Shown here piece by piece: positions 1-64,000 of a stretch of 64,000 nt of DNA; the stretch's first letter is position 1; every line of letters starts with the position of its first letter. The stretch spans positions 62,001-126,000 of the forward strand of contig NZ_BMIK01000009.1 in NCBI RefSeq assembly GCF_014642075.1. The letters are read 5' to 3'. The position numbers and the translations under genes were made by a program. The notes beneath the pieces are model-generated. The model searched no databases and was not told the origin of the DNA. It was given only the letters and a program-made list of their open reading frames with translations. The stretch is from Parapedobacter defluvii. GTDB lineage: Bacteria > Bacteroidota > Bacteroidia > Sphingobacteriales > Sphingobacteriaceae.

Positions 1-534
1 TTGCAGAACCAGACCATCTGGTTGCAAAACGCACAGAAGACATTGGAAAACCAGTTGTCCAAGCTGAAGCTGAACGAAATCGCCGACTGGACGGAAAAGC
101 AACGCAACCTGTATGGGGAGTACTACGAGGAACTCTGGAAAGTGAAAGCGGCCATCAGCTACTACAAGCGCATCAAGGACCTGACCGAACGGCAGGTGGC
201 CATCGTGGACGAATACAAGTGGGCGTGGAAGCTGTTCCAGAAGGACAAACATTTTACCCCCGATGAATTGCTCCACATGGGGCAGGTCTACACAGGCATA
301 CTGGAGGCCAGCGTGAAGAACCTCGACCAGGTACTCTTGGTGGTCAACAGTTTCAAGACGCAGATGTCCGATGCCGCACGGCTCGAAATCATCACAGAGG
401 CCAGCAGGAAAATGGAAGAGAATTACACCCACCTGCGGCAGTTCAACCGCCAGAACAGCCTACTCAGCATCCAGCGAGCCAAATCCGTGGACGAGGTGGC
501 AACATTGAAGGAAATCTATGGAATCGATGAATAA
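1..534 (+). CDS. TraI-like conjugative transfer protein, 5' end probably cut by window edge
   Basis: The reading frame is open from base 1, with TTG as the first codon, so the true start and any signal peptide probably lie outside the window. The 177 visible residues are mostly charged helix. The C-terminal half, with motifs VKNLDQVLLVV, DAARLEII and LRQFNRQNSLL, aligns by eye with the product at 1197-1844 (VDNLDELLMVI, DDERLRAI, LRHFNREGSLL), so the two are paralogs. By family knowledge these resemble TraI-type proteins of Bacteroidota conjugative transposons, periplasmic components of the type IV secretion apparatus. The end overlaps the next start by 17 bp, which indicates translational coupling in one tra operon. 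Confidence 0.75.
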   Translation: MQNQTIWLQNAQKTLENQLSKLKLNEIADWTEKQRNLYGEYYEELWKVKAAISYYKRIKDLTERQVAIVDEYKWAWKLFQKDKHFTPDELLHMGQVYTGILEASVKNLDQVLLVVNSFKTQMSDAARLEIITEASRKMEENYTHLRQFNRQNSLLSIQRAKSVDEVATLKEIYGIDE

Positions 535-1210
535 GAAAATGGATAAAGGATTGTTGGACAAAGGGACAAGGATTGCCAAAGGCAAGGGACTATACCTGTC
601 CTTATTCCTTGTTCTTTCCATCCTTGCTCTAACAACCAGCCACGCACAGACCTTTTCGGAGTGGTTCCGGCAGAAGAAGACACAGAAACAGTACCTCGCC
701 GAGCAGATCATCGCACTTCAACTATACGGCGGCTACCTGAAAAAGGGCTATGACATCGCTTCGTCCGGCCTTGGCCTGATACGTGGCTTCAGGGATGGGG
801 AATTTGGGCTGCATACCGCATTCTTCGCATCGCTATCGGCCGTCAGCCCGGCCATCCGCGACGATGTGAAAGTGGCCGAGACCATCGCCCTGCAAATCGC
901 CATCATCACGGCATTCGGCGGCATGAATAGTGGCAACCACGCGGAATACGTCCGGAGCGTGAAAGACAAAGTGCTGGAAGATTGCGGCAAAGACCTCAGC
1001 GAGTTGGTGGACATCGTGCTGTCCGGCAAGGTGGAAATGGATGACGAGGAGCGCATCCGGCGGCTGGAAAAGGTACACGCCTCCATGCGTGACAAGGCCG
1101 CGTTCACGCAGCATTTCACGGGTGACGTGCGGCTCCTGGCCCTCATGCAGAAACGAGAAACAGAACAGATCGAAGACCTCAAAAATTGGTTCAGCCATGA
1201 AAATGATTAA
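518..1210 (+). CDS. TerB-like/tra-operon secreted protein
   Basis: This 230-residue product has an N-terminal export signal (hydrophobic SLFLVLSILALTTSHAQ ending about residue 44). The rest is helical. ATG at 527 is an equally good start. In Bacteroidota conjugative transposons, the gene between two TraI-like genes is commonly annotated as a TerB-family tellurite-resistance protein; that name describes a fold and is not evidence of tellurite resistance here. The gene overlaps the genes before and after it (17 and 14 bp). Its signal-peptide DNA shares a 28-nt identical stretch with the next gene. A role in the periplasmic part of the mating apparatus is inferred from context. Confidence 0.7.
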   Translation: MESMNKKMDKGLLDKGTRIAKGKGLYLSLFLVLSILALTTSHAQTFSEWFRQKKTQKQYLAEQIIALQLYGGYLKKGYDIASSGLGLIRGFRDGEFGLHTAFFASLSAVSPAIRDDVKVAETIALQIAIITAFGGMNSGNHAEYVRSVKDKVLEDCGKDLSELVDIVLSGKVEMDDEERIRRLEKVHASMRDKAAFTQHFTGDVRLLALMQKRETEQIEDLKNWFSHEND

Positions 1211-1844
1211 AAGGATTGTCGCCATACCATCTTTATTCCTTGTTCTTTCCATCCTTGCTCCGGCCAAAGGCCATGCGCAGACGGACGAAGTGGTGCAGTT
1301 GCTCCTGAACGTCGAAAAACTCAGCCAGCTAAAGGGTATCCTTTCGGACATGAAGCGGGGCTACCAGATCATCAGCGGCGGCTACAACGCCATCAGGAAC
1401 ATTTCGCAGGGCAATTTCAGGCTGCACGAGGTATTCCTCGACGGGCTGATGCTGGTCAACCCTGAAATCAGGAAATACCACCGCGTGGCCGACATCATCC
1501 GCTACCAGAAGGACATCGTGACCGAGTACAGGGCGGCATTCGACCGCTTCCGGGCATCGGGCAATTTCACCGAGGATGAAATCGGGTACCTAAGCCGGGT
1601 GTACAGGCAGCTTTTCGACCAGAGCGTGGACAACCTCGACGAACTGCTGATGGTCATCACGTCATCCCAACTGCGGATGGGCGATGACGAGCGGCTGCGG
1701 GCCATCGACCGGATATGCGACGACGTGCAGGACAAGCTGCAATTCCTGCGGCACTTCAACCGCGAGGGCAGCCTGCTCAACCTCTGGCGCGAAAGGGAAA
1801 AAAGGGAAACACAGACACTGCAAGAAATCCATGGAACCAATTAA
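1197..1844 (+). CDS. traI: Conjugative transposon protein TraI
   Basis: The frame is open further upstream, but the ATG at 1197 is chosen because it begins a clean signal peptide (MKMIKRIVAIPSLFLVLSIL, cleavage after GHAQ) and overlaps the previous stop by 14 bp. The mature protein (about 190 residues) is almost entirely helical and is paralogous to the product ending at 534. The family is the TraI group of CTnDOT-like elements, exported proteins needed for the mating pore. The following traJ start overlaps this gene by 14 bp, so translation is probably coupled. Confidence 0.8.
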   Translation: MKMIKRIVAIPSLFLVLSILAPAKGHAQTDEVVQLLLNVEKLSQLKGILSDMKRGYQIISGGYNAIRNISQGNFRLHEVFLDGLMLVNPEIRKYHRVADIIRYQKDIVTEYRAAFDRFRASGNFTEDEIGYLSRVYRQLFDQSVDNLDELLMVITSSQLRMGDDERLRAIDRICDDVQDKLQFLRHFNREGSLLNLWREREKRETQTLQEIHGTN

Positions 1845-3105
1845 GCACAACAGCCCCGCCCGCCCCTGCCTGCGGGCCGTCCGTACCCCTGCGCCCCTGT
1901 TTTCCGTCCGTGCCGCCGCCCCGTCCTGCGCCCTTGCCGTGCTGGCCGTGTTGGCCCTTGCCCCCGTCCCTGCCTGCGCCCAAGGGTTGGCGGGCGAAAT
2001 CGGTGGCTTGCAGGCCGAGCTGGAAAAAGTCCACGCCGACATGCTGTCCCTTTGCGGCCGCCTGATTGGGGTGGGCCGTGGCATCGCGGGCTTTGCGGCC
2101 CTCTGGTACATCGCCAGCCGTGTATGGCGGCAGATGGCCGCCGCCGAGCCCATCGACTTCTATCCGTTGCTGCGCCCGTTCGGCATCGGCCTTGCCATCC
2201 TGTTCTTTCCGCTGGTCATCGGCGTGATGAACGGGGTTCTCAAGCCCATCACGTCGGCGACGGGCGGCATGGTCACCGAATCGGACAAAGCCATCGCCAC
2301 CCTGCTCAGACAGAAAGAGGAAGCCGTGAAAAACTCCCGTTACTGGCAGATGTACGTGGGGGAAAGCGGATCGGGTGACAGCGACGAATGGTACAAGTAC
2401 ACCTACCCGGACGACCCGAAACGCGAGAACGAGGGGTTCTGGGCAGGCATCGGCAACGACATCAAGTTCTGGATGGACAAGCAATCGTACAATTTCCGCA
2501 ATTCCATCAAGCAATGGATGAGCGAAGTGTTGCAGGTGCTGTTCGCGGCGGCGGCATTGTGCATCAACGCCATCCGCACGTTCTTCCTCATCGTGCTAGC
2601 CATACTGGGGCCGCTCGTGCTGGGGCTGTCCGTGTTTGATGGGTTGCAGCACACGCTCACCGTATGGTTGGCGCGGTACATCAACGTGTACCTGTGGCTG
2701 CCCGTGGCCAACATCTTCGGCAGCATCATCGGCAGGATACAGGAGAACATGCTCAAAATCGACATCCAGCAGATCGGACAGGAGGGCGACACATTCTTCA
2801 GCACCACGGACACCGCCTACCTCGTCTACCTCATCATCGGGATACTGGGTTACTTCGCCGTGCCCAGCGTGGCCAACTACATTGTCAATGCGGGCGGTGC
2901 CAATGCCCTCATGCAGCGCGTCAACTCGCTGGTCATCAATTCGGCAGACAATGCCGCCCAACGGGTGACCGATGGCAACGACATGACCAGGGACAGCTTC
3001 GGCGACATGGCACGCAACGTAAGGAACAGCTTCACGGGCGCGGGCGGCAGCGACTACTTCAAATCCGGTAGCAGCCACCAACGCGACAAACTATCCGGCG
3101 ACTAA
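1831..3105 (+). CDS. traJ: Conjugative transposon inner-membrane protein TraJ
   Basis: This is a 424-residue membrane protein. ATG 1831 was chosen although the frame is open upstream, because it starts an Ala/Pro-rich export signal ending ACAQG. Membrane segments are visible at LIGVGRGIAGFAALWYIA, FGIGLAILFFPLVIGVMNGV, a long hydrophobic run around the middle (VLFAAAALCINAIRTFFLIV onward) and AYLVYLIIGILGYFAVPSV. TraJ of Bacteroidota conjugative transposons is the polytopic, VirB6-like component of the mating apparatus. It overlaps traI by 14 bp and is followed after 46 bp by traK. Confidence 0.88.
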   Translation: MEPIKHNSPARPCLRAVRTPAPLFSVRAAAPSCALAVLAVLALAPVPACAQGLAGEIGGLQAELEKVHADMLSLCGRLIGVGRGIAGFAALWYIASRVWRQMAAAEPIDFYPLLRPFGIGLAILFFPLVIGVMNGVLKPITSATGGMVTESDKAIATLLRQKEEAVKNSRYWQMYVGESGSGDSDEWYKYTYPDDPKRENEGFWAGIGNDIKFWMDKQSYNFRNSIKQWMSEVLQVLFAAAALCINAIRTFFLIVLAILGPLVLGLSVFDGLQHTLTVWLARYINVYLWLPVANIFGSIIGRIQENMLKIDIQQIGQEGDTFFSTTDTAYLVYLIIGILGYFAVPSVANYIVNAGGANALMQRVNSLVINSADNAAQRVTDGNDMTRDSFGDMARNVRNSFTGAGGSDYFKSGSSHQRDKLSGD

Positions 3106-3151
3106 CAAAACTTTTTCTCAATACTCAATACGCACTACTCAATACTAAAAA

Positions 3152-3763
3152 ATGTTCAGGCAATTAAGAAATATCGACACCGCTTTCAGGCACATCAAGA
3201 AATTCAGCATCGTTGCCCATGTGGCGACCATGCTCCTATGCGGCTTCGCCATTTACAAGAGTTACGAAGCCACGCAACGGATACTTTCCAGCGTTTGGGT
3301 CATCGTGGATGGCAGGCCCATTCGTGCGGAAGTTGCCGCCCGCAAGGATAACCTCGAAGTGGAGGCAAGGCGGCACATCTCCGACTTCCACAGGCTGTTT
3401 TTCACACTCGACCCCGACGAAAAGGCCATCACCGCCGCCATCGGGCAGGCACTGTACCTCGCCGACAACAGTGCCAAACGGCAGTACGACAACCTACGTG
3501 AGAGCGGCTACTACGCGGGCCTCATTTCCGGCAACATCAGCCAGCGCATCACGGTGGACAGCATCCGGCTTGACATGCGCCGGGAACCCTACGCCTTCCG
3601 GTGCCATGCTACCCAAAAGCTCGTCCGTTCCAGCGGCACGCTCACCCGCACATTGGTGACGACCGGAACGCTGCGCGACGTGGCCCGCACGGACAACAAC
3701 CCCCACGGCTTCCTTATCCAGCGGTGGGAAACCATCGAAAACAGGGACATCCAAACACGGTAA
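3152..3763 (+). CDS. traK: Conjugative transposon protein TraK
   Basis: The 203-residue product has the usual TraK length (about 205). It has a short cytoplasmic head with the FRQLRNIDTAFRHIK motif, one membrane segment (about residues 22-40, VAHVATMLLCGFAIYKSY) and an extracytoplasmic domain. TraK is thought to correspond to VirB8-like proteins of type IV secretion systems; this is established for the family, not tested here. The short spacer before it is made of repeated CTCAATAC-like units instead of a Shine-Dalgarno sequence. The next gene starts 3 bp after the stop. Confidence 0.9.
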   Translation: MFRQLRNIDTAFRHIKKFSIVAHVATMLLCGFAIYKSYEATQRILSSVWVIVDGRPIRAEVAARKDNLEVEARRHISDFHRLFFTLDPDEKAITAAIGQALYLADNSAKRQYDNLRESGYYAGLISGNISQRITVDSIRLDMRREPYAFRCHATQKLVRSSGTLTRTLVTTGTLRDVARTDNNPHGFLIQRWETIENRDIQTR

Positions 3764-3766
3764 GGC

Positions 3767-3994
3767 ATGGGAACGCAAGCGAAAAGACAGCAAAAGGCGG
3801 ACAGCCGGCAACAACGGGAACGGTTGGCGCAGAACATCGCCGGGCGCATCACCACCACGCAGGGCCGCTTGGCAAACAGGCTCAACCGCGTGGCGGCAAA
3901 GACTACGCGCAGGCAGCAAATCCTGTTTTTCACGGTGCTTATCCTCCTATTGGGCGGTTGCTTCGGCTACCTCATACTGTCCAACATACGGTAA
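3767..3994 (+). CDS. Small single-pass membrane protein in the TraL position
   Basis: This 75-residue protein has a very basic N-terminal half (many Arg/Gln/Lys) and one C-terminal membrane helix (ILFFTVLILLLGGCFGYLIL). It lies 3 bp after traK and 33 bp before traM, which is the slot occupied by traL or an equivalent small protein in CTnDOT-like operons. Sequence alone does not prove TraL homology. The topology is probably basic cytoplasmic domain in, short tail out. It is likely to be a structural or assembly partner of TraK and TraM. Confidence 0.7.
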   Translation: MGTQAKRQQKADSRQQRERLAQNIAGRITTTQGRLANRLNRVAAKTTRRQQILFFTVLILLLGGCFGYLILSNIR

Positions 3995-4026
3995 GTCTCA
4001 CGTCTCAAATCTCATATCTCAATAAA

Positions 4027-5139
4027 ATGGAAACAAACAAAATCACCCCACAGATGCGGCAGAAACGGAAGTTCCTGCTTGCATTGCCCTTGCTGGTGCT
4101 GCCGTTCGCGGCACTGGCCTTTTACGCCCTCGGCGGCGGCCAGGGAACGCAGTCAACCCTGCCCGAAACCACGGGCATCAACACCGGGCTGCCGGAGGCC
4201 AGCTTCAAAAAGGAACGTCCGGCCAACAAGCTGGACTACTACGAACAGGCAAGGCGCGACTCCCTGCAACGGGCCAGATCGGAGACGGGCAGGGATTTCA
4301 CCGGCACCGGGGACGGCTTCATGCAGCCCGACCCGCAGGAGCAGCGCATCACCGAAAAGCTGGCCCTTTTGGAGCAGGAACTCAGCCGCCCCGAGGAAGC
4401 CGAACCCGTATATGGCGGGGGCGGTACCTACCGGATGCCCGTACAGGCCGAACCCATGCCCGACACCCGTGCCGACATCGAGCGGCTGGAACGGATGATG
4501 GAGCGGCTGAATGCAAGCGAACCTGCGGACGACCCCGAAATGGGGCAGCTCAACGCGATGCTCGAAACGATACTGGACATCCAGCACCCCGGACGGGTGC
4601 AGGAAAAATTGCGGGAGCAATCATTGACGAACAGGGAAAGCGTCTATCCGGTCACCCTTGCGGGTGACAGCCTGCCGGACAACGCCATCCGCGCGGCCAT
4701 CCACCGTGACGGGGAAGTGATAAACGGCTCGTCCATCCAGTTGAGGCTGCTCGACAGCGTGTACATCAACGGACGGCTGATACCCGCCAACAGCTTCGCC
4801 TACGGCATCTGCGCCATCGGCGGCGAGAGGCTCACCATATCCGTCCGCACCGTCCGCCACGGAAATTCCATACTCCCCGTATCGCTCACTGCCTATGACA
4901 TGGACGGCATCGAGGGACTGAAAGCATCCGGTTCCCTGACACGCGATGCCGTGGGGCGCGGGAGCAACGATGCCATCCAGTCCATGCAACTGATGTCGCT
5001 CGACCCATCCCTTGCGGCACAGGCCGCCACCGTGGGGGTGAACGCGGCCAAGGGGCTGTTCAGCCGCAGGGTACGGCAGGCCAAGGTCAACACGAAAGCG
5101 GGCTATGACCTGCTCTTGAGGGACGATAACCAACGATGA
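4027..5139 (+). CDS. traM: Conjugative transposon protein TraM
   Basis: The 370-residue product starts at ATG 4027; the frame is open far upstream, but that part lies antiparallel to or over traK and is not plausible. It has one N-terminal membrane helix (about 17-36, LLALPLLVLPFAALAFYALG), a Pro/Glu-rich periplasmic linker with predicted coiled-coil character (residues about 100-165), and a conserved C-terminal TraM domain (VYPVTLAGDSLPDNAIRAAI through LTISVRTVRHG). Architecture resembles VirB10/TraB-like bridging proteins: inner-membrane anchor, Pro-rich spacer, outer-membrane-proximal domain. Its stop overlaps the traN start (ATGA). Confidence 0.9.
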   Translation: METNKITPQMRQKRKFLLALPLLVLPFAALAFYALGGGQGTQSTLPETTGINTGLPEASFKKERPANKLDYYEQARRDSLQRARSETGRDFTGTGDGFMQPDPQEQRITEKLALLEQELSRPEEAEPVYGGGGTYRMPVQAEPMPDTRADIERLERMMERLNASEPADDPEMGQLNAMLETILDIQHPGRVQEKLREQSLTNRESVYPVTLAGDSLPDNAIRAAIHRDGEVINGSSIQLRLLDSVYINGRLIPANSFAYGICAIGGERLTISVRTVRHGNSILPVSLTAYDMDGIEGLKASGSLTRDAVGRGSNDAIQSMQLMSLDPSLAAQAATVGVNAAKGLFSRRVRQAKVNTKAGYDLLLRDDNQR

Positions 5140-5645
5140 ACATAAAAACCACAAATATGAAAACAACGACCATCATCCTATTATGCTGCCTGTTTTGGAT
5201 AACGTGCAACGCACAGCACACGCAAACGGAACGGGTAGCCAAACTGCCCGTTCACGGAAAAGTCACCGACGACCGCAACAGCAAAATGCGTGCGGTGCTG
5301 CACGGCATCCACATCCACGGCGACGTGCTCCATTTCCGGATCGGGCTGCTCAACGGCTCCCACATCCGCTTCGACATCGACTTCATCCGGTGCTACATCC
5401 GCGATCGGAAAGTAGCCAGACGGACGGTAACACAGGAAAAAGAGGTACTGCCCCTTGACATCGACGGGCTGGAACGGCCCGTGGTCGAGGGTAGGTGCGG
5501 CAAGACCGTCGTGATCGCACTGGACAAGTTCACCCTTGCGGACAACAAGCTGCTCACCATCGAGATCTACGAACGGGGCGGCGGCAGGCACCTGTACCTG
5601 AAGGTGAAAAACCGCCACATCGAGAACGCGAAACCCCTGAATTGA
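5136..5645 (+). CDS. traN: Short TraN-like conjugative transposon protein (DUF4138 C-terminal part)
   Basis: The 169-residue protein has a signal peptide (best from the internal ATG at 5157: MKTTTIILLCCLFWITCNAQ). Motifs FDIDFIRCYIRD, VVIALDKFTLADNKLLTIEIYE and GGRHLYLKVKNRHI match the C-terminal half of TraN/DUF4138 proteins. Family members are usually about 280-330 residues, so the N-terminal half appears to be missing while the signal peptide is retained. TraN is an outer-membrane-associated part of the channel (VirB9-like by position). Whether the short form is functional cannot be judged from sequence. It is translationally coupled to traM. Confidence 0.8.
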   Translation: MNIKTTNMKTTTIILLCCLFWITCNAQHTQTERVAKLPVHGKVTDDRNSKMRAVLHGIHIHGDVLHFRIGLLNGSHIRFDIDFIRCYIRDRKVARRTVTQEKEVLPLDIDGLERPVVEGRCGKTVVIALDKFTLADNKLLTIEIYERGGGRHLYLKVKNRHIENAKPLN

Positions 5646-5652
5646 AAAGGCC

Positions 5653-6918
5653 ATGCAACTTTCAGCACCGGAAAAGGCACCGGAATTATTGGGCTACCTG
5701 CAACAGCAGCAGGAAAAGGGCATGGAGTGGGTCGTTTACGACTTTGAATCCGGAATCGGCAGCAGGTACGATTTTACCTGTTTCAAACGCCAACGCGATG
5801 CCCATGCCTTCGCCAATGCGGGGTTTGCCAACCCCCTTTTCCTCGATGTGGACACCATCGGGAACGCGAAAAGGAAACTCGAAGAAATCATCAGTCACAA
5901 TCAAAAGGAGGACACCATGAATCTCAACAATCTGGAGGACCTGAAAAGGTACCTCACCGAACTTAAATTCGACCCCACCCACATCACGGAACTGGAGGAA
6001 AAAATGACCAAGGAAATCCCCGCTTTCGACATCGCCGACCAGTACATCGGCGAATACAGGGGCAAGGCGGGCGCAATCGACCTCAATATCCCCGTGAGGC
6101 AGTCGAACCAATCCGGCAACTACTACATCAGCAAGTTTGACCTGACATTGACCAAGGCGAATCCCCTGCCGGAAGGCCATCGGTACTTCGTCGTATCCAA
6201 GGACCCCGAAAGCGGGAAAAAGCTGCACCGGGACTTCACCAGCCCGGCACAGGCCATCGAATACCTCAACGGGAAAACGGGGGAAAGGGAATTGGTCGCG
6301 GGCACCGGCCCGAGACCTAACGAAAGCACCGTGCTGGTACGCAAGGATGACGACAAGCTCATCTACAGCGCGAAGGATTTCCGCGAGACCTACCACGGCA
6401 AGCCGCTCACACAGGCGTTCTACATCAACGAGGGGCAGGGCTTCAGCCTGCCGGAGGCCCTGAACCTCATCCAGGGCCGGAGTGTGTACAAGGACAACCT
6501 GCTCACCGCGAACGGTGAACCCTACAAAGCCTACGTGGCCATCGACCGGGAGAATCCCCTTTCCACCGGAACGGGCTACCGCTACCAGCAATTCCGCGAC
6601 CCCGAATACGGCTTCGACATTGAAAAGACGCTCATGCAATACGACGTAAAGGGGCTGGACAACCAGGAATCGAAAAACAGGCTGATAGGGCTGCTCAAGG
6701 GGGGTAACCGTGTCCCCGTGGTGATGGAAAAAAACGGGAAGCGGTACGATGTCACGATAGAATCCTCGCCGCGTTACAAGAACATCAACATCCTCAACAC
6801 GAAGGGTGAACCGCTGAAACGGGAATTTTTCGACCGTAACAGTACGCAGGAACTCAAGAACCCCGTACCGTTGAGAAAGGAATGGGATATGTCGCAGAAA
6901 CAGGGGATGCGGCTGTAA
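5653..6918 (+). CDS. DUF3945-family ICE protein
   Basis: The 421-residue soluble protein lies 7 bp after traN. From residue about 89 it reads as a typical Bacteroidota mobile-element protein, with the motif SLPEALNLIQGRSVYKDNLL and the segment YGFDIEKTLMQYDVKGL that characterise DUF3945-type proteins. An in-frame ATG at 5917 is preceded by a perfect AAAGGAGG, so a shorter form beginning MNLNNLEDLKRYL is possible. The first 88 residues (MQLSAPEKAPELLGYLQQQQ...) look like a separate small domain. Function is unknown. A GAAA-tetraloop terminator follows. Confidence 0.8.
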   Translation: MQLSAPEKAPELLGYLQQQQEKGMEWVVYDFESGIGSRYDFTCFKRQRDAHAFANAGFANPLFLDVDTIGNAKRKLEEIISHNQKEDTMNLNNLEDLKRYLTELKFDPTHITELEEKMTKEIPAFDIADQYIGEYRGKAGAIDLNIPVRQSNQSGNYYISKFDLTLTKANPLPEGHRYFVVSKDPESGKKLHRDFTSPAQAIEYLNGKTGERELVAGTGPRPNESTVLVRKDDDKLIYSAKDFRETYHGKPLTQAFYINEGQGFSLPEALNLIQGRSVYKDNLLTANGEPYKAYVAIDRENPLSTGTGYRYQQFRDPEYGFDIEKTLMQYDVKGLDNQESKNRLIGLLKGGNRVPVVMEKNGKRYDVTIESSPRYKNINILNTKGEPLKREFFDRNSTQELKNPVPLRKEWDMSQKQGMRL

Positions 6919-6937
6919 ACGCCAAAAAACCATTCAG

Positions 6938-6960
6938 ACGGGAGGAAACTCCCGTTTTTC
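6938..6960 (+). terminator. Rho-independent terminator after the tra/DUF3945 operon
   Basis: A perfect 7-bp stem (ACGGGAG / CTCCCGT) closes a GAAA tetraloop and is followed by a run of T. It lies 20 bp after the DUF3945 stop and would end the tra operon transcript before the histone-like gene. Confidence 0.85.
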
Positions 6961-7026
6961 TTCGTTTATTTGCATTGCAGCAATCACTGCCAATTAACCA
7001 AATTTCATAACATAAAATCATCAGAC

Positions 7027-7206
7027 ATGAGTAAATTCACACAGCTAAAGGAACTCATCGCATCGGCCGAGGAAGATGCGGCAAAATTCTATGACAAGGC
7101 CAACGGCGCGGCAGGCACACGCCTGCGCAAGGCATTGCAGGAAGTGAAAACCCTCGCGCAGGACATCCGCAACGAAGTGACCTCCCTCAAGAACAAGGGG
7201 AAGTAA
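7027..7206 (+). CDS. Histone-H1-like small DNA-binding protein
   Basis: The 59-residue, Lys-rich helical protein begins MSKFTQLKELIASAEEDAAK and carries the conserved KANGAAGTRLRKALQEVKTL pattern seen in Bacteroidota proteins annotated as histone H1. ATG 7027 is chosen over the upstream in-frame codon because the upstream 19 residues are not conserved-looking. Such proteins are small nucleoid-associated factors related to Hc1-type histones. On a conjugative element it may compact or silence the element's DNA, like other plasmid-borne nucleoid proteins (inference). It has its own terminator. Confidence 0.8.
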   Translation: MSKFTQLKELIASAEEDAAKFYDKANGAAGTRLRKALQEVKTLAQDIRNEVTSLKNKGK

Positions 7207-7227
7207 TTTTATACCCTTTCACTTTTG

Positions 7228-7259
7228 CCCATCAAGTTTCGCTTGGTGGGTATTTTTTT
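7228..7259 (+). terminator. Rho-independent terminator after the histone-like gene
   Basis: A 9-bp stem (CCCATCAAG / CTTGGTGGG, one G-T pair) has a 5-nt loop and is followed by TATTTTTTT. It separates the GC-rich ICE genes from the AT-rich cargo gene at 7344. Confidence 0.85.
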
Positions 7260-7343
7260 GGTTCATTACAAGTTAACCACGTAAAATGGACTATCCCACA
7301 TTTCGTTTTGAATACTTATATTAGCACATAAACATCTTTTGAT

Positions 7344-8366
7344 ATGTCCGAAGAAATACAAAACATAATTGATTATGAAGATGAAGGGGCCAAAATAGAC
7401 TTCAAACTGGAACAGTATGCAATTGACAAAAAGGCGTTTAAAAAATCAGAGGTTCTAAAGGATATCTCTGCAATGGCTAATCTACCCTCCAATGAAGATA
7501 AGTATATCGTTATAGGTATAAAAAAGAAAAACGGAAAAATTGAGCAACAGAATGGCATAGAGTCACTCCACGATCAGGCGATTTACCAACAGTATCTAAA
7601 TGACAACATAGAACCCGAAATACAATTTGAATATAAACAAGCAGCCTATGACGGGAAAAATATTAGTTATTTCCGTATTTACGGAAATACAGATAGACCT
7701 TATCTTTTTAAAAAGGAAGTAAAAAGTCTTGATGGCAAAACGCTATATAAGGAGGGTGATGGATACATCCGAACAGGAAGTGCCACTAGAAAAATGGTAA
7801 GGTCCGATTTTGAGCGGATTTATGAATCAAAATACCTCCATCCAGATAGGAAAAACGATATATCAATTATCCCTTACATTGTTCAGTACCGCAGTAATGA
7901 AATAGACATGGAAGGACTATGGTGCCTTGATATTGCCATCGAAAATAAATCAAAAAAATCCATTGGGTTGGATGTCGAAATGAAAGTATATAAGTCCAGT
8001 GAATTTAGCCTTATTTCAGAACCGGATTTAAAGGATAAAATTTATGAAATGGAGCAGGAGAGGAAACAGCACGACCCATTTAGAATAGCAGGAACTATGC
8101 CCCCAATTCACCTCAATCTTTTTGTTTCCTGCAACGAACATGATGATTTCATCATTATCGAGAGGCACCCGTCAAGAATGGAAAAAACAGCTATCAGTCT
8201 CCCACAGGAAAAAACAGAAAACGATGTGTTTTCCAGACAACTTATCATCCTTGCTGAAAAACCCGCCAGTATCCAGGCAGAAATCATCATCAGAAGTGAT
8301 GATTTCCAAGATGGTGCAATCATCGAAAAAATATACATGGAGCCCGTATCTTGGCACTCATCATAA
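7344..8366 (+). CDS. AlbA_2 (Schlafen-like) domain protein, ICE cargo
   Basis: The 340-residue protein has an N-terminal AlbA_2 putative DNA-binding/ATPase-associated domain (about 10-140): the motifs KIDFKLEQY, ISAMAN, YIVIGIK and GYIRTGSATRKM are characteristic. The C-terminal 190 residues have no recognised domain and read as mixed beta/alpha. Base composition is clearly more AT-rich than the flanking tra genes, so it was acquired separately. AlbA_2 proteins occur in transcription regulators and in several anti-phage contexts, so a defence or regulatory role for this singleton is possible but unproven. Confidence 0.8.
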   Translation: MSEEIQNIIDYEDEGAKIDFKLEQYAIDKKAFKKSEVLKDISAMANLPSNEDKYIVIGIKKKNGKIEQQNGIESLHDQAIYQQYLNDNIEPEIQFEYKQAAYDGKNISYFRIYGNTDRPYLFKKEVKSLDGKTLYKEGDGYIRTGSATRKMVRSDFERIYESKYLHPDRKNDISIIPYIVQYRSNEIDMEGLWCLDIAIENKSKKSIGLDVEMKVYKSSEFSLISEPDLKDKIYEMEQERKQHDPFRIAGTMPPIHLNLFVSCNEHDDFIIIERHPSRMEKTAISLPQEKTENDVFSRQLIILAEKPASIQAEIIIRSDDFQDGAIIEKIYMEPVSWHSS

Positions 8367-8827
8367 AGCTATTAATAATTAACATCCAAATTATCGTACT
8401 AAACCACCACAGGGAAGCATCTAAACCCAGTTAACGCCGCTTTTTATTTTTTCAACCCTACCTATTCGTTTCAGTAACATCCCGTAATCTAAGAATCCAG
8501 CCTCATCGGCCTTTGCTAAACAAATTTCTTAAACACACCCCTCACAGCAAGGCGGCTCCACTGCGTTCCGCTTGTTTTGGCAAAAAAATCTTCCCTGTTC
8601 GCTTCGCTCACGAGGTATTTTTTTGCCAAAAGCCTTGCTTTTGAGGGGTGTGTATTAAAAGGGGCTGTTTATCAAAAGCCGGCGAGGCTCCTGCCGAGGC
8701 GGTTTTTTCGGTTCGCTCTTTAAAAATTTTGGTTGATGGAAAAGAACAAAGCCCCCCCGTCTTGCTCCCCTTTTTGGGGGAATAAGACACAACGATTAAA
8801 CAGGTTTTTAACAAAAATTGAATTATC
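8367..8827. other. Non-coding region with large cruciform
   Basis: No convincing gene is present in these 461 bases. They contain the imperfect 121-bp inverted repeat described separately (8533-8653) and a short C-rich/G-rich pair near 8751-8780. The open frames here read through the repeat and show no coding character. The segment separates the AlbA_2 cargo gene from the next conserved ICE genes and could hold promoters or a processing site. Confidence 0.6.
8533..8653. repeat. 121-bp imperfect inverted repeat (cruciform)
   Basis: The outer arms ACACACCCCTCA (8533-8544) and TGAGGGGTGTGT (8642-8653) are perfect complements, and pairing continues imperfectly through CAGCAAGGC / GCCTTGCTT. The inner arms TTTTGGCAAAAAAAT (8575-8589) and ATTTTTTTGCCAAAA (8617-8631) are also perfect complements. 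The centre holds GC-rich, partly self-complementary sequence. No transposase is present. It could be a recombination, replication or transfer site, or a long RNA hairpin. Confidence 0.85.
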
Positions 8828-9361
8828 ATGAAAACAGCAGAAAAGGCCGGAAAGGCCACGGAAACAAAGAACGGAGTAAACAACAAGTCGGTAAACGCAG
8901 CGGATGCCAAAGGCACGGCGGCCACTAGCACCAAACCGGAGGCCGCAAAACCCGAAGCCCCCAAGACGGAGGCGAAGTCTTTGGGTGCGGTTGTTGTCCC
9001 AAGCACAGCGGAAACCGCAGCACCGCAGCCACAGGCGGCCAAGCCCGAAGCGGAAAAGTTTGCGCTTAACCTTGAAAGCACCCTTAAACTGGTGGAGGAA
9101 CTGCACCGCAGGAAGCGGCAGCGTGACAGGCTTATCGAGACCATTGAGAATCTGGAAGCCTTTGAAATCGAGCAGGTGGAGGAAGCGGACGAGACGGACG
9201 GCAATTACTACCAAGGTTGCAAACTTGCGATTGTGGACGACAACCGTAACGAGTTTGCCACCAAAAACCCCGTCATCATCCAAGCGGTGGCAACATTCGT
9301 CAGGGATATGTGTACGAACAGGTTGACCGAAATCGAGGCGGGTATCGTCATCCCCGTTTAG
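8828..9361 (+). CDS. Conserved ICE hypothetical protein with low-complexity N-terminus
   Basis: The first 80 of 177 residues are Ala/Lys/Pro/Glu-rich and probably disordered (repeated KPEA/KTEA units). The remainder is an amphipathic helical domain (LNLESTLKLVEELHRRKRQR) followed by a compact beta-like segment ending GIVIPV. I do not recognise a functional family; proteins of this layout are common in the accessory block next to DUF932 genes in Bacteroidota conjugative elements. A strong terminator follows directly. Confidence 0.7.
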   Translation: MKTAEKAGKATETKNGVNNKSVNAADAKGTAATSTKPEAAKPEAPKTEAKSLGAVVVPSTAETAAPQPQAAKPEAEKFALNLESTLKLVEELHRRKRQRDRLIETIENLEAFEIEQVEEADETDGNYYQGCKLAIVDDNRNEFATKNPVIIQAVATFVRDMCTNRLTEIEAGIVIPV

Positions 9362-9370
9362 TTGTTTACC

Positions 9371-9409
9371 GGATACCCTTTGCCGTTACGGTGAGGGGTA
9401 TCCTTTTTT
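9371..9409 (+). terminator. Rho-independent terminator
   Basis: A 10-bp stem (GGATACCCTT / AGGGGTATCC, one G-T pair) is followed by TTTTTTAT, 10 bp after the stop of the preceding hypothetical gene and just before the small gene at 9418. Confidence 0.85.
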
Positions 9410-9417
9410 ATGGAACG

Positions 9418-9600
9418 ATGAAATACGAAATCATCCATTTGATGGTACGTGTGATGGTACAGACCGCACACACCAACATATCCGATACCGTGCATGAAGT
9501 GGAGACGGAAAGCGCATTGCATTTGGACGACACCCCCCATGTAAAGGTACTGGATACGGAAATATTGTTGACAAGGGTAAGAAACCCTAAAAGAAATTAG
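9418..9600 (+). CDS. Small hypothetical protein upstream of DUF932 gene
   Basis: This 60-residue product starts MKYEIIHLMVRVMVQTAHT. It begins inside the tail of the preceding terminator and ends 2 bp before the DUF932 start, so the two are probably co-translated. The central segment is acidic (VHEVETESALHLDD) and the C-terminus basic. No family is recognised. The upstream open frame is discarded because it overlaps the preceding gene and the terminator. Confidence 0.55.
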   Translation: MKYEIIHLMVRVMVQTAHTNISDTVHEVETESALHLDDTPHVKVLDTEILLTRVRNPKRN

Positions 9601-9602
9601 TC

Positions 9603-10673
9603 ATGGCAGATAACATCAATTATAATGAACGGACGGGCAAGCACAGCTTTTTCAGCGTCAGGGAAAAAGCCTGGCACGGCCTCGGGCAAATCGTTGAGGA
9701 TTATCCGACAAGTGAGGAAGCAATCAAATTTGCGGGATTGGATTACACCGTGGAAAAACGCTACCTGTTCACGTATGGGGACGATACAGGTCCCGACACG
9801 GAGGACAATGATTGCGTGATGGAATGGCGCATCGATATACCGGACTACTACGCCACATTGCGCACGGACACGGATCAGGTGCTGGGCGTGGTCGGCAAGG
9901 ATTATGAAATCGTACAGAATACGGAAGCATTCAATTTCTTTGACAGTTTGGTAGGCGGCAAAGGCGGCATCAAGTATGAAACGGCCGGAGCATTGGGCAG
10001 GGGTGAAAAGATTTTCATCACAGCCAAACTGCCCGATTTTCTGCGTGTCGGCAAGGCGGATTTGATTGAGCAGTATTTACTGCTCACCACTTCGCACGAT
10101 GGCTACGGCTGCATCACCGCAGCGTTTACGCCCATCCGTGTGGTGTGTAACAACACGCTGAATGCAGCCCTGCGCAGCACCACCAAATGTGTGAGGATAC
10201 GGCACACGGTGAATGCCATAGACCGATTGAGGGAAGCGCACAAACTGTTGGGGATTACCCACCGCCTTGCGGAGGATTTGGAGGAAGTCTTTAACCGTTG
10301 GTCTAAAGTGCACATCAGCGACCCCGCCGTAAAACGGCTGATACAGGTGGCAATGGTACCCAACAGGGAAACCCTGCAAGCCTTGCAGAATGGCAATTAT
10401 GATGCACTTTCCACGCAGTACAATAACATGGTGGAAAGTGCCTTTGAATATGCCATGAGTGACCCCACTCAACAGGACGAAAGCACGAGGGGAACGCTTT
10501 ACGGTGCGTTCAATGGAGTAACCGGATACTTTCAGAATGTCCGCAACTACCGAAACGAGGAAGCCAAATTCAAATCCATCATGGGAGGCACAGCCTTGCA
10601 GCGTTCGGGAAAGGCGTTTGAGCTTTGCAGCGATTTTGCCCGCTTCGGAAACGAGGCTTTAGCCCTCAACTGA
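9603..10673 (+). CDS. DUF932 (phage/plasmid-like) protein
   Basis: The 356-residue protein has the DUF932 hallmarks: HSFFSVREKAWHGLGQ near the N-terminus, VLGVVGKDYEIVQNTEAFNF, the ICVTP-like FTPIRVVCNNTLNAAL, and the C-terminal GVTGYFQNVRNYRNEEAKF and GKAFELCSDFA. DUF932 proteins are found on plasmids, phages and conjugative elements; their biochemical role is not established. A degenerate second copy of the 3' part lies at 13470-13893. A terminator follows. Confidence 0.88.
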   Translation: MADNINYNERTGKHSFFSVREKAWHGLGQIVEDYPTSEEAIKFAGLDYTVEKRYLFTYGDDTGPDTEDNDCVMEWRIDIPDYYATLRTDTDQVLGVVGKDYEIVQNTEAFNFFDSLVGGKGGIKYETAGALGRGEKIFITAKLPDFLRVGKADLIEQYLLLTTSHDGYGCITAAFTPIRVVCNNTLNAALRSTTKCVRIRHTVNAIDRLREAHKLLGITHRLAEDLEEVFNRWSKVHISDPAVKRLIQVAMVPNRETLQALQNGNYDALSTQYNNMVESAFEYAMSDPTQQDESTRGTLYGAFNGVTGYFQNVRNYRNEEAKFKSIMGGTALQRSGKAFELCSDFARFGNEALALN

Positions 10674-10680
10674 TGCCAGA

Positions 10681-10715
10681 AAAAGGTGTTTACAGCCCAT
10701 GTAAGCACCTTTTTT
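10681..10715 (+). terminator. Rho-independent terminator after DUF932 gene
   Basis: A 14-bp stem (AAAAGGTGTTTACA / TGTAAGCACCTTTT with one G-T pair), a 5-nt loop and a T run start 7 bp after the DUF932 stop. Confidence 0.85.
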
Positions 10716-10841
10716 CCGAACAACCCACCCCGGTAATTTTTCCGATAAAAAGTGGCTGAAATAGCCTTGAAATACCCGTATGGGGCATTTTTGCGGCGCC
10801 TAAGAGCGGTTTAAGCGTTGGCTAAGACAAGATAAGAAGAA

Positions 10842-11351
10842 CTATACGAATCCTTCCTTTTTTTTATATGGCTGGACTTTCCTATCAATTTCTTCAGTTA
10901 CGCTCCTTTTAGTAAAACCGTTTTCATACCAATTATTGAAATCCGACTGATGGAACTCAACGCTGATTTCAACAGCCGGAGTAGAATCCTTGCGTTGAAG
11001 TATACCGTTAATCCGTAATATCCACGGGTCAGAATCAGTGCCATCTTCTATTTCTGTACTGGAGAAATAAGTCATACCAATACCTAATAGTTTGTTCTTT
11101 ATTATCTTCAATGTTAATGGCAGTTCATCAATCAGTCTTCCGACTTCAGCAACGTCAAAATCTAATGGGGGTCTGCCAATGCCAGAAGTAGTCATTATAG
11201 GGCCAATTTTATGCCATGTGCCATAATCACTTTTCCCAATCTCAAATAGACGACCATCATTTGACAATATCCATTTCACAGGTGACTGATTGACTACCTG
11301 TTCAGCGGAGAATTGCGTTTCATCAGCGGTTTCAATGTAATGTTTTTTCAT
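10842..11351 (-). CDS. Hypothetical protein (AT-rich accessory gene)
   Basis: The 169-residue soluble protein begins MKKHYIETADETQFSAEQVV and ends with a basic tail. It is transcribed against the ICE genes and is visibly more AT-rich than they are, so it is probably cargo. Mixed alpha/beta character, no signal peptide or membrane segment. The region GTWHKIGPIMTTSGIGRPPL is Gly/Pro-rich and may be a loop or binding site. I do not recognise the family. It is probably co-transcribed with the coiled-coil membrane protein gene upstream of it (118 bp gap). Confidence 0.6.
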   Translation of the reverse strand: MKKHYIETADETQFSAEQVVNQSPVKWILSNDGRLFEIGKSDYGTWHKIGPIMTTSGIGRPPLDFDVAEVGRLIDELPLTLKIIKNKLLGIGMTYFSSTEIEDGTDSDPWILRINGILQRKDSTPAVEISVEFHQSDFNNWYENGFTKRSVTEEIDRKVQPYKKKEGFV

Positions 11352-11469
11352 GTTTCTATATAAATTACGTTAGCTAACCAAATACAAGGAATTTTTGATT
11401 TTCACAAAATAAAGCGGGCAAACTATCTACTACATTAACGATATGTTAATAAAACGTGGCTCCACTTTT

Positions 11470-12153
11470 TTACTCTTCTTCTTTTACCACAATGGATTTT
11501 CCGACGTTATTTCTGAAGTTATCGATATACTTGTTTAGTATGATAATGGAGTCTGATAAATTTTGGTTCGTTCTTTCAAGGTGATTTTTTTCAGTATCAT
11601 AGACTTTAACGCCATTGTCTTTACCAAGCTGATATATCCCCCACATAAGGCCAACAATTAACGCAACAATAATTCCCCAAAAACTCAACGAGCGTAAATT
11701 CCAAATTCTTGCTACTTTTTCTATTTGTAGCTGAAGTTCATCTCGCTGCTCAATGAGTAAGTCATTAGCTTCCTTCAAAGTGTTAAACGAAGAGTTAATT
11801 TCTTTGATATGGTTGTTAAGAAAGGAAATGTGTTCATCCCTATCAGAAAGAGCTTGTTTGTACGAAGCGACTACGCTGCTTTCAGATTGTATAGCTTTTG
11901 CTTTACTTTGATTAATTCTATTCTCCAATATTTCAATTTTCGCCTCCAGCAATGACACGAGTGTGTTTTGAGAATCTAAAAAGCGATTTTCAAAATCCAT
12001 ATATATTAAGTTGGCTGAGGAACTGCCATCGTACAATCGGAGTTCGTTAAAAGCCTGCTGAGTTTTGATTTTTAACTCTTTTCCCAAATGCTTTTGGTCC
12101 GGTCGCAGCGATTTTGCTTTATAAAGCAAGTCTTTTAGGTATTCAATATTCAT
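11470..12153 (-). CDS. Coiled-coil, single-membrane-segment hypothetical protein
   Basis: The 227-residue protein has a long cytoplasmic helical/coiled-coil region (about 55-150, including LVSLLEAKIEILENRINQSK), one membrane helix (about 156-177, SFWGIIVALIVGLMWGIYQL), and a short helical tail of about 50 residues. AT-rich and on the minus strand like the gene downstream of it. No enzymatic motif. Proteins with this architecture sometimes act as membrane-anchored sensors or effectors in accessory modules, but nothing here shows a function. Confidence 0.6.
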   Translation of the reverse strand: MNIEYLKDLLYKAKSLRPDQKHLGKELKIKTQQAFNELRLYDGSSSANLIYMDFENRFLDSQNTLVSLLEAKIEILENRINQSKAKAIQSESSVVASYKQALSDRDEHISFLNNHIKEINSSFNTLKEANDLLIEQRDELQLQIEKVARIWNLRSLSFWGIIVALIVGLMWGIYQLGKDNGVKVYDTEKNHLERTNQNLSDSIIILNKYIDNFRNNVGKSIVVKEEE

Positions 12154-12556
12154 AACTATCGGTATTCCTCAAAAATAGAAAATGGAATTGGATATTTTTG
12201 AGGAACAAAGAAAGGTAATAATAATGTAGAATTTAGTTTTTATAAAATCAATATTTAAGGGTCTATATTACTGTATCGATGGGAGTTCCACGTCTGCGGC
12301 TATTTACTAAAATAATTTCATGCCGACCTTTAGCTTACATTTTTCGCAAAAGAAACAACAACATTTACTTGACGTCACGGCACAAGTTCTCTTATCTTCA
12401 GTTTGATGTCTTTCGAAGTTAGATATTTCCAAAGTCTATTTTAAAGCCCCTAAAGTCACAATTCACCCCAAATATTTAAGGAAGCGGTTCGAGAATAATC
12501 GGGCTTTTGGGTAAATAATAGTTGGATTGTCAAAATGAAATCAAAACCGATAATTG

Positions 12557-12600
12557 TTTCCGTTTTTTTCAATAAAATCTCCGATTACTTTCAAAATTCC
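12557..12600 (-). pseudogene. 3'-end gene fragment, copy A
   Basis: On the minus strand this encodes RGILKVIGDFIEKNG followed by a different tail and a stop. A diverged copy at 14164-14207 encodes GGILKVIGDFIERNG. Most differences are synonymous or conservative, so these are remnants of real paralogous genes. The parent family is not recognised. Confidence 0.5.
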
Positions 12601-12644
12601 GCGTAAGTGTTCTAATAGATTCCCATCACCCCGACTAAAACGAC

Positions 12645-12677
12645 AAATGGTGCCATTGGAAGACAAATGGTGCCATT
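12645..12677. repeat. Two tandem dyad repeats, 20 bp apart
   Basis: The 16-mer GACAAATGGTGCCATT occurs twice with exactly 20-bp spacing. Each copy holds a short inverted repeat (AAATGG-TG-CCATT). Two dyads on the same helix face, two turns apart, are typical of dimeric-regulator operators, but no regulator gene was identified nearby. Confidence 0.7.
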
Positions 12678-12956
12678 TTTCATTTTAATCCCTTTTTTAT
12701 TACTATAGCAACGCTTCCTGTAAAAATTCCCTTTAATTAAAGAATCACCATATCAGTATTTTTGAGCTTATTTTGATTCAAAAGGCAAGAATATGGAAAT
12801 ATGTTGAAAGGATTCGAACCATGTCCACGCTTTTAAATATTTTCTTTTTTTCAACCGATCTTGATTTTGATAGAAATACAAATTTCTGCAAATTTTAACA
12901 GGAAGCATGAAACCATGGCGGCATTTTGAGATGATATTTTATTCCCTTTGCTCAAT

Positions 12957-13207
12957 TCAATTTTTATAACTATCGGGCAACACGGGGACGATGGGGCAGC
13001 TGTCAAGCAATGCGGCCGTCTGTTCCAACAGTTCCACCTTATCAAGTTTCAGCAGCCTCCGGCAGGTGTTGATGTATTCGGAAATGACCTGAGAGGGGAT
13101 TTTTGGGATATCGGCAAGCAATCCTTTGGCAATGGCCCTTTTTCCGGTGCGGAGTTGTCGTGCAGGTATATCAGCACGTTGGTGTCCACTGCAAAAGGTT
13201 TAGCCAT
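12957..13207 (-). pseudogene. VapC-type PIN-domain toxin, frameshifted and C-terminally truncated
   Basis: The start (MAKPFAVDTNVLIYLHDN) is the classic first PIN motif with the catalytic Asp (VDTNVLIYL). Shortly after APEK the frame is lost; in the neighbouring frame the protein continues AIAKGLLADIPKIPSQVISE, then YINTCRRLLKLDKVELLEQT, and stops after DSYKN. About 90 residues remain of the usual 130-140, so the acidic residues of the C-terminal half are absent. Its ATG overlaps the antitoxin stop. It is therefore almost certainly an inactive toxin. A sequencing error could explain the frameshift but not the missing C-terminus. Confidence 0.8.
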
Positions 13208-13430
13208 CGTAGTCATTGGCTTCGTCCCGGTCAAAGGAGAATCCGCTCAAATCCACGAGAGAGGATTTGGTCAGGGCTTCAATCCGGCGGAGACGCTGCG
13301 CCCTGCTCGGTTCCTTTTTCGCCGTTTCGATTTCAAAGGCAATCACTTCCACCGTCTTGCCGACCATCTCTTCGGGCAGTTGCACGGTGACAGACCGTTT
13401 TTTCGGGGTTATGATCTCACGTAACATCAT
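13200..13430 (-). CDS. VapB-like antitoxin partner of the broken PIN toxin
   Basis: The reading frame extends to 13457, but the Met codons at 13430/13427 (MMLREIITPKKRSVTVQLPE) are more plausible starts. The segment RSVTVQLPEEMVGKTVEVIA is a typical beta-strand DNA-binding start of short antitoxins, followed by a charged helical region (AKKEPSRAQRLRRIEALTK) that would wrap the toxin. Its stop overlaps the toxin start, the usual antitoxin-toxin arrangement. With the toxin broken, it may persist as an orphan antitoxin or autorepressor. Confidence 0.65.
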   Translation of the reverse strand: MMLREIITPKKRSVTVQLPEEMVGKTVEVIAFEIETAKKEPSRAQRLRRIEALTKSSLVDLSGFSFDRDEANDYDG

Positions 13431-13469
13431 GCGATAAAGATAATGATAATTTTCCAAAATACAATTGAT

Positions 13470-13893
13470 GGATGATAGCGATACTACTTCGCATGACAGC
13501 TACATCACGACGACGTTTATTCCCTATAATATCAACGACACCGCAGTAAAACGACTGATACAGGTGGCGATGCTTCCCCATAGGGAAACTTTGCAAACTT
13601 TGCAGGACGGCAACGATGATACGTTGTCCACTCGATACGGCAACATCGTAGGAAAGTACCTTTGAGTGCGCAATGTGGATGCTCCCCCAAACAGGACGAA
13701 CGCACGAGGGGTGCGTTTTGTGGAGTGTTCAATGGTGTAACAGGCTATTTCCAGAACATCCGAAACTACCGCGGGACGAAAAGACAAGTTCAAATCCATC
13801 ATGGGCGGCACGGCCTTGCAGCGTTCGGCAGCGGTGTTGGTGCTTTGCAGCGAATTTGCACGGCTCGGATACGAGGCTTTGGCCCTCAACTGA
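13470..13893 (+). pseudogene. Degenerate second copy of the DUF932 gene (3' part)
   Basis: The DNA and its translations in shifting frames match the intact DUF932 gene: TTSHDSYITTTFIPYN corresponds to its TTSHDGYGCITAAFTPI, then jumps to VKRLIQVAMLPHRETLQTLQ (intact: VKRLIQVAMVPNRETLQALQ), then GVFNGVTGYFQNIRNYRG, and finally LGYEALALN plus stop. An internal deletion and at least two frameshifts are present, and the 5' half is missing. It marks an older, decayed accessory block of the element. Confidence 0.85.
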
Positions 13894-13964
13894 TGCCCAG
13901 AAAAAATTATATTTCCCTTTAATCTCAAGTCTTTTGGTAAAAGACTGAACAATGGTTGTTTAAA

Positions 13965-14084
13965 CTATACTTCAAAACGCTCCCGAATCTCCTTTTCTTG
14001 GATTTTATTGATAAATCCATTTGCCTTTAGGGAAAAAATCATTTCTTCTAATTGCTTTTGGTAGGAGATATTCGGTGAAAAATG
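13965..14084 (-). pseudogene. Short coding-like 3' fragment of unknown gene
   Basis: The minus strand reads HFSPNISYQKQLEEMIFSLK then ANGFINKIQEKEIRERFEV and a stop, preceded by an in-frame stop. The composition and helix-like pattern look like the C-terminus of a real protein, but I do not recognise the family. It lies among other gene debris close to the element-chromosome junction. Confidence 0.35.
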
Positions 14085-14163
14085 TCAACTGATTATGCAT
14101 GAAATAACCAAGTTGTCTAGGTGTCGGTCGTGATTTAATAAATGACATTATTCAAGTCCATCT

Positions 14164-14207
14164 TTTCCATTTCTCTCAATAAAATCCCCAATTACTTTCA
14201 AAATCCC
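14164..14207 (-). pseudogene. 3'-end gene fragment, copy B
   Basis: A diverged copy of 12557-12600. The minus strand encodes GGILKVIGDFIERNGKDGLE followed by a stop. The two copies bracket the debris segment holding the VapBC and DUF932 remnants. Confidence 0.5.
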
Positions 14208-14213
14208 CCCTAG

Positions 14214-14328
14214 GGATGGCTGCGGCCGTGAGTGCGGGGCTGCGGGCCGCAGCCACTCCCGCCATCCAAATGAAAACAAGGTATAAAGTGCCGGCTTCAT
14301 TTAGTTGAGATAAGGATGGCTGCGGCCA
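14214..14328. repeat. GC-rich hairpin plus extra direct copy near element junction
   Basis: TGGCTGCGGCC (14217-14227) pairs perfectly with GGCCGCAGCCA (14245-14255). GGATGGCTGCGGCC recurs in direct orientation at 14314-14327. The GC-rich insert stands out against AT-rich surroundings and lies just before the TPR stub, so it may mark an insertion end or a chromosomal repeat. Confidence 0.6.
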
Positions 14329-14384
14329 CTTTTTGCTGACGATTTACATAATTGTGATTGGAATTCTTTAGTTTTGGGTGTAGC

Positions 14385-14462
14385 TAGTTAGGGGAAGATT
14401 ACATGATCATTCCCTCGGCGAAGGAACGTTTGGAAAAGTTCAGGAATAGGGAGGAACAATGA
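14385..14462 (+). pseudogene. C-terminal stub of a second TPR protein gene
   Basis: After an in-frame TAG the sequence reads GEDYMIIPSAKERLEKFRNR-EEQ and stops; the stop overlaps the next ATG (ATGA). The stub matches the end of the following TPR protein (DDVIPSAKERLQKLNNK). It is therefore the 3' end of a paralogous or ancestral TPR gene whose body has been lost or displaced, presumably by the element upstream. Confidence 0.7.
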
Positions 14463-16996
14463 TATTGAAAGAAAGGATCGGCTGTAGTTACCTGAAATAC
14501 CTGCTTACCGGGGTCTTTTCAGCCTTGCTGGTTATGGGGTATGCGCAGGAAGAGGAGGAACCGCAGGAAGAGAAGCAACAACCCAGTGGGCAGCAGGACG
14601 AAAGGCAACCTACGCTTATGGATTCCATCGATGTCGTACGTGATTACCGGCCGATGCTGGCCGATGCCGTAAAGATCCGCAGGAGCCCGGATATGCGTAT
14701 CGACCGAGAAGCGCTTGAGATCGAGCTGCGCCAAATTGCCGCCGCCACCTATTTTGCAAAAAGCGAATTCAAACAAGCTTATTATGGTAGATTGCTGGAA
14801 CGGCATCCGGGCGCTTCACGCAGCAATATCGATAATTACCGGATCGGCTTCATGGCCTACCAAGCAGGTGAATACGAAAGAGCAACTTCTATTTTGGAGA
14901 AGTTGGCAGCTTCGGATGCCTTTTATCAGAGCTCGATCATTGCTTTGGGCCATATTGCCCTGAAAACCGGGGATAAGCAACGTGCACGGAATGCGTTTGT
15001 CAAAGCATCCAGACTGGATTTCGATCAGGCATTGAAATCGGATGGGCTGTTTAACTATGCCAAAATATTATATGAATTGGACTCCGCCGAGGCTGCCCTG
15101 GAAGTCGCCCGGGCGTACGTCGCTCAGAAATATGCGGATCGTTCACCTGATGCGGATTATACAGAGAATCCGGAAACACTATTGGCCGAGATCTTGTTGG
15201 GCACGAGCAATTTCCACGCTTCGGTGCATATGCTGGAATCGTTCAGCAACCGGGAGCCGGGAGCTGATATAGCCTATCAAAAGGTCACGTATTACCGCGG
15301 ATTGGAGTTTTATAACGAGCGCGCTTTCGAAAACAGCATATCCATGTTCATGCGATCGGAAAAATTCCCGATCGATGTGGAAATGGCGGCGTTGGCCACG
15401 TATTGGAAAGCGGAGGCGATGTATGAGGTGCGCAAGTACAGGGAGGCGGTGGAAAACTTTTCCCGGTTCCTCCGGTTACCCGCCGCACGAAACACCGATG
15501 TATATAATTACGCGAATTATGGCCTGGCATATGCGGCGTTCCGCAACAACAACTTTGGCATGGCTGCGGATTATTTTGAACGCTTTTTGGCTAACGAGGG
15601 AAGTTCGCTGGACGAAAATGTACGTTATGACGTAATCGCACGTTTGGGCGATTCGTATCTGTCCGTGCGCGATTACGGCCGAGCCAACCAATTCTATGAC
15701 CAACTGATCAACAGCAAGGCCCCCAATCAGGACTATGCGTTGTTCCAGCGTGGCATCATCCAGGGATTGCAGGGCGATAACGAAACCAAGCTCAGCACCC
15801 TGCGGTCCGTTGTTGAACAATTCCCGAGTTCGAACTATGCGGATGACGTGGCCTTTGAGATCCCGTATACGTATTTCACTGCGGGAGATTACGATACCGC
15901 CATCGAAGGGCTGCAGCGGATGATCGAACAATACCCCCGCAGCAGCTATGTCCCCCGGGCGTTGATGACCATCGGGCTTGTCCAGTACAATAAAGATGAC
16001 ATCGAAGCGGCGAAGGCCACTTTCCAGAAGGTGGTGGAGGAACATGCTACAACCAGTGAGGCAGGGCAGGCGCTGCGTTCCATTGAAAACATCTACCTGG
16101 ATCAGGGGGATGCTTCGAGTTATATTAACTACGCGACCAGCACCAACATCAGTGACCTGAGTACCGCAGAGCAGGATAACCTGGCTTTCCAGGCGGCCAA
16201 TACCTTGTTTGCCAGGGGGGAGTACGGACCGGCTGTAGAAGCAATCAATGCGTATTTCGACAAGTTCCCCAAACCGGCACAAGAAAAGCATGCCCGTTAT
16301 ATCCGTGGGGTGAGCTTGTACCGCACCGGGCACCCGCAGGAAGCACTGCACGACCTGAACATTATCCTGAACGACTGGACAAGCCAGTATACGGAAAATA
16401 CACTGATGACAGCTGCGGAGCTATACCTTGGCTTGGAGCAATATAACGAAGCCATCGTGCACCTCAAAAAACTGGAAATCACCTCGGAAAACAGGGAAAA
16501 TCACAGCTACGCGTTAAACAATCTGATGGTTTGCTATTTTGAAATCGGCGATTTGGAGCAAGTCGTCAGGTACGCCAAGTTGATCAAGGGGTATGATGGA
16601 TCTTCAGACGAGGACATCGCGAAAGCAAACTTGTATACGGCGCGGTCTATGTTGCGGCAGGGGGAGGTAGCCCCAGCGATAAAGGAATTGAACCTGGCTG
16701 CGCTGAGAAGCCAAACGGCAGTGGGTGCGGAGGCGCGTTACCGGGTGGGCCAACTCCAGTATGAGGCCAAAGAATACGACAAAGCCATGGAATCGGCCTT
16801 TGACGTGATCAACAACATGGGGTCACATGACTATTGGGTGGCCAGGAGCTTCATCCTGCTTGCGGATGCCTATGCGGGCAAAGGTGATGATTTCCAGGCG
16901 AAGAGCACGTTGGAAAGCGTGATTGAAAATTATGAAGAAAAAGATGACGTTATCCCTTCGGCAAAAGAACGTTTACAGAAATTGAATAATAAGTAA
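14459..16996 (+). CDS. Large exported tetratricopeptide-repeat protein
   Basis: The 845-residue protein has a signal peptide (about 1-29, ending MGYAQ), an acidic/Gln-rich linker, and then roughly twenty TPR-like helical pairs to the C-terminus (for example NIDNYRIGFMAYQAGEYERA, YADDVAFEIPYTYFTAGDYD, SYVPRALMTIGLVQYNKDDI). The N-terminal segment SIDVVRDYRPMLADAVKIRR resembles the start of Bacteroidota outer-membrane proteins more than TPR proteins, so the gene may be a hybrid. It probably acts in the periplasm in envelope assembly or protein export, like YbgF/BamD-type TPR proteins; the specific partner is unknown. Confidence 0.8.
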   Translation: MILKERIGCSYLKYLLTGVFSALLVMGYAQEEEEPQEEKQQPSGQQDERQPTLMDSIDVVRDYRPMLADAVKIRRSPDMRIDREALEIELRQIAAATYFAKSEFKQAYYGRLLERHPGASRSNIDNYRIGFMAYQAGEYERATSILEKLAASDAFYQSSIIALGHIALKTGDKQRARNAFVKASRLDFDQALKSDGLFNYAKILYELDSAEAALEVARAYVAQKYADRSPDADYTENPETLLAEILLGTSNFHASVHMLESFSNREPGADIAYQKVTYYRGLEFYNERAFENSISMFMRSEKFPIDVEMAALATYWKAEAMYEVRKYREAVENFSRFLRLPAARNTDVYNYANYGLAYAAFRNNNFGMAADYFERFLANEGSSLDENVRYDVIARLGDSYLSVRDYGRANQFYDQLINSKAPNQDYALFQRGIIQGLQGDNETKLSTLRSVVEQFPSSNYADDVAFEIPYTYFTAGDYDTAIEGLQRMIEQYPRSSYVPRALMTIGLVQYNKDDIEAAKATFQKVVEEHATTSEAGQALRSIENIYLDQGDASSYINYATSTNISDLSTAEQDNLAFQAANTLFARGEYGPAVEAINAYFDKFPKPAQEKHARYIRGVSLYRTGHPQEALHDLNIILNDWTSQYTENTLMTAAELYLGLEQYNEAIVHLKKLEITSENRENHSYALNNLMVCYFEIGDLEQVVRYAKLIKGYDGSSDEDIAKANLYTARSMLRQGEVAPAIKELNLAALRSQTAVGAEARYRVGQLQYEAKEYDKAMESAFDVINNMGSHDYWVARSFILLADAYAGKGDDFQAKSTLESVIENYEEKDDVIPSAKERLQKLNNK

Positions 16997-17006
16997 CGGG
17001 GATTTT

Positions 17007-17315
17007 TTAGCTATCGCCCCACCATCCTTTCCAATCCGATTGATTCCTTCTATCTTTGGGCCCAAACATATTACTGCCCATGATAAATGCACCTGCGTCA
17101 GGAATAGCAGCTATTTCTTTTTTATGGTTTTGTTTTTCCGGCCCAGCAAATATCCAGCGGTCCAGCAAGTCTAGATCGAATCGTTTCACTGGTACGATTT
17201 CAGTGTTCATGCGAAAGATTTTCCTGAATACGAAGAACGTTTTGCCGGACATGTAGAATCGGGTATCGTCACCAAGACCGATCCGTTGATGGGTGGAATT
17301 GTTTAACCCATTCAA
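17007..17315 (-). pseudogene. Remnant of a dihydrofolate-reductase-family (RibD C-like) gene
   Basis: The last 45 codons read IAAIPDAGAFIMGSNMFGPK then DRRNQSDWKGWWGD, a very typical internal motif of DHFR/RibD C-terminal-like reductases (usual form: GAVIMGRNMFGP...WKGWWGD). The normal continuation (PPYHTPVFVLTH) is absent because of a stop. The N-terminal half does not look like the family. The gene is therefore a fragment of an about 180-residue enzyme and is unlikely to be active. Confidence 0.7.
17175..17306 (+). pseudogene. Coding-like fragment on the opposite strand of the DHFR remnant
   Basis: The plus strand reads IESFHWYDFSVHAKDFPEYE then ERFAGHVESGIVTKTDPLMG before a stop. The composition looks coding, and the sequence overlaps the part of the DHFR-like frame that has no family match. 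It may be the true 3' end of another gene joined to the DHFR fragment. Family not recognised. Confidence 0.3.
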
Positions 17316-17327
17316 CTGATACCAACA

Positions 17328-19685
17328 TCAATAACCACCAATTTCATTGACTACAGGCCTTTTAACCTCTCTTTTACCCAGCTTCCATCTCACAGCTACC
17401 CTGAAGAACCGATTGATGTAGCGGCTTTCAATGTGCTGGTTAAAGGTCTCAGCAGCAGTAACTTCGGTTACATATCGGTAAGGGGTGGACAGATTGTCGC
17501 AACGGGCGCTAAAATTAAGTTTGCCATCAAGCAATTCCTTGTTGATCAATAAGGTATAACTCTGTACACCGGTGGTATGCCCCTGAAAATTGACCGTTCT
17601 CGAATTGAGATTCGCATAGACACGGATGGTAAGCGAAGCGGTTGGTTTAAAAGACGCATCTACACCCTGACTGATTATAAAGCCATCTCTGAAGGGATAA
17701 CCGTTTTGGCTGCTAAACCCGAGGTATCGTGTTGTGTTTGTCGCGGTGAATGTGAACCGTTGAAGGCGCAGTGAGGCATTGATGCTCGCTCCCAAAACAT
17801 CGTACGCTGCTACGTTTGCATAGGTGTTCGCTACGATACCGTCTGGCTGCGCTATCCTTACCTGCTCAATACTGTTCCCGGTGTGGTTGTAAAACAACGC
17901 AACATTCAATAATCCTGCTGATTTCTGAAAGGTATAAGTCAGCTCGTAGCTATGGGTAATTGCGGGTTTAAGATAGGGATTGCCATATTCCAGGTTAAGC
18001 GAGTCAATGTAATTGATGACCGGATTCAGGTAATTGATATAGGGCCGGAGCAGTTTTTTCGTATAACCGGCACCAACGCTGTGATGCGTGGAAATGGTTT
18101 TGCTAATAATCAGATTGGGCAAAAAGTTTTGATAATCGGGAATGCGCAATGATGTATCACGGAAATGCAGCGGCCAGTGGGTGTGTTCATAACGGCCACC
18201 GATTTTAATTTTCCAGGAATCAAGGTTAAGTGTGTACGTGGCATAGGCGGCTGCAATAATCCAGTTAAACCAAAAACGATCGGCCCGGAGGCTGTTGGGC
18301 AAATAAACGGACTGGCTGAAATCGAATACATCGAACCGGTTTTCATTGGAGAATTTCCTGAATGCACCTTTGAGCCCCAATTCCAGTTCACTGTCATTTC
18401 CGAAGTCTTTTCTTACATCCGCTTGGAAGGAGAATTCTCGGTTGCCAAGTAAATTGAAATTCTTCTCTGCGTAATTTTTTTGTTGCCACCGGTACTGATC
18501 CAGTAAATAGCGATTTAGCTGGCCCTGGTAAAACCAATAGCCCATGACGTTATATTCAGTGGATCCATCCCGTGATCGGCGGAGCCATCCCCAGTTAATA
18601 CCGTGCAAATACCGGAAAGCGGGATTATCAATTGTCCGGGTAAATGCGTCCGATCCCATCAAACTATTTAGGCTTGACTTGGCGCCAAACCAGTCGCCAC
18701 CGTAGCGGTAACCTGCATTGAAGGTAGTTAAGGTATCGGGAAGGTAAATGACATGAATGCCACTGAAGAGATTCTCCGATTCATTGTTAATCTCCTTTTG
18801 CTGCAGCAATCTGCCGTTGTTCACCGAATGATCGGTACGATCCAGCACACTTGTGGTTGTGTTATCGGAGGCGCTATGACCTATATCGGCGCCTATTACC
18901 ACCTGCCGTCTTCTCCAGGTAATGGCTCCTGTCAATTCGTTGAAGCGGTTGGCCAGGATTCCGTTAACAGTACCCGAAACGCCGTCTTCCATCGGCCTCT
19001 TCGTGAAAATGTTAATTACTCCGTCTGCCCCCTCAGAATCATAACGGGCTGAAGGATGGGTGATGATTTCCACTGTTTTGATATTATCGGCAGGTACCTG
19101 GCGTAAAGCTTCTGTCACGGAGTTTGCATACGTCATGAAAGGTCTTCCATCGATAAATACTTTAATACGGTTACTACCCCGCATATGCGGTGCTCCATTC
19201 TGGTCAACCTGTACGCCCGGAAGCTTCCTGAGTAGATCGACCGCTGTTTCCCCGGCTTCCTGAGTCTCCCGATCCGCATGGTATACAAAACCGTCTATCC
19301 GCGTGGATAGGGGCCGGCCTTGTGCGGTAACGGTCACTTCGGCTAGCGTTTCTCCGGCACGAATCATCAAAAAGGGTGGGAGTTCGACCCCGCTGTTACT
19401 CACCATAAACGGCTCCGATTTTTTCAGGACATAGCCCGTCATACTGCAAAGGATCCGGTAGCTGCCCGGTGGTACCTGTTCAAAATAAAAGCGCCCCAGG
19501 GTGTCGGAAATAAAATTTTGCAGTGGCTTTTGGTTGTGGTCCGTCAACCTGACTGTAACGAAAGCCAGCCGCTTACCGGTAATGGAATCGACTACGCTAC
19601 CTGAAACCCTGTTTTGTGCAAGTGCAATTTGCCCGATGGCAATTACATAGGCCAGTAGCGATAAAACAATTGGATGCTTGACCAT
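17328..19685 (-). CDS. TonB-dependent receptor / outer-membrane beta-barrel (OMP_b-brl_3 type)
   Basis: The frame is open to 19820, but ATG 19685 starts a good signal peptide (MVKHPIVLSLLAYVIAIGQI, cleavage after ALAQ), giving 785 residues. The mature N-terminus is a carboxypeptidase-regulatory-like domain (RVSGSVVDSITGKRLAFVTV), then a plug domain with MRGSNRIKVFIDGRPFMTYA and the hallmark VEIITHPSARYDSEGADGVI. A long beta-barrel follows. Such receptors bind or import ligands across the outer membrane; the substrate is not predictable. A LytS/LytTR pair starts divergently 220 bp away and may regulate it. Confidence 0.88.
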   Translation of the reverse strand: MVKHPIVLSLLAYVIAIGQIALAQNRVSGSVVDSITGKRLAFVTVRLTDHNQKPLQNFISDTLGRFYFEQVPPGSYRILCSMTGYVLKKSEPFMVSNSGVELPPFLMIRAGETLAEVTVTAQGRPLSTRIDGFVYHADRETQEAGETAVDLLRKLPGVQVDQNGAPHMRGSNRIKVFIDGRPFMTYANSVTEALRQVPADNIKTVEIITHPSARYDSEGADGVINIFTKRPMEDGVSGTVNGILANRFNELTGAITWRRRQVVIGADIGHSASDNTTTSVLDRTDHSVNNGRLLQQKEINNESENLFSGIHVIYLPDTLTTFNAGYRYGGDWFGAKSSLNSLMGSDAFTRTIDNPAFRYLHGINWGWLRRSRDGSTEYNVMGYWFYQGQLNRYLLDQYRWQQKNYAEKNFNLLGNREFSFQADVRKDFGNDSELELGLKGAFRKFSNENRFDVFDFSQSVYLPNSLRADRFWFNWIIAAAYATYTLNLDSWKIKIGGRYEHTHWPLHFRDTSLRIPDYQNFLPNLIISKTISTHHSVGAGYTKKLLRPYINYLNPVINYIDSLNLEYGNPYLKPAITHSYELTYTFQKSAGLLNVALFYNHTGNSIEQVRIAQPDGIVANTYANVAAYDVLGASINASLRLQRFTFTATNTTRYLGFSSQNGYPFRDGFIISQGVDASFKPTASLTIRVYANLNSRTVNFQGHTTGVQSYTLLINKELLDGKLNFSARCDNLSTPYRYVTEVTAAETFNQHIESRYINRFFRVAVRWKLGKREVKRPVVNEIGGY

Positions 19686-19906
19686 AAGGAAAATGCCTGA
19701 CTGATTACCACAGGCAAATGAAGCGGAATAAAAAGCCATTCCGAAAAAAAGTAGACGAACTGCCAATAAAGTAGAGGAATCCCGTTGGGAAATTACTCCG
19801 TTCACATTGTTGCAAATCATTCGTATCTTTCATCTACTTTTTCAGCAGTTGCTCTACTAAATTTCGCAGTTCCGCCCGTAATCTGTCAATTTGTAGCAGG
19901 TAGTTT

Positions 19907-20950
19907 ATGGAAAGCATAGATATAAACAATGGCTCAACATCAAAACGTAGATGGATCTACATATCCTATTGGATACTGGTTACGCTTATATTTTTATACG
20001 ACCGTACCTACCTGATCCAAAAGGCGGGTCTCCCTAATTTTTTTATCTGTTCCGTGGTCCGGGTTAGTCTGCTCATGGCCCTAGCGTGGGCGAATATCCG
20101 CTGGCTGATACCCCGCTATTTGCTGCGTGGACGATATTGGGGCTATTTCGGTCTGGTATTCCTCTTGCTCATCGGGTATCTGTTGGTGCAGAGCCTCTAT
20201 GACCACTATCTTTTCGGCTATATCATAGGACCGTACAAAAAAGCGCAGCTTTCTGCCTCCCTGATTTATAACTTCACCCATACCTCGCTTTACCTGATGC
20301 TGACCATTGCACTCAAATTCAGCATCGACTGGTATGAACAGAAAAAGGTACTACAGGAAATACGGGTTGAAAAACTGCAGGCAGAGGTAAACTTTCTACG
20401 CTCACAGGTAAACCCGCATTTCCTCTTCAATGCGCTGAATAACCTATATGCGCTGACCATCAAAAAATCAGACGAGGCACCGGACGTTGTATTGAAGCTT
20501 TCTGAGTTGATGGAATATATGCTATACGAAAGTGACGAGGCTTATGTACCACTGGAAAAAGAGATCAACTACCTGAAAAACTACCTTGAATTGGAGCGGA
20601 TACGGCACGGGAACAATGCCGATATACAATTAACCGTGACCGGAAATATGGATAGCTGCATGATTCCGCCCTTTTTGATCCTGCCGCTCGTAGAAAATGC
20701 TTTTAAGCACGGCATCAGTAAATCAGTACACAATGCTTTTCTGCATATCCGCATTGACGCCGGAAAAGAACTGGAAGTAAGGATAACAAATAATAAACTT
20801 AACTTTCAGCAACCGGACCACAGCGGTGGCATTGGTCTTTTTAACTTACGGAGAAGGTTGGAGTTGTTGTATCCGGACAAACATGAATTAAAAATCATTG
20901 AAAAGCCGGACCGGTACGAAGTAGTATTAAAAATAGATCTTTCATGCTGA
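19907..20950 (+). CDS. LytS-type sensor histidine kinase
   Basis: The 347-residue kinase has four N-terminal membrane helices (about 15-37, 45-68, 78-107, 125-141), a short coiled coil and a His_kinase (PF06580-like) domain. The phospho-acceptor is His171 in SQVNPHFLFNALNNL. The N-box is VENAFKHG near 262-269, and a GGIGLFNLRRRL G-box is visible. No extracellular sensor domain, so the membrane helices probably sense the signal. The stop overlaps the response regulator start by 7 bp. Confidence 0.92.
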   Translation: MESIDINNGSTSKRRWIYISYWILVTLIFLYDRTYLIQKAGLPNFFICSVVRVSLLMALAWANIRWLIPRYLLRGRYWGYFGLVFLLLIGYLLVQSLYDHYLFGYIIGPYKKAQLSASLIYNFTHTSLYLMLTIALKFSIDWYEQKKVLQEIRVEKLQAEVNFLRSQVNPHFLFNALNNLYALTIKKSDEAPDVVLKLSELMEYMLYESDEAYVPLEKEINYLKNYLELERIRHGNNADIQLTVTGNMDSCMIPPFLILPLVENAFKHGISKSVHNAFLHIRIDAGKELEVRITNNKLNFQQPDHSGGIGLFNLRRRLELLYPDKHELKIIEKPDRYEVVLKIDLSC

Positions 20951-21651
20951 ATTGCGTAATTATAGACGATGAACCGTTGGCCCGGGAGGTATTGGCAGGT
21001 TACATGGATCAATTGGACCATGTGAAACTTGTAGGCAGTTTCAGCAATGCGTTTGATGCGCAGGGATTTTTAACAGATAATACGGTCGATGCCTTGTTCC
21101 TGGATATTGAAATGCCGGAGATGAGCGGCATTGATCTCCTGAAGTCGTTGCCCAATCCTCCTATTACGGTATTCACCACGGCTTTCCGTGACTATGCTTT
21201 TGAGGGATATGAATTGGGGGTGATTGATTTTTTGCTAAAACCGGTATCCTACGCCCGTTTTCTGGTATCGCTCGAAAAAATCAAAGACTTTCTTTCGTTA
21301 AAAGCAGACGATGCAGGTATTGAAATGAGCGGCGATGAACCGGAATTTATTTTTGTTAAAAGCGGTGTGCAGAAGATCAGGTTGCTGTTTGACGATGTTA
21401 CGCACATACAGGGACTGAAAGACTATGCCATCATCCATACCGCAACGGATAAAATTGTCACCAAAGGATCTGTTAAATCCATGCAGGAGCTTTTTCCGGA
21501 GAGCCAGTTTATACGGGTGCATAAATCATTTATGGTATCCAGGGATAAAATCAGGCGGATAGAGAAAAACAGAATCATCATTGGCGACCACCAGATACCT
21601 ATCGGCAGAAATTATAAAGAGGAGCTGGAAAGGAAAATTTCAGGTAGTTAA
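20944..21651 (+). CDS. LytTR-family response regulator
   Basis: The 235-residue protein has an N-terminal receiver (Asp8/Asp9, phospho-acceptor Asp54 in LFLDIEMPEMSG, Thr near FTTAF, Lys in LLKPVSY) and a C-terminal LytTR DNA-binding domain (FVKSGVQKIRLLFDDVTHIQ through the IRVHKSFMVSRDKI signature). It is the cognate partner of the overlapping LytS-type kinase. LytTR regulators bind paired direct repeats, often upstream of envelope genes. The divergent TonB-dependent receptor is the nearest candidate target (inference). Confidence 0.93.
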   Translation: MLNCVIIDDEPLAREVLAGYMDQLDHVKLVGSFSNAFDAQGFLTDNTVDALFLDIEMPEMSGIDLLKSLPNPPITVFTTAFRDYAFEGYELGVIDFLLKPVSYARFLVSLEKIKDFLSLKADDAGIEMSGDEPEFIFVKSGVQKIRLLFDDVTHIQGLKDYAIIHTATDKIVTKGSVKSMQELFPESQFIRVHKSFMVSRDKIRRIEKNRIIIGDHQIPIGRNYKEELERKISGS

Positions 21652-21661
21652 AACTCATCTT

Positions 21662-22225
21662 ATGAAACGCAGGTCACAGCTGTTTTTTATTGCTTTATCC
21701 AGTCTGCTGCTAACGACAATAGTTGCCTGTTCTCAAACAACCGGTGGCCATAAAACGCTTGACGACGAACGGCCCAAAACAGATACCGTGGCCACACATC
21801 TCCACCAACTGTTTACCCAAGCTGATGCTGAAAAAATCATGGGGGAACCATCGCATCTATCGGATGGCTCCACTAAACAGGAAGCAGATGTCTTTACTTA
21901 TCTGTGCAGTTATGAAGCCGATTTAAAAGACAGCATAAGCCAAAAAGCGGGTGCCATCTATTTCTTATTTGAAGATTTTCGTCTAACTAAACTGGCTCAA
22001 AAGAAATATGCAGAAATAAAGAAAGCCAATGAACACCTAGGCATCGAAGTGCTGAGGAACTTGGGGGATGAGGCGTATTATCATAGCGACGGAACGAATT
22101 TTTACTTTATTATGGTTAGGAAAGGGGATAAGGTATTCAACCTCAAAGTAAATAAAATAACGAGTACTACGAATTTGGAAGCATTTAAACGGATCGCAGC
22201 GAAAATAACAGCCTTGGTAAACTGA
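21662..22225 (+). CDS. Hypothetical lipoprotein downstream of LytTR regulator
   Basis: ATG 21662 is chosen because it begins MKRRSQLFFIALSSLLLTTI with a lipobox-like VACS (Cys about residue 22); the frame is open further into the lytTR gene. The mature 165 residues have the segments FTQADAEKIMGEPSHL and VLRNLGDEAYYHSDGTNFYF, which look like a compact alpha/beta domain. Proteins with 'LGDEAYY' segments often occur as secreted lipoproteins of unknown role. It lies 10 bp after the regulator and is probably in its operon. Confidence 0.7.
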   Translation: MKRRSQLFFIALSSLLLTTIVACSQTTGGHKTLDDERPKTDTVATHLHQLFTQADAEKIMGEPSHLSDGSTKQEADVFTYLCSYEADLKDSISQKAGAIYFLFEDFRLTKLAQKKYAEIKKANEHLGIEVLRNLGDEAYYHSDGTNFYFIMVRKGDKVFNLKVNKITSTTNLEAFKRIAAKITALVN

Positions 22226-22389
22226 TTTCCGATAAAGCCGTTGTGTCCGCACCTATGCTCCGATAGCCCCGTTGCATCTGCAACCCGGATCCGGTTTTGA
22301 AGACATGGGGTATTTGTTTTATCGGTGATTTTTGTTGAATTTTTCGGTAAAAGACGTAACTATGGGGTAAATTTAAAAACATAAGAGAT

Positions 22390-23847
22390 ATGAGTTCGAT
22401 TAGACCCGTTGTTTTTTTGATCGCCTTTTTGTCTTTTGGCCTTTCGGCCACGGCACAACGATATCCGTCATTGAACAATGAAAAAGTCGACGGGTACAAA
22501 GGTATTTGGTTTACATTAGGGCAATTTTCGGAATATGGGGATAAGTATTCCGGTGGCTTGGGAACCTACACGGCCAAGCATATTCCGTTAGCGATCTATT
22601 CGCCAGCGGCAGACAAAACATTCTTTGTTTACGGAGGAATCGCAGAAGACAGGGAGAGTAGTGCCGGAGCAAGCAATGCGAAGGGAGATTACCTGTTGTG
22701 TATGATCGGAAGCTTTGATCATAAAACAGGTACCGTTGAAAAACCGACGGTGGTGCATGACAAAGAAGGCGTTTTTGACCCACATGATAACCCGTCCATA
22801 GCGATGGATTCCGACGGTTACATATGGGTGTTTGTAAGTGGCAGAGGCCGGGGCAGGCCGGGGTTTATTTATAAAAGTCGTTCGCCAAACTCCATCGATG
22901 CATTTGATGTGATGTCAGAGCGGGAAATTACCTATCCACAGCCCAAATATGTTGAAGGGAAAGGCTTCTTACATTTGTTTACCAAATATTGGGGGGTTCG
23001 GCTGTTGTACTTCAGTACAAGTGCGGACGGTGTTGAATGGACCGATGATAGGCAGATCGTAGCCATAAAACGGGAACAGGACCAATATGGCGGTCATTAC
23101 CAAATCAGTGGGCAACTCGGTGAGAAGATCGTGTTTTTTTATAATTGGCACCCAAATGGAGATGTAGATCGCAGAACCAACATCTATTACATGCAGACAA
23201 CGGATTTTGGTAAAACATGGACCACCGTAGACGGTACGCCCGTATCCATCCCCGTAACCGAGGTAGCCAACCCCACTCTGGCAAAAGAGTTCTTTTCAAA
23301 GGGTGAAAATGTGTACATCAAAGACGTTGCTTTCGACAGAAACGGCAATCCGGCGGCTCTGTATGTTTCAGGTGCCGGCCATCAACCCGGGCCGCAAAAT
23401 GGACCGAGAGAATGGCAGGTGATCCATTGGAACGGAGCGGAGTGGGTAAATCATAAAATAACGACTTCGGACCACAACTACGATACCGGCAGCCTTTGGA
23501 TCGATGGGGACAAATGGGTGGTCATCGGACCTACGGAGACCTCTCCGCAACCCTGGGGAGGAGGGGGTGAGCTTGTTCTTTGGGAGAGCAAAGACGGCGG
23601 TAAAACGTGGAAAGCAAAAAAACAAATCACCAAAAACAGTGAATTAAACCACAACTATGTCAGAAAAGTGGTGAACGGAAAGGAGCCATTCAAGTACTTT
23701 TGGGGCGATGGTAACCCCAACAGTCCTAGCAAATCCTATTTGTATTTTGGCGATTCCAAGGGAAGAATGTGGCAATTGCCGTACACCATGGATTCGGATC
23801 GTGTAAGGCCTGAGAAAGGGCAGCGTAAAAATCGAAAGAAGTACTAG
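22390..23847 (+). CDS. Secreted BNR-repeat (BNR_4) protein, putative glycan-active enzyme
   Basis: The 485-residue protein has a signal peptide (ending SATAQ, about residue 23) and a beta-propeller with Asp-box-like repeats (TDFGKTWT near 270, SKDGGKTWK near 402; also SADGVEWT). Its start NEKVDGYKGIWFTLGQ and the segment DPHDNPSIAMDSDGYIWVFV are typical of BNR_4 family members, some of which are polysaccharide lyases or sialidase-like. The catalytic class cannot be assigned by eye. It is flanked by unrelated genes and not in a clear polysaccharide utilisation locus. Confidence 0.8.
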   Translation: MSSIRPVVFLIAFLSFGLSATAQRYPSLNNEKVDGYKGIWFTLGQFSEYGDKYSGGLGTYTAKHIPLAIYSPAADKTFFVYGGIAEDRESSAGASNAKGDYLLCMIGSFDHKTGTVEKPTVVHDKEGVFDPHDNPSIAMDSDGYIWVFVSGRGRGRPGFIYKSRSPNSIDAFDVMSEREITYPQPKYVEGKGFLHLFTKYWGVRLLYFSTSADGVEWTDDRQIVAIKREQDQYGGHYQISGQLGEKIVFFYNWHPNGDVDRRTNIYYMQTTDFGKTWTTVDGTPVSIPVTEVANPTLAKEFFSKGENVYIKDVAFDRNGNPAALYVSGAGHQPGPQNGPREWQVIHWNGAEWVNHKITTSDHNYDTGSLWIDGDKWVVIGPTETSPQPWGGGGELVLWESKDGGKTWKAKKQITKNSELNHNYVRKVVNGKEPFKYFWGDGNPNSPSKSYLYFGDSKGRMWQLPYTMDSDRVRPEKGQRKNRKKY

Positions 23848-24025
23848 AAATACAGATTGTTGAATGTCCGGAAAGAGGAGAGAAAGCGGTGCCGCCTTGA
23901 AAAAGGGGTTTATGCAGAGACTTCAACAGTAGTGGTGGTCAGCAAAGAACTTGAAAAATAATAAAATCAAAATGTGTTGAAACGGGTTATTTATAACGAA
24001 TGCATCAGTCACTAAAATTTTTATT

Positions 24026-25006
24026 ATGGCACAAACAATCCCGGGCGAGAAGGATCCGCAAATTCTGGTACAGATAAGAGAATTTCTAAATGGACTCAAC
24101 AATAGCGGCGGAAAGCCGATGGAAGAAATGGCTCCTGAGGAAGCAAGGCAGGTTCTTGTGGATGCCCAAAAATCCGTGGATGTGGATACTTCGGGCATTA
24201 CTGAAACAGTAAGGGAAATCACGCAGGGTGACATTACGGTAAACATTCACGTTGTAAAACCTGAAAACACAAAAGACGAAAAGTTGCCTGTTTTTATGTT
24301 CATCCATGGCGGCGGCTGGGTTTTAGGAGACTACCCGACACATAAGCGACTGGTAAGGGATTTGGTGGTGAACAGCGGAGCGGCAGCGGTTTTTGTAGAT
24401 TATACGCCATCGCCTGAAGCACGTTATCCGGTTGCCATTCATGAAATTTACGCAGCTACCAAATGGGTATCGGAAAACGGTACAGAAATAGGTGTCGATG
24501 GGGCTAATTTAGCCGTCGCAGGAAACAGCGTGGGCGGTAATATGACGGCTGTTACGTGCCTGATGGCGAAAGACAAAGGTGGCCCGGATATCAAGTTCCA
24601 ATTGCTGTTGTGGCCGGTCACGGATGCTGATTTTACCCGTGAATCCTGGCAGAAATATGCCGAGGGGAGATTTTTGACAGCCAATATGATGAAATGGATG
24701 TGGGATCATTACTTGCCGGAAGCGGAAAAGAGGAAAGAATATTATGCATCGCCGTTCCAGGCATCTTTGGAAAAAATGAACGGGCTTCCGCCGGCTTTGG
24801 TGCAATTGGCCGAAAATGATATTCTTTTCGACGAAGGATTGGCGTATGCCCGCAAATTGGATGAAGCGGGTGTACCCACAACCATTCAAACCTACAATGG
24901 CCTTATCCACGATTATGGCCTGTTGAATCCTTTGAATCACATAGAAGCAGTAAAACTTGCTATCGAACAAGGTGCTTTGGCATTGCGGAATGCGTTATTT
25001 TCTTAA
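24026..25006 (+). CDS. Alpha/beta hydrolase of the hormone-sensitive-lipase family
   Basis: The 326-residue protein has the HSL-family oxyanion motif HGGGW (residues 94-98), nucleophile Ser168 in GNSVGG, a probable acid Asp265 (AENDILFDEG) and His295 (LIHDYG). The family hydrolyses carboxylic esters, usually of short to medium acyl length. No signal peptide is visible, so it is probably cytoplasmic. An AraC-type regulator, a DUF1772 protein and an SRPBCC protein follow in the same direction, suggesting a small accessory or stress-response cluster. Confidence 0.9.
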   Translation: MAQTIPGEKDPQILVQIREFLNGLNNSGGKPMEEMAPEEARQVLVDAQKSVDVDTSGITETVREITQGDITVNIHVVKPENTKDEKLPVFMFIHGGGWVLGDYPTHKRLVRDLVVNSGAAAVFVDYTPSPEARYPVAIHEIYAATKWVSENGTEIGVDGANLAVAGNSVGGNMTAVTCLMAKDKGGPDIKFQLLLWPVTDADFTRESWQKYAEGRFLTANMMKWMWDHYLPEAEKRKEYYASPFQASLEKMNGLPPALVQLAENDILFDEGLAYARKLDEAGVPTTIQTYNGLIHDYGLLNPLNHIEAVKLAIEQGALALRNALFS

Positions 25007-25330
25007 GCTTGTTTAAAAAAATACGTTGCGTTTTCAACTCGCTCTAACTTTTCAAAAATCCGGTTTCCGGCAGAATCGTTCTATTGCCTTCAAAAACTGC
25101 AATGACTAACACGGAAAATACGTTAAAATGGAACATATAATCACCGGGGAAAACGTTGTTGAAGTGGAAAACAAGCTTTTTTCGGCTCATGCAACTACCC
25201 TAGGATTTGCTAGTCATGGTAATGAATGGATAAACCCGAGTAACAAATGTTAATTATTAAGAAATGTAACGATGCAGCCCTGCCATCGTCAAAACAGTAA
25301 ATATCATTTACGGATTCAACGATTTAGAAT
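25007..25330. other. Intergenic region, possible tiny ORF
   Basis: These 324 bases carry a 41-codon frame (25128-25253, starting MEHIITGENVVEVENKLFSA) without a recognised family or ribosome-binding evidence. It may be a small gene or leftover coding sequence. Otherwise the region should hold the promoter for the AraC-type regulator; no clear TTTG/TAnnTTTG pair was found. Confidence 0.3.
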
Positions 25331-26110
25331 TTGATAGACGCTGCGAAAATAATAGCCGATAACGATCTGGAATTGTTCGTCAAGGAAATTTTTGTTATGG
25401 AAGAACAGGATGCCCCCTCAAACGCTACGCTTACGTTTTTTGCGGATGGCTATCCGGGAGTCGTATACCTGCAAACGGAAGAGGGGTTTCTACTTCCCCG
25501 GAGGAAGGCGCTTACCGCGTTTTTTTTATACGGCCAGATGATTGCACCGTACGAGCTTTCGATAAAGACACCCTATCTGATGATTGCCTTTCAGCTGTAC
25601 CCTTTTGCAGCCAAGATGTTGTTTGACGTCGACACCAAGCAATTGAATGACGATTGTGCTGACTTTTCAAAAATCAGAGGGACCACCATCGAAAATCCAT
25701 TGGAGGCATTAGCCATTTCTTCAGCAATAAGCCAGAAGGTAGCAATGATCGCCAAATTCCTCTCGGAATTTGCCCGGGAAAAAGGAATGGAGGAATACCG
25801 GAAAATACAAGAGGCCATCCAAATTATCCAGGACCATAAGGGGTTGATGACCATCAATGAGCTGGCCGCACGCCTGAATACCACCGAAAGGACACTACGC
25901 AGAAAGTTCAATCGGTATGTCGGGGTACCTCCGAAGAAGTTTGCGAAAATCATCCAGTTTCAAACGTCGTTGAATCAGATCTCCACGGGCGACTTTTCAA
26001 AATTGACCGATGTGGTCTACGAAAACGGCTATGCCGATCAATCCCATTTTATACGGAACATGAAGAAATTTACGGGGAAAAGACCTTTGCAGTTGAAAAA
26101 CGTGCATTAG
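25331..26110 (+). CDS. AraC-family transcriptional regulator
   Basis: The 259-residue protein has an N-terminal effector-like domain (about 1-150) resembling those of Bacteroidota AraC regulators (SNATLTFFADGYPGVVYLQT) and a C-terminal double helix-turn-helix (MTINELAARLNTTERTLRRK, then FSKLTDVVYENGYADQSHFI and the conserved FTGKRPLQ). A stop lies just upstream in frame, so the start is TTG 25331 or the first ATG at 25397; the N-terminal helix DLELFVKEIF looks family-like and favours TTG. It probably controls the following DUF1772/SRPBCC genes or the preceding hydrolase. Confidence 0.88.
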   Translation: MIDAAKIIADNDLELFVKEIFVMEEQDAPSNATLTFFADGYPGVVYLQTEEGFLLPRRKALTAFFLYGQMIAPYELSIKTPYLMIAFQLYPFAAKMLFDVDTKQLNDDCADFSKIRGTTIENPLEALAISSAISQKVAMIAKFLSEFAREKGMEEYRKIQEAIQIIQDHKGLMTINELAARLNTTERTLRRKFNRYVGVPPKKFAKIIQFQTSLNQISTGDFSKLTDVVYENGYADQSHFIRNMKKFTGKRPLQLKNVH

Positions 26111-26191
26111 TCGCTTTGTCCGATTTGTTCAATTTCTGGCCTTACCGGTCCTGTATTTTTGCCTTAGCTTTTAAATCAAAAAACAAAGACT

Positions 26192-26716
26192 ATGGCAAAC
26201 GAAATTTTGGTATTGGACGCAACGATGATGTTCGGTAAGCTGATCCAAACCGTAGCGGTATTGCTGACCGGTTTGGTGGCGGGACTGTTTTACAGCTATG
26301 CCTGTTCCGTAACGGGTGCATTGGGAAAGCTTCCCGACAGGGAATATGTAATGACGTTCAAGTCGATCAACACGGCCATATTGAACGCTTGGTTTTTTGC
26401 GAGTTTTATGGGTAGCCTTGTCGTCCTGCCATTGGCCACTTGGCTTTCTTACCGGGCGGAGGTTCATTTTTCATTTTGGCTGTTGCTGTCGGCCACCGTT
26501 GTATATGCTGTCGGGGTGTTTGGCGTAACCATGCTGGGAAATGTGCCGTTAAACAATATGCTAGAGCGTTTTAATAGGGATACCGCTACCCTACAGGATA
26601 TCTCTTCGTTAAGGGAACGGTTTGAGGCTCCCTGGAACAAATTGAATTTAATCCGAACGATAGCAGCAATTTTCAGTTTTCTGCTGGCCATTTTGTCGGT
26701 TAAGTTGAAGGCATAA
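26192..26716 (+). CDS. DUF1772 (anthrone-oxygenase-like) membrane protein
   Basis: The 174-residue protein has four membrane helices (about 15-38, 67-90, 92-115, 150-172) with the DUF1772 pattern: GLFYSYACSVTGALGKLPDR in the first loop, FMGSLVVLPLA, and the NVPLNNMLERF motif after the third helix. DUF1772 contains fungal anthrone oxygenases, but bacterial members are generally uncharacterised. It sits between the AraC regulator and the SRPBCC gene (30 bp upstream of it), so the three are likely co-regulated. Confidence 0.85.
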   Translation: MANEILVLDATMMFGKLIQTVAVLLTGLVAGLFYSYACSVTGALGKLPDREYVMTFKSINTAILNAWFFASFMGSLVVLPLATWLSYRAEVHFSFWLLLSATVVYAVGVFGVTMLGNVPLNNMLERFNRDTATLQDISSLRERFEAPWNKLNLIRTIAAIFSFLLAILSVKLKA

Positions 26717-26746
26717 AAAAATAATTAATCAATAAAACGATAGCCT

Positions 26747-27163
26747 ATGAACGCAACAAAAATTACCGTGGAAGCCACGGTAAAAGCACCGGTGGAAAAA
26801 GTATGGGAACGGTATACTTCTCCGGAACACATCGTAAAATGGAACAGTGCTTCGGACGATTGGCATACCACAAAGGCGGAAAATGACGTGCGGACCGGCG
26901 GCAAATTCCTCTCGCGAATGGAAGCTAAGGATGGAAGCTTCGGTTTTGACTTTGAAGGTGTATACGATGACGTAGCGGTAAACAAACGGATTGCCTATAC
27001 CATGACCGATGGAAGAAAAGCCGAAATCATCTTTATGGGTGAAAATAACGAAACCAAAATGACCGTAACGTTTGATGCCGAAAATGAAAACCCGATTGGA
27101 ATGCAACGGGAGGGATGGCAGGCAATTTTGGACAGTTTTAAGAAGTATACCGAGGCAGGCTGA
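26747..27163 (+). CDS. SRPBCC (AHSA1-like) domain protein
   Basis: The 138-residue protein is a complete single SRPBCC/START-like fold: TVEATVKAPVEKVWERYTSP at the start, the central GGKFLSRMEAKDG and FEGVYDDV strands, and a C-terminal helix (QREGWQAILDSFKKYTE). AHSA1-type bacterial proteins bind hydrophobic ligands or act as small-molecule-associated factors; no catalytic residue is recognised. It follows the DUF1772 gene by 30 bp. Confidence 0.9.
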   Translation: MNATKITVEATVKAPVEKVWERYTSPEHIVKWNSASDDWHTTKAENDVRTGGKFLSRMEAKDGSFGFDFEGVYDDVAVNKRIAYTMTDGRKAEIIFMGENNETKMTVTFDAENENPIGMQREGWQAILDSFKKYTEAG

Positions 27164-27269
27164 CAAAAGCGAATTAATACCAAGGCTTGCACCTCCTTCC
27201 TGGTGAAATTTCCGGAAATCTGATTTTTTTCGGGAATTTCGCTGCGTACAGGAAAACAATAGATTGCGT

Positions 27270-28448
27270 TCAGTTAAACCTGTTTCCGATGCCGCAGAAC
27301 AGTTCCTTCACTTCATCGGCTGTGGGATTCACAGCAAGGATATTTCCCGTTCCATCCACCAGCACCATGGCGCCCCCGAGGTTGGTAATCCCGTATTTGG
27401 TCCACACCCCGTATTTGCTGTTCGGATCAACAAGATTGGTTGACCAGGGCAATTGCTCCCGTTCCAATAGCGCCTTAAGGGATTCAGTACCGCGAATTTC
27501 ACGCGCAACGTTAATGATGTCAAATCCTTTATCCTTAAAGGCTTCGTAAACAGGTACCATGGTTCGGGCTTTGTGGATGCAGGGGCCGCACCACGACGCC
27601 CAGAAGTTAAGCAGTGTCGCTTTGGGTGCCAGTAAGGTATCTGCCAATACCGGGTTGCCATCCAGATCTTCGGCAAGGAAGCTGATGTACTGCTTGCCCT
27701 GCTCCAACTGGAATTTCCCGTTGAGGTGATTGCCAATGGTCGCTGTATAGGGATGGTTCGGAAAGAGAGCGGCAAAGGCCGGATAATGCTGCTTTGCGAT
27801 TTGGTTTGCATGCTCATCTTCATTGGTAATCAGCAATTCCTTGATGAGCTGGTAAGATACCAGCGTAGGGTGTTCCCGTATGTACGCTTCCTGCAGGGTT
27901 AGGTAATCGGCACCTAACGCCGAATCTCTCTTTGCGGCTTCCTCTTCCATTACCTTTCCTGCTTCTACCAGTTTCCAGAGGCTGTCAACTTCAAAAGAGC
28001 GCTTGCTGAGCCGTTGTTCGATATCCGCTTTTGCCCGGTGGTATTCATCGGTCAGGGGGCTGCCCAACGTGGTGTTCTCCAGGTAACGTTCGCTGGGATG
28101 AAGTGTTACGTATACGTTTTCGTCGACGAAGACAACAAATGGCCGTAGAAATCCGGCGTCGAAGTTTTCTTCGGGAATCAGCATATACGCTTCCGAATCA
28201 CCAGCGGGAAGCGCCAGCTGAAATTTTCCGTCAATGACCGGCACGACAATTTGGTGGGAATAGGGATGTTCATGTGCCTTGGACACAATGATATGGTTGC
28301 TTTTGCCACCAATCAATTCCCCGGAAATCATCACGTTTTCCTGTATGGCACCTAGTATGGGCGTTTTCTTGATCGTCTGGGCCGATGCAGAAGAAAGCCA
28401 CGGTGCGGAGCAAAGGCCGACGATGGTTAGCAAAATAAATTTTTTCAT
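27270..28448 (-). CDS. TlpA-like periplasmic thioredoxin with DUF4369-like N-terminus
   Basis: The 392-residue protein has a signal peptide (ending ASAQ, residue 24), an N-terminal beta domain of the DUF4369 kind (VMISGELIGGKSNHIIVSKA), a helical middle and a C-terminal thioredoxin domain. The active site is WCGPC (Cys287/Cys290) in LNFWASWCGPC. Such AhpC/TSA-TlpA proteins are membrane- or periplasm-located disulfide reductases, often acting in cytochrome c maturation or oxidative stress. The cis-Pro region reads YGITNLGGAMVLVD, where the usual Pro is replaced by Gly; this is unusual for the family. Confidence 0.88.
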   Translation of the reverse strand: MKKFILLTIVGLCSAPWLSSASAQTIKKTPILGAIQENVMISGELIGGKSNHIIVSKAHEHPYSHQIVVPVIDGKFQLALPAGDSEAYMLIPEENFDAGFLRPFVVFVDENVYVTLHPSERYLENTTLGSPLTDEYHRAKADIEQRLSKRSFEVDSLWKLVEAGKVMEEEAAKRDSALGADYLTLQEAYIREHPTLVSYQLIKELLITNEDEHANQIAKQHYPAFAALFPNHPYTATIGNHLNGKFQLEQGKQYISFLAEDLDGNPVLADTLLAPKATLLNFWASWCGPCIHKARTMVPVYEAFKDKGFDIINVAREIRGTESLKALLEREQLPWSTNLVDPNSKYGVWTKYGITNLGGAMVLVDGTGNILAVNPTADEVKELFCGIGNRFN

Positions 28449-28698
28449 CGCATAATCCGTTTACCTGGTGTACATGGATACTAAGATAGGAGTGTAAGAA
28501 TGGAAGCGTTAATGTTTTAACGTTTTTAACACTTTTAATGGGGTTTAACACAATGTATTATGAACGTTTGTTTGCGTAACAACGAATGAATGCCACACGT
28601 ATCCCATGTGATTTCGGACTATTGTAAGTAGAACGTATTTTTTGAACATAACGGGTAGGAAGTTGTAGCATTTGCCGGGTTCCATACGTTAATACTAC

Positions 28699-29418
28699 AT
28701 GAAAAAATTGAGTCTGATAGTTGCCCTGGTAGCCAGTGTTGCGCTGCTTGGCAGTTGTTTACGGGGAAGTGATCCGCAGCCTGAGCGGGTGGGTGGTATG
28801 ACGTTCGTCAACACGTTTATCGAAGCCAATGGGGCTTTTTACTTAGTTGACCGCAACACCATTCAGGGCTTGTATCCGTTAGACTACCGCACCTATGGCC
28901 CCAGTTGGCCTGTATATTATCCCGGGGAGGGCCGTAGGCTGGAAATCTATTCTTCTTACGAAGATGCCCGGCTCGTGGATACGACCTTTTCCATGCAGGA
29001 TAGCGTATATTATTCATCCATTGTATACGGTACGCATGATGACCCGCGGCACTTCATCACGGAAGACCGTATACCTGACGGCGTGGACGACCCGGCTGCC
29101 ATCGCTGCCGTGCGATTTTACAACCTGGCGAATACCGAACGCCGTGTGACACTGCACATCGGTGAGATCGAATCCGTAGCGGCTTTCCGCAACCGGCCCC
29201 TCGAAACGCCCGCAAGTGGCAAACAGGGAGAAGATTTTATACCGGTAGCCATTGGTAATTATACTGTGACCGTGGTGGATGAAGAGGGTGAAACGGTGGC
29301 TATACGGCAGGGTACGGTCGACTTGCCTGCGGGTAGTTATACAAGTATTTTTCTCACGGGCGACGAACGGGATCCAAGAACTTTCTATGTAGGCATCGTG
29401 CGGCAATGGGTGAATTAA
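28699..29418 (+). CDS. DUF4397-domain lipoprotein, paralog 1
   Basis: The 239-residue lipoprotein has a signal with lipobox LLGSC (Cys20) and a beta-rich DUF4397-like body. Shared marks with the paralogs at 29432 and 34552 are HFITEDRIPDGVDDPAAIAA, VRFYNLANTERRVTLHIG, the AFRNRPLETPASGK segment and a C-terminal FLTG...YYIG-type strand. DUF4397 proteins are cell-surface or periplasmic proteins of unknown function. The second copy follows after 13 bp in the same direction, so they form a tandem pair. Confidence 0.85.
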   Translation: MKKLSLIVALVASVALLGSCLRGSDPQPERVGGMTFVNTFIEANGAFYLVDRNTIQGLYPLDYRTYGPSWPVYYPGEGRRLEIYSSYEDARLVDTTFSMQDSVYYSSIVYGTHDDPRHFITEDRIPDGVDDPAAIAAVRFYNLANTERRVTLHIGEIESVAAFRNRPLETPASGKQGEDFIPVAIGNYTVTVVDEEGETVAIRQGTVDLPAGSYTSIFLTGDERDPRTFYVGIVRQWVN

Positions 29419-29431
29419 ACAACCAACGATT

Positions 29432-30163
29432 ATGCAAACCAATATAAACCTTTATAAGTCTATAGCCCTGTCTCTCGGCGTCATGCTGCTGGGCGGCTGT
29501 ATAAAAGACGAGGAAACCGAACCGGAGGTCCGGTCCGGATTTACGGTGGTTAATTCCTTCTCTGAGGCACAGGCCGTGCAGCACCGGTTTGATGCAGGGC
29601 GCGGATTCCAGCCCCTGAATCAGGGCCAGGGTTACCGCGGTATCGATTTTTACGTGGTGCCCAGTTGCGAGAATTGCAAGCTGGAAATTGTTTCTTCCAA
29701 TGAGTTGGCGCAGTTGGTAGACACTGCGTTTGCCCTGCAGGTAAATAAGTACTATACGTCTTTCTTGTTTGGTACCGAAGAGGTTCCCCGGCATTTCATC
29801 ACCGAAGACCAGGTGCCCGAAGGTGTGGACGACCCGGCAGCCATTGCGGCCCTGCGCTTTTTTAACCTGGCTAAGACAACTGACCGGGTAACCTTGCACA
29901 TCGCCGATGCCGAACCGATTGCAGCTTTCCGAGACCGGCCAACTGAAACGCCGAAAACCGGCAAAGATGCCCAAGAGTTTATCCCGACAACGCATACCGG
30001 GACGCATGTGCTGACCATACGCAATGAAAACGGCGAACAATTGGCTAGACGCACCGGGGTGGCGCTGGATCCGGGCGACTATCTAACCCTATTCCTGACC
30101 GGCGACGGTGGGGAGCCAGCTCCGTATTACATCGGCGTGGTACGCCACAGAGGGATTAATTAG
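29432..30163 (+). CDS. DUF4397-domain lipoprotein, paralog 2
   Basis: The 243-residue lipoprotein (lipobox LLGGC) is the tandem paralog of the gene before it. It keeps HFITEDQVPEGVDDPAAIAA, LRFFNLAKTTDRVTLHI and AFRDRPTETPKTGK, while the first 80 residues have diverged (FDAGRGFQPLNQGQGYRGID) and carry a CENC cysteine pair absent from the others. It ends 6 bp before the convergent LuxR-type regulator, with no clear terminator between them. Function unknown; the family is probably surface-exposed. Confidence 0.85.
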   Translation: MQTNINLYKSIALSLGVMLLGGCIKDEETEPEVRSGFTVVNSFSEAQAVQHRFDAGRGFQPLNQGQGYRGIDFYVVPSCENCKLEIVSSNELAQLVDTAFALQVNKYYTSFLFGTEEVPRHFITEDQVPEGVDDPAAIAALRFFNLAKTTDRVTLHIADAEPIAAFRDRPTETPKTGKDAQEFIPTTHTGTHVLTIRNENGEQLARRTGVALDPGDYLTLFLTGDGGEPAPYYIGVVRHRGIN

Positions 30164-30169
30164 GGCAAT

Positions 30170-30796
30170 CTATATATATTTCATTTCGGTCGCTTTATGG
30201 ACGAGTGCTGCGACATTGGTTACCTTGAACTTTTGAAGCAGGTTGCGCCGGTGGCTTTCTACCGTAAGCGGGCTGATAAAAATCTTTTCGCCGATCTCGA
30301 CAGAGCTTAGCCCATTGGCCAACAACGCGAGCACCTCTTTCTCCCGCCGGGTAACCACAGGCAGATCTCCCGAATCGTGATCGTTCAGAATGTCCTGTAT
30401 GCCTTTACTTAACGTCACCCCGCCCGACATCGCTTTTCCAATACTGGATATGACTTCATCGGCCGAAGCATTTTTCAGCAAATAGCCACACGCCCCGCTG
30501 TTCAGCATGCGCTGAATGATGCTGTACTCATTGATGTTGCTGATTGCGATGACCCGTATATCCGGGTTGATTTGCTTGATTTCGATGCAGGCATCGATCC
30601 CGTTTTTGTCCGGCAGATTGATGTCCAGCAGGACCACATCAACCGCGTTGTGGCGTAAATAACCCAGCGTCGATGCCGCATCGGCAAATTTACCTGCAAA
30701 CTGGATGTCGGGTATATCCTGCAACATGTATTCAAATCCTTGCAAGACAACCGGATGATCGTCTACGATGATTATCTTAATTTGCTTTGTTTCCAT
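30170..30796 (-). CDS. NarL/LuxR-family response regulator
   Basis: The 208-residue protein has a receiver domain (Asp12/Asp13, phospho-acceptor Asp58 in VVLLDINLPDKNG, Lys in LLKNAS) and a C-terminal LuxR helix-turn-helix (TRREKEVLALLANGLSSVEI, FISPLTVESHRRNLLQKF). Its start touches the stop of the TPR histidine kinase upstream (1-bp overlap), which is its cognate partner. It is flanked on both sides by DUF4397 lipoprotein genes that could be its targets (inference from position). Confidence 0.93.
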   Translation of the reverse strand: METKQIKIIIVDDHPVVLQGFEYMLQDIPDIQFAGKFADAASTLGYLRHNAVDVVLLDINLPDKNGIDACIEIKQINPDIRVIAISNINEYSIIQRMLNSGACGYLLKNASADEVISSIGKAMSGGVTLSKGIQDILNDHDSGDLPVVTRREKEVLALLANGLSSVEIGEKIFISPLTVESHRRNLLQKFKVTNVAALVHKATEMKYI

Positions 30797-32820
30797 TATA
30801 AAGGTATCTGAATGTTAACAGTTGTTCCTTCTCCGGGCTGGGCCTGTATTTCCATCTGCCCGTTTAACAGGGCAACCCTGTTCCGGATGTTCGATAGCCC
30901 CAGTCCCTTTGAGGGCACATTTTCCGCGGTCGCCATCCCTTTTCCATTGTCTTCCACGGTAATAAAGAGCCAGCGGTCAAGCTCACTGCATTGCAGGATG
31001 ATTTCACTGGCATTTGCATGCTTCAGGGCATTGGCAAGGAGTTCCTGCACGATGCGGTATACCGTAATGCGTAACTGCTCGGGGTAATTGTCTTCCAAAT
31101 TCAGGCTTTGGAATTTTATGGGAATCTGCGGGGTATCCATATACCGGCACAGATCTGACAATGCAGGCACCAAACCTCCGTTACGGAGGGCTTCGGGCAT
31201 CATGTTGTGTGCGATTCTGCGCAATTCGTCGAGCGAGTAATCCAATTGATGGATCACCTCGTGGACGGCACCGGTACCGTTCGGCAGCTTTTCGCCTTCT
31301 TTGGTTACGATGGAGGATAATTTCAGTTTCACACCGGCCAGGAGTCCACCCAGTCCATCGTGCAGGTCACGTGCCAGGCGATTCCGCTCAGCCTCTTGCC
31401 CCCGTAGCATGGCATCGTATTGCCCGAGGCGTTCCTGCTGATGGATGGAACGGAGGTCCTCCTGGTGCAGCTGTTCTTTTTGGGCGAACATTTTTTTGTT
31501 TTTCTTATTGATTTTCCAGGAGAAAAAGGCAATACACAGGGCCAGCAGCAATCCGGCTCCCAAGGCAAGCCCCCACCAATGGCTTTTGGCGATGGCCAGT
31601 TCCTGCTGCCGGTTTTCGGCCTCTAACCGAAGGATACGGTTTTCGTTTTCAGCGGTTTTATATTGCTTTTCAAGGTTCAGCACTTTGGTGGTCGCATCTT
31701 TTTCATAAATCGAATCCAACACGGTCCTTAAAGAATCCATATGAAGATAGGCTTCCTGATAATTCTTCAGCTGATAGTCCAGTTTTGCCATTTCGTGATG
31801 ATACAACGCGCTGTTTTTTAAACTGTGAAAAGGACGGTGTGCGTTTGACATCGAAAGGTATTTTTTGGCGGTTCGGTATTCTCCCAGGTCACGGTAGAGG
31901 GCGTGGAGCTCAAAATTGATGTCCATGAGCATGTATTCATCGCCAAGCTTTTGCGCGGCTGCGATTCCGTTCCGGTAACTCTGTAAGGCTTTGTCCGTAT
32001 CCTTTATTTGCCTGAAATAAATGAGTTCCGTTCGGTAGAAGGTTGGGATATACGTCGAGTGCGGAATCATGCGTATGTAATGCCGGGCGCTGTCCAGGTG
32101 ACGTCTTGCCCGGTCGAAATTTCTCAAATACAGCTCGTTTTTTGCCGCATTCGTGAATATCTCTAACTTATTTTCTTCTTTACCGGGGAGATCCCGTATG
32201 GTTTTCAATGCCTGTTCATAATAGCTGACAGCCTTTTGATGATTTTGTACGTTGCCCAATAGCAAGCCCATGTTCTGCAATTGGTATCCCACCGCAGCGC
32301 TATCGCCTGCAAGCCTTGCGTAGGGGAGCGTTTTGTTCACAATGATTTCCATAAAAGCCGCATCCTGATCTTCCTTTTGCAGAATCACTCCATAGTTATT
32401 CCATAGGTTTGATCGGTAGCGATAGCTTTTGGGCGTCGTGGATGTAGCCAATAGGCTATCGGCGGCCAGGTATTCCGCTTTGGCCTTCTTCCTATCGTAC
32501 TCCATCAGGATGTTAGCCCGGTAGAGGCGGTATAGCCCCATCTGGAAATCGGAAGGTGATTTGCCCATCTGCTGGCGTGCCATTTCCAGGTACCGGTAGG
32601 CTTTTGTGGTATCCCGGTCGCTCCAGAAAATACTGACTTTCAACAGCCCTTCGATTTTTAATTCATTCGTGGACGCCGTAAGGGCACTATTTAATAGGCT
32701 ATCGGCGTACCGTTCGGCAGTTTCTTGCGCTGTGAGGGGATGGGTTGAAAAGATCCATAATCCAAGTAACAACCCGAGGGTTGCGCGACGTAGGCATTCG
32801 ATATGGTGTACCTTCCTCAT
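30796..32820 (-). CDS. TPR-containing HisKA_3 sensor histidine kinase
   Basis: The 674-residue kinase has a signal peptide (about 1-31), periplasmic TPR-like helices (about 55-380), one membrane helix (about 414-434), a coiled coil and a HisKA_3 dimerisation domain with His487 (RLARDLHDGLGGLLAGVKLK). A HATPase domain with VEDNGKGM and GLGLSNIRNR follows. The architecture matches NarX-like kinases with TPR sensors common in Bacteroidota. It is paralogous in layout to the kinase at 48429. The regulator gene follows with a 1-bp overlap. Confidence 0.92.
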   Translation of the reverse strand: MRKVHHIECLRRATLGLLLGLWIFSTHPLTAQETAERYADSLLNSALTASTNELKIEGLLKVSIFWSDRDTTKAYRYLEMARQQMGKSPSDFQMGLYRLYRANILMEYDRKKAKAEYLAADSLLATSTTPKSYRYRSNLWNNYGVILQKEDQDAAFMEIIVNKTLPYARLAGDSAAVGYQLQNMGLLLGNVQNHQKAVSYYEQALKTIRDLPGKEENKLEIFTNAAKNELYLRNFDRARRHLDSARHYIRMIPHSTYIPTFYRTELIYFRQIKDTDKALQSYRNGIAAAQKLGDEYMLMDINFELHALYRDLGEYRTAKKYLSMSNAHRPFHSLKNSALYHHEMAKLDYQLKNYQEAYLHMDSLRTVLDSIYEKDATTKVLNLEKQYKTAENENRILRLEAENRQQELAIAKSHWWGLALGAGLLLALCIAFFSWKINKKNKKMFAQKEQLHQEDLRSIHQQERLGQYDAMLRGQEAERNRLARDLHDGLGGLLAGVKLKLSSIVTKEGEKLPNGTGAVHEVIHQLDYSLDELRRIAHNMMPEALRNGGLVPALSDLCRYMDTPQIPIKFQSLNLEDNYPEQLRITVYRIVQELLANALKHANASEIILQCSELDRWLFITVEDNGKGMATAENVPSKGLGLSNIRNRVALLNGQMEIQAQPGEGTTVNIQIPL

Positions 32821-32826
32821 TTCCTT

Positions 32827-33429
32827 TTAATCCGCTCCTGCGGAATCAGACTTGATTGAGCAATATATAAAATTACGGTCTTTTTTGTGCTTTTCCAGTT
32901 GTTCAATGACGTCGGCCGGAGGAGCGGTTACGTTTTCGGGTTTGACCGCTTGTTCCTGTGTTTCGGCTATCGCGGTTTGCGTTTGCCGTTTCAGGTGATC
33001 CAGCAACGCTTCTCGAAATTCGGTAAATATCGCGATGTCTTCCTGGGATTTTGGACTTTGGGGATTAAAAATCCAAACCAGTTTTTTGCCATTGTGTAGC
33101 TTGATCCGCATGGACGGTGGCGGTGCCTGTAATGCGCCATAAGGCGGGATGCTTTGGATATCACGGTAGGATATACGGCCGTAATCGTTGGAGGTAAACC
33201 CAAGATCATCTACCTGTATGGTGTCTGTTGAATTTATTTCTTTGATGAATTTCCGGACGCAGTAAGCGATGATACCAATCCCTAACGGTATGCTGACCCA
33301 AAGAACCCAGGGCACATACTCCATCAGGATGAAACTGGGGAGAAAGATACCGAACGGCACACCGAAAAAGACCGCTAAGAAATATACACCGCCTTTGCCC
33401 GTATTGTATTTGAACGTAAATTCCTTCAT
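32827..33429 (-). CDS. Hypothetical two-helix membrane protein
   Basis: The 200-residue protein has two membrane helices near the N-terminus (about 15-35 and 38-58, FGVPFGIFLPSFILMEYVPW and VSIPLGIGIIAYCV) and a C-terminal soluble part with a PH-like beta segment (SMRIKLHNGKKLVWIF) followed by a Pro/Gln-rich linker. It is separated from the histidine kinase gene by 6 bp and lies 2 bp after the next hypothetical gene, so it probably belongs to one four-gene operon with them. No family recognised. Confidence 0.7.
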   Translation of the reverse strand: MKEFTFKYNTGKGGVYFLAVFFGVPFGIFLPSFILMEYVPWVLWVSIPLGIGIIAYCVRKFIKEINSTDTIQVDDLGFTSNDYGRISYRDIQSIPPYGALQAPPPSMRIKLHNGKKLVWIFNPQSPKSQEDIAIFTEFREALLDHLKRQTQTAIAETQEQAVKPENVTAPPADVIEQLEKHKKDRNFIYCSIKSDSAGAD

Positions 33430-33431
33430 TC

Positions 33432-34166
33432 TTATAGCGGTTCGAAATGATCGTTGAACGAGCCGTTTTCATCCATGGCGACCATCGAATAATGGCGGGG
33501 GAGAAACCACCTCATAGGGGTCTGAAGGGCTTCAGAGAGTTGCCGGCCGACTTTTTCCGGCGTTAGGTTGGTAACCAGTTCCTGTAACACTTCCTCTCCA
33601 TATTGCCGGGACATGAGGGCAATCTTCGGATCCCGAATGCCTTGTTGTTCCAAAAACTGACGGATAATACCTCGGGTTGGCATAGGCAAAAATTCTTCTG
33701 AGGGTTGGCCTACGAGCACCTCCTCCTGTTGTTGAATGACCTCCTGCTGAGGAAGCTGAACTGCAGGTGAGGCCGTATAGAATTCCCCTTTTATCGCGAA
33801 ATTTACCAGATCACCGTAGGTAAATACCCAGTCGGGTTGCCCTTTTTGTGCGTTGATGACCACACCGATTCCTCGATCGAGAATGAAATCAGAGACCATG
33901 TGTTGCACCACATAACATTGAAACGGCTGATTCGGCACGGGGATCTGCAGTTGGAAATAAGGGAACCCATCCGGTCCCTGAATGATCTGTGGGTCGCCAC
34001 AGGCAAAGCTGGCTTCGGCGGCGTCTGCCAGAAATTTCTTTTCCCAGGTTGCATCACGGGTAGTCCCCGCAACTTCGAATAACGCCGCTAATGCGGCTGT
34101 TTTTCCCAGATCACCCTGGTATCCTTCTTTTTCAACCCCTTTCTTCCTAAAATTAAATAATCCCAT
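33432..34166 (-). CDS. Hypothetical cytoplasmic protein
   Basis: The 244-residue protein begins MGLFNFRKKGVEKEGYQGDL. The N-terminal part (to about 130) looks alpha/beta (FPYFQLQIPVPNQPFQCYVV), with a Gln-rich linker (QLPQQEVIQQQEEVL) and a helical C-terminus ending in a Trp-containing strand (MRWFLPRHYSMVAMDENG). No signal or membrane helix. It is the first gene of a minus-strand cluster with the two-helix membrane protein and the histidine kinase pair. I do not recognise the family. Confidence 0.65.
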   Translation of the reverse strand: MGLFNFRKKGVEKEGYQGDLGKTAALAALFEVAGTTRDATWEKKFLADAAEASFACGDPQIIQGPDGFPYFQLQIPVPNQPFQCYVVQHMVSDFILDRGIGVVINAQKGQPDWVFTYGDLVNFAIKGEFYTASPAVQLPQQEVIQQQEEVLVGQPSEEFLPMPTRGIIRQFLEQQGIRDPKIALMSRQYGEEVLQELVTNLTPEKVGRQLSEALQTPMRWFLPRHYSMVAMDENGSFNDHFEPL

Positions 34167-34551
34167 GGATGGCTGCTTTATCGTTTACTCCCGGATAATA
34201 TATGTAATCGACCAAAACTACGGCAACCTTTCTCAAATAGATATCCCCGAAAACAATGATTTTTCTAACTCCGCAGAAAAATCAACCGGCCTTCGTATAT
34301 CAGGTATACCAGCTGCACGGGTCGGCGTGGGGATTCCAAGCAACGGTAAAATCAGTTAAGGAAAGTTATAACGTTTGTTAAGACGCAGGGATAAGCGCGA
34401 GGAAAAGCGAGCTGACGCCGCGCAGCATAAAGCTAATGACGGAATGAAAGACACCATTGACAAAGGAAGGGTGAATTACCAGCACCTGAAAAAGAAGGGA
34501 AAGGAAATAGACATGCTTATCCCAGACATACACATATAGCGGATTGCTTCC
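34167..34551. other. Intergenic region with possible small ORF
   Basis: No conserved gene is recognised in these 385 bases. A TTG-started frame (34375-34539, 54 codons) encodes a very basic peptide (RRDKREEKRADAAQHKANDG then MKDTIDKGRV) that looks coding-like but has no known family. It could be the remnant of a stress-type basic protein. The rest is AT-balanced sequence with no terminator found. Confidence 0.3.
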
Positions 34552-35271
34552 TTAATTGACGGGTTGCCGCATGGCACCGATGTAGTAAGAATCGTCAATG
34601 GAATCTGCACCGGTCAAGAAGACGGAGGTATACGAGCCTTCCTCCAACGCAATATCCCCGCGTGTAACCAGAATTTCTCCATCCTCATCTTCGATAGCCA
34701 GTTCATAGGTGCCGCTTGGAACAACCACAAAATCTTCATGGGCCTTACCCGATTGCGGCGTGTCCATGGGCCTGTCCTGGAATGCAGGAATTGGATCGTT
34801 ATTTCCAATCCGGAGGGAAACACGGTGGGTCGTATTCGCCAGATTGAAGAAACGCACACCTGCCACGATGGAGGGGTCGCCGGCGTCTTCCGGCGCATGG
34901 TCTTCCGTGATAAAATGTAGTGGGTTGTCTGCGGTTCCATAGATGATCGATGAGTACAACATGCTATCCTTTGCTGCAAAACTCGTATCGACCAACCGGG
35001 TTTGATTTCCGGCGTCGTAAATCTCCAGTCCCCGGCTATTTCCGACGAACAGATTGATATATCCGTAACTGCGGTAGGCCAATGGATAGAATTGCTGTGG
35101 CACCGGCTCCCTGTCTATTTCGTAAAGAACACCCTGTGGCGCTTCAATGAATGCATTAATCATCGTTAGACCTGCCAAAGGCATCGGTTCGGTATCGTTG
35201 TCTTTTAAACAACTGATTGCCAACGTTGCACACGCAAAGAAGGCAATGTAAAATACACTTCTCTTTTTCAT
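34552..35271 (-). CDS. DUF4397-domain lipoprotein, paralog 3
   Basis: The 239-residue lipoprotein (signal to AISCLK, Cys about 21) is the third DUF4397 copy, inverted relative to the tandem pair at 28699-30163. Conserved marks: HFITEDHAPEDAGDPSIVAG, VRFFNLANTTHRVSLRIG, AFQDRPMDTPQSGK and the final DSYYIGAMRQPVN. The N-terminal 80 residues resemble copy 1 (MINAFIEAPQGVLYEIDREP) more than copy 2. It is separated from the others by the regulator/kinase cluster. Confidence 0.85.
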   Translation of the reverse strand: MKKRSVFYIAFFACATLAISCLKDNDTEPMPLAGLTMINAFIEAPQGVLYEIDREPVPQQFYPLAYRSYGYINLFVGNSRGLEIYDAGNQTRLVDTSFAAKDSMLYSSIIYGTADNPLHFITEDHAPEDAGDPSIVAGVRFFNLANTTHRVSLRIGNNDPIPAFQDRPMDTPQSGKAHEDFVVVPSGTYELAIEDEDGEILVTRGDIALEEGSYTSVFLTGADSIDDSYYIGAMRQPVN

Positions 35272-35402
35272 GACGCTAATCTTTTATACAAACTACCTTC
35301 ATTCTAGAGAACTCCGGTATTCACTGATTGTTTGAAAAAATTGAATAAGATGTAGCGGCATGCAACCTCATCTCGTTTCATTTGAAAGAACAGCCAATAA
35401 TC

Positions 35403-36023
35403 ATGAACATTAAATTCATTCTCGTATTTCTTTTGGCCGCGGCCGGTTTTTCAGCCTGTAAAAAGAATGATTTTCCCCATCAGGACGATTTTGAACGGAG
35501 TTACAAAGCTTGGCTTGCTTTCAAAGCATCCAGTGGCAACAATTACCGGTATGAAGTGCCCGGATACACCTGGGCGGGTTCCTCGTGGCTGACTACCGTT
35601 ACCGTTAGGGAAGGTAAGGTTGTACAACGTGATTTCGTGTATACGGCATTTAACGATGTGATTATGCCCGAAAACGGTTGGACGGCCGCCGAAGCCGATA
35701 AACTTTTGGAGCCGTTGAATATGACCGCCGAAACATTTTTGGAACGGGAAGGGTATCCGTTTCTCGAAGCATTGCAGTGGACCGAAACAGCGGAAGATCT
35801 CGGAACCAAGTCCCGCGATTATTCGTCGGCCAGCGCGCTGTACACGTTGGACGATATATACGACAAAGCCCGTACCGAATGGTTGAAAAACCGTTCAGAT
35901 GCCAGCATATCGTTTGAAGCAAACAACAACGGGCTGATATCCTCCGCGGGATTTATTCCGAATGGATGTATGGATGATTGTTTCACAGGAATCCACATCC
36001 GGTCAATCGAAGCGCTGGAATAA
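35403..36023 (+). CDS. Lipoprotein with DUF6174-like beta domain (tentative)
   Basis: ATG 35403 begins MNIKFILVFLLAAAGFSACK, with a lipobox; a TTG 21 bp upstream is less plausible. The 206-residue product has the pattern SSGNNYRYEVPGYTWAGSSW then LTTVTVREGKVVQRDFVYTA, which resembles DUF6174-type proteins. The C-terminus DDCFTGIHIRSIEALE has a Cys pair (CMDDC). Two-thirds of the protein are mixed helix and strand. Likely a periplasmic or outer-membrane lipoprotein of unknown role. Confidence 0.65.
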   Translation: MNIKFILVFLLAAAGFSACKKNDFPHQDDFERSYKAWLAFKASSGNNYRYEVPGYTWAGSSWLTTVTVREGKVVQRDFVYTAFNDVIMPENGWTAAEADKLLEPLNMTAETFLEREGYPFLEALQWTETAEDLGTKSRDYSSASALYTLDDIYDKARTEWLKNRSDASISFEANNNGLISSAGFIPNGCMDDCFTGIHIRSIEALE

Positions 36024-36036
36024 AAATGCGATAGCC

Positions 36037-37539
36037 CTATTGTGTTGAGAACTCCACCCAGTTACTTTCATCGCTGTATTCCGGAATCAGATCGGCGCGG
36101 CCGTTGAGTGAATAGTTTGATGTCAAGTGAGCGATATCCATCTTCATGTTGAACAGGCAGCTGTTTACGAGGTCTTTCCGGAATCCCTGTTCCGCAAGTT
36201 CAAGCACATACTGTACGCAGATCAACCGGGCTGCTATTTTTCCCAGGTCAACCAGTTTCCGCTGTGGAATGTTAGCTCCGGGTTCGAATTCGAGGTATTC
36301 GCTGAACAGGGGGGCGGAATGTTTGGTACGATCAAATCCGGAAAGGAACGCATACAGGTTTGCTTCCTTCTGCTTTTTCAGTTGCTTCAGCATCATTTCG
36401 GCAATCTGGGTGTAAAGCATCTCATTGGAACCTTCAAAAATCTGGAAAGGGCGGCTGTCTACGATGCCTCTTCCGGCGATGTGGCTAATCCGGTATCCAT
36501 TGGCGCCCGACACTTGCAGACAGAGCTGGGCTGACTCCTGCATCAGGTCAGTGACGAGTGCCTTCATGCTGTTCGCTTCCAGTCCCTCCAGCGCAAGGTT
36601 GTGGGCAATGCCACTGATTTCACTGCTTCTGGCACACATTCCCGAACAGAGGGTGTAGGCAGTCTGTATCCGTGACAGTTGGAACTGGACGGAATCCAGC
36701 ATCAGCAGGTTACCCGTACCGACAACCCGGTTTGTACAATGGTATAATGCCTCATCCAGCATACGTTTGATGAAGCCCATGCCCATTCCCGGGAATTGCA
36801 TCCGGCTCCGATGCAGAATATCGAGCATCATCTTGATACCGGTGCTTTCGGGCTGGAGGCGGTGGTTGTGGGGGACTTCGACATCGATTTTATTTAACCC
36901 ATACGGAATCATGTATAATCCGAGGTTGCTGTAGATGGACTCCACCTCGATGTGTTGCCGTGCTACGGCATTGTTCGTCATGAAAAAGTCCACATCACGG
37001 GCCAGTTCGCCATTGCCCAGGTCTTTCCGTGCGGCCACCAACCAATAGTCTGCCTGTCCGGTTAATCCCTGCCAATGCTTATGTCCTTTTATCGCATATC
37101 CATCGTCTGTCAGGCGATAGGAAGTTTTCATATTCAGCGCATCGCTCCCGAACTCGGGTTCGGTAATCATCAATCCGCCCATATGATGTCCGCCAATGAA
37201 TCCGGGAAGCACCTCTTGTTTCAGGGCTGCATCGCCATACTTTGCCAAAGGTTCAAGAAAAAGCGCGATGTTAATGCCGAAGGTAAGGGAGAGCGGGAGC
37301 GATTCGTAAGAGGCTGTTGATAATACACTCAGGCATTCTTTTACGATAGCGCCTCTTCCTCCATATTCGTTTGGGATGGCAACCGATAACGGCGACGCCT
37401 GCATGATGACCGTCCATACTTCTGGAGGTAAACCACGTGCAAGACTCAGTTCATTGATATCATGCTGTTCATGGAATGCCTTTTTAAGTGCCTTCTTAAA
37501 CGTGCTGATAAACTCGTTAAAATCGTTGTTTCTATCCAT
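36037..37539 (-). CDS. Acyl-CoA dehydrogenase family protein
   Basis: The 500-residue protein has the acyl-CoA dehydrogenase layout: N-terminal helices, the middle beta domain (GGLMITEPEFGSDALNMKT and KHWQGLTGQADYWLVAARKD), then the C-terminal helical domain with RMQFPGMGMGFIKRML and the FAD-binding-like GRGIVDSRPFQIFEGSNEML. ACDs catalyse alpha-beta dehydrogenation of acyl-CoA thioesters using FAD and ETF. The catalytic Glu is plausibly in the FEGSNEM segment, as in many members. It overlaps no neighbour and appears monocistronic. Confidence 0.9.
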   Translation of the reverse strand: MDRNNDFNEFISTFKKALKKAFHEQHDINELSLARGLPPEVWTVIMQASPLSVAIPNEYGGRGAIVKECLSVLSTASYESLPLSLTFGINIALFLEPLAKYGDAALKQEVLPGFIGGHHMGGLMITEPEFGSDALNMKTSYRLTDDGYAIKGHKHWQGLTGQADYWLVAARKDLGNGELARDVDFFMTNNAVARQHIEVESIYSNLGLYMIPYGLNKIDVEVPHNHRLQPESTGIKMMLDILHRSRMQFPGMGMGFIKRMLDEALYHCTNRVVGTGNLLMLDSVQFQLSRIQTAYTLCSGMCARSSEISGIAHNLALEGLEANSMKALVTDLMQESAQLCLQVSGANGYRISHIAGRGIVDSRPFQIFEGSNEMLYTQIAEMMLKQLKKQKEANLYAFLSGFDRTKHSAPLFSEYLEFEPGANIPQRKLVDLGKIAARLICVQYVLELAEQGFRKDLVNSCLFNMKMDIAHLTSNYSLNGRADLIPEYSDESNWVEFSTQ

Positions 37540-37631
37540 TCTTTCGTAAGGTCAACTTTGAAAAGTAAGGGTCAAATTTACCGAATATGCGCAAGCGTAC
37601 CAAATAATTTCGTAAGCGCTGGCTTACCGTT

Positions 37632-38600
37632 TCAAAGATGCTCTAGTGCCAGGGAAAGTGCCTTAAGGTCTTGTTTCATCAATGTGATCTGTGATTCGAG
37701 CTGATCGTACATATCTGCACGGTTCACCAACTGTTCCGTCGTATATTTACCCCCATCGCCAAAATATACCGGCGTGATGGCACGTCCTTCGTCGTCTTCG
37801 CTTTCGGATATCTGACCAAAGTTCTTCCATTTATCGATGATTTCCTGTCTTACCGACGGAATGTCCTTGGTCGGATCGGTATAGTTGAGGTAATACCACA
37901 CAAAGGGAGGGAAGCCGGAAGAAGCGGGGTTGCCCTGCCAAACTTCCCGCAATGCGTTCCGTTGATGGTAAAAGTCAATTTTCCGGTTGTTGAAAAGCAT
38001 CAGCAGACCTAGGGAGGCCTCCGTGATACCGGTGGCAATTCCGACCGTGTTGCTCGCTGTTTCGTTTTTGATAACCCCACCGGTAGTAATGGCACCTGTG
38101 GCACCAATGACAATGGCGGCCACGGTAAGCTTGGATTCTGTCTCGCTTTCGCTCCCTTTGAGGTAGTTGGCAACCTGGCTGATGCGCTCCTCTTCACAAT
38201 CCATTTCCGAGGCAACAGCCGAAACTTCCAACGAAGCCATATTGATCTTGTGATCGATGCGTTGCTTTAACTCCAGGATGGAAAGCCGCTTTGCGAGATC
38301 CGAAGATTCTAAGGCCTTTTTTAAGTGGATGTAACGGGTGAGATCCGGCAAAATGCCGATGGCGTTGGCCATATTCAGGTTCCGGTAACTCAACAGGTCG
38401 GTTAAGTCCTTTTCGAGCGTAAGTGTATGGAGTGGCTGCGGCAGATCCTTTTCTGTGTAGTTATATATATTTTGCTGATTGCAATTGCTACCGATGATCT
38501 GTTGGCGTATGTTGGCGTCTTTGATGGTGACACACCCTCCTGTGACCAACACTAATACACCGATCGATAGTAGCCAGGGAATACGAATGACGACGCACAT
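37632..38600 (-). CDS. Hypothetical lipoprotein
   Basis: The 322-residue protein has an export signal with lipobox LVTGGC (Cys about 23), a helical body, and a small hydrophobic Gly/Ala-rich stretch (TVAAIVIGATGAITTGGVIK) that may insert in the membrane. The C-terminal part includes FPPFVWYYLNYTDPTKDIPS and predicted coiled-coil. No family is recognised. The promoter side has a TACATTTG box, but no matching TTTG at the expected distance. The gene is transcribed away from the AlkB-like gene's direction only by spacing. Confidence 0.65.
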   Translation of the reverse strand: MCVVIRIPWLLSIGVLVLVTGGCVTIKDANIRQQIIGSNCNQQNIYNYTEKDLPQPLHTLTLEKDLTDLLSYRNLNMANAIGILPDLTRYIHLKKALESSDLAKRLSILELKQRIDHKINMASLEVSAVASEMDCEEERISQVANYLKGSESETESKLTVAAIVIGATGAITTGGVIKNETASNTVGIATGITEASLGLLMLFNNRKIDFYHQRNALREVWQGNPASSGFPPFVWYYLNYTDPTKDIPSVRQEIIDKWKNFGQISESEDDEGRAITPVYFGDGGKYTTEQLVNRADMYDQLESQITLMKQDLKALSLALEHL

Positions 38601-38674
38601 TGCTCCGGAAATTTTAATGAAATTGATTTACAAATGTAAAGCATACCTGCTAGTTCGGCATTGAAAATGGGAAA

Positions 38675-39286
38675 TTATTTTTCTACGATGGTTCTGAAGG
38701 TCAGGTTTACCCTCGGTGCGGTGATCTTTTTATTGGGGGGCAGCTTGTGCAGCCAAAAGGTTTGCGTTGTGTCTTTCATGACCAAAAGGCTCCCGTGCTC
38801 CAATGTGAGCGTGGTCTTTTCGTGGGTCTGTTTGTGTTTGAAAGCGAACTTCCGCTCCGCCCCAAAGCTTAAAGAACCGATTGCGCCGTCCTTTTTCAAG
38901 TCGGCTTCGGCATCGCTATGCCAGGCCATTCCTTCCGCTCCGTTGTGGTACAGGTTGAGCAAGCAGGAATTGAAGGTCTCTCCGGTTGCTGTTTCGATAA
39001 GCCGTTTTAACGTTAAGAGTTCTTGGGTCCAGGGCAACGCATACTTTGTGGTATTGGAATAGGTATAGGCGTACGGTTTTTCTCCATACCACGCTACTTT
39101 CCGTTTGGTGATAATTTTCTTTCCGAAGATGATGGCTTCATCGTTTTGCCATTCGATCGTTTCCAGCAACCTGTCCAGAAAAAAATCCGCTTGCTTTTTG
39201 GTGAACAATCTGCCGTAATAATTTACGGTGCCCTGATACGGAAGCCAATTTTTGTGTTTATCTATCGTCTGATTAAATAAATCCAT
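38675..39286 (-). CDS. AlkB-like 2-oxoglutarate/Fe(II) dioxygenase
   Basis: The 203-residue protein matches ALKBH2/3-type DNA-repair dioxygenases: SCLLNLYHNGAEGMAWHSDA supplies the His-x-Asp iron ligands, FWLH the distal His, and APRVNLTFR the Arg pair for 2-oxoglutarate. The N-terminal nucleotide-recognition lid (YYGRLFTKKQADFFLDRLLE) is present. AlkB enzymes oxidatively demethylate alkylated bases. It is monocistronic or the last gene before an inverted lipoprotein gene, with no adaptive-response partner nearby. Confidence 0.93.
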   Translation of the reverse strand: MDLFNQTIDKHKNWLPYQGTVNYYGRLFTKKQADFFLDRLLETIEWQNDEAIIFGKKIITKRKVAWYGEKPYAYTYSNTTKYALPWTQELLTLKRLIETATGETFNSCLLNLYHNGAEGMAWHSDAEADLKKDGAIGSLSFGAERKFAFKHKQTHEKTTLTLEHGSLLVMKDTTQTFWLHKLPPNKKITAPRVNLTFRTIVEK

Positions 39287-39328
39287 GATGCGGGTTTAGA
39301 TTTCCGGCGAAAATACAATGTTTTCCGA

Positions 39329-39661
39329 TTAATCAGGATCAACATGCCCGCGGTGTGGCCGAGTTTCCTTCGCCAGGTCGTACTCCCGGTTACTCTCGTT
39401 ATCTGAACCGTTCACGAGCCCCTTGTTAAAAAGTACTTCGAGTATTTCCCTTACCTGTGTTTCGTCTGCATCGCTGTCGCCCAGGGCAGAAAGCTTCGTT
39501 GCTATTTGTTTTGCCGTGCCTTTGCCGAGATCTGCCAGCGCGAATACAGCGCGTTCCTGCAGGGCAGCCTTCGGATCGTGCTTTGCCGGCACATGCAAAG
39601 GCCTGATCACCCCGTCGTCAAAATTATTCTTTTCCCTGTGCTGTGAGATAGATTTTTTCAT
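39329..39661 (-). CDS. Small helix-rich protein with winged-helix-like pattern
   Basis: ATG 39661 is chosen (MKKSISQHREKNNFDDGVIR); the frame continues 26 residues upstream into IS110 DNA, so the longer form is an artefact of the insertion. The 110-residue product has AALQERAVFALADLGKGTAK then QIATKLSALGDSDADETQVR, resembling a winged-helix regulator, and an acidic C-terminal tail. The IS110 element lies directly upstream (23 bp from the transposase stop) and may have replaced its original promoter. Confidence 0.6.
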   Translation of the reverse strand: MKKSISQHREKNNFDDGVIRPLHVPAKHDPKAALQERAVFALADLGKGTAKQIATKLSALGDSDADETQVREILEVLFNKGLVNGSDNESNREYDLAKETRPHRGHVDPD

Positions 39662-39684
39662 ATACTCTATTAATTTACAAGTTT

Positions 39685-40713
39685 TCAGGCCACTTTTTTT
39701 TCGGAGCCGTTTACATTTTTCTCTCTTGGGTCGAGACATACATAGTCTCGCGAGTATGGTGTTTTGTTCTTCACCACACTGTAAATAGTTCTCAGTAATT
39801 TGTTCATAACGTTATTCATGATTAGGTAATGGGGTTTCCCCTCCTGTTGCTTTTTCTGGTAATACAGCCGGTATTCTTTGTTGTGTTTCACGGCTGCTTT
39901 CGCACCCATATACAGCAACGATTTGAGTTCTTTATCTGCAAAAGGGCTTGTTTTGGATTTTGCGGACATGTTTCCCGATGTGTTGGGGAAGGGGCATACA
40001 CCCGCATAAGAAGCCGCCCTCCTGGCCGTATCGATTGCCTTGAAGTTCCCTGTCTTGATAATCACATTGGTTGCTATGACCGGGCCTACGCCGAATACGG
40101 AAACCGAAAGCGTGTAATTCTCAGCCATCTCCGCATCGCCCATGATGATAAGGGATATCTCCTTCTCCACTTCCCCGATCTGTTTGTCAAGGGAGCTTAA
40201 AGAGGCTTTTAGGATTAGGTTGACCGCAACACTCTGCATGGGTAGCTGCTCCCTTGCGTGAGCACCTGTCACCAGTTCCTTGCGTGATTTGACCAATTGT
40301 GAACGAAGCGTGTATAACTGCCTGAGCTCGCTCATGTTTTCGCTTTGGTATTCCTTGAATGACAGCTTATCAAAGAACCGCCCCCCGTATTCCCGAAGCC
40401 GTGAAGCGTCGATGGGGTCCGACTTCCCCTTTACCAATCCCAGGCTGTGCTTGACCGTATAGCCCGGAACCAATGCTATGGGGACCCCAAACTGGTTACT
40501 CAAAAAGACCAGCAGATCCCCATACGTCCCCGTATTCTCCGCACAGAGAACCGATCCCGGTTCAACCGTGGACAGAAATCCCGATATGGATGCCAATCCG
40601 TTTTTCACTGTCTTGTTCTTTTCTTTTCCATTTGCATCAAGGAAGTTTACATCGAACTTCTCCTTTGATAAATCTATTCCATATACTTGCATAAACTTTT
40701 GTTTATGCTCCAT
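39685..40713 (-). CDS. IS110-family transposase (DEDD recombinase)
   Basis: The 342-residue protein has the N-terminal DEDD RuvC-like domain, with candidate acidic residues Asp14 (YGIDLSKEKF), Glu59 (CAENTGTYG) and Asp99/Asp102 (KSDPIDASRL). The C-terminal Tnp_20 domain has VFGVGPVIATNVIIKTGNF, YAGVCPFPNTSGNMSAKSKT (probable catalytic Ser in the TSG segment) and a helical end. The gene is full length with no stop or frameshift, so the element may be active. In this family the recombinase is guided by a bridge RNA from the element's non-coding end. Confidence 0.93.
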   Translation of the reverse strand: MEHKQKFMQVYGIDLSKEKFDVNFLDANGKEKNKTVKNGLASISGFLSTVEPGSVLCAENTGTYGDLLVFLSNQFGVPIALVPGYTVKHSLGLVKGKSDPIDASRLREYGGRFFDKLSFKEYQSENMSELRQLYTLRSQLVKSRKELVTGAHAREQLPMQSVAVNLILKASLSSLDKQIGEVEKEISLIIMGDAEMAENYTLSVSVFGVGPVIATNVIIKTGNFKAIDTARRAASYAGVCPFPNTSGNMSAKSKTSPFADKELKSLLYMGAKAAVKHNKEYRLYYQKKQQEGKPHYLIMNNVMNKLLRTIYSVVKNKTPYSRDYVCLDPREKNVNGSEKKVA

Positions 40714-40737
40714 GATTGAGTGGCTAACATCGTGATA

Positions 40738-40850
40738 ATGGGTTCTACCCTAAATACTCTCTGGCTTTGACTCAATGAATCTGCTGTCCTTAATATGAAA
40801 CTTAGGTTCTGCCTAATCTGTTTATAAAGTTAGGGCAGCAGATGGAGCTT
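40738..40850 (-). ncRNA. Candidate IS110 bridge RNA in the element's long non-coding end
   Basis: Upstream of the transposase start the DNA is densely self-complementary: ATCTGCTGTCC (40779-40789) pairs with GGGCAGCAGAT (40833-40843, one G-U). It encloses a second hairpin TTAGG-TTCTG-CCTAA (40802-40816), and GGGT-TCT-ACCC (40740-40750) forms a third. In IS110 elements a bridge RNA with two recombination-site-binding loops lies in this position on the transposase strand. The element ends, loop sequences and targets were not resolved. Confidence 0.5.
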
Positions 40851-40870
40851 TTTAGCCAAAGGTACATCCC

Positions 40871-41194
40871 ACGATTTATTCCCATTACTTGTCTTTTGTC
40901 ATCAGAGTACAAACTAACGATCTGTATATAAATTTATTTTTTGAATGGTGATGAAGCGATCAGATTTTTCACTTGAATAAGTTTGGCTTTTGTGTTCAAG
41001 AACTCGCGAGCTCGGTTTATTCATTCCCCCTGTGTGATTGAATACATCATGTCGAGTTCATAAAACAATTCCTTTCCTCTAATGTTTGGTTTCATCCTTT
41101 TGAAACAATGTAAATAAAAAAGCTGATTTCCAATAATTTATTTATATCTTTACTGGCAATTAATTTATTTTATTTATTTTTTATTCAAAATGCC
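40871..41194. other. AT-rich leader region upstream of cold-shock gene
   Basis: The 320 bases before the cold-shock gene are AT-rich with no gene. Just before the start there is TATCTTTA near 41150, a weak match to the Bacteroidota -7 box, and a long AT-rich leader, as expected for cold-shock mRNAs. No precise promoter was assigned. Confidence 0.4.
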
Positions 41195-41386
41195 ATGCAA
41201 GAAGGCGTAGTAAAATTTTTCAATGAGACCAAAGGATTCGGTTTCATCACCCCTAATGACGGTGGACGTGACGTGTTTGTTCATTCTTCAGGGTTGAAAG
41301 ACCGTGTTCGTGAAAACGACGACGTTTCATTTGAAGTTGCACAAGGCCAAAAAGGTCTTAACGCAGTAAATGTAAAATTGATTTAG
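41195..41386 (+). CDS. Cold-shock protein (CspA family)
   Basis: The 63-residue product is a complete cold-shock domain: KGFGFI (RNP1) at about residues 13-18 and VFVHSS (RNP2) at about 27-32, with the initial strand [14 protein letters not shown]. These proteins are single-stranded nucleic-acid-binding chaperones of mRNA. The gene stands alone and is followed by a strong terminator, so it is monocistronic. The AT-rich leader upstream suggests post-transcriptional control, as usual for csp genes. Confidence 0.95.
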
Positions 41387-41410
41387 ATCCATTTTTCAGA
41401 TATTGTACAA

Positions 41411-41449
41411 AAACCACCCGGGCGATTATCTCCGGGTGGTTTTTTTTTA
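41411..41449 (+). terminator. Rho-independent terminator of the cold-shock gene
   Basis: AAACCACCCGG pairs with CCGGGTGGTTT (11 bp) around a short loop and is followed by nine T residues. Confidence 0.95.
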
Positions 41450-41499
41450 GAATTTCCAGGATCCATCCCGTTACGTTTTAAATTAAGTTTACATTTTAC

Positions 41500-42567
41500 A
41501 TGTCTAAGACGAGTTTCAACAGTACCAATAAACCATTTGCCACTACACTCCGCGCGCGGGTGAACGACTATTTCAAGACGCGGCAGCTCTCCAATACGGG
41601 CAACCGCAAACTTTACATCAAAAGTATCCTGCTGGTATGCACCGCGATTGGCCTATATGTTGCTTTGCTTTCCCTATCCATGCCTGTATGGCTGTCCTGC
41701 CTGTTGTGCATCGTTCTTGGCGTTGCACTGGCGACTATCGGCTTCAACATCATGCATGAGGGAGGACATCAAAGTTTTTCTAAAAAGGCATGGATCAATA
41801 ACATTTCGGCGTATTCACTGAATATGCTGGGTGGCACCATCTATTTTTGGAAGCAGAAGCATAACATTAGCCACCATACATATACGAATGTCGATGGTCT
41901 TGATCACGACATTGAAGTCAAGTTTATGCGTATGCACACCGACCAACCCCGTTACTGGTTCCATCGGTTCCAGTTTGCCTACTGGTTCGTGCTGTACGGT
42001 ATCTCGTATATTGCCTGGGTACTGTTTCAGGACTTTGAGAAATATTTTTCGGGCAAAATGGGATCGCAGGCCGAACGCAAAACGATGCCGCTGCGCGAGC
42101 ATCTGATTTTTTGGGGCACCAAAGTGTGTTATGCGGCGGTATACCTGGTTATCCCCATTGTGGCCGTCGGTTGGTTCCCGGCACTTATCGGTTGGTTGAT
42201 CGTTGGGGTTTCCTGTGGGTTTTGTTTGGCAGTGGTTTTCCAGCTTGCTCACGTGGTGGAAGCGACCCAGTTTCCGGTGGCAGATGAAGAAAGCGGCAAG
42301 ATTGAACAGGAATGGATGGTGCACCAACTGAGTACCACGGCCAATTTTGCTACCGGAAGCCACACGGTATCATGGTTGCTGGGCGGACTCAACTTTCAGG
42401 TAGAACACCACCTGTTTCCACGCATCAGCCATGTGCATTATCCCGCCATCAACAAACTGGTCAAGGCTACGTGCGCAGAGTTCGGTGTGACGTATCTGGA
42501 ACACCGTACAATGGGGCAAGCCTTTGCATCCCATCTCCGCCATATTTATCGGCTGGGTAGAGGCTGA
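41500..42567 (+). CDS. Membrane fatty acid desaturase (front-end type)
   Basis: The 355-residue membrane protein has the three histidine boxes of fatty acid desaturases: HEGGH (about 89-93), HNISHH (about 121-126) and QVEHH (about 308-312); the Gln in the third box is typical of front-end (delta-5/6-like) enzymes. Four or more hydrophobic segments are present (for example SILLVCTAIGLYVALLSLSM). The enzyme would introduce a double bond in acyl chains using di-iron and ferredoxin or cytochrome electrons. Its position just after a cold-shock gene fits a role in membrane fluidity, but this is only context. Confidence 0.92.
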   Translation: MSKTSFNSTNKPFATTLRARVNDYFKTRQLSNTGNRKLYIKSILLVCTAIGLYVALLSLSMPVWLSCLLCIVLGVALATIGFNIMHEGGHQSFSKKAWINNISAYSLNMLGGTIYFWKQKHNISHHTYTNVDGLDHDIEVKFMRMHTDQPRYWFHRFQFAYWFVLYGISYIAWVLFQDFEKYFSGKMGSQAERKTMPLREHLIFWGTKVCYAAVYLVIPIVAVGWFPALIGWLIVGVSCGFCLAVVFQLAHVVEATQFPVADEESGKIEQEWMVHQLSTTANFATGSHTVSWLLGGLNFQVEHHLFPRISHVHYPAINKLVKATCAEFGVTYLEHRTMGQAFASHLRHIYRLGRG

Positions 42568-42659
42568 GGGTAAACGGCGGGTAAACCATCGGCCAGGCAT
42601 CCATTGCCGGGAGGCAGTATTTAACTTTTTTCCGTATTTTGCCGCCATAAAATGGCACC

Positions 42660-43694
42660 ATGGCTTATTCACTGTATTTACCCCAAAGGGGAAAGCGAGA
42701 TTTCCGGGGCAAAGCGATCCTGGCCGCCGACATTGGCGGTACCAAGACCAGTTTAGGTTTGTTTGAAGTGCAGGGTGATGTGCTTTCACTCGTGCGCGAA
42801 GCTACCTTTTCATCCAAAGCATATGCGACGTTCGAAGAGGTGGTAGCAAAATTCCTTGAAAACAATCCGGACGTTCCATACACCCTATCCATCGGTGTTG
42901 CGGGACCTGTTTTGGATAACCAGGTGAAGCTGACAAACCTCTCATGGGAGCTGGAGGGCCATCGGCTGGAACGTACGTTAGGTTTCGACCGTGTTGTCCT
43001 GCTCAATGACCTGGAAGCCACCGCCTATGGGTTGGCTGGCTTGGGGCCGGAAGATATCGCGACGGTATTCGATCCTGGGAGGATCATACTGGGCAACATG
43101 GCGATCCTTGCTCCCGGTACCGGGTTGGGCGAAGCAGGCTTGTTTTGGGATGGCGAGGCTTACCGCCCGTTTGCGACCGAGGGCGGACACAGTGATTTTG
43201 CTCCCCGAACAGCGCTTGACATTGAGCTACAGGGATACCTGAAGGAGATTACCGATATCGTGAGTTGGGAGCATGTAGTATCCGGTCCGGGTATCTCTCG
43301 GATTTACCGTTTCCTGCGCGATGTAAGAGGCCATAAAGAACCTGCGTGGCTGACTGAAAATTTCAAGAATAGCAGCGATCCCGCTGCCGTGATCAGCCAT
43401 GCGGCGATGCGTGAACTGGACGCTACCTGTATCAAGACCATGGAATTATTCGTAGGCTACATGGCACGTGAAGCCGCAAGCCAGGTACTGAAACACAAGG
43501 CTACGGCTGGGCTTCTACTGGGTGGGGGCATACCGCCCCGGATTTATCCGTTGCTGCGTAAGGAGTTGTTCCGCGAGCAGTTTATCCAAAACTCCAGCAT
43601 GGCAGAACTGCTGGAGGAAACGGCTATTAACGTGATATTAAATAGCAAGGCTGCGCTGATTGGAGCGGCTTACTTTGGTGCTTTCGGACAATAA
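42660..43694 (+). CDS. glk: Glucokinase
   Basis: The 344-residue protein matches the Glk (PF02685) family: phosphate-1 motif AADIGGTKTSLGL (about 21-33), SIGVAGPVLDNQ, NDLEATAYGLAGL, LAPGTGLGEAGLF and the C-terminal LLLGGGIPPRI. It phosphorylates glucose to glucose-6-phosphate using ATP at the entry to glycolysis. The first 20 residues (MAYSLYLPQRGKRDFRGKAI) are an extension; the canonical start would be near AADIGG. The gene is monocistronic between the desaturase and the convergent fluoride operon. Confidence 0.93.
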   Translation: MAYSLYLPQRGKRDFRGKAILAADIGGTKTSLGLFEVQGDVLSLVREATFSSKAYATFEEVVAKFLENNPDVPYTLSIGVAGPVLDNQVKLTNLSWELEGHRLERTLGFDRVVLLNDLEATAYGLAGLGPEDIATVFDPGRIILGNMAILAPGTGLGEAGLFWDGEAYRPFATEGGHSDFAPRTALDIELQGYLKEITDIVSWEHVVSGPGISRIYRFLRDVRGHKEPAWLTENFKNSSDPAAVISHAAMRELDATCIKTMELFVGYMAREAASQVLKHKATAGLLLGGGIPPRIYPLLRKELFREQFIQNSSMAELLEETAINVILNSKAALIGAAYFGAFGQ

Positions 43695-43707
43695 TGAAAT
43701 GATGCCC

Positions 43708-44148
43708 CTATTTCATCCGCGGTGTCGTGACCAGCACGGGTATTTCCGCATGCTTAATGACGTATTCTGCGATTGACCCAGTTAAGATCCGATTAAGCCC
43801 GCTGCGGCCATGCGTACCCATGACAATCATATCGGCCTCCCATTCCTTTGAGAGGTTGATGATTTCCTCTTCCGGTAAACCCTCGGGTGTGAAGCGATAT
43901 ACCTTATCTATCCCGTCGTACAGATCGATGTATTGGTTGATGGCATGTTCGGCTTCGGCCAGTAATAGGCTATGTTGCTGACGTTCGGTCGTGCCTAAGT
44001 CAGGGTTGGCCTGTTCTTGCATTTTGTTGACTGCGTAGAGAATGCCTACTTCGGCGTTCAGCTTACGGGCCATTTCAAAACCCACCCGTGCGGCTTTCAT
44101 CGAATAGGAACTATCGTCAACGGCGATGAGGATTCGTTTATAGTTCAT
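43708..44148 (-). CDS. Universal stress protein (UspA), last gene of fluoride operon
   Basis: The 146-residue protein has a single Usp domain: start MNYKRILIAVDDSSYSMKAA and the ATP-binding-type GTHGRSGLNRILTGSIAEYV (G-2x-G-9x-G-S/T pattern). It follows crcB by 7 bp and is therefore probably expressed with the fluoride genes. Usp proteins of this type usually bind ATP and contribute to stress survival. A specific link to fluoride is inferred only from the operon. Confidence 0.92.
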   Translation of the reverse strand: MNYKRILIAVDDSSYSMKAARVGFEMARKLNAEVGILYAVNKMQEQANPDLGTTERQQHSLLLAEAEHAINQYIDLYDGIDKVYRFTPEGLPEEEIINLSKEWEADMIVMGTHGRSGLNRILTGSIAEYVIKHAEIPVLVTTPRMK

Positions 44149-44155
44149 GGTATAT

Positions 44156-44527
44156 TCATTTGGTGAGCGTGGAACCCCAAAAAGTGGCTAATAGACCAAG
44201 TATTACACTAAAAAGAATATAAAGGGCAAAATAAAGGTAGTTGCCCTGCCGGAGCAGGCTAATGCCTTCGTATGAGAAACTAGAGAATGTCGTGTATCCA
44301 CCGCAAAAGCCCGTGATGAGAAAAAGACGCCACTCGATATTCATCCAACCCTGCCTTTCTGCGATGCCGTATAATATCCCGATCAGAAAACATCCGGAAA
44401 TATTAACGAGAAATGTCCCCGCGGGAAAGGTTACCGTTAGATAACGACTTATATAAAACTGGACGAGGTAACGGCAAATACTGCCCAAGCCACCTCCAAT
44501 CCAGATATACAACAGTACTTTTATCAT
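44156..44527 (-). CDS. crcB: Fluoride channel CrcB/Fluc
   Basis: The 123-residue protein has four membrane helices and the Fluc signatures GGGLGSICRYLV, GTFLVNISGCFLIG and the GFCGGYTTFSSFSYEG motif with the conserved Phe and Thr/Ser lining the pore. CrcB forms dual-topology dimers that let fluoride leave the cell. The gene follows DUF190 by 16 bp and precedes uspA by 7 bp in an operon whose leader carries a fluoride riboswitch. Confidence 0.95.
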   Translation of the reverse strand: MIKVLLYIWIGGGLGSICRYLVQFYISRYLTVTFPAGTFLVNISGCFLIGILYGIAERQGWMNIEWRLFLITGFCGGYTTFSSFSYEGISLLRQGNYLYFALYILFSVILGLLATFWGSTLTK

Positions 44528-44543
44528 CGCGCTTTAAACCTGC

Positions 44544-44912
44544 TTATTGGGCTTCCCAAAATTCAACCTCTTTGTAAATTACGACTTTTGATCGCAATAA
44601 TTCGGTATGTTTTAAGAAAAAAGCTTCCAGCTTTTCTCTTGTATCAATTAATTCAACACAGAGTGTCAGTTTCGAATGATCCCCTTCTGCACTGAACAAT
44701 TGGACAGGCCCCTGATTGCTGTAACCCGAATGGGTCTGATACACGGAAGCTTTCAGGATACCCTCCTTTTTTGCATCGGAAATGATATGTAGATAAGCCG
44801 ATTTTGGGAAAAGCTTCCTAAAGAGAGAACGCTCGCCATGCCTTAGCTTATGGGTTGGTTCTAGGTATATTTTTATTTTTCCCAATGCACGGGTTTTCAG
44901 TTTACTTTGCAT
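44544..44912 (-). CDS. DUF190 protein of the fluoride operon
   Basis: The 122-residue protein reads KIKIYLEPTHKLRHGERSLF then ISDAKKEGILKASVYQTHSG, the DUF190 pattern (a small ferredoxin-like fold). DUF190 genes are very often next to crcB in fluoride-responsive operons; the biochemical role is unknown, and a ligand- or subunit-binding regulatory role similar to PII-like proteins has been proposed. It lies 24 bp after the CLC gene and 16 bp before crcB. Confidence 0.9.
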   Translation of the reverse strand: MQSKLKTRALGKIKIYLEPTHKLRHGERSLFRKLFPKSAYLHIISDAKKEGILKASVYQTHSGYSNQGPVQLFSAEGDHSKLTLCVELIDTREKLEAFFLKHTELLRSKVVIYKEVEFWEAQ

Positions 44913-44936
44913 GTTCTTGTGTCCACTTGTGTTAGG

Positions 44937-46331
44937 TTACTTGTTTTTCTTTTTGCGCGCAATCCTGTATCGGGCCAACCTCCGGTTTAGGTAATGCTCC
45001 CGTCTTCTGTTTGCGTCAGCCAGCGAACCGTCCGCTGAAAAATAAGCATCGAATATCTTGGGTACTTCAATTCGCTGTGCCGTGTAAATTCCCGAATGGC
45101 CGCTGAAGAAATAGGCGGTGAAACAGGCGACGGCATAAAAAAGTGTGTATTCTCCTCCGAACAGTTCAATGCCCATCAGGGTACAGGCCAACGGCGTATT
45201 TGTAGCCCCGGAAAATACAGCAATGAAACCGAGGGCAGCAAATAAACTAACGGGGGCACTCATCAGACTAGATAGGGTGTTACCGAGCGTGGCGCCGATG
45301 TAAAAGAGGGGGGTTACTTCACCTCCTTTAAATCCGGTACCCAGGGTAAGGGTTGTGTAGATGGTTTTCCATAGCCAGCTCCAGCCATCGGCCCCATCCT
45401 GTTGGAAAGCAGACGGTATCGTTACAGCGCCCGGGTATTCCGCATCTACCCCTAGGCTCAGGTAGTCGGGTTTGCCGTTTAGCTGGCTGAGCAGGATGAT
45501 GATGATTCCCCCGATGACGGGAATCAACCACTTGATGGAAATAGCCTTTAGAAAAAAGGCTTTGATCCGGTGGGCCATCTCGGCAAAAAGGTAACTGGCA
45601 AGCCCGAAAGCGATTGAAGCGATGATTACTTTCAGTAACAACAGCAGATCGATGCCGAAGTACTCCGAAAGCCAGTATCCGGACGTAGTTTGGACGTAAT
45701 CGATGTGATAGTGGGTATGATGTACCTGCCAGGCCGACACCGATAGATCGCCAACAATACCTGCGATTAGACAGGGTAACAGGGCATCGTACCGTATCCG
45801 CCCGATGGCTAACACTTCCAATGCAAAAACAGCGCCGGTAAGCGGCGTACCGAATACCGCTCCGAAGCCAGCGGCGACACCCGAAGTCAGTACAATGGCC
45901 ATGTCACGCCCGCTTAGGCCAAACCATTTGCCGAATAGCTGGGCAACACTTCCACCAATCTGTACGGCGGTGCCCTCGCGTCCTGCCGACCCTCCGAAAA
46001 GGTGGGTAATAACCGTGGCAAACAACACAATTGGTGCCATACGTTTGGGCACTCCACCCCCAGGTTGATGGATCTCATCCATGATCAGGTTGTTGCCTTT
46101 TTCCGAGGATTTTCCAATAGACTTGTAGAGTAGATGGATGAGGACACCGGCTAAAGGCAAAAAAAGCAACAGCCACGGATGGTCAAACCGAAAATGAATT
46201 GCCAGGTTCAGCGACCATAAAAAAAAGGCAACCACACTGCCAATCACGACGGCAATCGGTATAACAATTAACGACCATTTGAAAAGCTGCTTGAATATCG
46301 ATACGTGTTCTATCCGGAAGAATTTATTCAT
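44937..46331 (-). CDS. CLC-F fluoride/proton antiporter
   Basis: The 464-residue CLC-family protein has the fluoride-type signature: the usual GSGIP motif is replaced by GNNLI (residues 79-83), and the gating segment is GREGT (117-121, gating Glu119) followed by VQIGGSVAQLFGKW. CLC-F antiporters expel fluoride in exchange for protons. Ten or so hydrophobic segments are visible. It is the first gene of an operon with DUF190, crcB and uspA, preceded by a fluoride riboswitch 218 bp upstream. Confidence 0.93.
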   Translation of the reverse strand: MNKFFRIEHVSIFKQLFKWSLIVIPIAVVIGSVVAFFLWSLNLAIHFRFDHPWLLLFLPLAGVLIHLLYKSIGKSSEKGNNLIMDEIHQPGGGVPKRMAPIVLFATVITHLFGGSAGREGTAVQIGGSVAQLFGKWFGLSGRDMAIVLTSGVAAGFGAVFGTPLTGAVFALEVLAIGRIRYDALLPCLIAGIVGDLSVSAWQVHHTHYHIDYVQTTSGYWLSEYFGIDLLLLLKVIIASIAFGLASYLFAEMAHRIKAFFLKAISIKWLIPVIGGIIIILLSQLNGKPDYLSLGVDAEYPGAVTIPSAFQQDGADGWSWLWKTIYTTLTLGTGFKGGEVTPLFYIGATLGNTLSSLMSAPVSLFAALGFIAVFSGATNTPLACTLMGIELFGGEYTLFYAVACFTAYFFSGHSGIYTAQRIEVPKIFDAYFSADGSLADANRRREHYLNRRLARYRIARKKKNK

Positions 46332-46521
46332 TTATTTTTCTGTTTAAGTGGGTTTGATTTTTTACGGGCATGCGATGCTGTCCCAAACCGATTAGAAGTC
46401 ACGGTGTCTCCAAATGGCGGAACAGCTAGGAAAAAACGGCAAAACGGAAACCGAGAGCAGGAGACAGGACTGAAAAGGATGTTAAGATTTCTGATTATGT
46501 ACATCTACAAACTTAAATAAG

Positions 46522-46537
46522 GGCCCCGCATTGGGCC
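46522..46537 (-). terminator. Hairpin after the riboswitch (possible expression platform)
   Basis: On the minus strand GGCCC-AATGCG-GGGCC forms a 5-bp GC hairpin about a dozen bases after the riboswitch end. The following sequence is U-poor (CTTATTTAAG), so it is a weak terminator at best. It may be the switching element. Confidence 0.35.
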
Positions 46538-46548
46538 GTTAACCAATC

Positions 46549-46599
46549 TGTAGACGCCATCAGCTTTTTAGGGCGGTTTAATAGGAAGGCATCATTTCC
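46549..46599 (-). promoter_or_regulatory. Fluoride riboswitch (crcB motif)
   Basis: Read on the minus strand, the RNA has P1 as GGAA/UUCC, loop AUGAUGCC, the joining AUUAAACCGCC, and the conserved GCUGAUGGC..CUAC end. GAUGCC in the loop pairs fully with GGCGUC near the 3' end (one G-U), forming the pseudoknot that traps fluoride. The P3 stem is weak (A-C mismatches). It lies in the leader of the CLC-F/DUF190/crcB/uspA operon, which fits its known targets. Confidence 0.88.
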
Positions 46600-46604
46600 T
46601 GTTC

Positions 46605-46634
46605 CAAAGGTAAATTAATTTTTGGTTATCCAAA
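46605..46634 (-). promoter_or_regulatory. Promoter of the fluoride operon
   Basis: On the minus strand TTTG (46631-46634) is followed after 18 bp by TACCTTTG (46605-46612), matching the Bacteroidota -33 TTTG / -7 TAnnTTTG consensus. The predicted start of transcription (about 46598-46601) coincides with the first base of the riboswitch P1 stem. Confidence 0.8.
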
Positions 46635-46796
46635 AAAAATGAAAGACGGGCCTATGTACGGCACGGGCTACACTTAACTGTTAAATTACGCTTATCTGTT
46701 AAATACTGCGTTTCATCGACCAAAGTAAACTGTCTGTGTGTCCGGATGGCGGATGGTGTCATCCTGTTCGATTTTTGGAGGAGATTAGTATAGTAT

Positions 46797-47777
46797 ATGA
46801 AGATTATCAAAGTTTTAGGCATGATCATGGGCGGTGTAGCCGTGTTTGTCACCATGGCCGGCATGTATGTGAATTGGTTTTATCCGCGGGTAGGCGAGGC
46901 ACCTTCGATTCAGGTGCCGCTTACCGTTTCTTCCATTGAGCGTGGCAGGTACCTCGCCAATCATGTTACGGTGTGCATGGATTGCCACAGTAAACGCGAT
47001 TGGACCGTGTTCAGCGGACCTATTGTGCCCGGGACGGAAGGAAGTGGTGGGGAAGTATTTAGCCGTGAGGCAGGCTTTCCCGGAGAGATTTACTCCAGCA
47101 ACCTTACCCCGCACAAGCTGGCGGACTGGACAGACGGTGAATTATACCGCGCAATATGTGCGGGGGTGGGGAAGGATGGCCGGGCCTTGTTTCCGTTGAT
47201 GGCTTACCGGCGTTTCGGACAGATGGCCAAAGAGGATGTATACAGCATCATGGCCTACATCCGGTCGCTCAAGCCGATTGAACAGGATCCACCGGTTTCC
47301 CGGTTGGATTTCCCCGTCAGCCTATTGAATAAATTAGGTCCGACCGAACCGGTACACGACGATCTTCCCGACAGTACCGATAGGGTACAGTATGGAAGTT
47401 ATTTGGTGAATGCGGCGGGTTGCGTAGACTGCCATAGTAAAGTAGACAAGGGAAGTGTTGTGGAAGGTACGGAATTTGGCGGTGGAATGGAATTTAGGCA
47501 GCCGGGCGGAATCATCAGGGCTCCAAACATTACCCGGCATGAAACGGCGGGAATAGGTGGCTGGACCCAGGAGCTGTTTGTGCAGAAATTTAAAAACTTT
47601 GATCCCTCCAGCCATACGTTGCCGAAATTGGGGAAGGATGACCTGATATCCCCCATGCCCTGGGCCATGTATGCCGGTATGACGGAGAATGATCTCGAAG
47701 CCATTTATGTTTTCCTTCGCAGCATGGAACCAAAGGATAACCGCGTCGTTGTCCGGGAGGCCGTTGGCCATCCATGA
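46797..47777 (+). CDS. Membrane-anchored dihaem cytochrome c
   Basis: The 326-residue protein has an N-terminal membrane anchor (about 1-28, IIKVLGMIMGGVAVFVTMAG) and two cytochrome c domains with CMDCH (residues 60-64) and CVDCH (209-213) haem motifs. Each is followed by an axial-ligand Met candidate (LFPLMAYRRFG and SPMPWAMYAGM). It resembles alcohol-dehydrogenase-type or gluconate-dehydrogenase-associated cytochromes, which pass electrons to the terminal oxidase. No dehydrogenase partner is next to it. Confidence 0.88.
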   Translation: MKIIKVLGMIMGGVAVFVTMAGMYVNWFYPRVGEAPSIQVPLTVSSIERGRYLANHVTVCMDCHSKRDWTVFSGPIVPGTEGSGGEVFSREAGFPGEIYSSNLTPHKLADWTDGELYRAICAGVGKDGRALFPLMAYRRFGQMAKEDVYSIMAYIRSLKPIEQDPPVSRLDFPVSLLNKLGPTEPVHDDLPDSTDRVQYGSYLVNAAGCVDCHSKVDKGSVVEGTEFGGGMEFRQPGGIIRAPNITRHETAGIGGWTQELFVQKFKNFDPSSHTLPKLGKDDLISPMPWAMYAGMTENDLEAIYVFLRSMEPKDNRVVVREAVGHP

Positions 47778-47791
47778 GGGGGCAATCGGGC

Positions 47792-48448
47792 TTAGCCATC
47801 GCCTGCCTGCAGCAACCCCATGCCGATGGCTTTTTTTACGAGCGTAACCGAATTGGGTACCTCAAACTTTTGCAGGAGATTGTAGCGGTGGCTTTCCACG
47901 GTTTGCATGCTGATAAAAAGCTTTGCGGAGATTTGCTGGGTGGTGAGCCCTTCGCTGATCCAATGCAATATTTCCTTCTCGCGCGAGGTGAGGCGAGGCA
48001 TTTTCTGAGCAATACCTGAGGAGGAAAAAATAAGCTCGCGGACTTCTTCGCTCATGACACACTGCCCTTTCAACACCTGTTCGATGGCGTTCCGCAAATC
48101 CTGGAAAGAAACATTTTTTAACAGGTAGCCGTTGGCGCCGTGGCTGAGCATCTCGTGGATGATGTGCTTCTCGGTATGGTTGCTGAGTGCGACAACCTTG
48201 TTTTTTTTGTGCATGCGGTGGATCGCTTGGCAAATTTCGATACCGCTTAGGCTACCCGGCAGGCTGATATCCAGGAATACGATATCAGAAGGGTGCTGCT
48301 GCAAAAAGTCCAGCGCATCCTGCCCGTTGTCAAAGGAGGCCAATACCACCACGTTTTCTATTTTTGCTAAAACGCTGGTAAGCCCCTCGACAAAGATTCC
48401 ATGGTCTTCAACCAACACAACGGTTATTTCATTTTTTTTCGGCGACAT
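47792..48448 (-). CDS. NarL/LuxR-family response regulator (second pair)
   Basis: ATG 48448 gives 218 residues; the longer frame to 48496 is not needed and overlaps the kinase. Receiver: Asp14/15 region (VLVEDHGIFVEGL) and phospho-acceptor Asp60 in VFLDISLPG, Lys in LLKNVSF. C-terminus: LuxR helix-turn-helix (TSREKEILHWISEGLTTQQI, FISMQTVESHRYNLLQKF). It overlaps the upstream TPR histidine kinase by 20 bp and is its cognate regulator. It lies convergent with the cytochrome gene, 14 bp apart. Confidence 0.92.
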   Translation of the reverse strand: MSPKKNEITVVLVEDHGIFVEGLTSVLAKIENVVVLASFDNGQDALDFLQQHPSDIVFLDISLPGSLSGIEICQAIHRMHKKNKVVALSNHTEKHIIHEMLSHGANGYLLKNVSFQDLRNAIEQVLKGQCVMSEEVRELIFSSSGIAQKMPRLTSREKEILHWISEGLTTQQISAKLFISMQTVESHRYNLLQKFEVPNSVTLVKKAIGMGLLQAGDG

Positions 48449-50381
48449 TGATTTCAATATTAACGATAACCCCTTTTTTCGGAACCGAATGCACATCGAT
48501 TTTTCCTTGCATGTATGCTACCCTTGACCGGATATTGCCCAATCCCATCCCATTTGTTTTCTTAGGATCGACATGTTGGGACATCCCCCTGCCATTGTCT
48601 TCGATGGTTATGTATACATGGTCCTGCACTTTGCTGCACTGTAAAAAAACTTCGGTGGCACCGGAATGTTTGGCTGCATTAGTCAGCAATTCCTGGACGA
48701 TCCGGTAAATCTCGATCTTCTGCTGTTGCGGTATGGCTTCACTTAGGTTTAATATTTCACAGGTGATCGCCATCTTGTCCGTAGTCATGACTTCGCACAG
48801 GTCCTTAATCGCATTGGCAAGACCTGACCTGATCAGTATTTCGGGAACCATGTTCCGTGCGATGCGCCGCAATTCATGTACGGAATCGTCCACCTGTGCA
48901 ATGATCTTTTCCAGCTCGACATGTTCCCCTTGCTGCTTATCGTGGTTGGCAACCGAAAGGTTCAGTTTGATCCCGGCTAATAGGCCACCCAAACCATCAT
49001 GCAAGTCCCGCGCAATGCGCTGGCGCTCTTTCTCTTCTCCCTGCAGCTGTGCTTTGGCAACCTGTATTTCCAGGTGTTGCTGGATGGCGTTGAGGCGTTG
49101 CGCCTCCCGCTTTTTCCGTTGCCGGTAGGCGTAGAAGGCAAACGCACCTACTAAGACAAATAAGCAGATCCCGAAATACAGAATAAGCCGTTGCACTTGG
49201 TTACGGTTTTGCAGGCGGAGCAGTTCCTTCTCCTTTTCCGCTACGCGGTATTTGGACTCCTGATCGGCAATGGCAACGGCGGTGCGCTTCATAAAGAAAC
49301 TGTCTGACACCTGTACGTACTCCATCAGCCGGTTGAACGCGGTATCATGCTGCCCTAATGCGGCTTCTGTCTTTGCCAGTTCAAACAATAGCAGTCTGAA
49401 ATTATTGGAGATCTCATAACCCTGCTGCAGGTTATAGGCTTTTTCGAGGAAGTGCTTGGCCTCGCCTAGCAACCCCTGCTGCTTATAGACCTGGGATTTT
49501 TCATAGGCAATACTAGCTTCGTCGTACGTACGCCGCAGTTGGTGGGCAATGGCCTCCCCTGTATCAAGGGCGGCGATGGCCTGCTTCCATTGTTTGCGCT
49601 TGGAATGATACATGCCCTCAACGAGGTAGTAGACGGGGAGGTAAGAAGAATCCCGGTCAACAGAAAGTATCTGGAAAGCTTGTGACAATGCTACTTGGGC
49701 GATGTGCAGGCTATCCTGCAGGATGTCTGATTTTGCCCTTTGTACGTAACATTCTGCAAGCAGGGAAGACGGTTCTCCGGCAGCGTTTAAGATGTCGATG
49801 GCTTTGTCATAATATTCGCCCGCCCGGGTATAATTTTTATAGTTCATGAAGACTGCGCCCAGATCCATGTAGTTCCATGCCACCCGTTTCTGGTCGCCCG
49901 CGGCTTGGGCATAGGGGATAGCCTTGGAAAGTATCAGATCGACAAAGGCTTCACTGTTGTCCTTACGTTGTTCCAATGCCCCATAGTTGTGCCACGTTCT
50001 GGACCGGTATTGCAGGGCTTCTTTTGATGAAAAATGCATTAACAGGCTATCTGCCGATAAGTAATCCTGTTGACTTTTTATCACGTCGTAACTGAAATAG
50101 GCACCGGCCCGGTAAAAATGGGCAAGCCCACGTAGAAAGGAATTTTTTGGGGTATATTGGAACGAGCGGTCGGCAAATTGAACGGATTGTGCGCTGTCCC
50201 GCTCTGACCAGTAGTCCGATAACTGGAAAAGCAGACGGGCTTTCGCACTGTCTGCCGCTGCCGCTGCCACCCGGGTCAGCAAGCTGTCCGTATAGGGGTT
50301 GCCCGTTTTTGATTGGGCATTTGCAGGCCAATCAAACGTCCACCCGGCAATTAGTACGGATATAGCGAGTATTGTTTTCAA
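48429..50381 (-). CDS. TPR-containing HisKA_3 sensor histidine kinase (second copy)
   Basis: The 650-residue kinase has a signal peptide (about 1-22, ending ANAQ), periplasmic TPR-like repeats (about 40-350), a membrane helix (about 399-419), and HisKA_3 with His461 (RIARDLHDGLGGLLAGIKLN). The HATPase domain has IEDNGRGM and GMGLGNIRSR. It is very similar in architecture and motifs to the kinase at 30796, so the two are paralogs. The regulator gene overlaps its end. Confidence 0.92.
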   Translation of the reverse strand: MKTILAISVLIAGWTFDWPANAQSKTGNPYTDSLLTRVAAAAADSAKARLLFQLSDYWSERDSAQSVQFADRSFQYTPKNSFLRGLAHFYRAGAYFSYDVIKSQQDYLSADSLLMHFSSKEALQYRSRTWHNYGALEQRKDNSEAFVDLILSKAIPYAQAAGDQKRVAWNYMDLGAVFMNYKNYTRAGEYYDKAIDILNAAGEPSSLLAECYVQRAKSDILQDSLHIAQVALSQAFQILSVDRDSSYLPVYYLVEGMYHSKRKQWKQAIAALDTGEAIAHQLRRTYDEASIAYEKSQVYKQQGLLGEAKHFLEKAYNLQQGYEISNNFRLLLFELAKTEAALGQHDTAFNRLMEYVQVSDSFFMKRTAVAIADQESKYRVAEKEKELLRLQNRNQVQRLILYFGICLFVLVGAFAFYAYRQRKKREAQRLNAIQQHLEIQVAKAQLQGEEKERQRIARDLHDGLGGLLAGIKLNLSVANHDKQQGEHVELEKIIAQVDDSVHELRRIARNMVPEILIRSGLANAIKDLCEVMTTDKMAITCEILNLSEAIPQQQKIEIYRIVQELLTNAAKHSGATEVFLQCSKVQDHVYITIEDNGRGMSQHVDPKKTNGMGLGNIRSRVAYMQGKIDVHSVPKKGVIVNIEINVAEKK

Positions 50382-50460
50382 GCAACTTCAATCTTTTTTT
50401 ATTGTGTGCGTTAATTTCGAAATTAATAATTAAAAGCACAAATGGGCTTGACCTCATCTT

Positions 50461-51429
50461 TCATTCCCGCCACACAAAATCTCCGACGATGGTGACGCCC
50501 AGCCCCCTGGGATCACGGTCTCCCTTTGCCATCGGGTGAATGACCCGGTCGTCTTCACCGGGATAGGTTTTATAGACCTGTCCATCTGCCGGGATAACAC
50601 ACAGGTGATCGGCATTCCCGCCAATATCGCCGGGTAGGGGTGCACGCGGGTTGCCTTTCATGGCAATGTATTTACTGTCTGGCGAGAAGCAGGGAGCGAC
50701 TTCCGAAAAGATACTTTCGGTAACTTGGTGGAAATCGCTGCCGTCGGCATTCATCAGCCAAATATGCCCACCCAGCGATAGTGCAATTTTCTTTCCATCG
50801 GGGCTGGCGGCGGCGTAGCCACGCCAATCGGAGAAGGGGATGTCCCGTACTTTGGTTGCCCGGCTGAAATCGGCAGTGGTCCGCCATAATCCCCCGTCTT
50901 TCTTGAATAGGATGGTGCCTCCTGCTTCCCAAGTGATTGGATCGAGGAATTTGAACGTATGGGTATCGCCGTAGCCGGCAATGTTTTTCAGAACGTGGCC
51001 GTTCATATCTAGGATGACTAGGCCGTCATCAAAAGTGGGTGTGAGCGCAAGTTTGGAACCATCCGGCGAAAGATAAGGCAGTCCTCCATTGTTATCGTTG
51101 GGCTCATAGAAAATTTCTTTGAGCGTGGCGCCATTGCTAATGTCAAAAATGATGTAACGTGTGTCATAACTGGATGGACTTAGCTCCTTAACGCCCTTTG
51201 TCCCGTCCCAACTGATATCCCATCCCGCATCCGGCCAGTCTGGCATTACCAGTGAAATCTCGCCGGTCTGCATGTTTAACTTCCGGATACCGCTTGTTCC
51301 TTGTTTGATAAAGATATTTCCCGGTCCGTAATGGTAATCACCATTGGCTGGATGCTTATTATCGTCCTTGTTGCATGCTGCTCCCGAAATGGCAAGGGCA
51401 ATGCATAAAAAAAGAAGTAGCCGTTTCAT
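50461..51429 (-). CDS. Beta-propeller lipoprotein (TolB/WD40-like)
   Basis: ATG 51429 begins MKRLLLFLCIALAISGAACN with a lipobox Cys; the 12 extra residues upstream are discarded. The 322-residue protein has repeated TolB-type blades (GLPYLSPDGSKLALTPTFDD, GYAAASPDGKKIALSLGGHI, APCFSPDSKYIAMKGNPRAP). Such proteins are outer-membrane or periplasmic scaffolds or sensors; no catalytic motif. It lies between the kinase gene and a TPR-like secreted protein. Confidence 0.85.
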   Translation of the reverse strand: MKRLLLFLCIALAISGAACNKDDNKHPANGDYHYGPGNIFIKQGTSGIRKLNMQTGEISLVMPDWPDAGWDISWDGTKGVKELSPSSYDTRYIIFDISNGATLKEIFYEPNDNNGGLPYLSPDGSKLALTPTFDDGLVILDMNGHVLKNIAGYGDTHTFKFLDPITWEAGGTILFKKDGGLWRTTADFSRATKVRDIPFSDWRGYAAASPDGKKIALSLGGHIWLMNADGSDFHQVTESIFSEVAPCFSPDSKYIAMKGNPRAPLPGDIGGNADHLCVIPADGQVYKTYPGEDDRVIHPMAKGDRDPRGLGVTIVGDFVWRE

Positions 51430-51519
51430 TACAGCAAAATAAGGAGATTCATCCCCTCCGGTCAATCGGCCGAAACCTTGGATTATTTCTAAGGGTTTTC
51501 CCTGATGTTTTATGCCGGA

Positions 51520-52155
51520 TTACTCTTTACGGCTATCCTGCAATAGCCGTTCTGTCAGTGGTTTGCCCCAGTTCGGCGCATACGGCGGCTGGGGTTTGAA
51601 GGTGCTGAACTTTTCCAATGCTTCTTCCAGGAACGGTATCGCTTTTTCTTTACCTCCGCCGAAAATCTTGGGGGTGTAATACTTACCCATTCCCCGGATG
51701 AGGTACGGGCGTGGGTTGTCGGGGTTTGCCTTGATGGCCAAATTGATGTACTGTTCGCTTTGTGTACCCATTTTGGCTCCCCGCAACATGGGGTTGACAT
51801 TGACCCTTGCACCATATAGATAGGCGTACAGTGCGTAAATTTCGGTGTGTGCCGGCTGTAATTTTTCGGCATTCTTCAGGTAAATCTCCGCCTGATCGCA
51901 GTAGGTATCAATCTGATCGCCTTTGGTTTGGTAAGCAAGCTCTACGTAGGCATAGGCGGTATAGTAATGGGCCAACCAACTGCCTTCGTCTGCCAGCGCG
52001 ATCCGTTCGAATTCGTTGGCAAGCTGCTGTAGCGTGGTTGCGGAACGGGCGGTATCAAGTATAGGTACACGCTTAGACAGGAGACTATCGGTTTGGGCAT
52101 ATGCCAGGGTGAGGCAAGCCATTAAAATAAGGGTTGAAATTGTTTGCTTTGGCAT
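51520..52155 (-). CDS. Secreted TPR-like protein
   Basis: The 211-residue protein has a signal peptide (ending LAYAQ, about residue 21) and paired helices reminiscent of TPRs (WLAHYYTAYAYVELAYQTKG, TEIYALYAYLYGARVNVNPM, PYLIRGMGKYYTPKIFGGGK). It lies 13 bp downstream of the TonB-dependent receptor gene in the same direction and is probably its operon partner. Proteins of this layout are frequently associated with TonB-dependent receptors in Bacteroidota, but the role is unknown. Confidence 0.75.
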   Translation of the reverse strand: MPKQTISTLILMACLTLAYAQTDSLLSKRVPILDTARSATTLQQLANEFERIALADEGSWLAHYYTAYAYVELAYQTKGDQIDTYCDQAEIYLKNAEKLQPAHTEIYALYAYLYGARVNVNPMLRGAKMGTQSEQYINLAIKANPDNPRPYLIRGMGKYYTPKIFGGGKEKAIPFLEEALEKFSTFKPQPPYAPNWGKPLTERLLQDSRKE

Positions 52156-52168
52156 TTTGTTTCTTAAT

Positions 52169-54316
52169 TTACGGTAATTGTTCCAGAATTTCCTGCGATC
52201 GGTCCTGACCGATGCTGATAAACCATCCGACCATGAAGCTGCGCTTGTAAGGCAGTGTTACGGGTAGGCGATAGCTTCCGTCTGCTGAATACCTGTAACT
52301 GAAAACTTGTTGGCTTCCTGCAAGGTTATTGACAGCAAATACAAACGTATTGAATGTTTTGCCCCATCGGCGTAGTAATGCGGCATTTACATTTAGATTG
52401 TGGTAGGCGGGTGTTCTATCTGCCAAAAAGGTGGGGTCATTCGGATTGTAATAAGGACGCCCGGCGGCTACCGAATAGGAGCCGCCGATAAACAGCCCGA
52501 TGGGGTGGAAAAAATATTTTGCAACCACGTGAGCCGTGTGAGGGGCGGCAAAGGTGGGTGTGGTACGGATGGGATAATCCATAAAACGCCGTTCCGTTTG
52601 CAGCCAGGTATAGGAAATCCAGTAATCGAAGCCGTTGACCGTTTTGGAGTCCCGCCAGAAAATATCGACGCCGCCGGCATAGCCATGCCCGTTGTTGGCG
52701 ATCTGTGGAGACGTTGTCAATAAGTTCCGGTAATTTTTATAATAAGATTCGATTCTAAAAATACGGTTTTGGTGGGAATACTGGAAGTTGGCAACGTAGT
52801 GTGTAGCTCGCGCATAGGTCAATGCGGAACCGCTTTGCAGGAAAATATACGTTGGTTTTTGCGCATAGTCGCCTGCCGTAAGGCTTACCTGGCTGTATCT
52901 TCCTGTCCGGTGGGCAAGAGATATGCGTGGTAGCAGCACGTACGTGTTGAGCGCTTTGCTGTGTTCCACACGTACGCCCGGGCGGATCATCAACCCCGGG
53001 GTGACCCGCAGGTCCGTTTCAGCCCAGGCACCCCATTCGTTGTCCTGCCAGCGGAATTGTTCCGCATGTTGCAGGGAGTCTATGTCTGCCCGGAAATCGT
53101 ATCCTTCAGCGCCTACATGGAGTGTTGCCCAATCGGTGATTTTTCCGACAAACCACAGCCGTGCCTGATGCTGGAATGTTGCCGTCTGCGAATCTGCACC
53201 GTTGTTTTCGATGCGGTCCCGATTGAAGTTGAAGCCGTACCCGGCATACATGCGCCAGCGTTCGTTCAGCTTTCCGGTATAAGTGAGCAACGAGATGGCA
53301 TTGCTGTTCCTCGCCGTGTAAGGGAAGGGCTTCCCCTGCAATTCTACATCGGGGTAATTGATGGATTGATGGAGCATATTGCCGTATCCGTACCATTTCA
53401 GCATCCCCGTTTTACCGGTGTTCTTCCGGAAATTTGCGGTGATCATTCCGCTCTCCGGTGCTTTCAACCAATCGACGTTTTGTGGAATAAGGGAATAGTA
53501 GGGGCCGAAGTTGGAATAACCTACGTCAATACCGCCCGATATGCGACGCTCTTCATCAAGGAAGTCGTGCCCGATCTGGCCGCCATATGGAATCAACGCA
53601 ATGACGGTAGAAGGTTTGGACGGGTGGTCGTTGGTTTCCAACGCAAGTACTGAAGACAGTGCACCGCCATACTGTGCGGAATAGCCCCCGGTGTTGAAAA
53701 CGATGCCTTTGAACAGGTGCGGCGAAAAGCGATTGCGCTGTGCCACGTCGGGAACCCTAGCAAGGAACGGGTTGGGTATATCCAGCCCATCGATCATGAT
53801 TTTGGCTTCATCACCACTGCCACCCCTCACAAAAAGTTGTCCGCTTTCACCCACCTGCTGCGTGCCTGGCAGTGTCCGCAATGCACCGGTGATGTCTCCG
53901 TCCGTTCCTGCCGTGGTTTCGACATCCATGGTATTCATCACCGTAGCTTGTTTCCGGTCGCCGACTCCAAAATCGCCCGCTGTAATCACCACTTCGTCCA
54001 GCTCCTTTCTCTTCTCTTTCATTGTTACGGAAAGTGCCGGCATTCCTGTGTGTATCCGCAGTGGAAGTTGCCTTTCTTCCATGGTAATGTGCCGGAAAAC
54101 AATTACCGTATCTCCCGTGATGTTCGTTTGGAAGGTAAACTGTCCATACTCATCGGTTGAGGTCCCTTCGATGGTTCCCTTGATAAAGACATTTACACCT
54201 ATGAGGGGAGTGCCCTGCCGATCAGATACCTGGCCACTGATCCTGTTTTGTGCAAAAACCCTTAATGAGCAGCCCAAACATACAATAACCGATATGAGAA
54301 GTGAAAGGCGTTTCAT
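52169..54316 (-). CDS. TonB-dependent receptor with carboxypeptidase-like N-domain
   Basis: ATG 54316 gives a signal peptide (MKRLSLLISVIVCLGCSLRV ending FAQ) and 715 residues. The mature N-terminus is a carboxypeptidase-regulatory-like beta sandwich (GTPLIGVNVFIKGTIEGTST), then the plug domain with GALRTLPGTQQVGESGQLFV and RGGSGDEAKIMIDGLDIPNP, followed by a barrel. It resembles FecA/SusC-like receptors but has no SusD partner, so it probably takes up a metal chelate or small ligand. The TPR-like gene follows. Confidence 0.9.
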   Translation of the reverse strand: MKRLSLLISVIVCLGCSLRVFAQNRISGQVSDRQGTPLIGVNVFIKGTIEGTSTDEYGQFTFQTNITGDTVIVFRHITMEERQLPLRIHTGMPALSVTMKEKRKELDEVVITAGDFGVGDRKQATVMNTMDVETTAGTDGDITGALRTLPGTQQVGESGQLFVRGGSGDEAKIMIDGLDIPNPFLARVPDVAQRNRFSPHLFKGIVFNTGGYSAQYGGALSSVLALETNDHPSKPSTVIALIPYGGQIGHDFLDEERRISGGIDVGYSNFGPYYSLIPQNVDWLKAPESGMITANFRKNTGKTGMLKWYGYGNMLHQSINYPDVELQGKPFPYTARNSNAISLLTYTGKLNERWRMYAGYGFNFNRDRIENNGADSQTATFQHQARLWFVGKITDWATLHVGAEGYDFRADIDSLQHAEQFRWQDNEWGAWAETDLRVTPGLMIRPGVRVEHSKALNTYVLLPRISLAHRTGRYSQVSLTAGDYAQKPTYIFLQSGSALTYARATHYVANFQYSHQNRIFRIESYYKNYRNLLTTSPQIANNGHGYAGGVDIFWRDSKTVNGFDYWISYTWLQTERRFMDYPIRTTPTFAAPHTAHVVAKYFFHPIGLFIGGSYSVAAGRPYYNPNDPTFLADRTPAYHNLNVNAALLRRWGKTFNTFVFAVNNLAGSQQVFSYRYSADGSYRLPVTLPYKRSFMVGWFISIGQDRSQEILEQLP

Positions 54317-54418
54317 GCCCCGAATAAACTGGTACAAAGATAAGGGCTTTTGATGGAGGGATTATGTAACAGTAAAATTTATTGCATATTACATGCAATT
54401 GTGTTAGGTTAGCAGCCC

Positions 54419-55360
54419 ATGCGGAAACGTTTATTAGCAGGATGCTGTCAGATGCTTTTTTTTGCTTTCTGCGGCTATATCGTAGGTTGTTCAGGTACCG
54501 ATGAAAAAGAAGAGGACCCCCGGCGCCCGTCTTTTGCGCCCATCGTTGGCATTGATTTTTACGAAACAAGGCGTTCGTTTGACAATGGCTTAGCCTACGA
54601 CTCGATCGGCTTTGTACAGGAAGCAGAATGGCATGTGAAATTTACACGCGAGGATGCGGTGCAGATTTACGTACCCGGCAGCGATTCTTCGTTTAACTTC
54701 CAGATTACCCACGATCACGATTCTTTTTTTCATTTTGCGAGGGAAAGCTGGAAGGTGATCGACCTGCATCCGGATAGCATCATGCTTCAGCGGCTAAGTC
54801 TGGACGGGTTGAAAGTCAATAAAATCCGCTCCAATGTATACATGCGGTTCTATTCAAAAGATTACCTGCAACAACTGGGTACACCGCTGCCGGAGCTAAG
54901 GAAACCGCGTAGGCGCGATACCGTGTTTGTGCAGGAGATGGTAGCACGGGCAAACCGTAACCTTACCGATGTAGATAGCTCGTTTTCTTCGAAGAATTAT
55001 CCGAAATTGATTAGCAAGAGTCCTATATTGGAAGTTAAACAGCGGCAATACGATAGCCTGGAACTGGTTAGCCAGTCATCGGCTTATGAATACCTATACC
55101 CTGAATACGATATTGTTATCAATAATGCTTATAAAGATTTTTATTATACATTTTCGGTATTGGTAGGGCCTGACGGGACGTTGCGGCTGGGTAAGTTTTT
55201 CGTCATGCCCGAGTTTGAGGAATCGCGCAGACGGGTATTATCGGGTATTATCAGCGTGTACCTTCAAAATCTGCTGGATATCGAGCCTGCTACGACATTG
55301 GGACTTCCTCACAACAGCGTGGTTTATCTACGGGTGCGGGGGAGGGCAGAACAAACGTGA
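54419..55360 (+). CDS. Hypothetical lipoprotein
   Basis: The 313-residue protein has a lipobox-like YIVGC (Cys about 24). The body is mixed; segments AEWHVKFTREDAVQIYVPGS and YSKDYLQQLGTPLPELRKPR are visible, and the C-terminus ends RLGKFFVMPEFEESRRRVLS then GIISVYLQNLLDIE. I do not recognise the family; it looks like a conserved Sphingobacteriaceae cell-envelope protein. It lies between two oppositely oriented regions and is probably monocistronic. Confidence 0.65.
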   Translation: MRKRLLAGCCQMLFFAFCGYIVGCSGTDEKEEDPRRPSFAPIVGIDFYETRRSFDNGLAYDSIGFVQEAEWHVKFTREDAVQIYVPGSDSSFNFQITHDHDSFFHFARESWKVIDLHPDSIMLQRLSLDGLKVNKIRSNVYMRFYSKDYLQQLGTPLPELRKPRRRDTVFVQEMVARANRNLTDVDSSFSSKNYPKLISKSPILEVKQRQYDSLELVSQSSAYEYLYPEYDIVINNAYKDFYYTFSVLVGPDGTLRLGKFFVMPEFEESRRRVLSGIISVYLQNLLDIEPATTLGLPHNSVVYLRVRGRAEQT

Positions 55361-55462
55361 CAGCCACGGTGCGTGGTAATCTGAGAGGGCGTAAAAAATT
55401 AAAACAAATGATCTCATTTTCAGTTCATATTTTTACTTTAGAGGTCAAATTGATTAAAAGAC

Positions 55463-55768
55463 ATGTTTGATAAATTGTTTGAGGCCCGTCAAAAGGCGGA
55501 AGAGATAAAGAAAAGGCTGGATCAGATTACGGTAACCGGCGAAGCGGAGGGAGGACTCATCAAGGTGACTGCTACGGCCAATAAAGAGGTCACTGAAATA
55601 AGTATCGATCCGGTATTCTTATCCAATGCAGACAAGGAAGAACTGGAAGAGCTCCTCGCCGTAGCGGTCAATCATGCATTAAAGCAAGCCGATCAGATCA
55701 GTCAGGCTGAGATGCAGGGAGCGGCGAAGGATATGTTGGGGGGCTTAGGTGGTTTGTTCGGCCAGTGA
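55463..55768 (+). CDS. ybaB: Nucleoid-associated protein YbaB/EbfC
   Basis: The 101-residue protein matches YbaB/EbfC: coiled-coil N-terminus (FEARQKAEEIKKRLDQITVT), central beta segment GGLIKVTATANKEVTEISID and the helical DQISQAEMQGAAKDMLGGLG end. YbaB binds DNA as a dimer and influences nucleoid organisation and gene expression. Here it is not next to recR/dnaX as in proteobacteria. A nested hairpin follows the gene. Confidence 0.92.
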   Translation: MFDKLFEARQKAEEIKKRLDQITVTGEAEGGLIKVTATANKEVTEISIDPVFLSNADKEELEELLAVAVNHALKQADQISQAEMQGAAKDMLGGLGGLFGQ

Positions 55769-55803
55769 TTATTTGGAATTAAAAACAATTTATTTTCTGA
55801 TGA

Positions 55804-55850
55804 AACCTACCATGTCAGCACCTTACGCAAAAGGTGACGAAATGTAGGTT
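55804..55850. repeat. Nested hairpin after ybaB
   Basis: AACCTAC (55804-55810) pairs with GTAGGTT (55844-55850), and inside it CACCTT (55819-55824) pairs with AAGGTG (55831-55836). There is no T run, so it is not a standard terminator. It lies just before the UPF0173 gene and may be a protein-binding or processing site. Confidence 0.55.
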
Positions 55851-55881
55851 CCATGAGGCCATTAAAATAAACTATTTACGA

Positions 55882-56568
55882 ATGAAAGCAATCTATTACG
55901 GACATTCGAGTGTGTTATTGAAGCTGGAAGGTGCGACAGTTTTATTCGACCCTTTTATCAGCCCCAACCCAAAGGCTGCCCACATCGATATCAGCAGTCT
56001 GAAACCCAATTACATTGTTTTGAGCCACGCCCATGAAGACCATGTGGCGGATATGGTGGCCATTCAGAAAAACAGCGGGGCAACGGTCATGGCAATTGTA
56101 GAAACAGCCATGTGGGTGAATCGGCAGGATATTCCCGAATCTGAAATTATTCCGTTTAATTTCGGCGGCACGGTGCAAGCGGATTTCGGAACGATCAAAA
56201 TGGTGTATGCATTGCATACGAATGCCGCTCCGGATGGGCAATATGCGGGAGTTCCCGCTGGATATGTGCTGAAGAGCGGTGGTAAAACCCTTTATTACGC
56301 AGGCGATACGGCGTTGACGATAGAAATGAAGCTATTAGAAAATGCGGGGATCGATTGGGCATTTCTGCCCATCGGCGGGCATTTTACCATGGATGTGGAT
56401 GACGCGATTACCGCTTGCCGGTTTATCAACTGCAGGCACGTGGTAGGGATCCATTACGATACGTTTCCGCCGATTACCATTGATAGGGATACGGCTAAGA
56501 AAAAATTTGCAGACGCCGGACTGGATCTTCACCTGCTTGAAATCGGCGAGGAATTAACCTTATTATGA
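55882..56568 (+). CDS. UPF0173 metallo-beta-lactamase-fold hydrolase
   Basis: ATG 55882 gives MKAIYYGHSSVLLKLEGATV; the 16 extra codons upstream are discarded. The 228-residue protein has the metal-binding motif HAHEDH (about 52-57), further His ligands (ALHTNAAPDG, GGHFTMD) and the ending H (HYDTFPPI). UPF0173 (YtkL-like) enzymes are zinc-dependent hydrolases of unknown substrate. The gene is likely the first after a short hairpin and is followed by a convergent gene. Confidence 0.92.
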   Translation: MKAIYYGHSSVLLKLEGATVLFDPFISPNPKAAHIDISSLKPNYIVLSHAHEDHVADMVAIQKNSGATVMAIVETAMWVNRQDIPESEIIPFNFGGTVQADFGTIKMVYALHTNAAPDGQYAGVPAGYVLKSGGKTLYYAGDTALTIEMKLLENAGIDWAFLPIGGHFTMDVDDAITACRFINCRHVVGIHYDTFPPITIDRDTAKKKFADAGLDLHLLEIGEELTLL

Positions 56569-56598
56569 GGCCGGCGCCTGCATTTGTATGTGTCTGCG

Positions 56599-57459
56599 CT
56601 ACTGCGTGACTGACTTGTGATTGATGTGGTATTGTACCAGGTCATCGATGGGCGACCGGAGGATCCTGCCGACTTTCATGTTATATTGGATAGCCGTTTC
56701 TTCCAGCACGTTTCTGAAATTATAGCCAACGGAGCCAATGCAATTGAAGGTATAGCGTTGGTAGTCCGGATAGCGGGAAACCAAGTTGCGGAAAAAGTCG
56801 TCAAAAGACGTTTGTACCAGTCCGCGGGAATAGTTGATATTCACCATCACGTCATAGACAAACTTGCTGAAACTTGCGCAAAAACGATTGGCCAAGGGTT
56901 TGGTATAAACGGCATCCATCACATCATCCGGGGTAAGCTTATAGGTTTCCCAGAATATGGCCCGCACGTCTTCCGGCATATAACCACGTATGTAATCGGT
57001 CAGTAGTTTTTTTCCGATATAGCAGCCGCTGCCTTCATCTCCCAAGATATAGGCGGCTGAATCAATGTTGTGCACGATGCCCTTGCCATCATAGATGCAG
57101 GTGTTGGTTCCTGTACCCAGGATGGCTGCAAACCCAGCTTGATCGCCAAGTAACGCCCTTGCAGCGGCGAGTAGATCGTGTCCTACAAATACATGGGAGT
57201 TTACGAATACTTGCTTGAGGGCTTCGACAACAATGGCTGCTTTTTCCTCGTTATGTACACCTGCACCGTAATAGTTTACCTCCGCGACCCGTTCATATGG
57301 CAGGTCTTTGGGAAGACCCTTTTTCAGTGAATTTACGATGTATTCGCTGTTTACAAAATAGGGATTGTAACCCTCAGTATTGAAATACACCTTTTTTCCA
57401 GCGTCATCCAGCAAGCACCAATTGGTTTTGGTCGATCCTCCGTCTGCAATAATAATCAT
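56599..57459 (-). CDS. N-acetylglucosamine-kinase-like (BadF/BcrA ATPase family) protein
   Basis: The 286-residue protein starts with the phosphate-1 motif MIIIADGGSTKTNWCLLDDA, has AAILGTGTNTCIYDGKGIVH (phosphate-2) and GDEGSGCYIGKKLL (adenosine/hinge), as in BadF/BadG/BcrA/BcrD ATPases and N-acetylglucosamine kinases. The Asp in GHDLLAAAR is a candidate catalytic base. It probably phosphorylates an amino sugar released during cell-wall recycling; substrate is inferred. It is monocistronic and divergent from rho. Confidence 0.85.
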   Translation of the reverse strand: MIIIADGGSTKTNWCLLDDAGKKVYFNTEGYNPYFVNSEYIVNSLKKGLPKDLPYERVAEVNYYGAGVHNEEKAAIVVEALKQVFVNSHVFVGHDLLAAARALLGDQAGFAAILGTGTNTCIYDGKGIVHNIDSAAYILGDEGSGCYIGKKLLTDYIRGYMPEDVRAIFWETYKLTPDDVMDAVYTKPLANRFCASFSKFVYDVMVNINYSRGLVQTSFDDFFRNLVSRYPDYQRYTFNCIGSVGYNFRNVLEETAIQYNMKVGRILRSPIDDLVQYHINHKSVTQ

Positions 57460-57999
57460 TTGTTGGGTGTTAGTTTTTGGTATTTTTTTTGTTCAATGAT
57501 ATTCCGTTTGATAATATGCGCCGAAAATACAGTTTTCCCGGAAAAAAAATAACATTATCTACTAGCTTATTTAAAAAAGACCCGCTGTGCCTGTTGTCAA
57601 AGAGGGTCCTGAATTTTTGCCTAACATAGTGGTTTTTATATCAATAATTCAAACTTTTTCCGTGATTTTGTGTTTTTTTTAACAGATAATCTATTTTATC
57701 TTTCTGATATACAATCAGTTTGTTGTTGGTTGCGTTTCCTCTCGTACATCACAAAAATGAGCGGTATGTTTTTTGTTTTTAGTTAGGTAGTGGTGTTTTT
57801 TTAATATTTTTTTGAAATTCAAAATGTAATCCTTTACTTTGCGCAGTATTCTCAAAGTTTATCCTAATACTTCATCGAAAATCTTAGATTTCTGAAGACC
57901 AAATGCTGAAACACTGTTATTTTAATGTGCGGCGGAACACGGTGGATAAATTTCTGTGTATAAAAGCAAATCCTTATTATTAGTTATATTTAGTAGTTG
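57460..57999. other. 540-bp non-coding leader region of rho
   Basis: This AT-rich intergenic region separates the kinase-like gene and rho and holds no gene. It contains the predicted rho promoter (57811-57841) and an about 150-bp leader. Long rho leaders are expected where Rho controls its own expression; no riboswitch or terminator structure was recognised in it. Confidence 0.6.
57811..57841 (+). promoter_or_regulatory. Predicted rho promoter
   Basis: TTTG (57811-57814), 19 bp spacer, then TTACTTTG (57834-57841), a 7/8 match to the Bacteroidota -7 box TAnnTTTG. Start of transcription about 57848, giving an about 150-nt leader. Confidence 0.6.
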
Positions 58000-59505
58000 A
58001 TGAATATTAATGAATTGAATGCGAAGCTCGTATCTGAGTTGCGTGAGATAGCTAGGCTGATCGGCATTCCGGATGCAGACAAGCTCCGGAAACAAGAATT
58101 GGTTAGCAAGATTGTTGAAACGGGTGAGGAAGAAGCCAGAAACGCCGCCAAAGAAGAAGTGGCTGAGGCTACGGAAGCACCGTCGACAGATGATAAGCCG
58201 AGGAAACGTACACGTACGGTTAAAACTGCCGAGCCGATCACTGTTAGAAGTACGAAAGAAGAATATACAAATGAAGGTAGGGAAACGGCAACGTCTTCTT
58301 CTACAGAATCACGAGTCGAACAGGCACAGGCAGCGCCGAAACCCGCTACTAACGGAAGTAAAATAGAAGGGCCGACTGCTAGTCTTGATTTTGATAATGT
58401 CATTGTAAATGAAGGGGTATTGGAAATTATGCCGGATGGTTATGGATTTCTCCGTTCGTCCGACTATAATTACCTCACCTCGCCCGATGATATTTATGTG
58501 TCTCAATCACAGATTAAGCTTTTCGGGCTGAAGACAGGCGATACGGTGCGGGGAAGTATCCGTCCGCCCAAAGAAGGGGAAAAATATTTCCCATTGGTAC
58601 GCGTCGAGGCTATCAATGGACAGAATCCCGCCGATGTTAGGGATCGTGTGCCATTTGATTTCCTCACTCCGTTGTTTCCGACCGAACGGTTGAAGTTGTT
58701 TACAGGTACCGGAAACTATTCTACGCGCATCATGGACCTGTTTACACCCATCGGTAAAGGACAACGGGGTCTGATTGTAGCCCAGCCCAAAACGGGTAAG
58801 ACCATGTTGCTTAAAGATGTGGCCAATGCGATTGCGAAAAATCATCCAGAAGTGTATTTGATTATCCTCCTGATAGACGAACGCCCGGAAGAGGTGACGG
58901 ATATGGCTCGTAGTGTACGTGCAGAAGTAGTTTCGTCTACGTTTGATGAGCCTGCCGAGCGGCATGTTAAAATCGCTAACATCGTATTGGAAAAAGCAAA
59001 ACGCATGGTCGAGTGCGGACACGATGTGGTTATCCTGTTGGATTCCATCACACGTTTGGCCCGCGCATATAATACAGTGGCACCTGCTTCCGGAAAAATC
59101 CTTTCCGGCGGTGTAGATGCCAATGCGTTGCACAAACCCAAACGTTTCTTTGGAGCGGCACGTAACATCGAGCATGGCGGTTCCCTGACGATTCTGGCTA
59201 CAGCCCTGATTGATACGGGCTCCAAAATGGATGAAGTTATTTTTGAGGAATTCAAGGGTACCGGTAACATGGAGTTGCAGTTGGATCGTAAGCTTTCCAA
59301 TAAGCGGATATTCCCGGCAATCGACCTCATTGCTTCGAGTACCCGGAGAGATGACTTGCTTAATGACCGTGAAACCCTCCAACGGATATGGGTACTGCGT
59401 AATCATTTGGCAGACATGAATTCGACTGAGGCGATGGAATTCTTGCTGGCACAAATGCGTGGAACCAAATCCAATGAGGAGTTTCTCATTAGTATGAATG
59501 GTTAA
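58000..59505 (+). CDS. rho: Transcription termination factor Rho
   Basis: The 501-residue protein has the Rho N-terminal domain ([20 protein letters not shown]), a long charged insert (about 48-125, rich in Glu/Lys/Thr), the RNA-binding cold-shock-like domain ([20 protein letters not shown]), and the ATPase with Walker A QPKTGKT (about 262-268), Walker [13 protein letters not shown] and the Q/R-loop regions. A TTG codon lies just before the ATG but the ATG is preferred. Rho is a hexameric helicase that ends transcription of untranslated RNA. The insert length is typical of Bacteroidota. Confidence 0.96.
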
Positions 59506-59550
59506 TCATTGGAATGGGGGTATCCATCCAACGGTATACCCCCATCGATT

Positions 59551-60237
59551 ATGAAAAGGCATATACCCAATTTCATCACCTGCCTAAATCTGTTCAGTGG
59601 TTGTATTGGAGTGACATTTGCGTTGACAGCTCAGCTTCAGCTAGCTACCTATTGTGTGATCGCATCTGGAATTTTTGATTTTCTGGATGGATTGGTAGCC
59701 CGGGCACTGCATGTCAAATCCCCGATTGGTAAAGAACTGGACTCATTGGCCGATGTGGTCAGTTTCGGCTTGGTACCGGGAGCCATATATTATACACTGC
59801 TGACTGCGGCATTCCCCCAAAGTGAATACCTGTTTTACCTCGGGTTTTTGGTAACCATATTTTCTGCGATCCGCTTGGCTAAATTCAATATTGATGACCG
59901 TCAGACTACAGACTTTATCGGGCTTAATACCCCTATGAATGCCTTTTATGTGGTTTCTCTGCCTTTCCTGGCTGAAACGTACAGCGGCCTCATTCACCAC
60001 CCTGCTTTTATACTGGGCAGTATTGTCGTTACCAGTGCGCTGCTTGTGAGCAACATCCGGCTATTTTCAATGAAACTGGAATCGATGTCGTGGCAAAAAA
60101 ACAGGTGGAAATTCATTTTTATAATTTTGAGTGCAGTATGCATTGGTTTGCTTAAATTTGCGGCGGTTCCGGTTATACTGGTGCTGTATTTTTTGTTTTC
60201 ATTTATCCATTTTAGGCGAACAGCGCAAGCGCGTTGA
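59551..60237 (+). CDS. pssA: CDP-diacylglycerol-serine O-phosphatidyltransferase
   Basis: ATG 59551 gives MKRHIPNFITCLNLFSGCIG; 14 upstream codons are discarded. The 228-residue membrane protein has the CDP-alcohol phosphotransferase signature D-G-x2-A-R-x8-G-x3-D-x3-D in DFLDGLVARALHVKSPIGKE followed by LDSLADVVSFG, and five to six membrane helices. It makes phosphatidylserine from CDP-diacylglycerol and serine, the first step to phosphatidylethanolamine, at the inner membrane. purS follows after 15 bp. Confidence 0.94.
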   Translation: MKRHIPNFITCLNLFSGCIGVTFALTAQLQLATYCVIASGIFDFLDGLVARALHVKSPIGKELDSLADVVSFGLVPGAIYYTLLTAAFPQSEYLFYLGFLVTIFSAIRLAKFNIDDRQTTDFIGLNTPMNAFYVVSLPFLAETYSGLIHHPAFILGSIVVTSALLVSNIRLFSMKLESMSWQKNRWKFIFIILSAVCIGLLKFAAVPVILVLYFLFSFIHFRRTAQAR

Positions 60238-60252
60238 AAAATTAAGTAGCAT

Positions 60253-60507
60253 ATGAACTTTTTGGCAGAAATCAATGTGATGCCCTTAAAAGAAATTCTG
60301 GATCCACAAGGGAAAGCGGTAACCGGGAGCATGAAGAACCTGGGACTCACGGAAATCAGCAATGTCCGCATTGGTAAGCATATTACGTTGGAAGTGGATG
60401 CTCCAGACGAAGCGACTGCACGCCAGAAAGTAGAGGAGGCGTGCAGGAAGCTGCTGGCCAACTTAATTATGGAAAGCTACGACTTTGAAATAAAGGAGCT
60501 CGTATAA
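60253..60507 (+). CDS. purS: Phosphoribosylformylglycinamidine synthase subunit PurS
   Basis: The 84-residue protein reads INVMPLKEILDPQGKAVTGS and NVRIGKHITLEVDAPDEATA, the PurS pattern with a C-terminal helix and strand (LLANLIMESYDFEIKEL). PurS is the small subunit that joins PurQ and PurL in the fourth step of purine synthesis in non-fused systems. No purQ or purL is in the window. It lies 15 bp after pssA and ends 6 bp before a convergent Hpt gene. Confidence 0.93.
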   Translation: MNFLAEINVMPLKEILDPQGKAVTGSMKNLGLTEISNVRIGKHITLEVDAPDEATARQKVEEACRKLLANLIMESYDFEIKELV

Positions 60508-60513
60508 GGGCAA

Positions 60514-60876
60514 TCAATCAAGCGTCTGTAGATAGGCGCTCAATTCCTCATAAAGAATTTCAAGTTTCGGTGTAATGGTGTTGAGCTTGGCAGGAAGCTG
60601 GTTGAGGTCCTGTCTGTTTTTTGCCAAGGTTTCAATTTCTTGTAACTCAGCCCGTATTCCGTTTGCGCCTACATAGGCAAGTGTGGGTTTGATGTGGTGT
60701 GCCTGTTTATAGGCTTTTTCCCAGTCTCCTTGTTCGAGATAAGATGCGAGAAGTGCTATGTCTGGTGGTGTTTGTTTGATAAACAGTTGCAGAATCTCCT
60801 TAATCAGCTGGGTATTCCCGCCTGATAAGTCCTGCAGATAATCCATGTTGGCATATTCAAAGTTTATGTTGCTCAT
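60514..60876 (-). CDS. Stand-alone Hpt phosphotransfer protein
   Basis: The 120-residue helical protein has an Hpt domain with the phosphorylatable His in QAHHIKPTLAYVG (about residue 60-61; the usual HSLKG becomes HHIKP, so the Gly is replaced by Pro). It is translationally tied to folK upstream (20-bp overlap). No hybrid kinase is nearby, so its partners are elsewhere. Function in a multistep phosphorelay is inferred from the family. Confidence 0.85.
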   Translation of the reverse strand: MSNINFEYANMDYLQDLSGGNTQLIKEILQLFIKQTPPDIALLASYLEQGDWEKAYKQAHHIKPTLAYVGANGIRAELQEIETLAKNRQDLNQLPAKLNTITPKLEILYEELSAYLQTLD

Positions 60877-61387
60877 GTGTTTCTGTTTTATAACGGTTTA
60901 CCGGCAACCGGTCTGTCGTTTGTTTTACTAAATCAGTAATGTTTTTTTTTGATAGTGGATGGACGAGAAACGGCGCAATTTCCTGCAATGGGATCAATGC
61001 AAAGTTACGTTCGGCCAAATGAGGGTGGGGCACTTTCAGGTCTGGCATATTAATGATGTAATCCCCGTAAAAAAGAATATCGATATCAATTAACCTGGCC
61101 TCCCATTTGATGTGTCGTTTGCGGCCCATTTTCTTTTCAATCGCCTGTATTTTTTCCAAAAGCCGGAAAGGGGGTAATTGGGTAGTTACTTGGATTACCT
61201 GATTGAGGTAATTGGGCTGATTTTCATTTCCCCAGGCAGCGGTTTCGTAAATCGAAGAAACACGGGTAAGGCTGCCGATCTCATCGGTGATTTCCGCACG
61301 TGCCTGTGTTAACAGCGCTTCGCGGTTGCCCATATTGGTGCCCAATAAAAGATATGTATCTGTTGTACCTGACGCCGACATCTGCAT
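60857..61387 (-). CDS. folK: Dihydropteridine pyrophosphokinase FolK
   Basis: The 176-residue protein has the HPPK signature: TYLLLGTNMGNREALLTQAR, VSSIYETAAWG, LLEKIQAIEKKMGRKRHIKW and the catalytic ARLIDIDILFYGD (Asp pair binding Mg). It transfers pyrophosphate from ATP to 6-hydroxymethyl-7,8-dihydropterin in folate synthesis. ATG 61381 (two codons further) is an alternative start. Its 3' end overlaps the Hpt gene by 20 bp, an unusual pairing. Confidence 0.95.
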   Translation of the reverse strand: MQMSASGTTDTYLLLGTNMGNREALLTQARAEITDEIGSLTRVSSIYETAAWGNENQPNYLNQVIQVTTQLPPFRLLEKIQAIEKKMGRKRHIKWEARLIDIDILFYGDYIINMPDLKVPHPHLAERNFALIPLQEIAPFLVHPLSKKNITDLVKQTTDRLPVNRYKTETHEQHKL

Positions 61388-61468
61388 GAATCGCTATTGC
61401 TGGGTATGTTGGGGAGCAAAAATAATGAAAAGATTGGCAATTGCCCTTAATTTAACAACAGATGACGC

Positions 61469-62008
61469 TTAATCAAAAAGAATATTGAATGTTGTACCGA
61501 TACCTACGTATTGAATGTGGCTCCCGTCTGCTTCTTTACGGAAGATACCGTTGTAGAATCCAAAGATATTCCAAAGCCGGTTGTGGTAACCCACCTGCGG
61601 TCTTGCGTACATTCCGCCGTTTCCATTGAGTTGACTACCTGTCTGGAAGCTATAACCGAGGTCGGCACCGATGAAGAAACCCTGTCTTGCCGGATAATAG
61701 CGGGCAAATACGGCCGCTGGTATAGAGCCGAAATTTTCATGCCCTTCTTTTGGGAAATAATGCGTATATCCTGACGCCAATCCCAGCCCCCAGTTGGGGG
61801 TAGACATCAATTGGCCTTTTACTTCTCCACCGAGCGTGAAATTACTTTGATCTGCCAGCTGAGCGATGGGTAGACCGATGTTTAAACCAGTTTTAATCCA
61901 TGAATTCTTTCGTGTGATCTCAGTTTTTCCGGACTGTGCATTGACATTGATAGACATGATCAAGGCAATGACGACGGATAGGGTTGCGGGTATGTAAAAT
62001 CGTTTCAT
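61469..62008 (-). CDS. Small outer-membrane beta-barrel protein
   Basis: The 179-residue protein has a signal peptide (ending NVNAQ, about residue 25) and alternating hydrophobic strands suggesting an eight-stranded barrel: WGLGLASGYTHYFPKEGHEN, YPARQGFFIGADLGYSFQTG and the C-terminal strand SHIQYVGIGTTFNILFD ending in an aromatic-poor Asp. It resembles OmpA/OmpW-like small barrels of Bacteroidota. No function is predicted. It stands between folK and the SDR genes. Confidence 0.75.
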   Translation of the reverse strand: MKRFYIPATLSVVIALIMSINVNAQSGKTEITRKNSWIKTGLNIGLPIAQLADQSNFTLGGEVKGQLMSTPNWGLGLASGYTHYFPKEGHENFGSIPAAVFARYYPARQGFFIGADLGYSFQTGSQLNGNGGMYARPQVGYHNRLWNIFGFYNGIFRKEADGSHIQYVGIGTTFNILFD

Positions 62009-62044
62009 AATCCCAATCGTGCAAAGGTTATACCAAATGTGCTT

Positions 62045-63019
62045 TTACAGCATCCGCTGTGTCTTAAACCAGTGGATGGCTTTGCTGATGCCGCTTTCAA
62101 TCGGGTGAAAGGTAGTCCCTAGTTCGGCCCGGGCTTTTTGGTTAGCATAGTAATTCCGTACACAAAGAATTTTCATGTTGACGGATGAAAGGGGCGTCTT
62201 AATACCCAGGAAGCGCATGAAATTGCCCAAATATCCCGCTGTTGACAGAACGGCACGTGGTATCTGTACAAGGAGGGCGTGCTGTCCTGTTTGGTCACCC
62301 AGTTTCCTGAAAAATTGTCGGTAGGTGAGATTTTCGCCGGCCAGGAGGTAAGCTTCGCCATTTTTTCCTTTTTCAAGTGCGTCTACCACACCGGCTGCGG
62401 CATCTTCTACATTTACGAAATTCTTACCGCCGGGAGGATGTAAAATCAGTTTCCGGCCATACCCCATCCGGATAATAGCGCCCGAACTGGGTTTCCCGTC
62501 GTATGGGCCGATCATGAAGGTAGGGCTGACGACGGTAACAGCCAGTTGATGCCCCACGGCTAAGATTCTTTGTTGGCCCTCTAATTTGCTTTTTGCGTAC
62601 CACGCCTGGCTGAAAGGTGCTTTGGGAGGCAGGGTTTCGTTGCCGGGTACCTGTAAGGAGCCATAACCAAATGTATTGGCGGTGCCTACATATACGATCT
62701 TTTTTACGGCGTGCTTCAATGCGGCCTGGATGACATTTTCGGTTCCGGTTACATTGATGCGATGGTAGGCTTCGTAACGGAGCAAGTTTTGATCGGTAGT
62801 GGCCGCACAATGGATAATGCTATCGCAGCCTACTACGGCTTTTTCCAATGATTCGGGGTGGGTAATGTCGCCCACCGCCAATCGGAGATTGGGATGGGAG
62901 GGTAAAAGGAATTTATTTGTGTTACGGAGGAGGCCTGTTACCCGATAGCCCCGTGATAGGAGTACAAGGATGGTGTTAGTAGCTAGCAGGCCATTTGCCC
63001 CGGTAACCAGTACATTCAT
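62045..63019 (-). CDS. NAD-dependent epimerase/dehydratase family protein
   Basis: The 324-residue extended SDR has the glycine-rich VTGANGLLATNTILVLLSRG (GxxGxxA), a Rossmann-type HCAATT loop, the YAKSK (YxxxK) active-site pair and FMIGPYDGKPSSG typical of epimerases and dihydroflavonol-reductase-like enzymes. The substrate cannot be assigned. Its start overlaps the following SDR gene's end by 4 bp, indicating a two-gene operon. Confidence 0.9.
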   Translation of the reverse strand: MNVLVTGANGLLATNTILVLLSRGYRVTGLLRNTNKFLLPSHPNLRLAVGDITHPESLEKAVVGCDSIIHCAATTDQNLLRYEAYHRINVTGTENVIQAALKHAVKKIVYVGTANTFGYGSLQVPGNETLPPKAPFSQAWYAKSKLEGQQRILAVGHQLAVTVVSPTFMIGPYDGKPSSGAIIRMGYGRKLILHPPGGKNFVNVEDAAAGVVDALEKGKNGEAYLLAGENLTYRQFFRKLGDQTGQHALLVQIPRAVLSTAGYLGNFMRFLGIKTPLSSVNMKILCVRNYYANQKARAELGTTFHPIESGISKAIHWFKTQRML

Positions 63020-63804
63020 GCGCGGCTAATTTCCTTTTTGATGGCATTGGTCAGTAACGGCAGCCGGATATAGATCGGTAAAAATTTCATAACCATCCAG
63101 GTGAGCCGGTTTACCCAATTGAGCATGATAAGTGTATCCCGCTTGAACAATTGCCGGATGGATATGGCAGCTACCTGTTCAGGTGAAAGGAGACCCATCG
63201 TAGCAAAACGTCCCTGTTGCTGCAGGCGGGAGCAGGAGTCTGAGTTGGTCATCATCGGTCCGGGGTTGACAACGCTGAAAAACACGTTGCTATCCGCAAA
63301 TTCCTGATAAAGCCCCCGGGTAAAACTATGAACAAATGCTTTGGATGCCGGATAAACGGTTTTATATCCGATCGGGCTGTAGGCAGCCACGCTTCCCACA
63401 TTAAGTACGTATGCACATTTTTGCCTGCTGAGGTTGGGAAGCAATTGATGGGTAAGAAGAGAAGTGGCTCTTACGTTGAGTTGAATGATGCGGTCAAGGT
63501 AGTCCACACTGGCATTACGGAAACTTTGGGTACCACCGCAACCCGCATTATTGATCAGGATGCTGAGGGGGAAACGATCATTAACCCAATCGGCCAATGC
63601 AACGATGTTTTCTTTTTGGGTGAGATCAGTTTCGTAACAATGTGCCTCCATTCCCAATGCCTTAACCTCATCAGCAATGAACGCCAATCCTTCTCCGGGT
63701 AGGCTAACCAAAATGGGATTGATCTTTCTTTTTGCCAGCTCTAAAACAAAAGCCTTCCCCAACCCTTGGCTTGCCCCTGTAATTAATGCATACGTTTTTT
63801 CCAT
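63016..63804 (-). CDS. Short-chain dehydrogenase/reductase (classical SDR)
   Basis: ATG 63804 gives MEKTYALITGASQGLGKAFV; the 12 upstream codons are discarded. The 262-residue enzyme has TGASQGLG cofactor motif, NNAGCGG (NNAG), Ser in the VGSVAAYSP segment and YPASK (YxxxK), a full catalytic set. The C-terminus has a membrane-associating hydrophobic stretch. Such DltE/YdfG-like SDRs reduce carbonyl groups. Translational overlap with the extended SDR suggests a common pathway. Confidence 0.9.
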   Translation of the reverse strand: MEKTYALITGASQGLGKAFVLELAKRKINPILVSLPGEGLAFIADEVKALGMEAHCYETDLTQKENIVALADWVNDRFPLSILINNAGCGGTQSFRNASVDYLDRIIQLNVRATSLLTHQLLPNLSRQKCAYVLNVGSVAAYSPIGYKTVYPASKAFVHSFTRGLYQEFADSNVFFSVVNPGPMMTNSDSCSRLQQQGRFATMGLLSPEQVAAISIRQLFKRDTLIMLNWVNRLTWMVMKFLPIYIRLPLLTNAIKKEISRA

Positions 63805-63853
63805 TGGTCGTAAAAATACGACAAAATTCCTTACCTCCAACTGGTTGGCTCTT

Positions 63854-64000
63854 CTACTGCATGGTCATTCCACCTCGCGCCAATTCGGCACAAAAGAGCG
63901 CTGCGGAAATAGCTACATTGAGTGATTCTGCGCGTCCAATGCGTGGAATGGTCACAGGTTGCTGAATATGTGATAAAACCAAGTCGCTGACGCCTTTGCC
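63854..64000 (-). CDS. 3' end of TrmH/SpoU-type rRNA methyltransferase (partial)
   Basis: The minus strand reads GKGVSDLVLSHIQQPVTIPR then IGRAESLNVAISAALFCAEL and ends GGMTMQ stop. IPRIGRAESLNVA is the third SpoU signature motif (the knotted SAM-binding site), so this is the C-terminus of a TrmH-family 2'-O-methyltransferase whose 5' part lies outside the window. It modifies rRNA or tRNA ribose; the exact target is unknown. Confidence 0.9.
   Translation of the reverse strand, partial: GKGVSDLVLSHIQQPVTIPRIGRAESLNVAISAALFCAELARGGMTMQ

Follow-up and report, generated by a model that had tools for sequence, protein, structure and literature searches.

Bacteroidia ribosomes fail to recognise Shine-Dalgarno (SD) sites (PMC9976891; published work is cited here from the part of each article's text that was available), and initiation in this class is tuned by mRNA structure (PMC6847099). 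Therefore, a riboswitch that acts by hiding an SD site would not be expected to function there in its usual manner, and a fluoride riboswitch in front of a fluoride operon of Parapedobacter defluvii raises the question of how ligand binding could reach the genes. The window analysed here is a stretch of 64,000 nt, to which the coordinates refer, and the whole riboswitch and operon lie on its minus strand. The aptamer and the first gene, encoding a CLC-type antiporter, are separated by 212 nt, which the preliminary description took as a plain leader and which likely hold an expression platform and an overlapping 58-codon ORF (Table 1). Based on these features, the locus is probably a fluoride-sensing translational ON switch in which the leader ORF relays the signal through translational coupling. 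This offers a testable answer to the question: the start codon itself would be hidden, with the ligand-binding strand as its lid, and the signal would pass through a leader ORF of arbitrary sequence.

Table 1 Positions of the promoter, riboswitch, leader and operon features in the window
Feature	Position	Strand	Basis or remark
-33 box TTTG, Bacteroidota promoter	46631..46634	-	sequence pattern
-7 box TACCTTTG	46605..46612	-	N18 spacer to -33 box; predicted +1 = A46600
Fluoride riboswitch aptamer (RF01734)	46544..46608	-	42.0 bits, gathering score 34
Pseudoknot 5' strand GAUGCC, in P1 loop	46588..46593	-	sequence
Pseudoknot 3' strand GGCGUC, common to aptamer and anti-aptamer helix	46553..46558	-	sequence
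Anti-aptamer helix 5' strand GCGUCUACAGAUU	46545..46557	-	13 uninterrupted pairs including G-U, -16.4 kcal/mol (predicted)
GC hairpin GGCCC-AAUGCG-GGGCC, nested in anti-aptamer helix loop	46522..46537	-	weak terminator-like tail CUUAUUU
Anti-aptamer helix 3' strand AGUUUGUAGAUGU, contains leader ORF AUG	46501..46513	-	duplex and register counts (predicted)
Leader (relay) ORF, 58 codons	46328..46504	-	AUG 46504-46502; UGA 46330-46328 overlaps CLC AUG (AUGA)
CLC-F fluoride/proton antiporter, 464 aa	44937..46331	-	Voltage_CLC above Pfam cut-off; solved relatives
DUF190 protein, 122 aa	44544..44912	-	above Pfam cut-off
CrcB/Fluc fluoride channel, 123 aa	44156..44527	-	PF02537 and TIGR00494 above cut-off
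Universal stress protein (Usp), 146 aa, last gene	43708..44148	-	above Pfam cut-off

The crcB-type aptamer proposed in the preliminary description was confirmed by the covariance-model search, in which RF01734 matched over its full length (positions 1-64, E 7.1e-9) and above its gathering score; the genome contained no other match at E up to 0.001. The sequence contained a 5-bp P1 stem (AGGAA/UUCCU, 46600-46596 with 46587-46583) and the complete GAUGCC/GGCGUC pseudoknot described earlier, with six pairs, one of them G-U. Judged by the model score, P1 and the pseudoknot, the element is a fluoride riboswitch, and we infer that it binds fluoride.

In a flavobacterial map of transcription start sites, the TAnnTTTG box lies at -12 to -5 (PMC9723704). 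Because TACCTTTG ends at 46605, the predicted +1 is the first base of P1, and the aptamer would therefore have no 5' tail. RF01734 positions 1-8 (window 46608-46601) coincide with the promoter and precede the predicted +1, so they probably do not form part of the transcript; the model's 5' flank may likewise be untranscribed in many related loci. The promoter pattern alone was not significant, with one match in the window against 0.94 expected. Of the 221 related loci with enough upstream DNA, 147 had an exact TAnnTTTG within the 38-nt segment surrounding the P1 start, whereas only 6 had one in a more upstream control segment. Therefore, the promoter is meaningful by its position and not by its pattern, and the earlier claim that transcription begins at the first base of the aptamer holds as a prediction.

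The four genes named earlier (CLC-F, DUF190, CrcB and UspA) all passed their Pfam cut-offs. They are separated by 24, 16 and 7 nt, and a convergent glucokinase gene (42660-43694, +) lies downstream of the last one. The best solved relatives of the CLC protein were CLC-type fluoride/proton antiporters (6d0j, E 6e-56), compared with E 3.7e-5 or weaker for other solved CLC proteins; by sequence comparison, it is far closer to the solved fluoride CLCs than to other CLCs. The GNNLI and GREGT motifs, which we take to be markers of CLC-F, were present in its translation as described. CrcB scored 104.9 bits against TIGR00494 (cut-off 80.45) and 108.8 bits against PF02537 (cut-off 32.9). The best named relatives of the CLC protein were from Sphingobacterium, Pontibacter and Pedobacter. 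Relatives with 57-59% identity were also seen in Vibrio, Photobacterium and an assembly labelled Beijerinckiaceae (L083, L085, L094 and L063), reflecting either horizontal transfer or, for the Beijerinckiaceae-labelled one, a mislabelled assembly.

The riboswitch, the promoter position and the operon of the preliminary description thus all held, but the rarity it ascribed to the gene combination did not. The order CLC-DUF190-CrcB-Usp is instead a recurring module, found in 6 of 66 related stretches (L055, L057, L080, L157, L162 and L169), a count in which several stretches end too near CLC for the module to show. Enolase lay upstream of the module in five of these six loci (L055, L057, L157, L162 and L169), whereas the window operon has no enolase. 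Additional riboswitches were observed in some related loci. L055 carries two in tandem (568-619 and 1399-1450), each with its own small leader ORF and Usp gene, followed by enolase, CLC, DUF190, CrcB and Usp; by eye, the stretch between enolase and CLC looks like an inorganic pyrophosphatase. In L066, a second fluoride riboswitch (2014-2095) is located further down the cluster, before CrcB, and in L080 a second one (6582-6649), which was missed by the pattern search, precedes a second, more distant CLC.

Within the window leader, GCGUCUACAGAUU covers most of the pseudoknot strand and was predicted to pair with AGUUUGUAGAUGU (Table 1). This anti-aptamer helix and the pseudoknot are mutually exclusive. 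All folding predictions were made without pseudoknots, and the pseudoknot-free fold of the first 130 nt (-34.5 kcal/mol) used the anti-aptamer helix. The AUG of the leader ORF lies inside the helix and was predicted to pair with the pseudoknot strand; its predicted unpaired probability rose from 0.002 to 0.40 when this strand was blocked.

Under the relay mechanism that we consider probable, transcription would start at the first aptamer base. Without fluoride, GGCGUC and the following UACAG are predicted to pair with AGUUUGUAGAUGU, which would bury the AUG of the 58-codon ORF. With fluoride, the GAUGCC/GGCGUC pseudoknot would form and remove its strand from the helix, exposing the AUG. Ribosomes would then translate the leader ORF, pass at the AUGA overlap to the CLC-F start and go on to DUF190, CrcB and Usp. 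Leader translation may also keep Rho away from the C-rich, G-poor leader. The computed part of this mechanism comprises the helix that competes with the pseudoknot, the start codon it contains, the open frame with its stop position, and the finding that the same layout recurs in other loci; that ribosomes translate the ORF, that coupling occurs and that Rho takes any part is inferred.

The GC hairpin nested in the loop of the helix suggests another mechanism, a transcriptional switch in which this hairpin and its CUUAUUU tail form an aptamer-controlled intrinsic terminator and the small ORF is there by chance. A terminator-like site is indeed present, the fluoride riboswitch of Bacillus cereus acts on transcription, and a transcriptional assay showed function for 323 of the 1901 Rfam members examined (PMC13273304); moreover, the window ORF taken alone is not significant. 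However, the hairpin was also predicted to form when the pseudoknot strand was blocked. It thus fits either fold and would escape control by fluoride. Its stem has only five pairs and its tail only 5 T in 7 bases. The region 46200-46760 contained two terminator-like sites, this one and another inside the CLC gene, and no hairpin that was exclusive with the aptamer and followed by a U run; the anti-aptamer helix itself is followed by ACAUAAUC, which is not a U run. Because a transcriptional switch would also leave the in-helix start codons and the ORF stops at the next gene unexplained across loci, we regard it as unlikely.

The 58-codon ORF was absent from the program-made ORF list, and its pyrimidine-rich leader gave weak evidence when taken alone: among 5000 shuffles of the window leader, a stop no more than 30 nt from the CLC start arose in 24.9%, and the same AUGA overlap in 14.5%. 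Recurrence was therefore tested across related loci. Riboswitches at E up to 0.001 were found in 26 of 100 relatives. The genomes carrying one numbered 43 of 296 in the phylum, 55 of 395 in the class, 182 of 301 in the family, 132 of 149 in the genus g14 and 3 of 9 in the window's own genus. A total of 308 distinct loci were analysed, which are a subset of the tallied matches, several matches above the gathering score lying outside the set. The first recognised gene followed within 110 nt in 253 loci and after a longer leader in 53, and two loci had no gene call (L302 and L356). The sample was dominated by loci of one family, and some loci are not labelled Bacteroidota (L063, Beijerinckiaceae; L066, 'bacterium').

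Loci below the gathering score (L023-L026, L030, L150 and L151) were left out, L300, L301, L304, L373, L258, L264 and L265 were also omitted, and 17 duplicates were removed. The pattern step lost five loci and L129, two of which were later recovered. Among 44 CLC relatives, the pattern found an aptamer in 36, and Rfam agreed for the 16 tested (14 with and 2 without). For L145 and L057, the gene starts were assigned manually on the basis of ORF lists.

A leader ORF was counted when at least one AUG or GUG, located within the helix strand or immediately downstream, opened a frame whose stop lay within 30 nt of the next gene start. This was the case in 40 of the 53 long leaders, compared with 9.1 expected from dinucleotide shuffles. 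When leaders were clustered at 62% identity, 21 of 32 clusters followed the rule against 4.9 expected, a number reached in none of 200,000 simulations. With a stricter limit of 12 nt, 30 of 53 long leaders (6.0 expected) and 14 of 32 clusters (3.3 expected) still qualified. The two other frames satisfied the 30-nt limit in 12 and 10 of 53 loci, slightly more than in shuffles, and in 7 and 6 of 32 clusters.

The excess was found both within genus g14 (9 of 13 clusters, 3.1 expected) and outside it (12 of 19, 1.8 expected), where 8 of 15 clusters remained against 1.0 expected after removal of the window and the hand-set loci. Removal of L145, L057 and L015 left 18 of 29 clusters (4.2 expected), and removal of five clusters (L128, L037, L038/L040, L352 and L034) left 19 of 27 (4.5 expected). 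Long-leader loci fetched after the idea had been fixed gave 17 of 22 against 3.2 expected; counted by newly found cluster, this later sample gave only 3 of 8 against 0.87 expected (P 0.023).

The 13 long leaders that failed the rule were L022, L037, L040, L058, L097, L128, L144, L260, L285, L327, L343, L350 and L352. Two of them were scored as misses by the fixed rule despite a GUG at or near the expected place. In L352, a GUG beside this place opens a frame that stops 8 nt into CLC; in L350, the GUG in the helix is in frame with CLC and reads straight into it, giving a 495-residue reading in which leader and gene are fused. At the other extreme of length, the leader ORF of L017 has three codons (GUG AAC GUU UAG) and lies immediately 5' of the CLC AUG.

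Leader length varied with the first gene. All nine loci with enolase as the first recognised gene had a long leader (in L145, another gene lies between), compared with 35 of 258 loci with CLC first (Fisher P 4e-8, related loci being counted separately). One reading is that a relay ORF serves those genes whose start region cannot be adapted to the aptamer; if relay ORFs exist, genes with starts that cannot pair with the aptamer could come under fluoride control.

The helix was also sought in the short-leader loci, over a fixed stretch and independently of the gene start. A helix of at least -6 kcal/mol strength was found in 230 of the 253 loci and was missing at that strength in the other 23; therefore, the platform is not universal. 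The first start codon lay 0-2 nt after the helix in 83 of the 230 (36%; shuffled sequence, 2.7%), and in 142 its position relative to the helix end was between -9 and +10 nt (62%; shuffled sequence, 19%). Over 171 distinct strands, the aptamer 3' strand paired with its own start region at a mean of -11.0 kcal/mol and with foreign ones at -7.6 kcal/mol; none of 5000 permutations gave a mean as low as the former, in a test that retains the shared ancestry of the loci. Duplex z-scores against shuffles averaged only -1.9, with 47% below -2.

When the pseudoknot strand was blocked, the predicted opening of the initiation region exceeded 0.1 in 102 of 306 loci, compared with 16 to 25 of 306 with random blocks. 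The predicted opening of the start codon itself rose on average from 0.18 to 0.34 in the long-leader class and barely changed in the short-leader class (0.51 to 0.53).

In 39 of 52 long-leader loci, one fixed register gave at least 8 of 10 pairs with the three bases of the start codon facing the pseudoknot strand, and 92% of cells in these 39 loci paired, compared with 30-45% when the register was slid. There is some circularity in this helix evidence, as the search for start codons was confined to the vicinity of the helix and pairing was the criterion by which the 39 loci were selected. Among 18 distinct helices, both sides had changed at one position, which was A-U in nine and G-C in six. 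Where the pseudoknot-strand base facing the start codon was C, the start was GUG in 36 loci and AUG, with a mismatch, in two. The window, with U in GGCGUC and an AUG start, was the only case of a C/GUG to U/AUG exchange.

Substitutions were spread evenly over the three codon positions in the three larger leader families (110/81/104, 50/46/40 and 350/330/328). The smaller families showed 9/9/9, 4/1/4, 1/1/0 and 23/16/23, and one, the L226 group, was uneven (11/23/5). Gap runs that were not multiples of three made up 55 of 55, 9 of 27 and 150 of 192 in the three larger families, counted over row pairs of one alignment and thus not independent. Despite these frame-shifting gaps, the leader frames end near the same place. 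Because substitutions in the larger families are even, the open frame, and not the peptide, seems from these alignments to have been conserved.

These patterns bear on the idea that the leader ORF encodes a functional small protein, which would account for an open frame of 58 codons and to which the few third-position changes of the L226 group could be added, although most changes in that group fall on the second position. The window peptide had no convincing Pfam family (best E 0.096), and the even substitutions and frame-shifting gaps of the larger families do not favour a conserved product. Given the substitution pattern and the lack of a family, we rejected this very improbable explanation. 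The leader might conceivably derive from a larger first gene; a blastn search against the fetched loci matched the aptamer part only in the 12 best hits, among which no such source was found.

Leader composition relates to a further alternative, in which the riboswitch gates translation or Rho access and the ORF is no relay: the untranslated leader would be Rho-terminated or degraded, and CLC would initiate independently. C exceeded G in 47 of 50 leaders of at least 80 nt, compared with 28 of 50 segments of equal length from the genes that follow, a comparison that is weak because it has no control with ordinary Bacteroidota leaders. A C-rich, G-poor leader fits, but does not show, attraction of Rho when untranslated, and the Mbox of Mycobacterium tuberculosis joins a translational platform with Rho (PMC12810186). 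The stop codons at the start of the next gene are not predicted by this alternative, which we therefore consider improbable.

Under the preferred relay reading, the layout would extend beyond the window. We lean towards a general platform of Bacteroidota in which the pseudoknot strand covers the start codon of a throw-away ORF whose frame and stop, and not its peptide, are selected. In the same reading, the start would mostly be GUG combined with a GGCGCC, GACGCC or GACACC strand, and AUG combined with GGCGUC as in the window.

Compared with known systems, the window shares with the RF01734 family an aptamer above the curated score, the CLC-F, CrcB and Usp genes and the expected ON logic. The members described in the available text of a 2026 survey work through a terminator or, in Burkholderia and Pseudomonas, at the translational level (PMC13273304), whereas in the window the leader ORF start codon is predicted to be masked by the pseudoknot strand itself, and the ribosomes of the lineage ignore SD sites. 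Words starting with 'Bacteroid' are absent from the main text of that survey, which covers 1901 fluoride riboswitches (PMC13273304). For Bacteroidota, a search of the open-licence literature found no paper dealing with the platforms of fluoride riboswitches or with leader ORFs gated by riboswitches. The riboswitch operon is real and correctly named, and its platform is described neither in the preliminary description nor in the literature found.

The nearest precedents are mycobacterial, and by analogy the working mode is closest to that of the ppe2 B12 riboswitch of M. tuberculosis, with the pe20 Mbox as another parallel. The ppe2 riboswitch has a translated out-of-frame uORF, uPPE2, with an AUGA overlap, and downstream translation occurs mainly by termination-reinitiation (PMC11260477). 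As with uPPE2, the start region of the window ORF is sequestered in one of two exclusive folds, here by prediction only, and the stop overlaps or abuts the downstream start, as AUGA in the window and within 30 nt in the long-leader loci counted above. According to the available text, however, ppe2 responds to another ligand and is an OFF switch that masks an SD-containing region, with a single, partly conserved uORF (PMC11260477), whereas the window system is an expected ON switch without an SD and the related loci have many different leader peptides. The pe20 Mbox likewise combines a translational platform on a small uORF, rv1805A, with Rho, but its uORF is highly conserved and its ligand is Mg2+ (PMC12810186).

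In gene content, the FRM fluoride operon of Enterobacter cloacae resembles the loci studied here, as it joins a fluoride riboswitch with crcB, uspA, eno and ppaC (PMC5533749). Enolase is common to this operon and the five enolase-bearing module loci; in the available text, CLC-F and DUF190 are not among the genes named for the FRM operon, and enolase is missing from the window operon.

If the relay reading is right, annotation may miss such leader ORFs or label them as hypothetical genes, and riboswitch surveys that seek terminators only will misclassify such loci.

Some further features were observed around the operon. A cytochrome c gene (46797-47777) lies divergently beside a regulator pair at 47792-50381 (-), which comprises a LuxR-type response regulator and, overlapping it upstream, a protein that by eye looks like a histidine kinase. 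In addition, the cspA thermoregulator model gave a sub-threshold score (26.6 bits against a cut-off of 78) at 41028-41445 (+), a region that ends in a terminator-like hairpin and, judged by eye, is probably a cold-shock gene.
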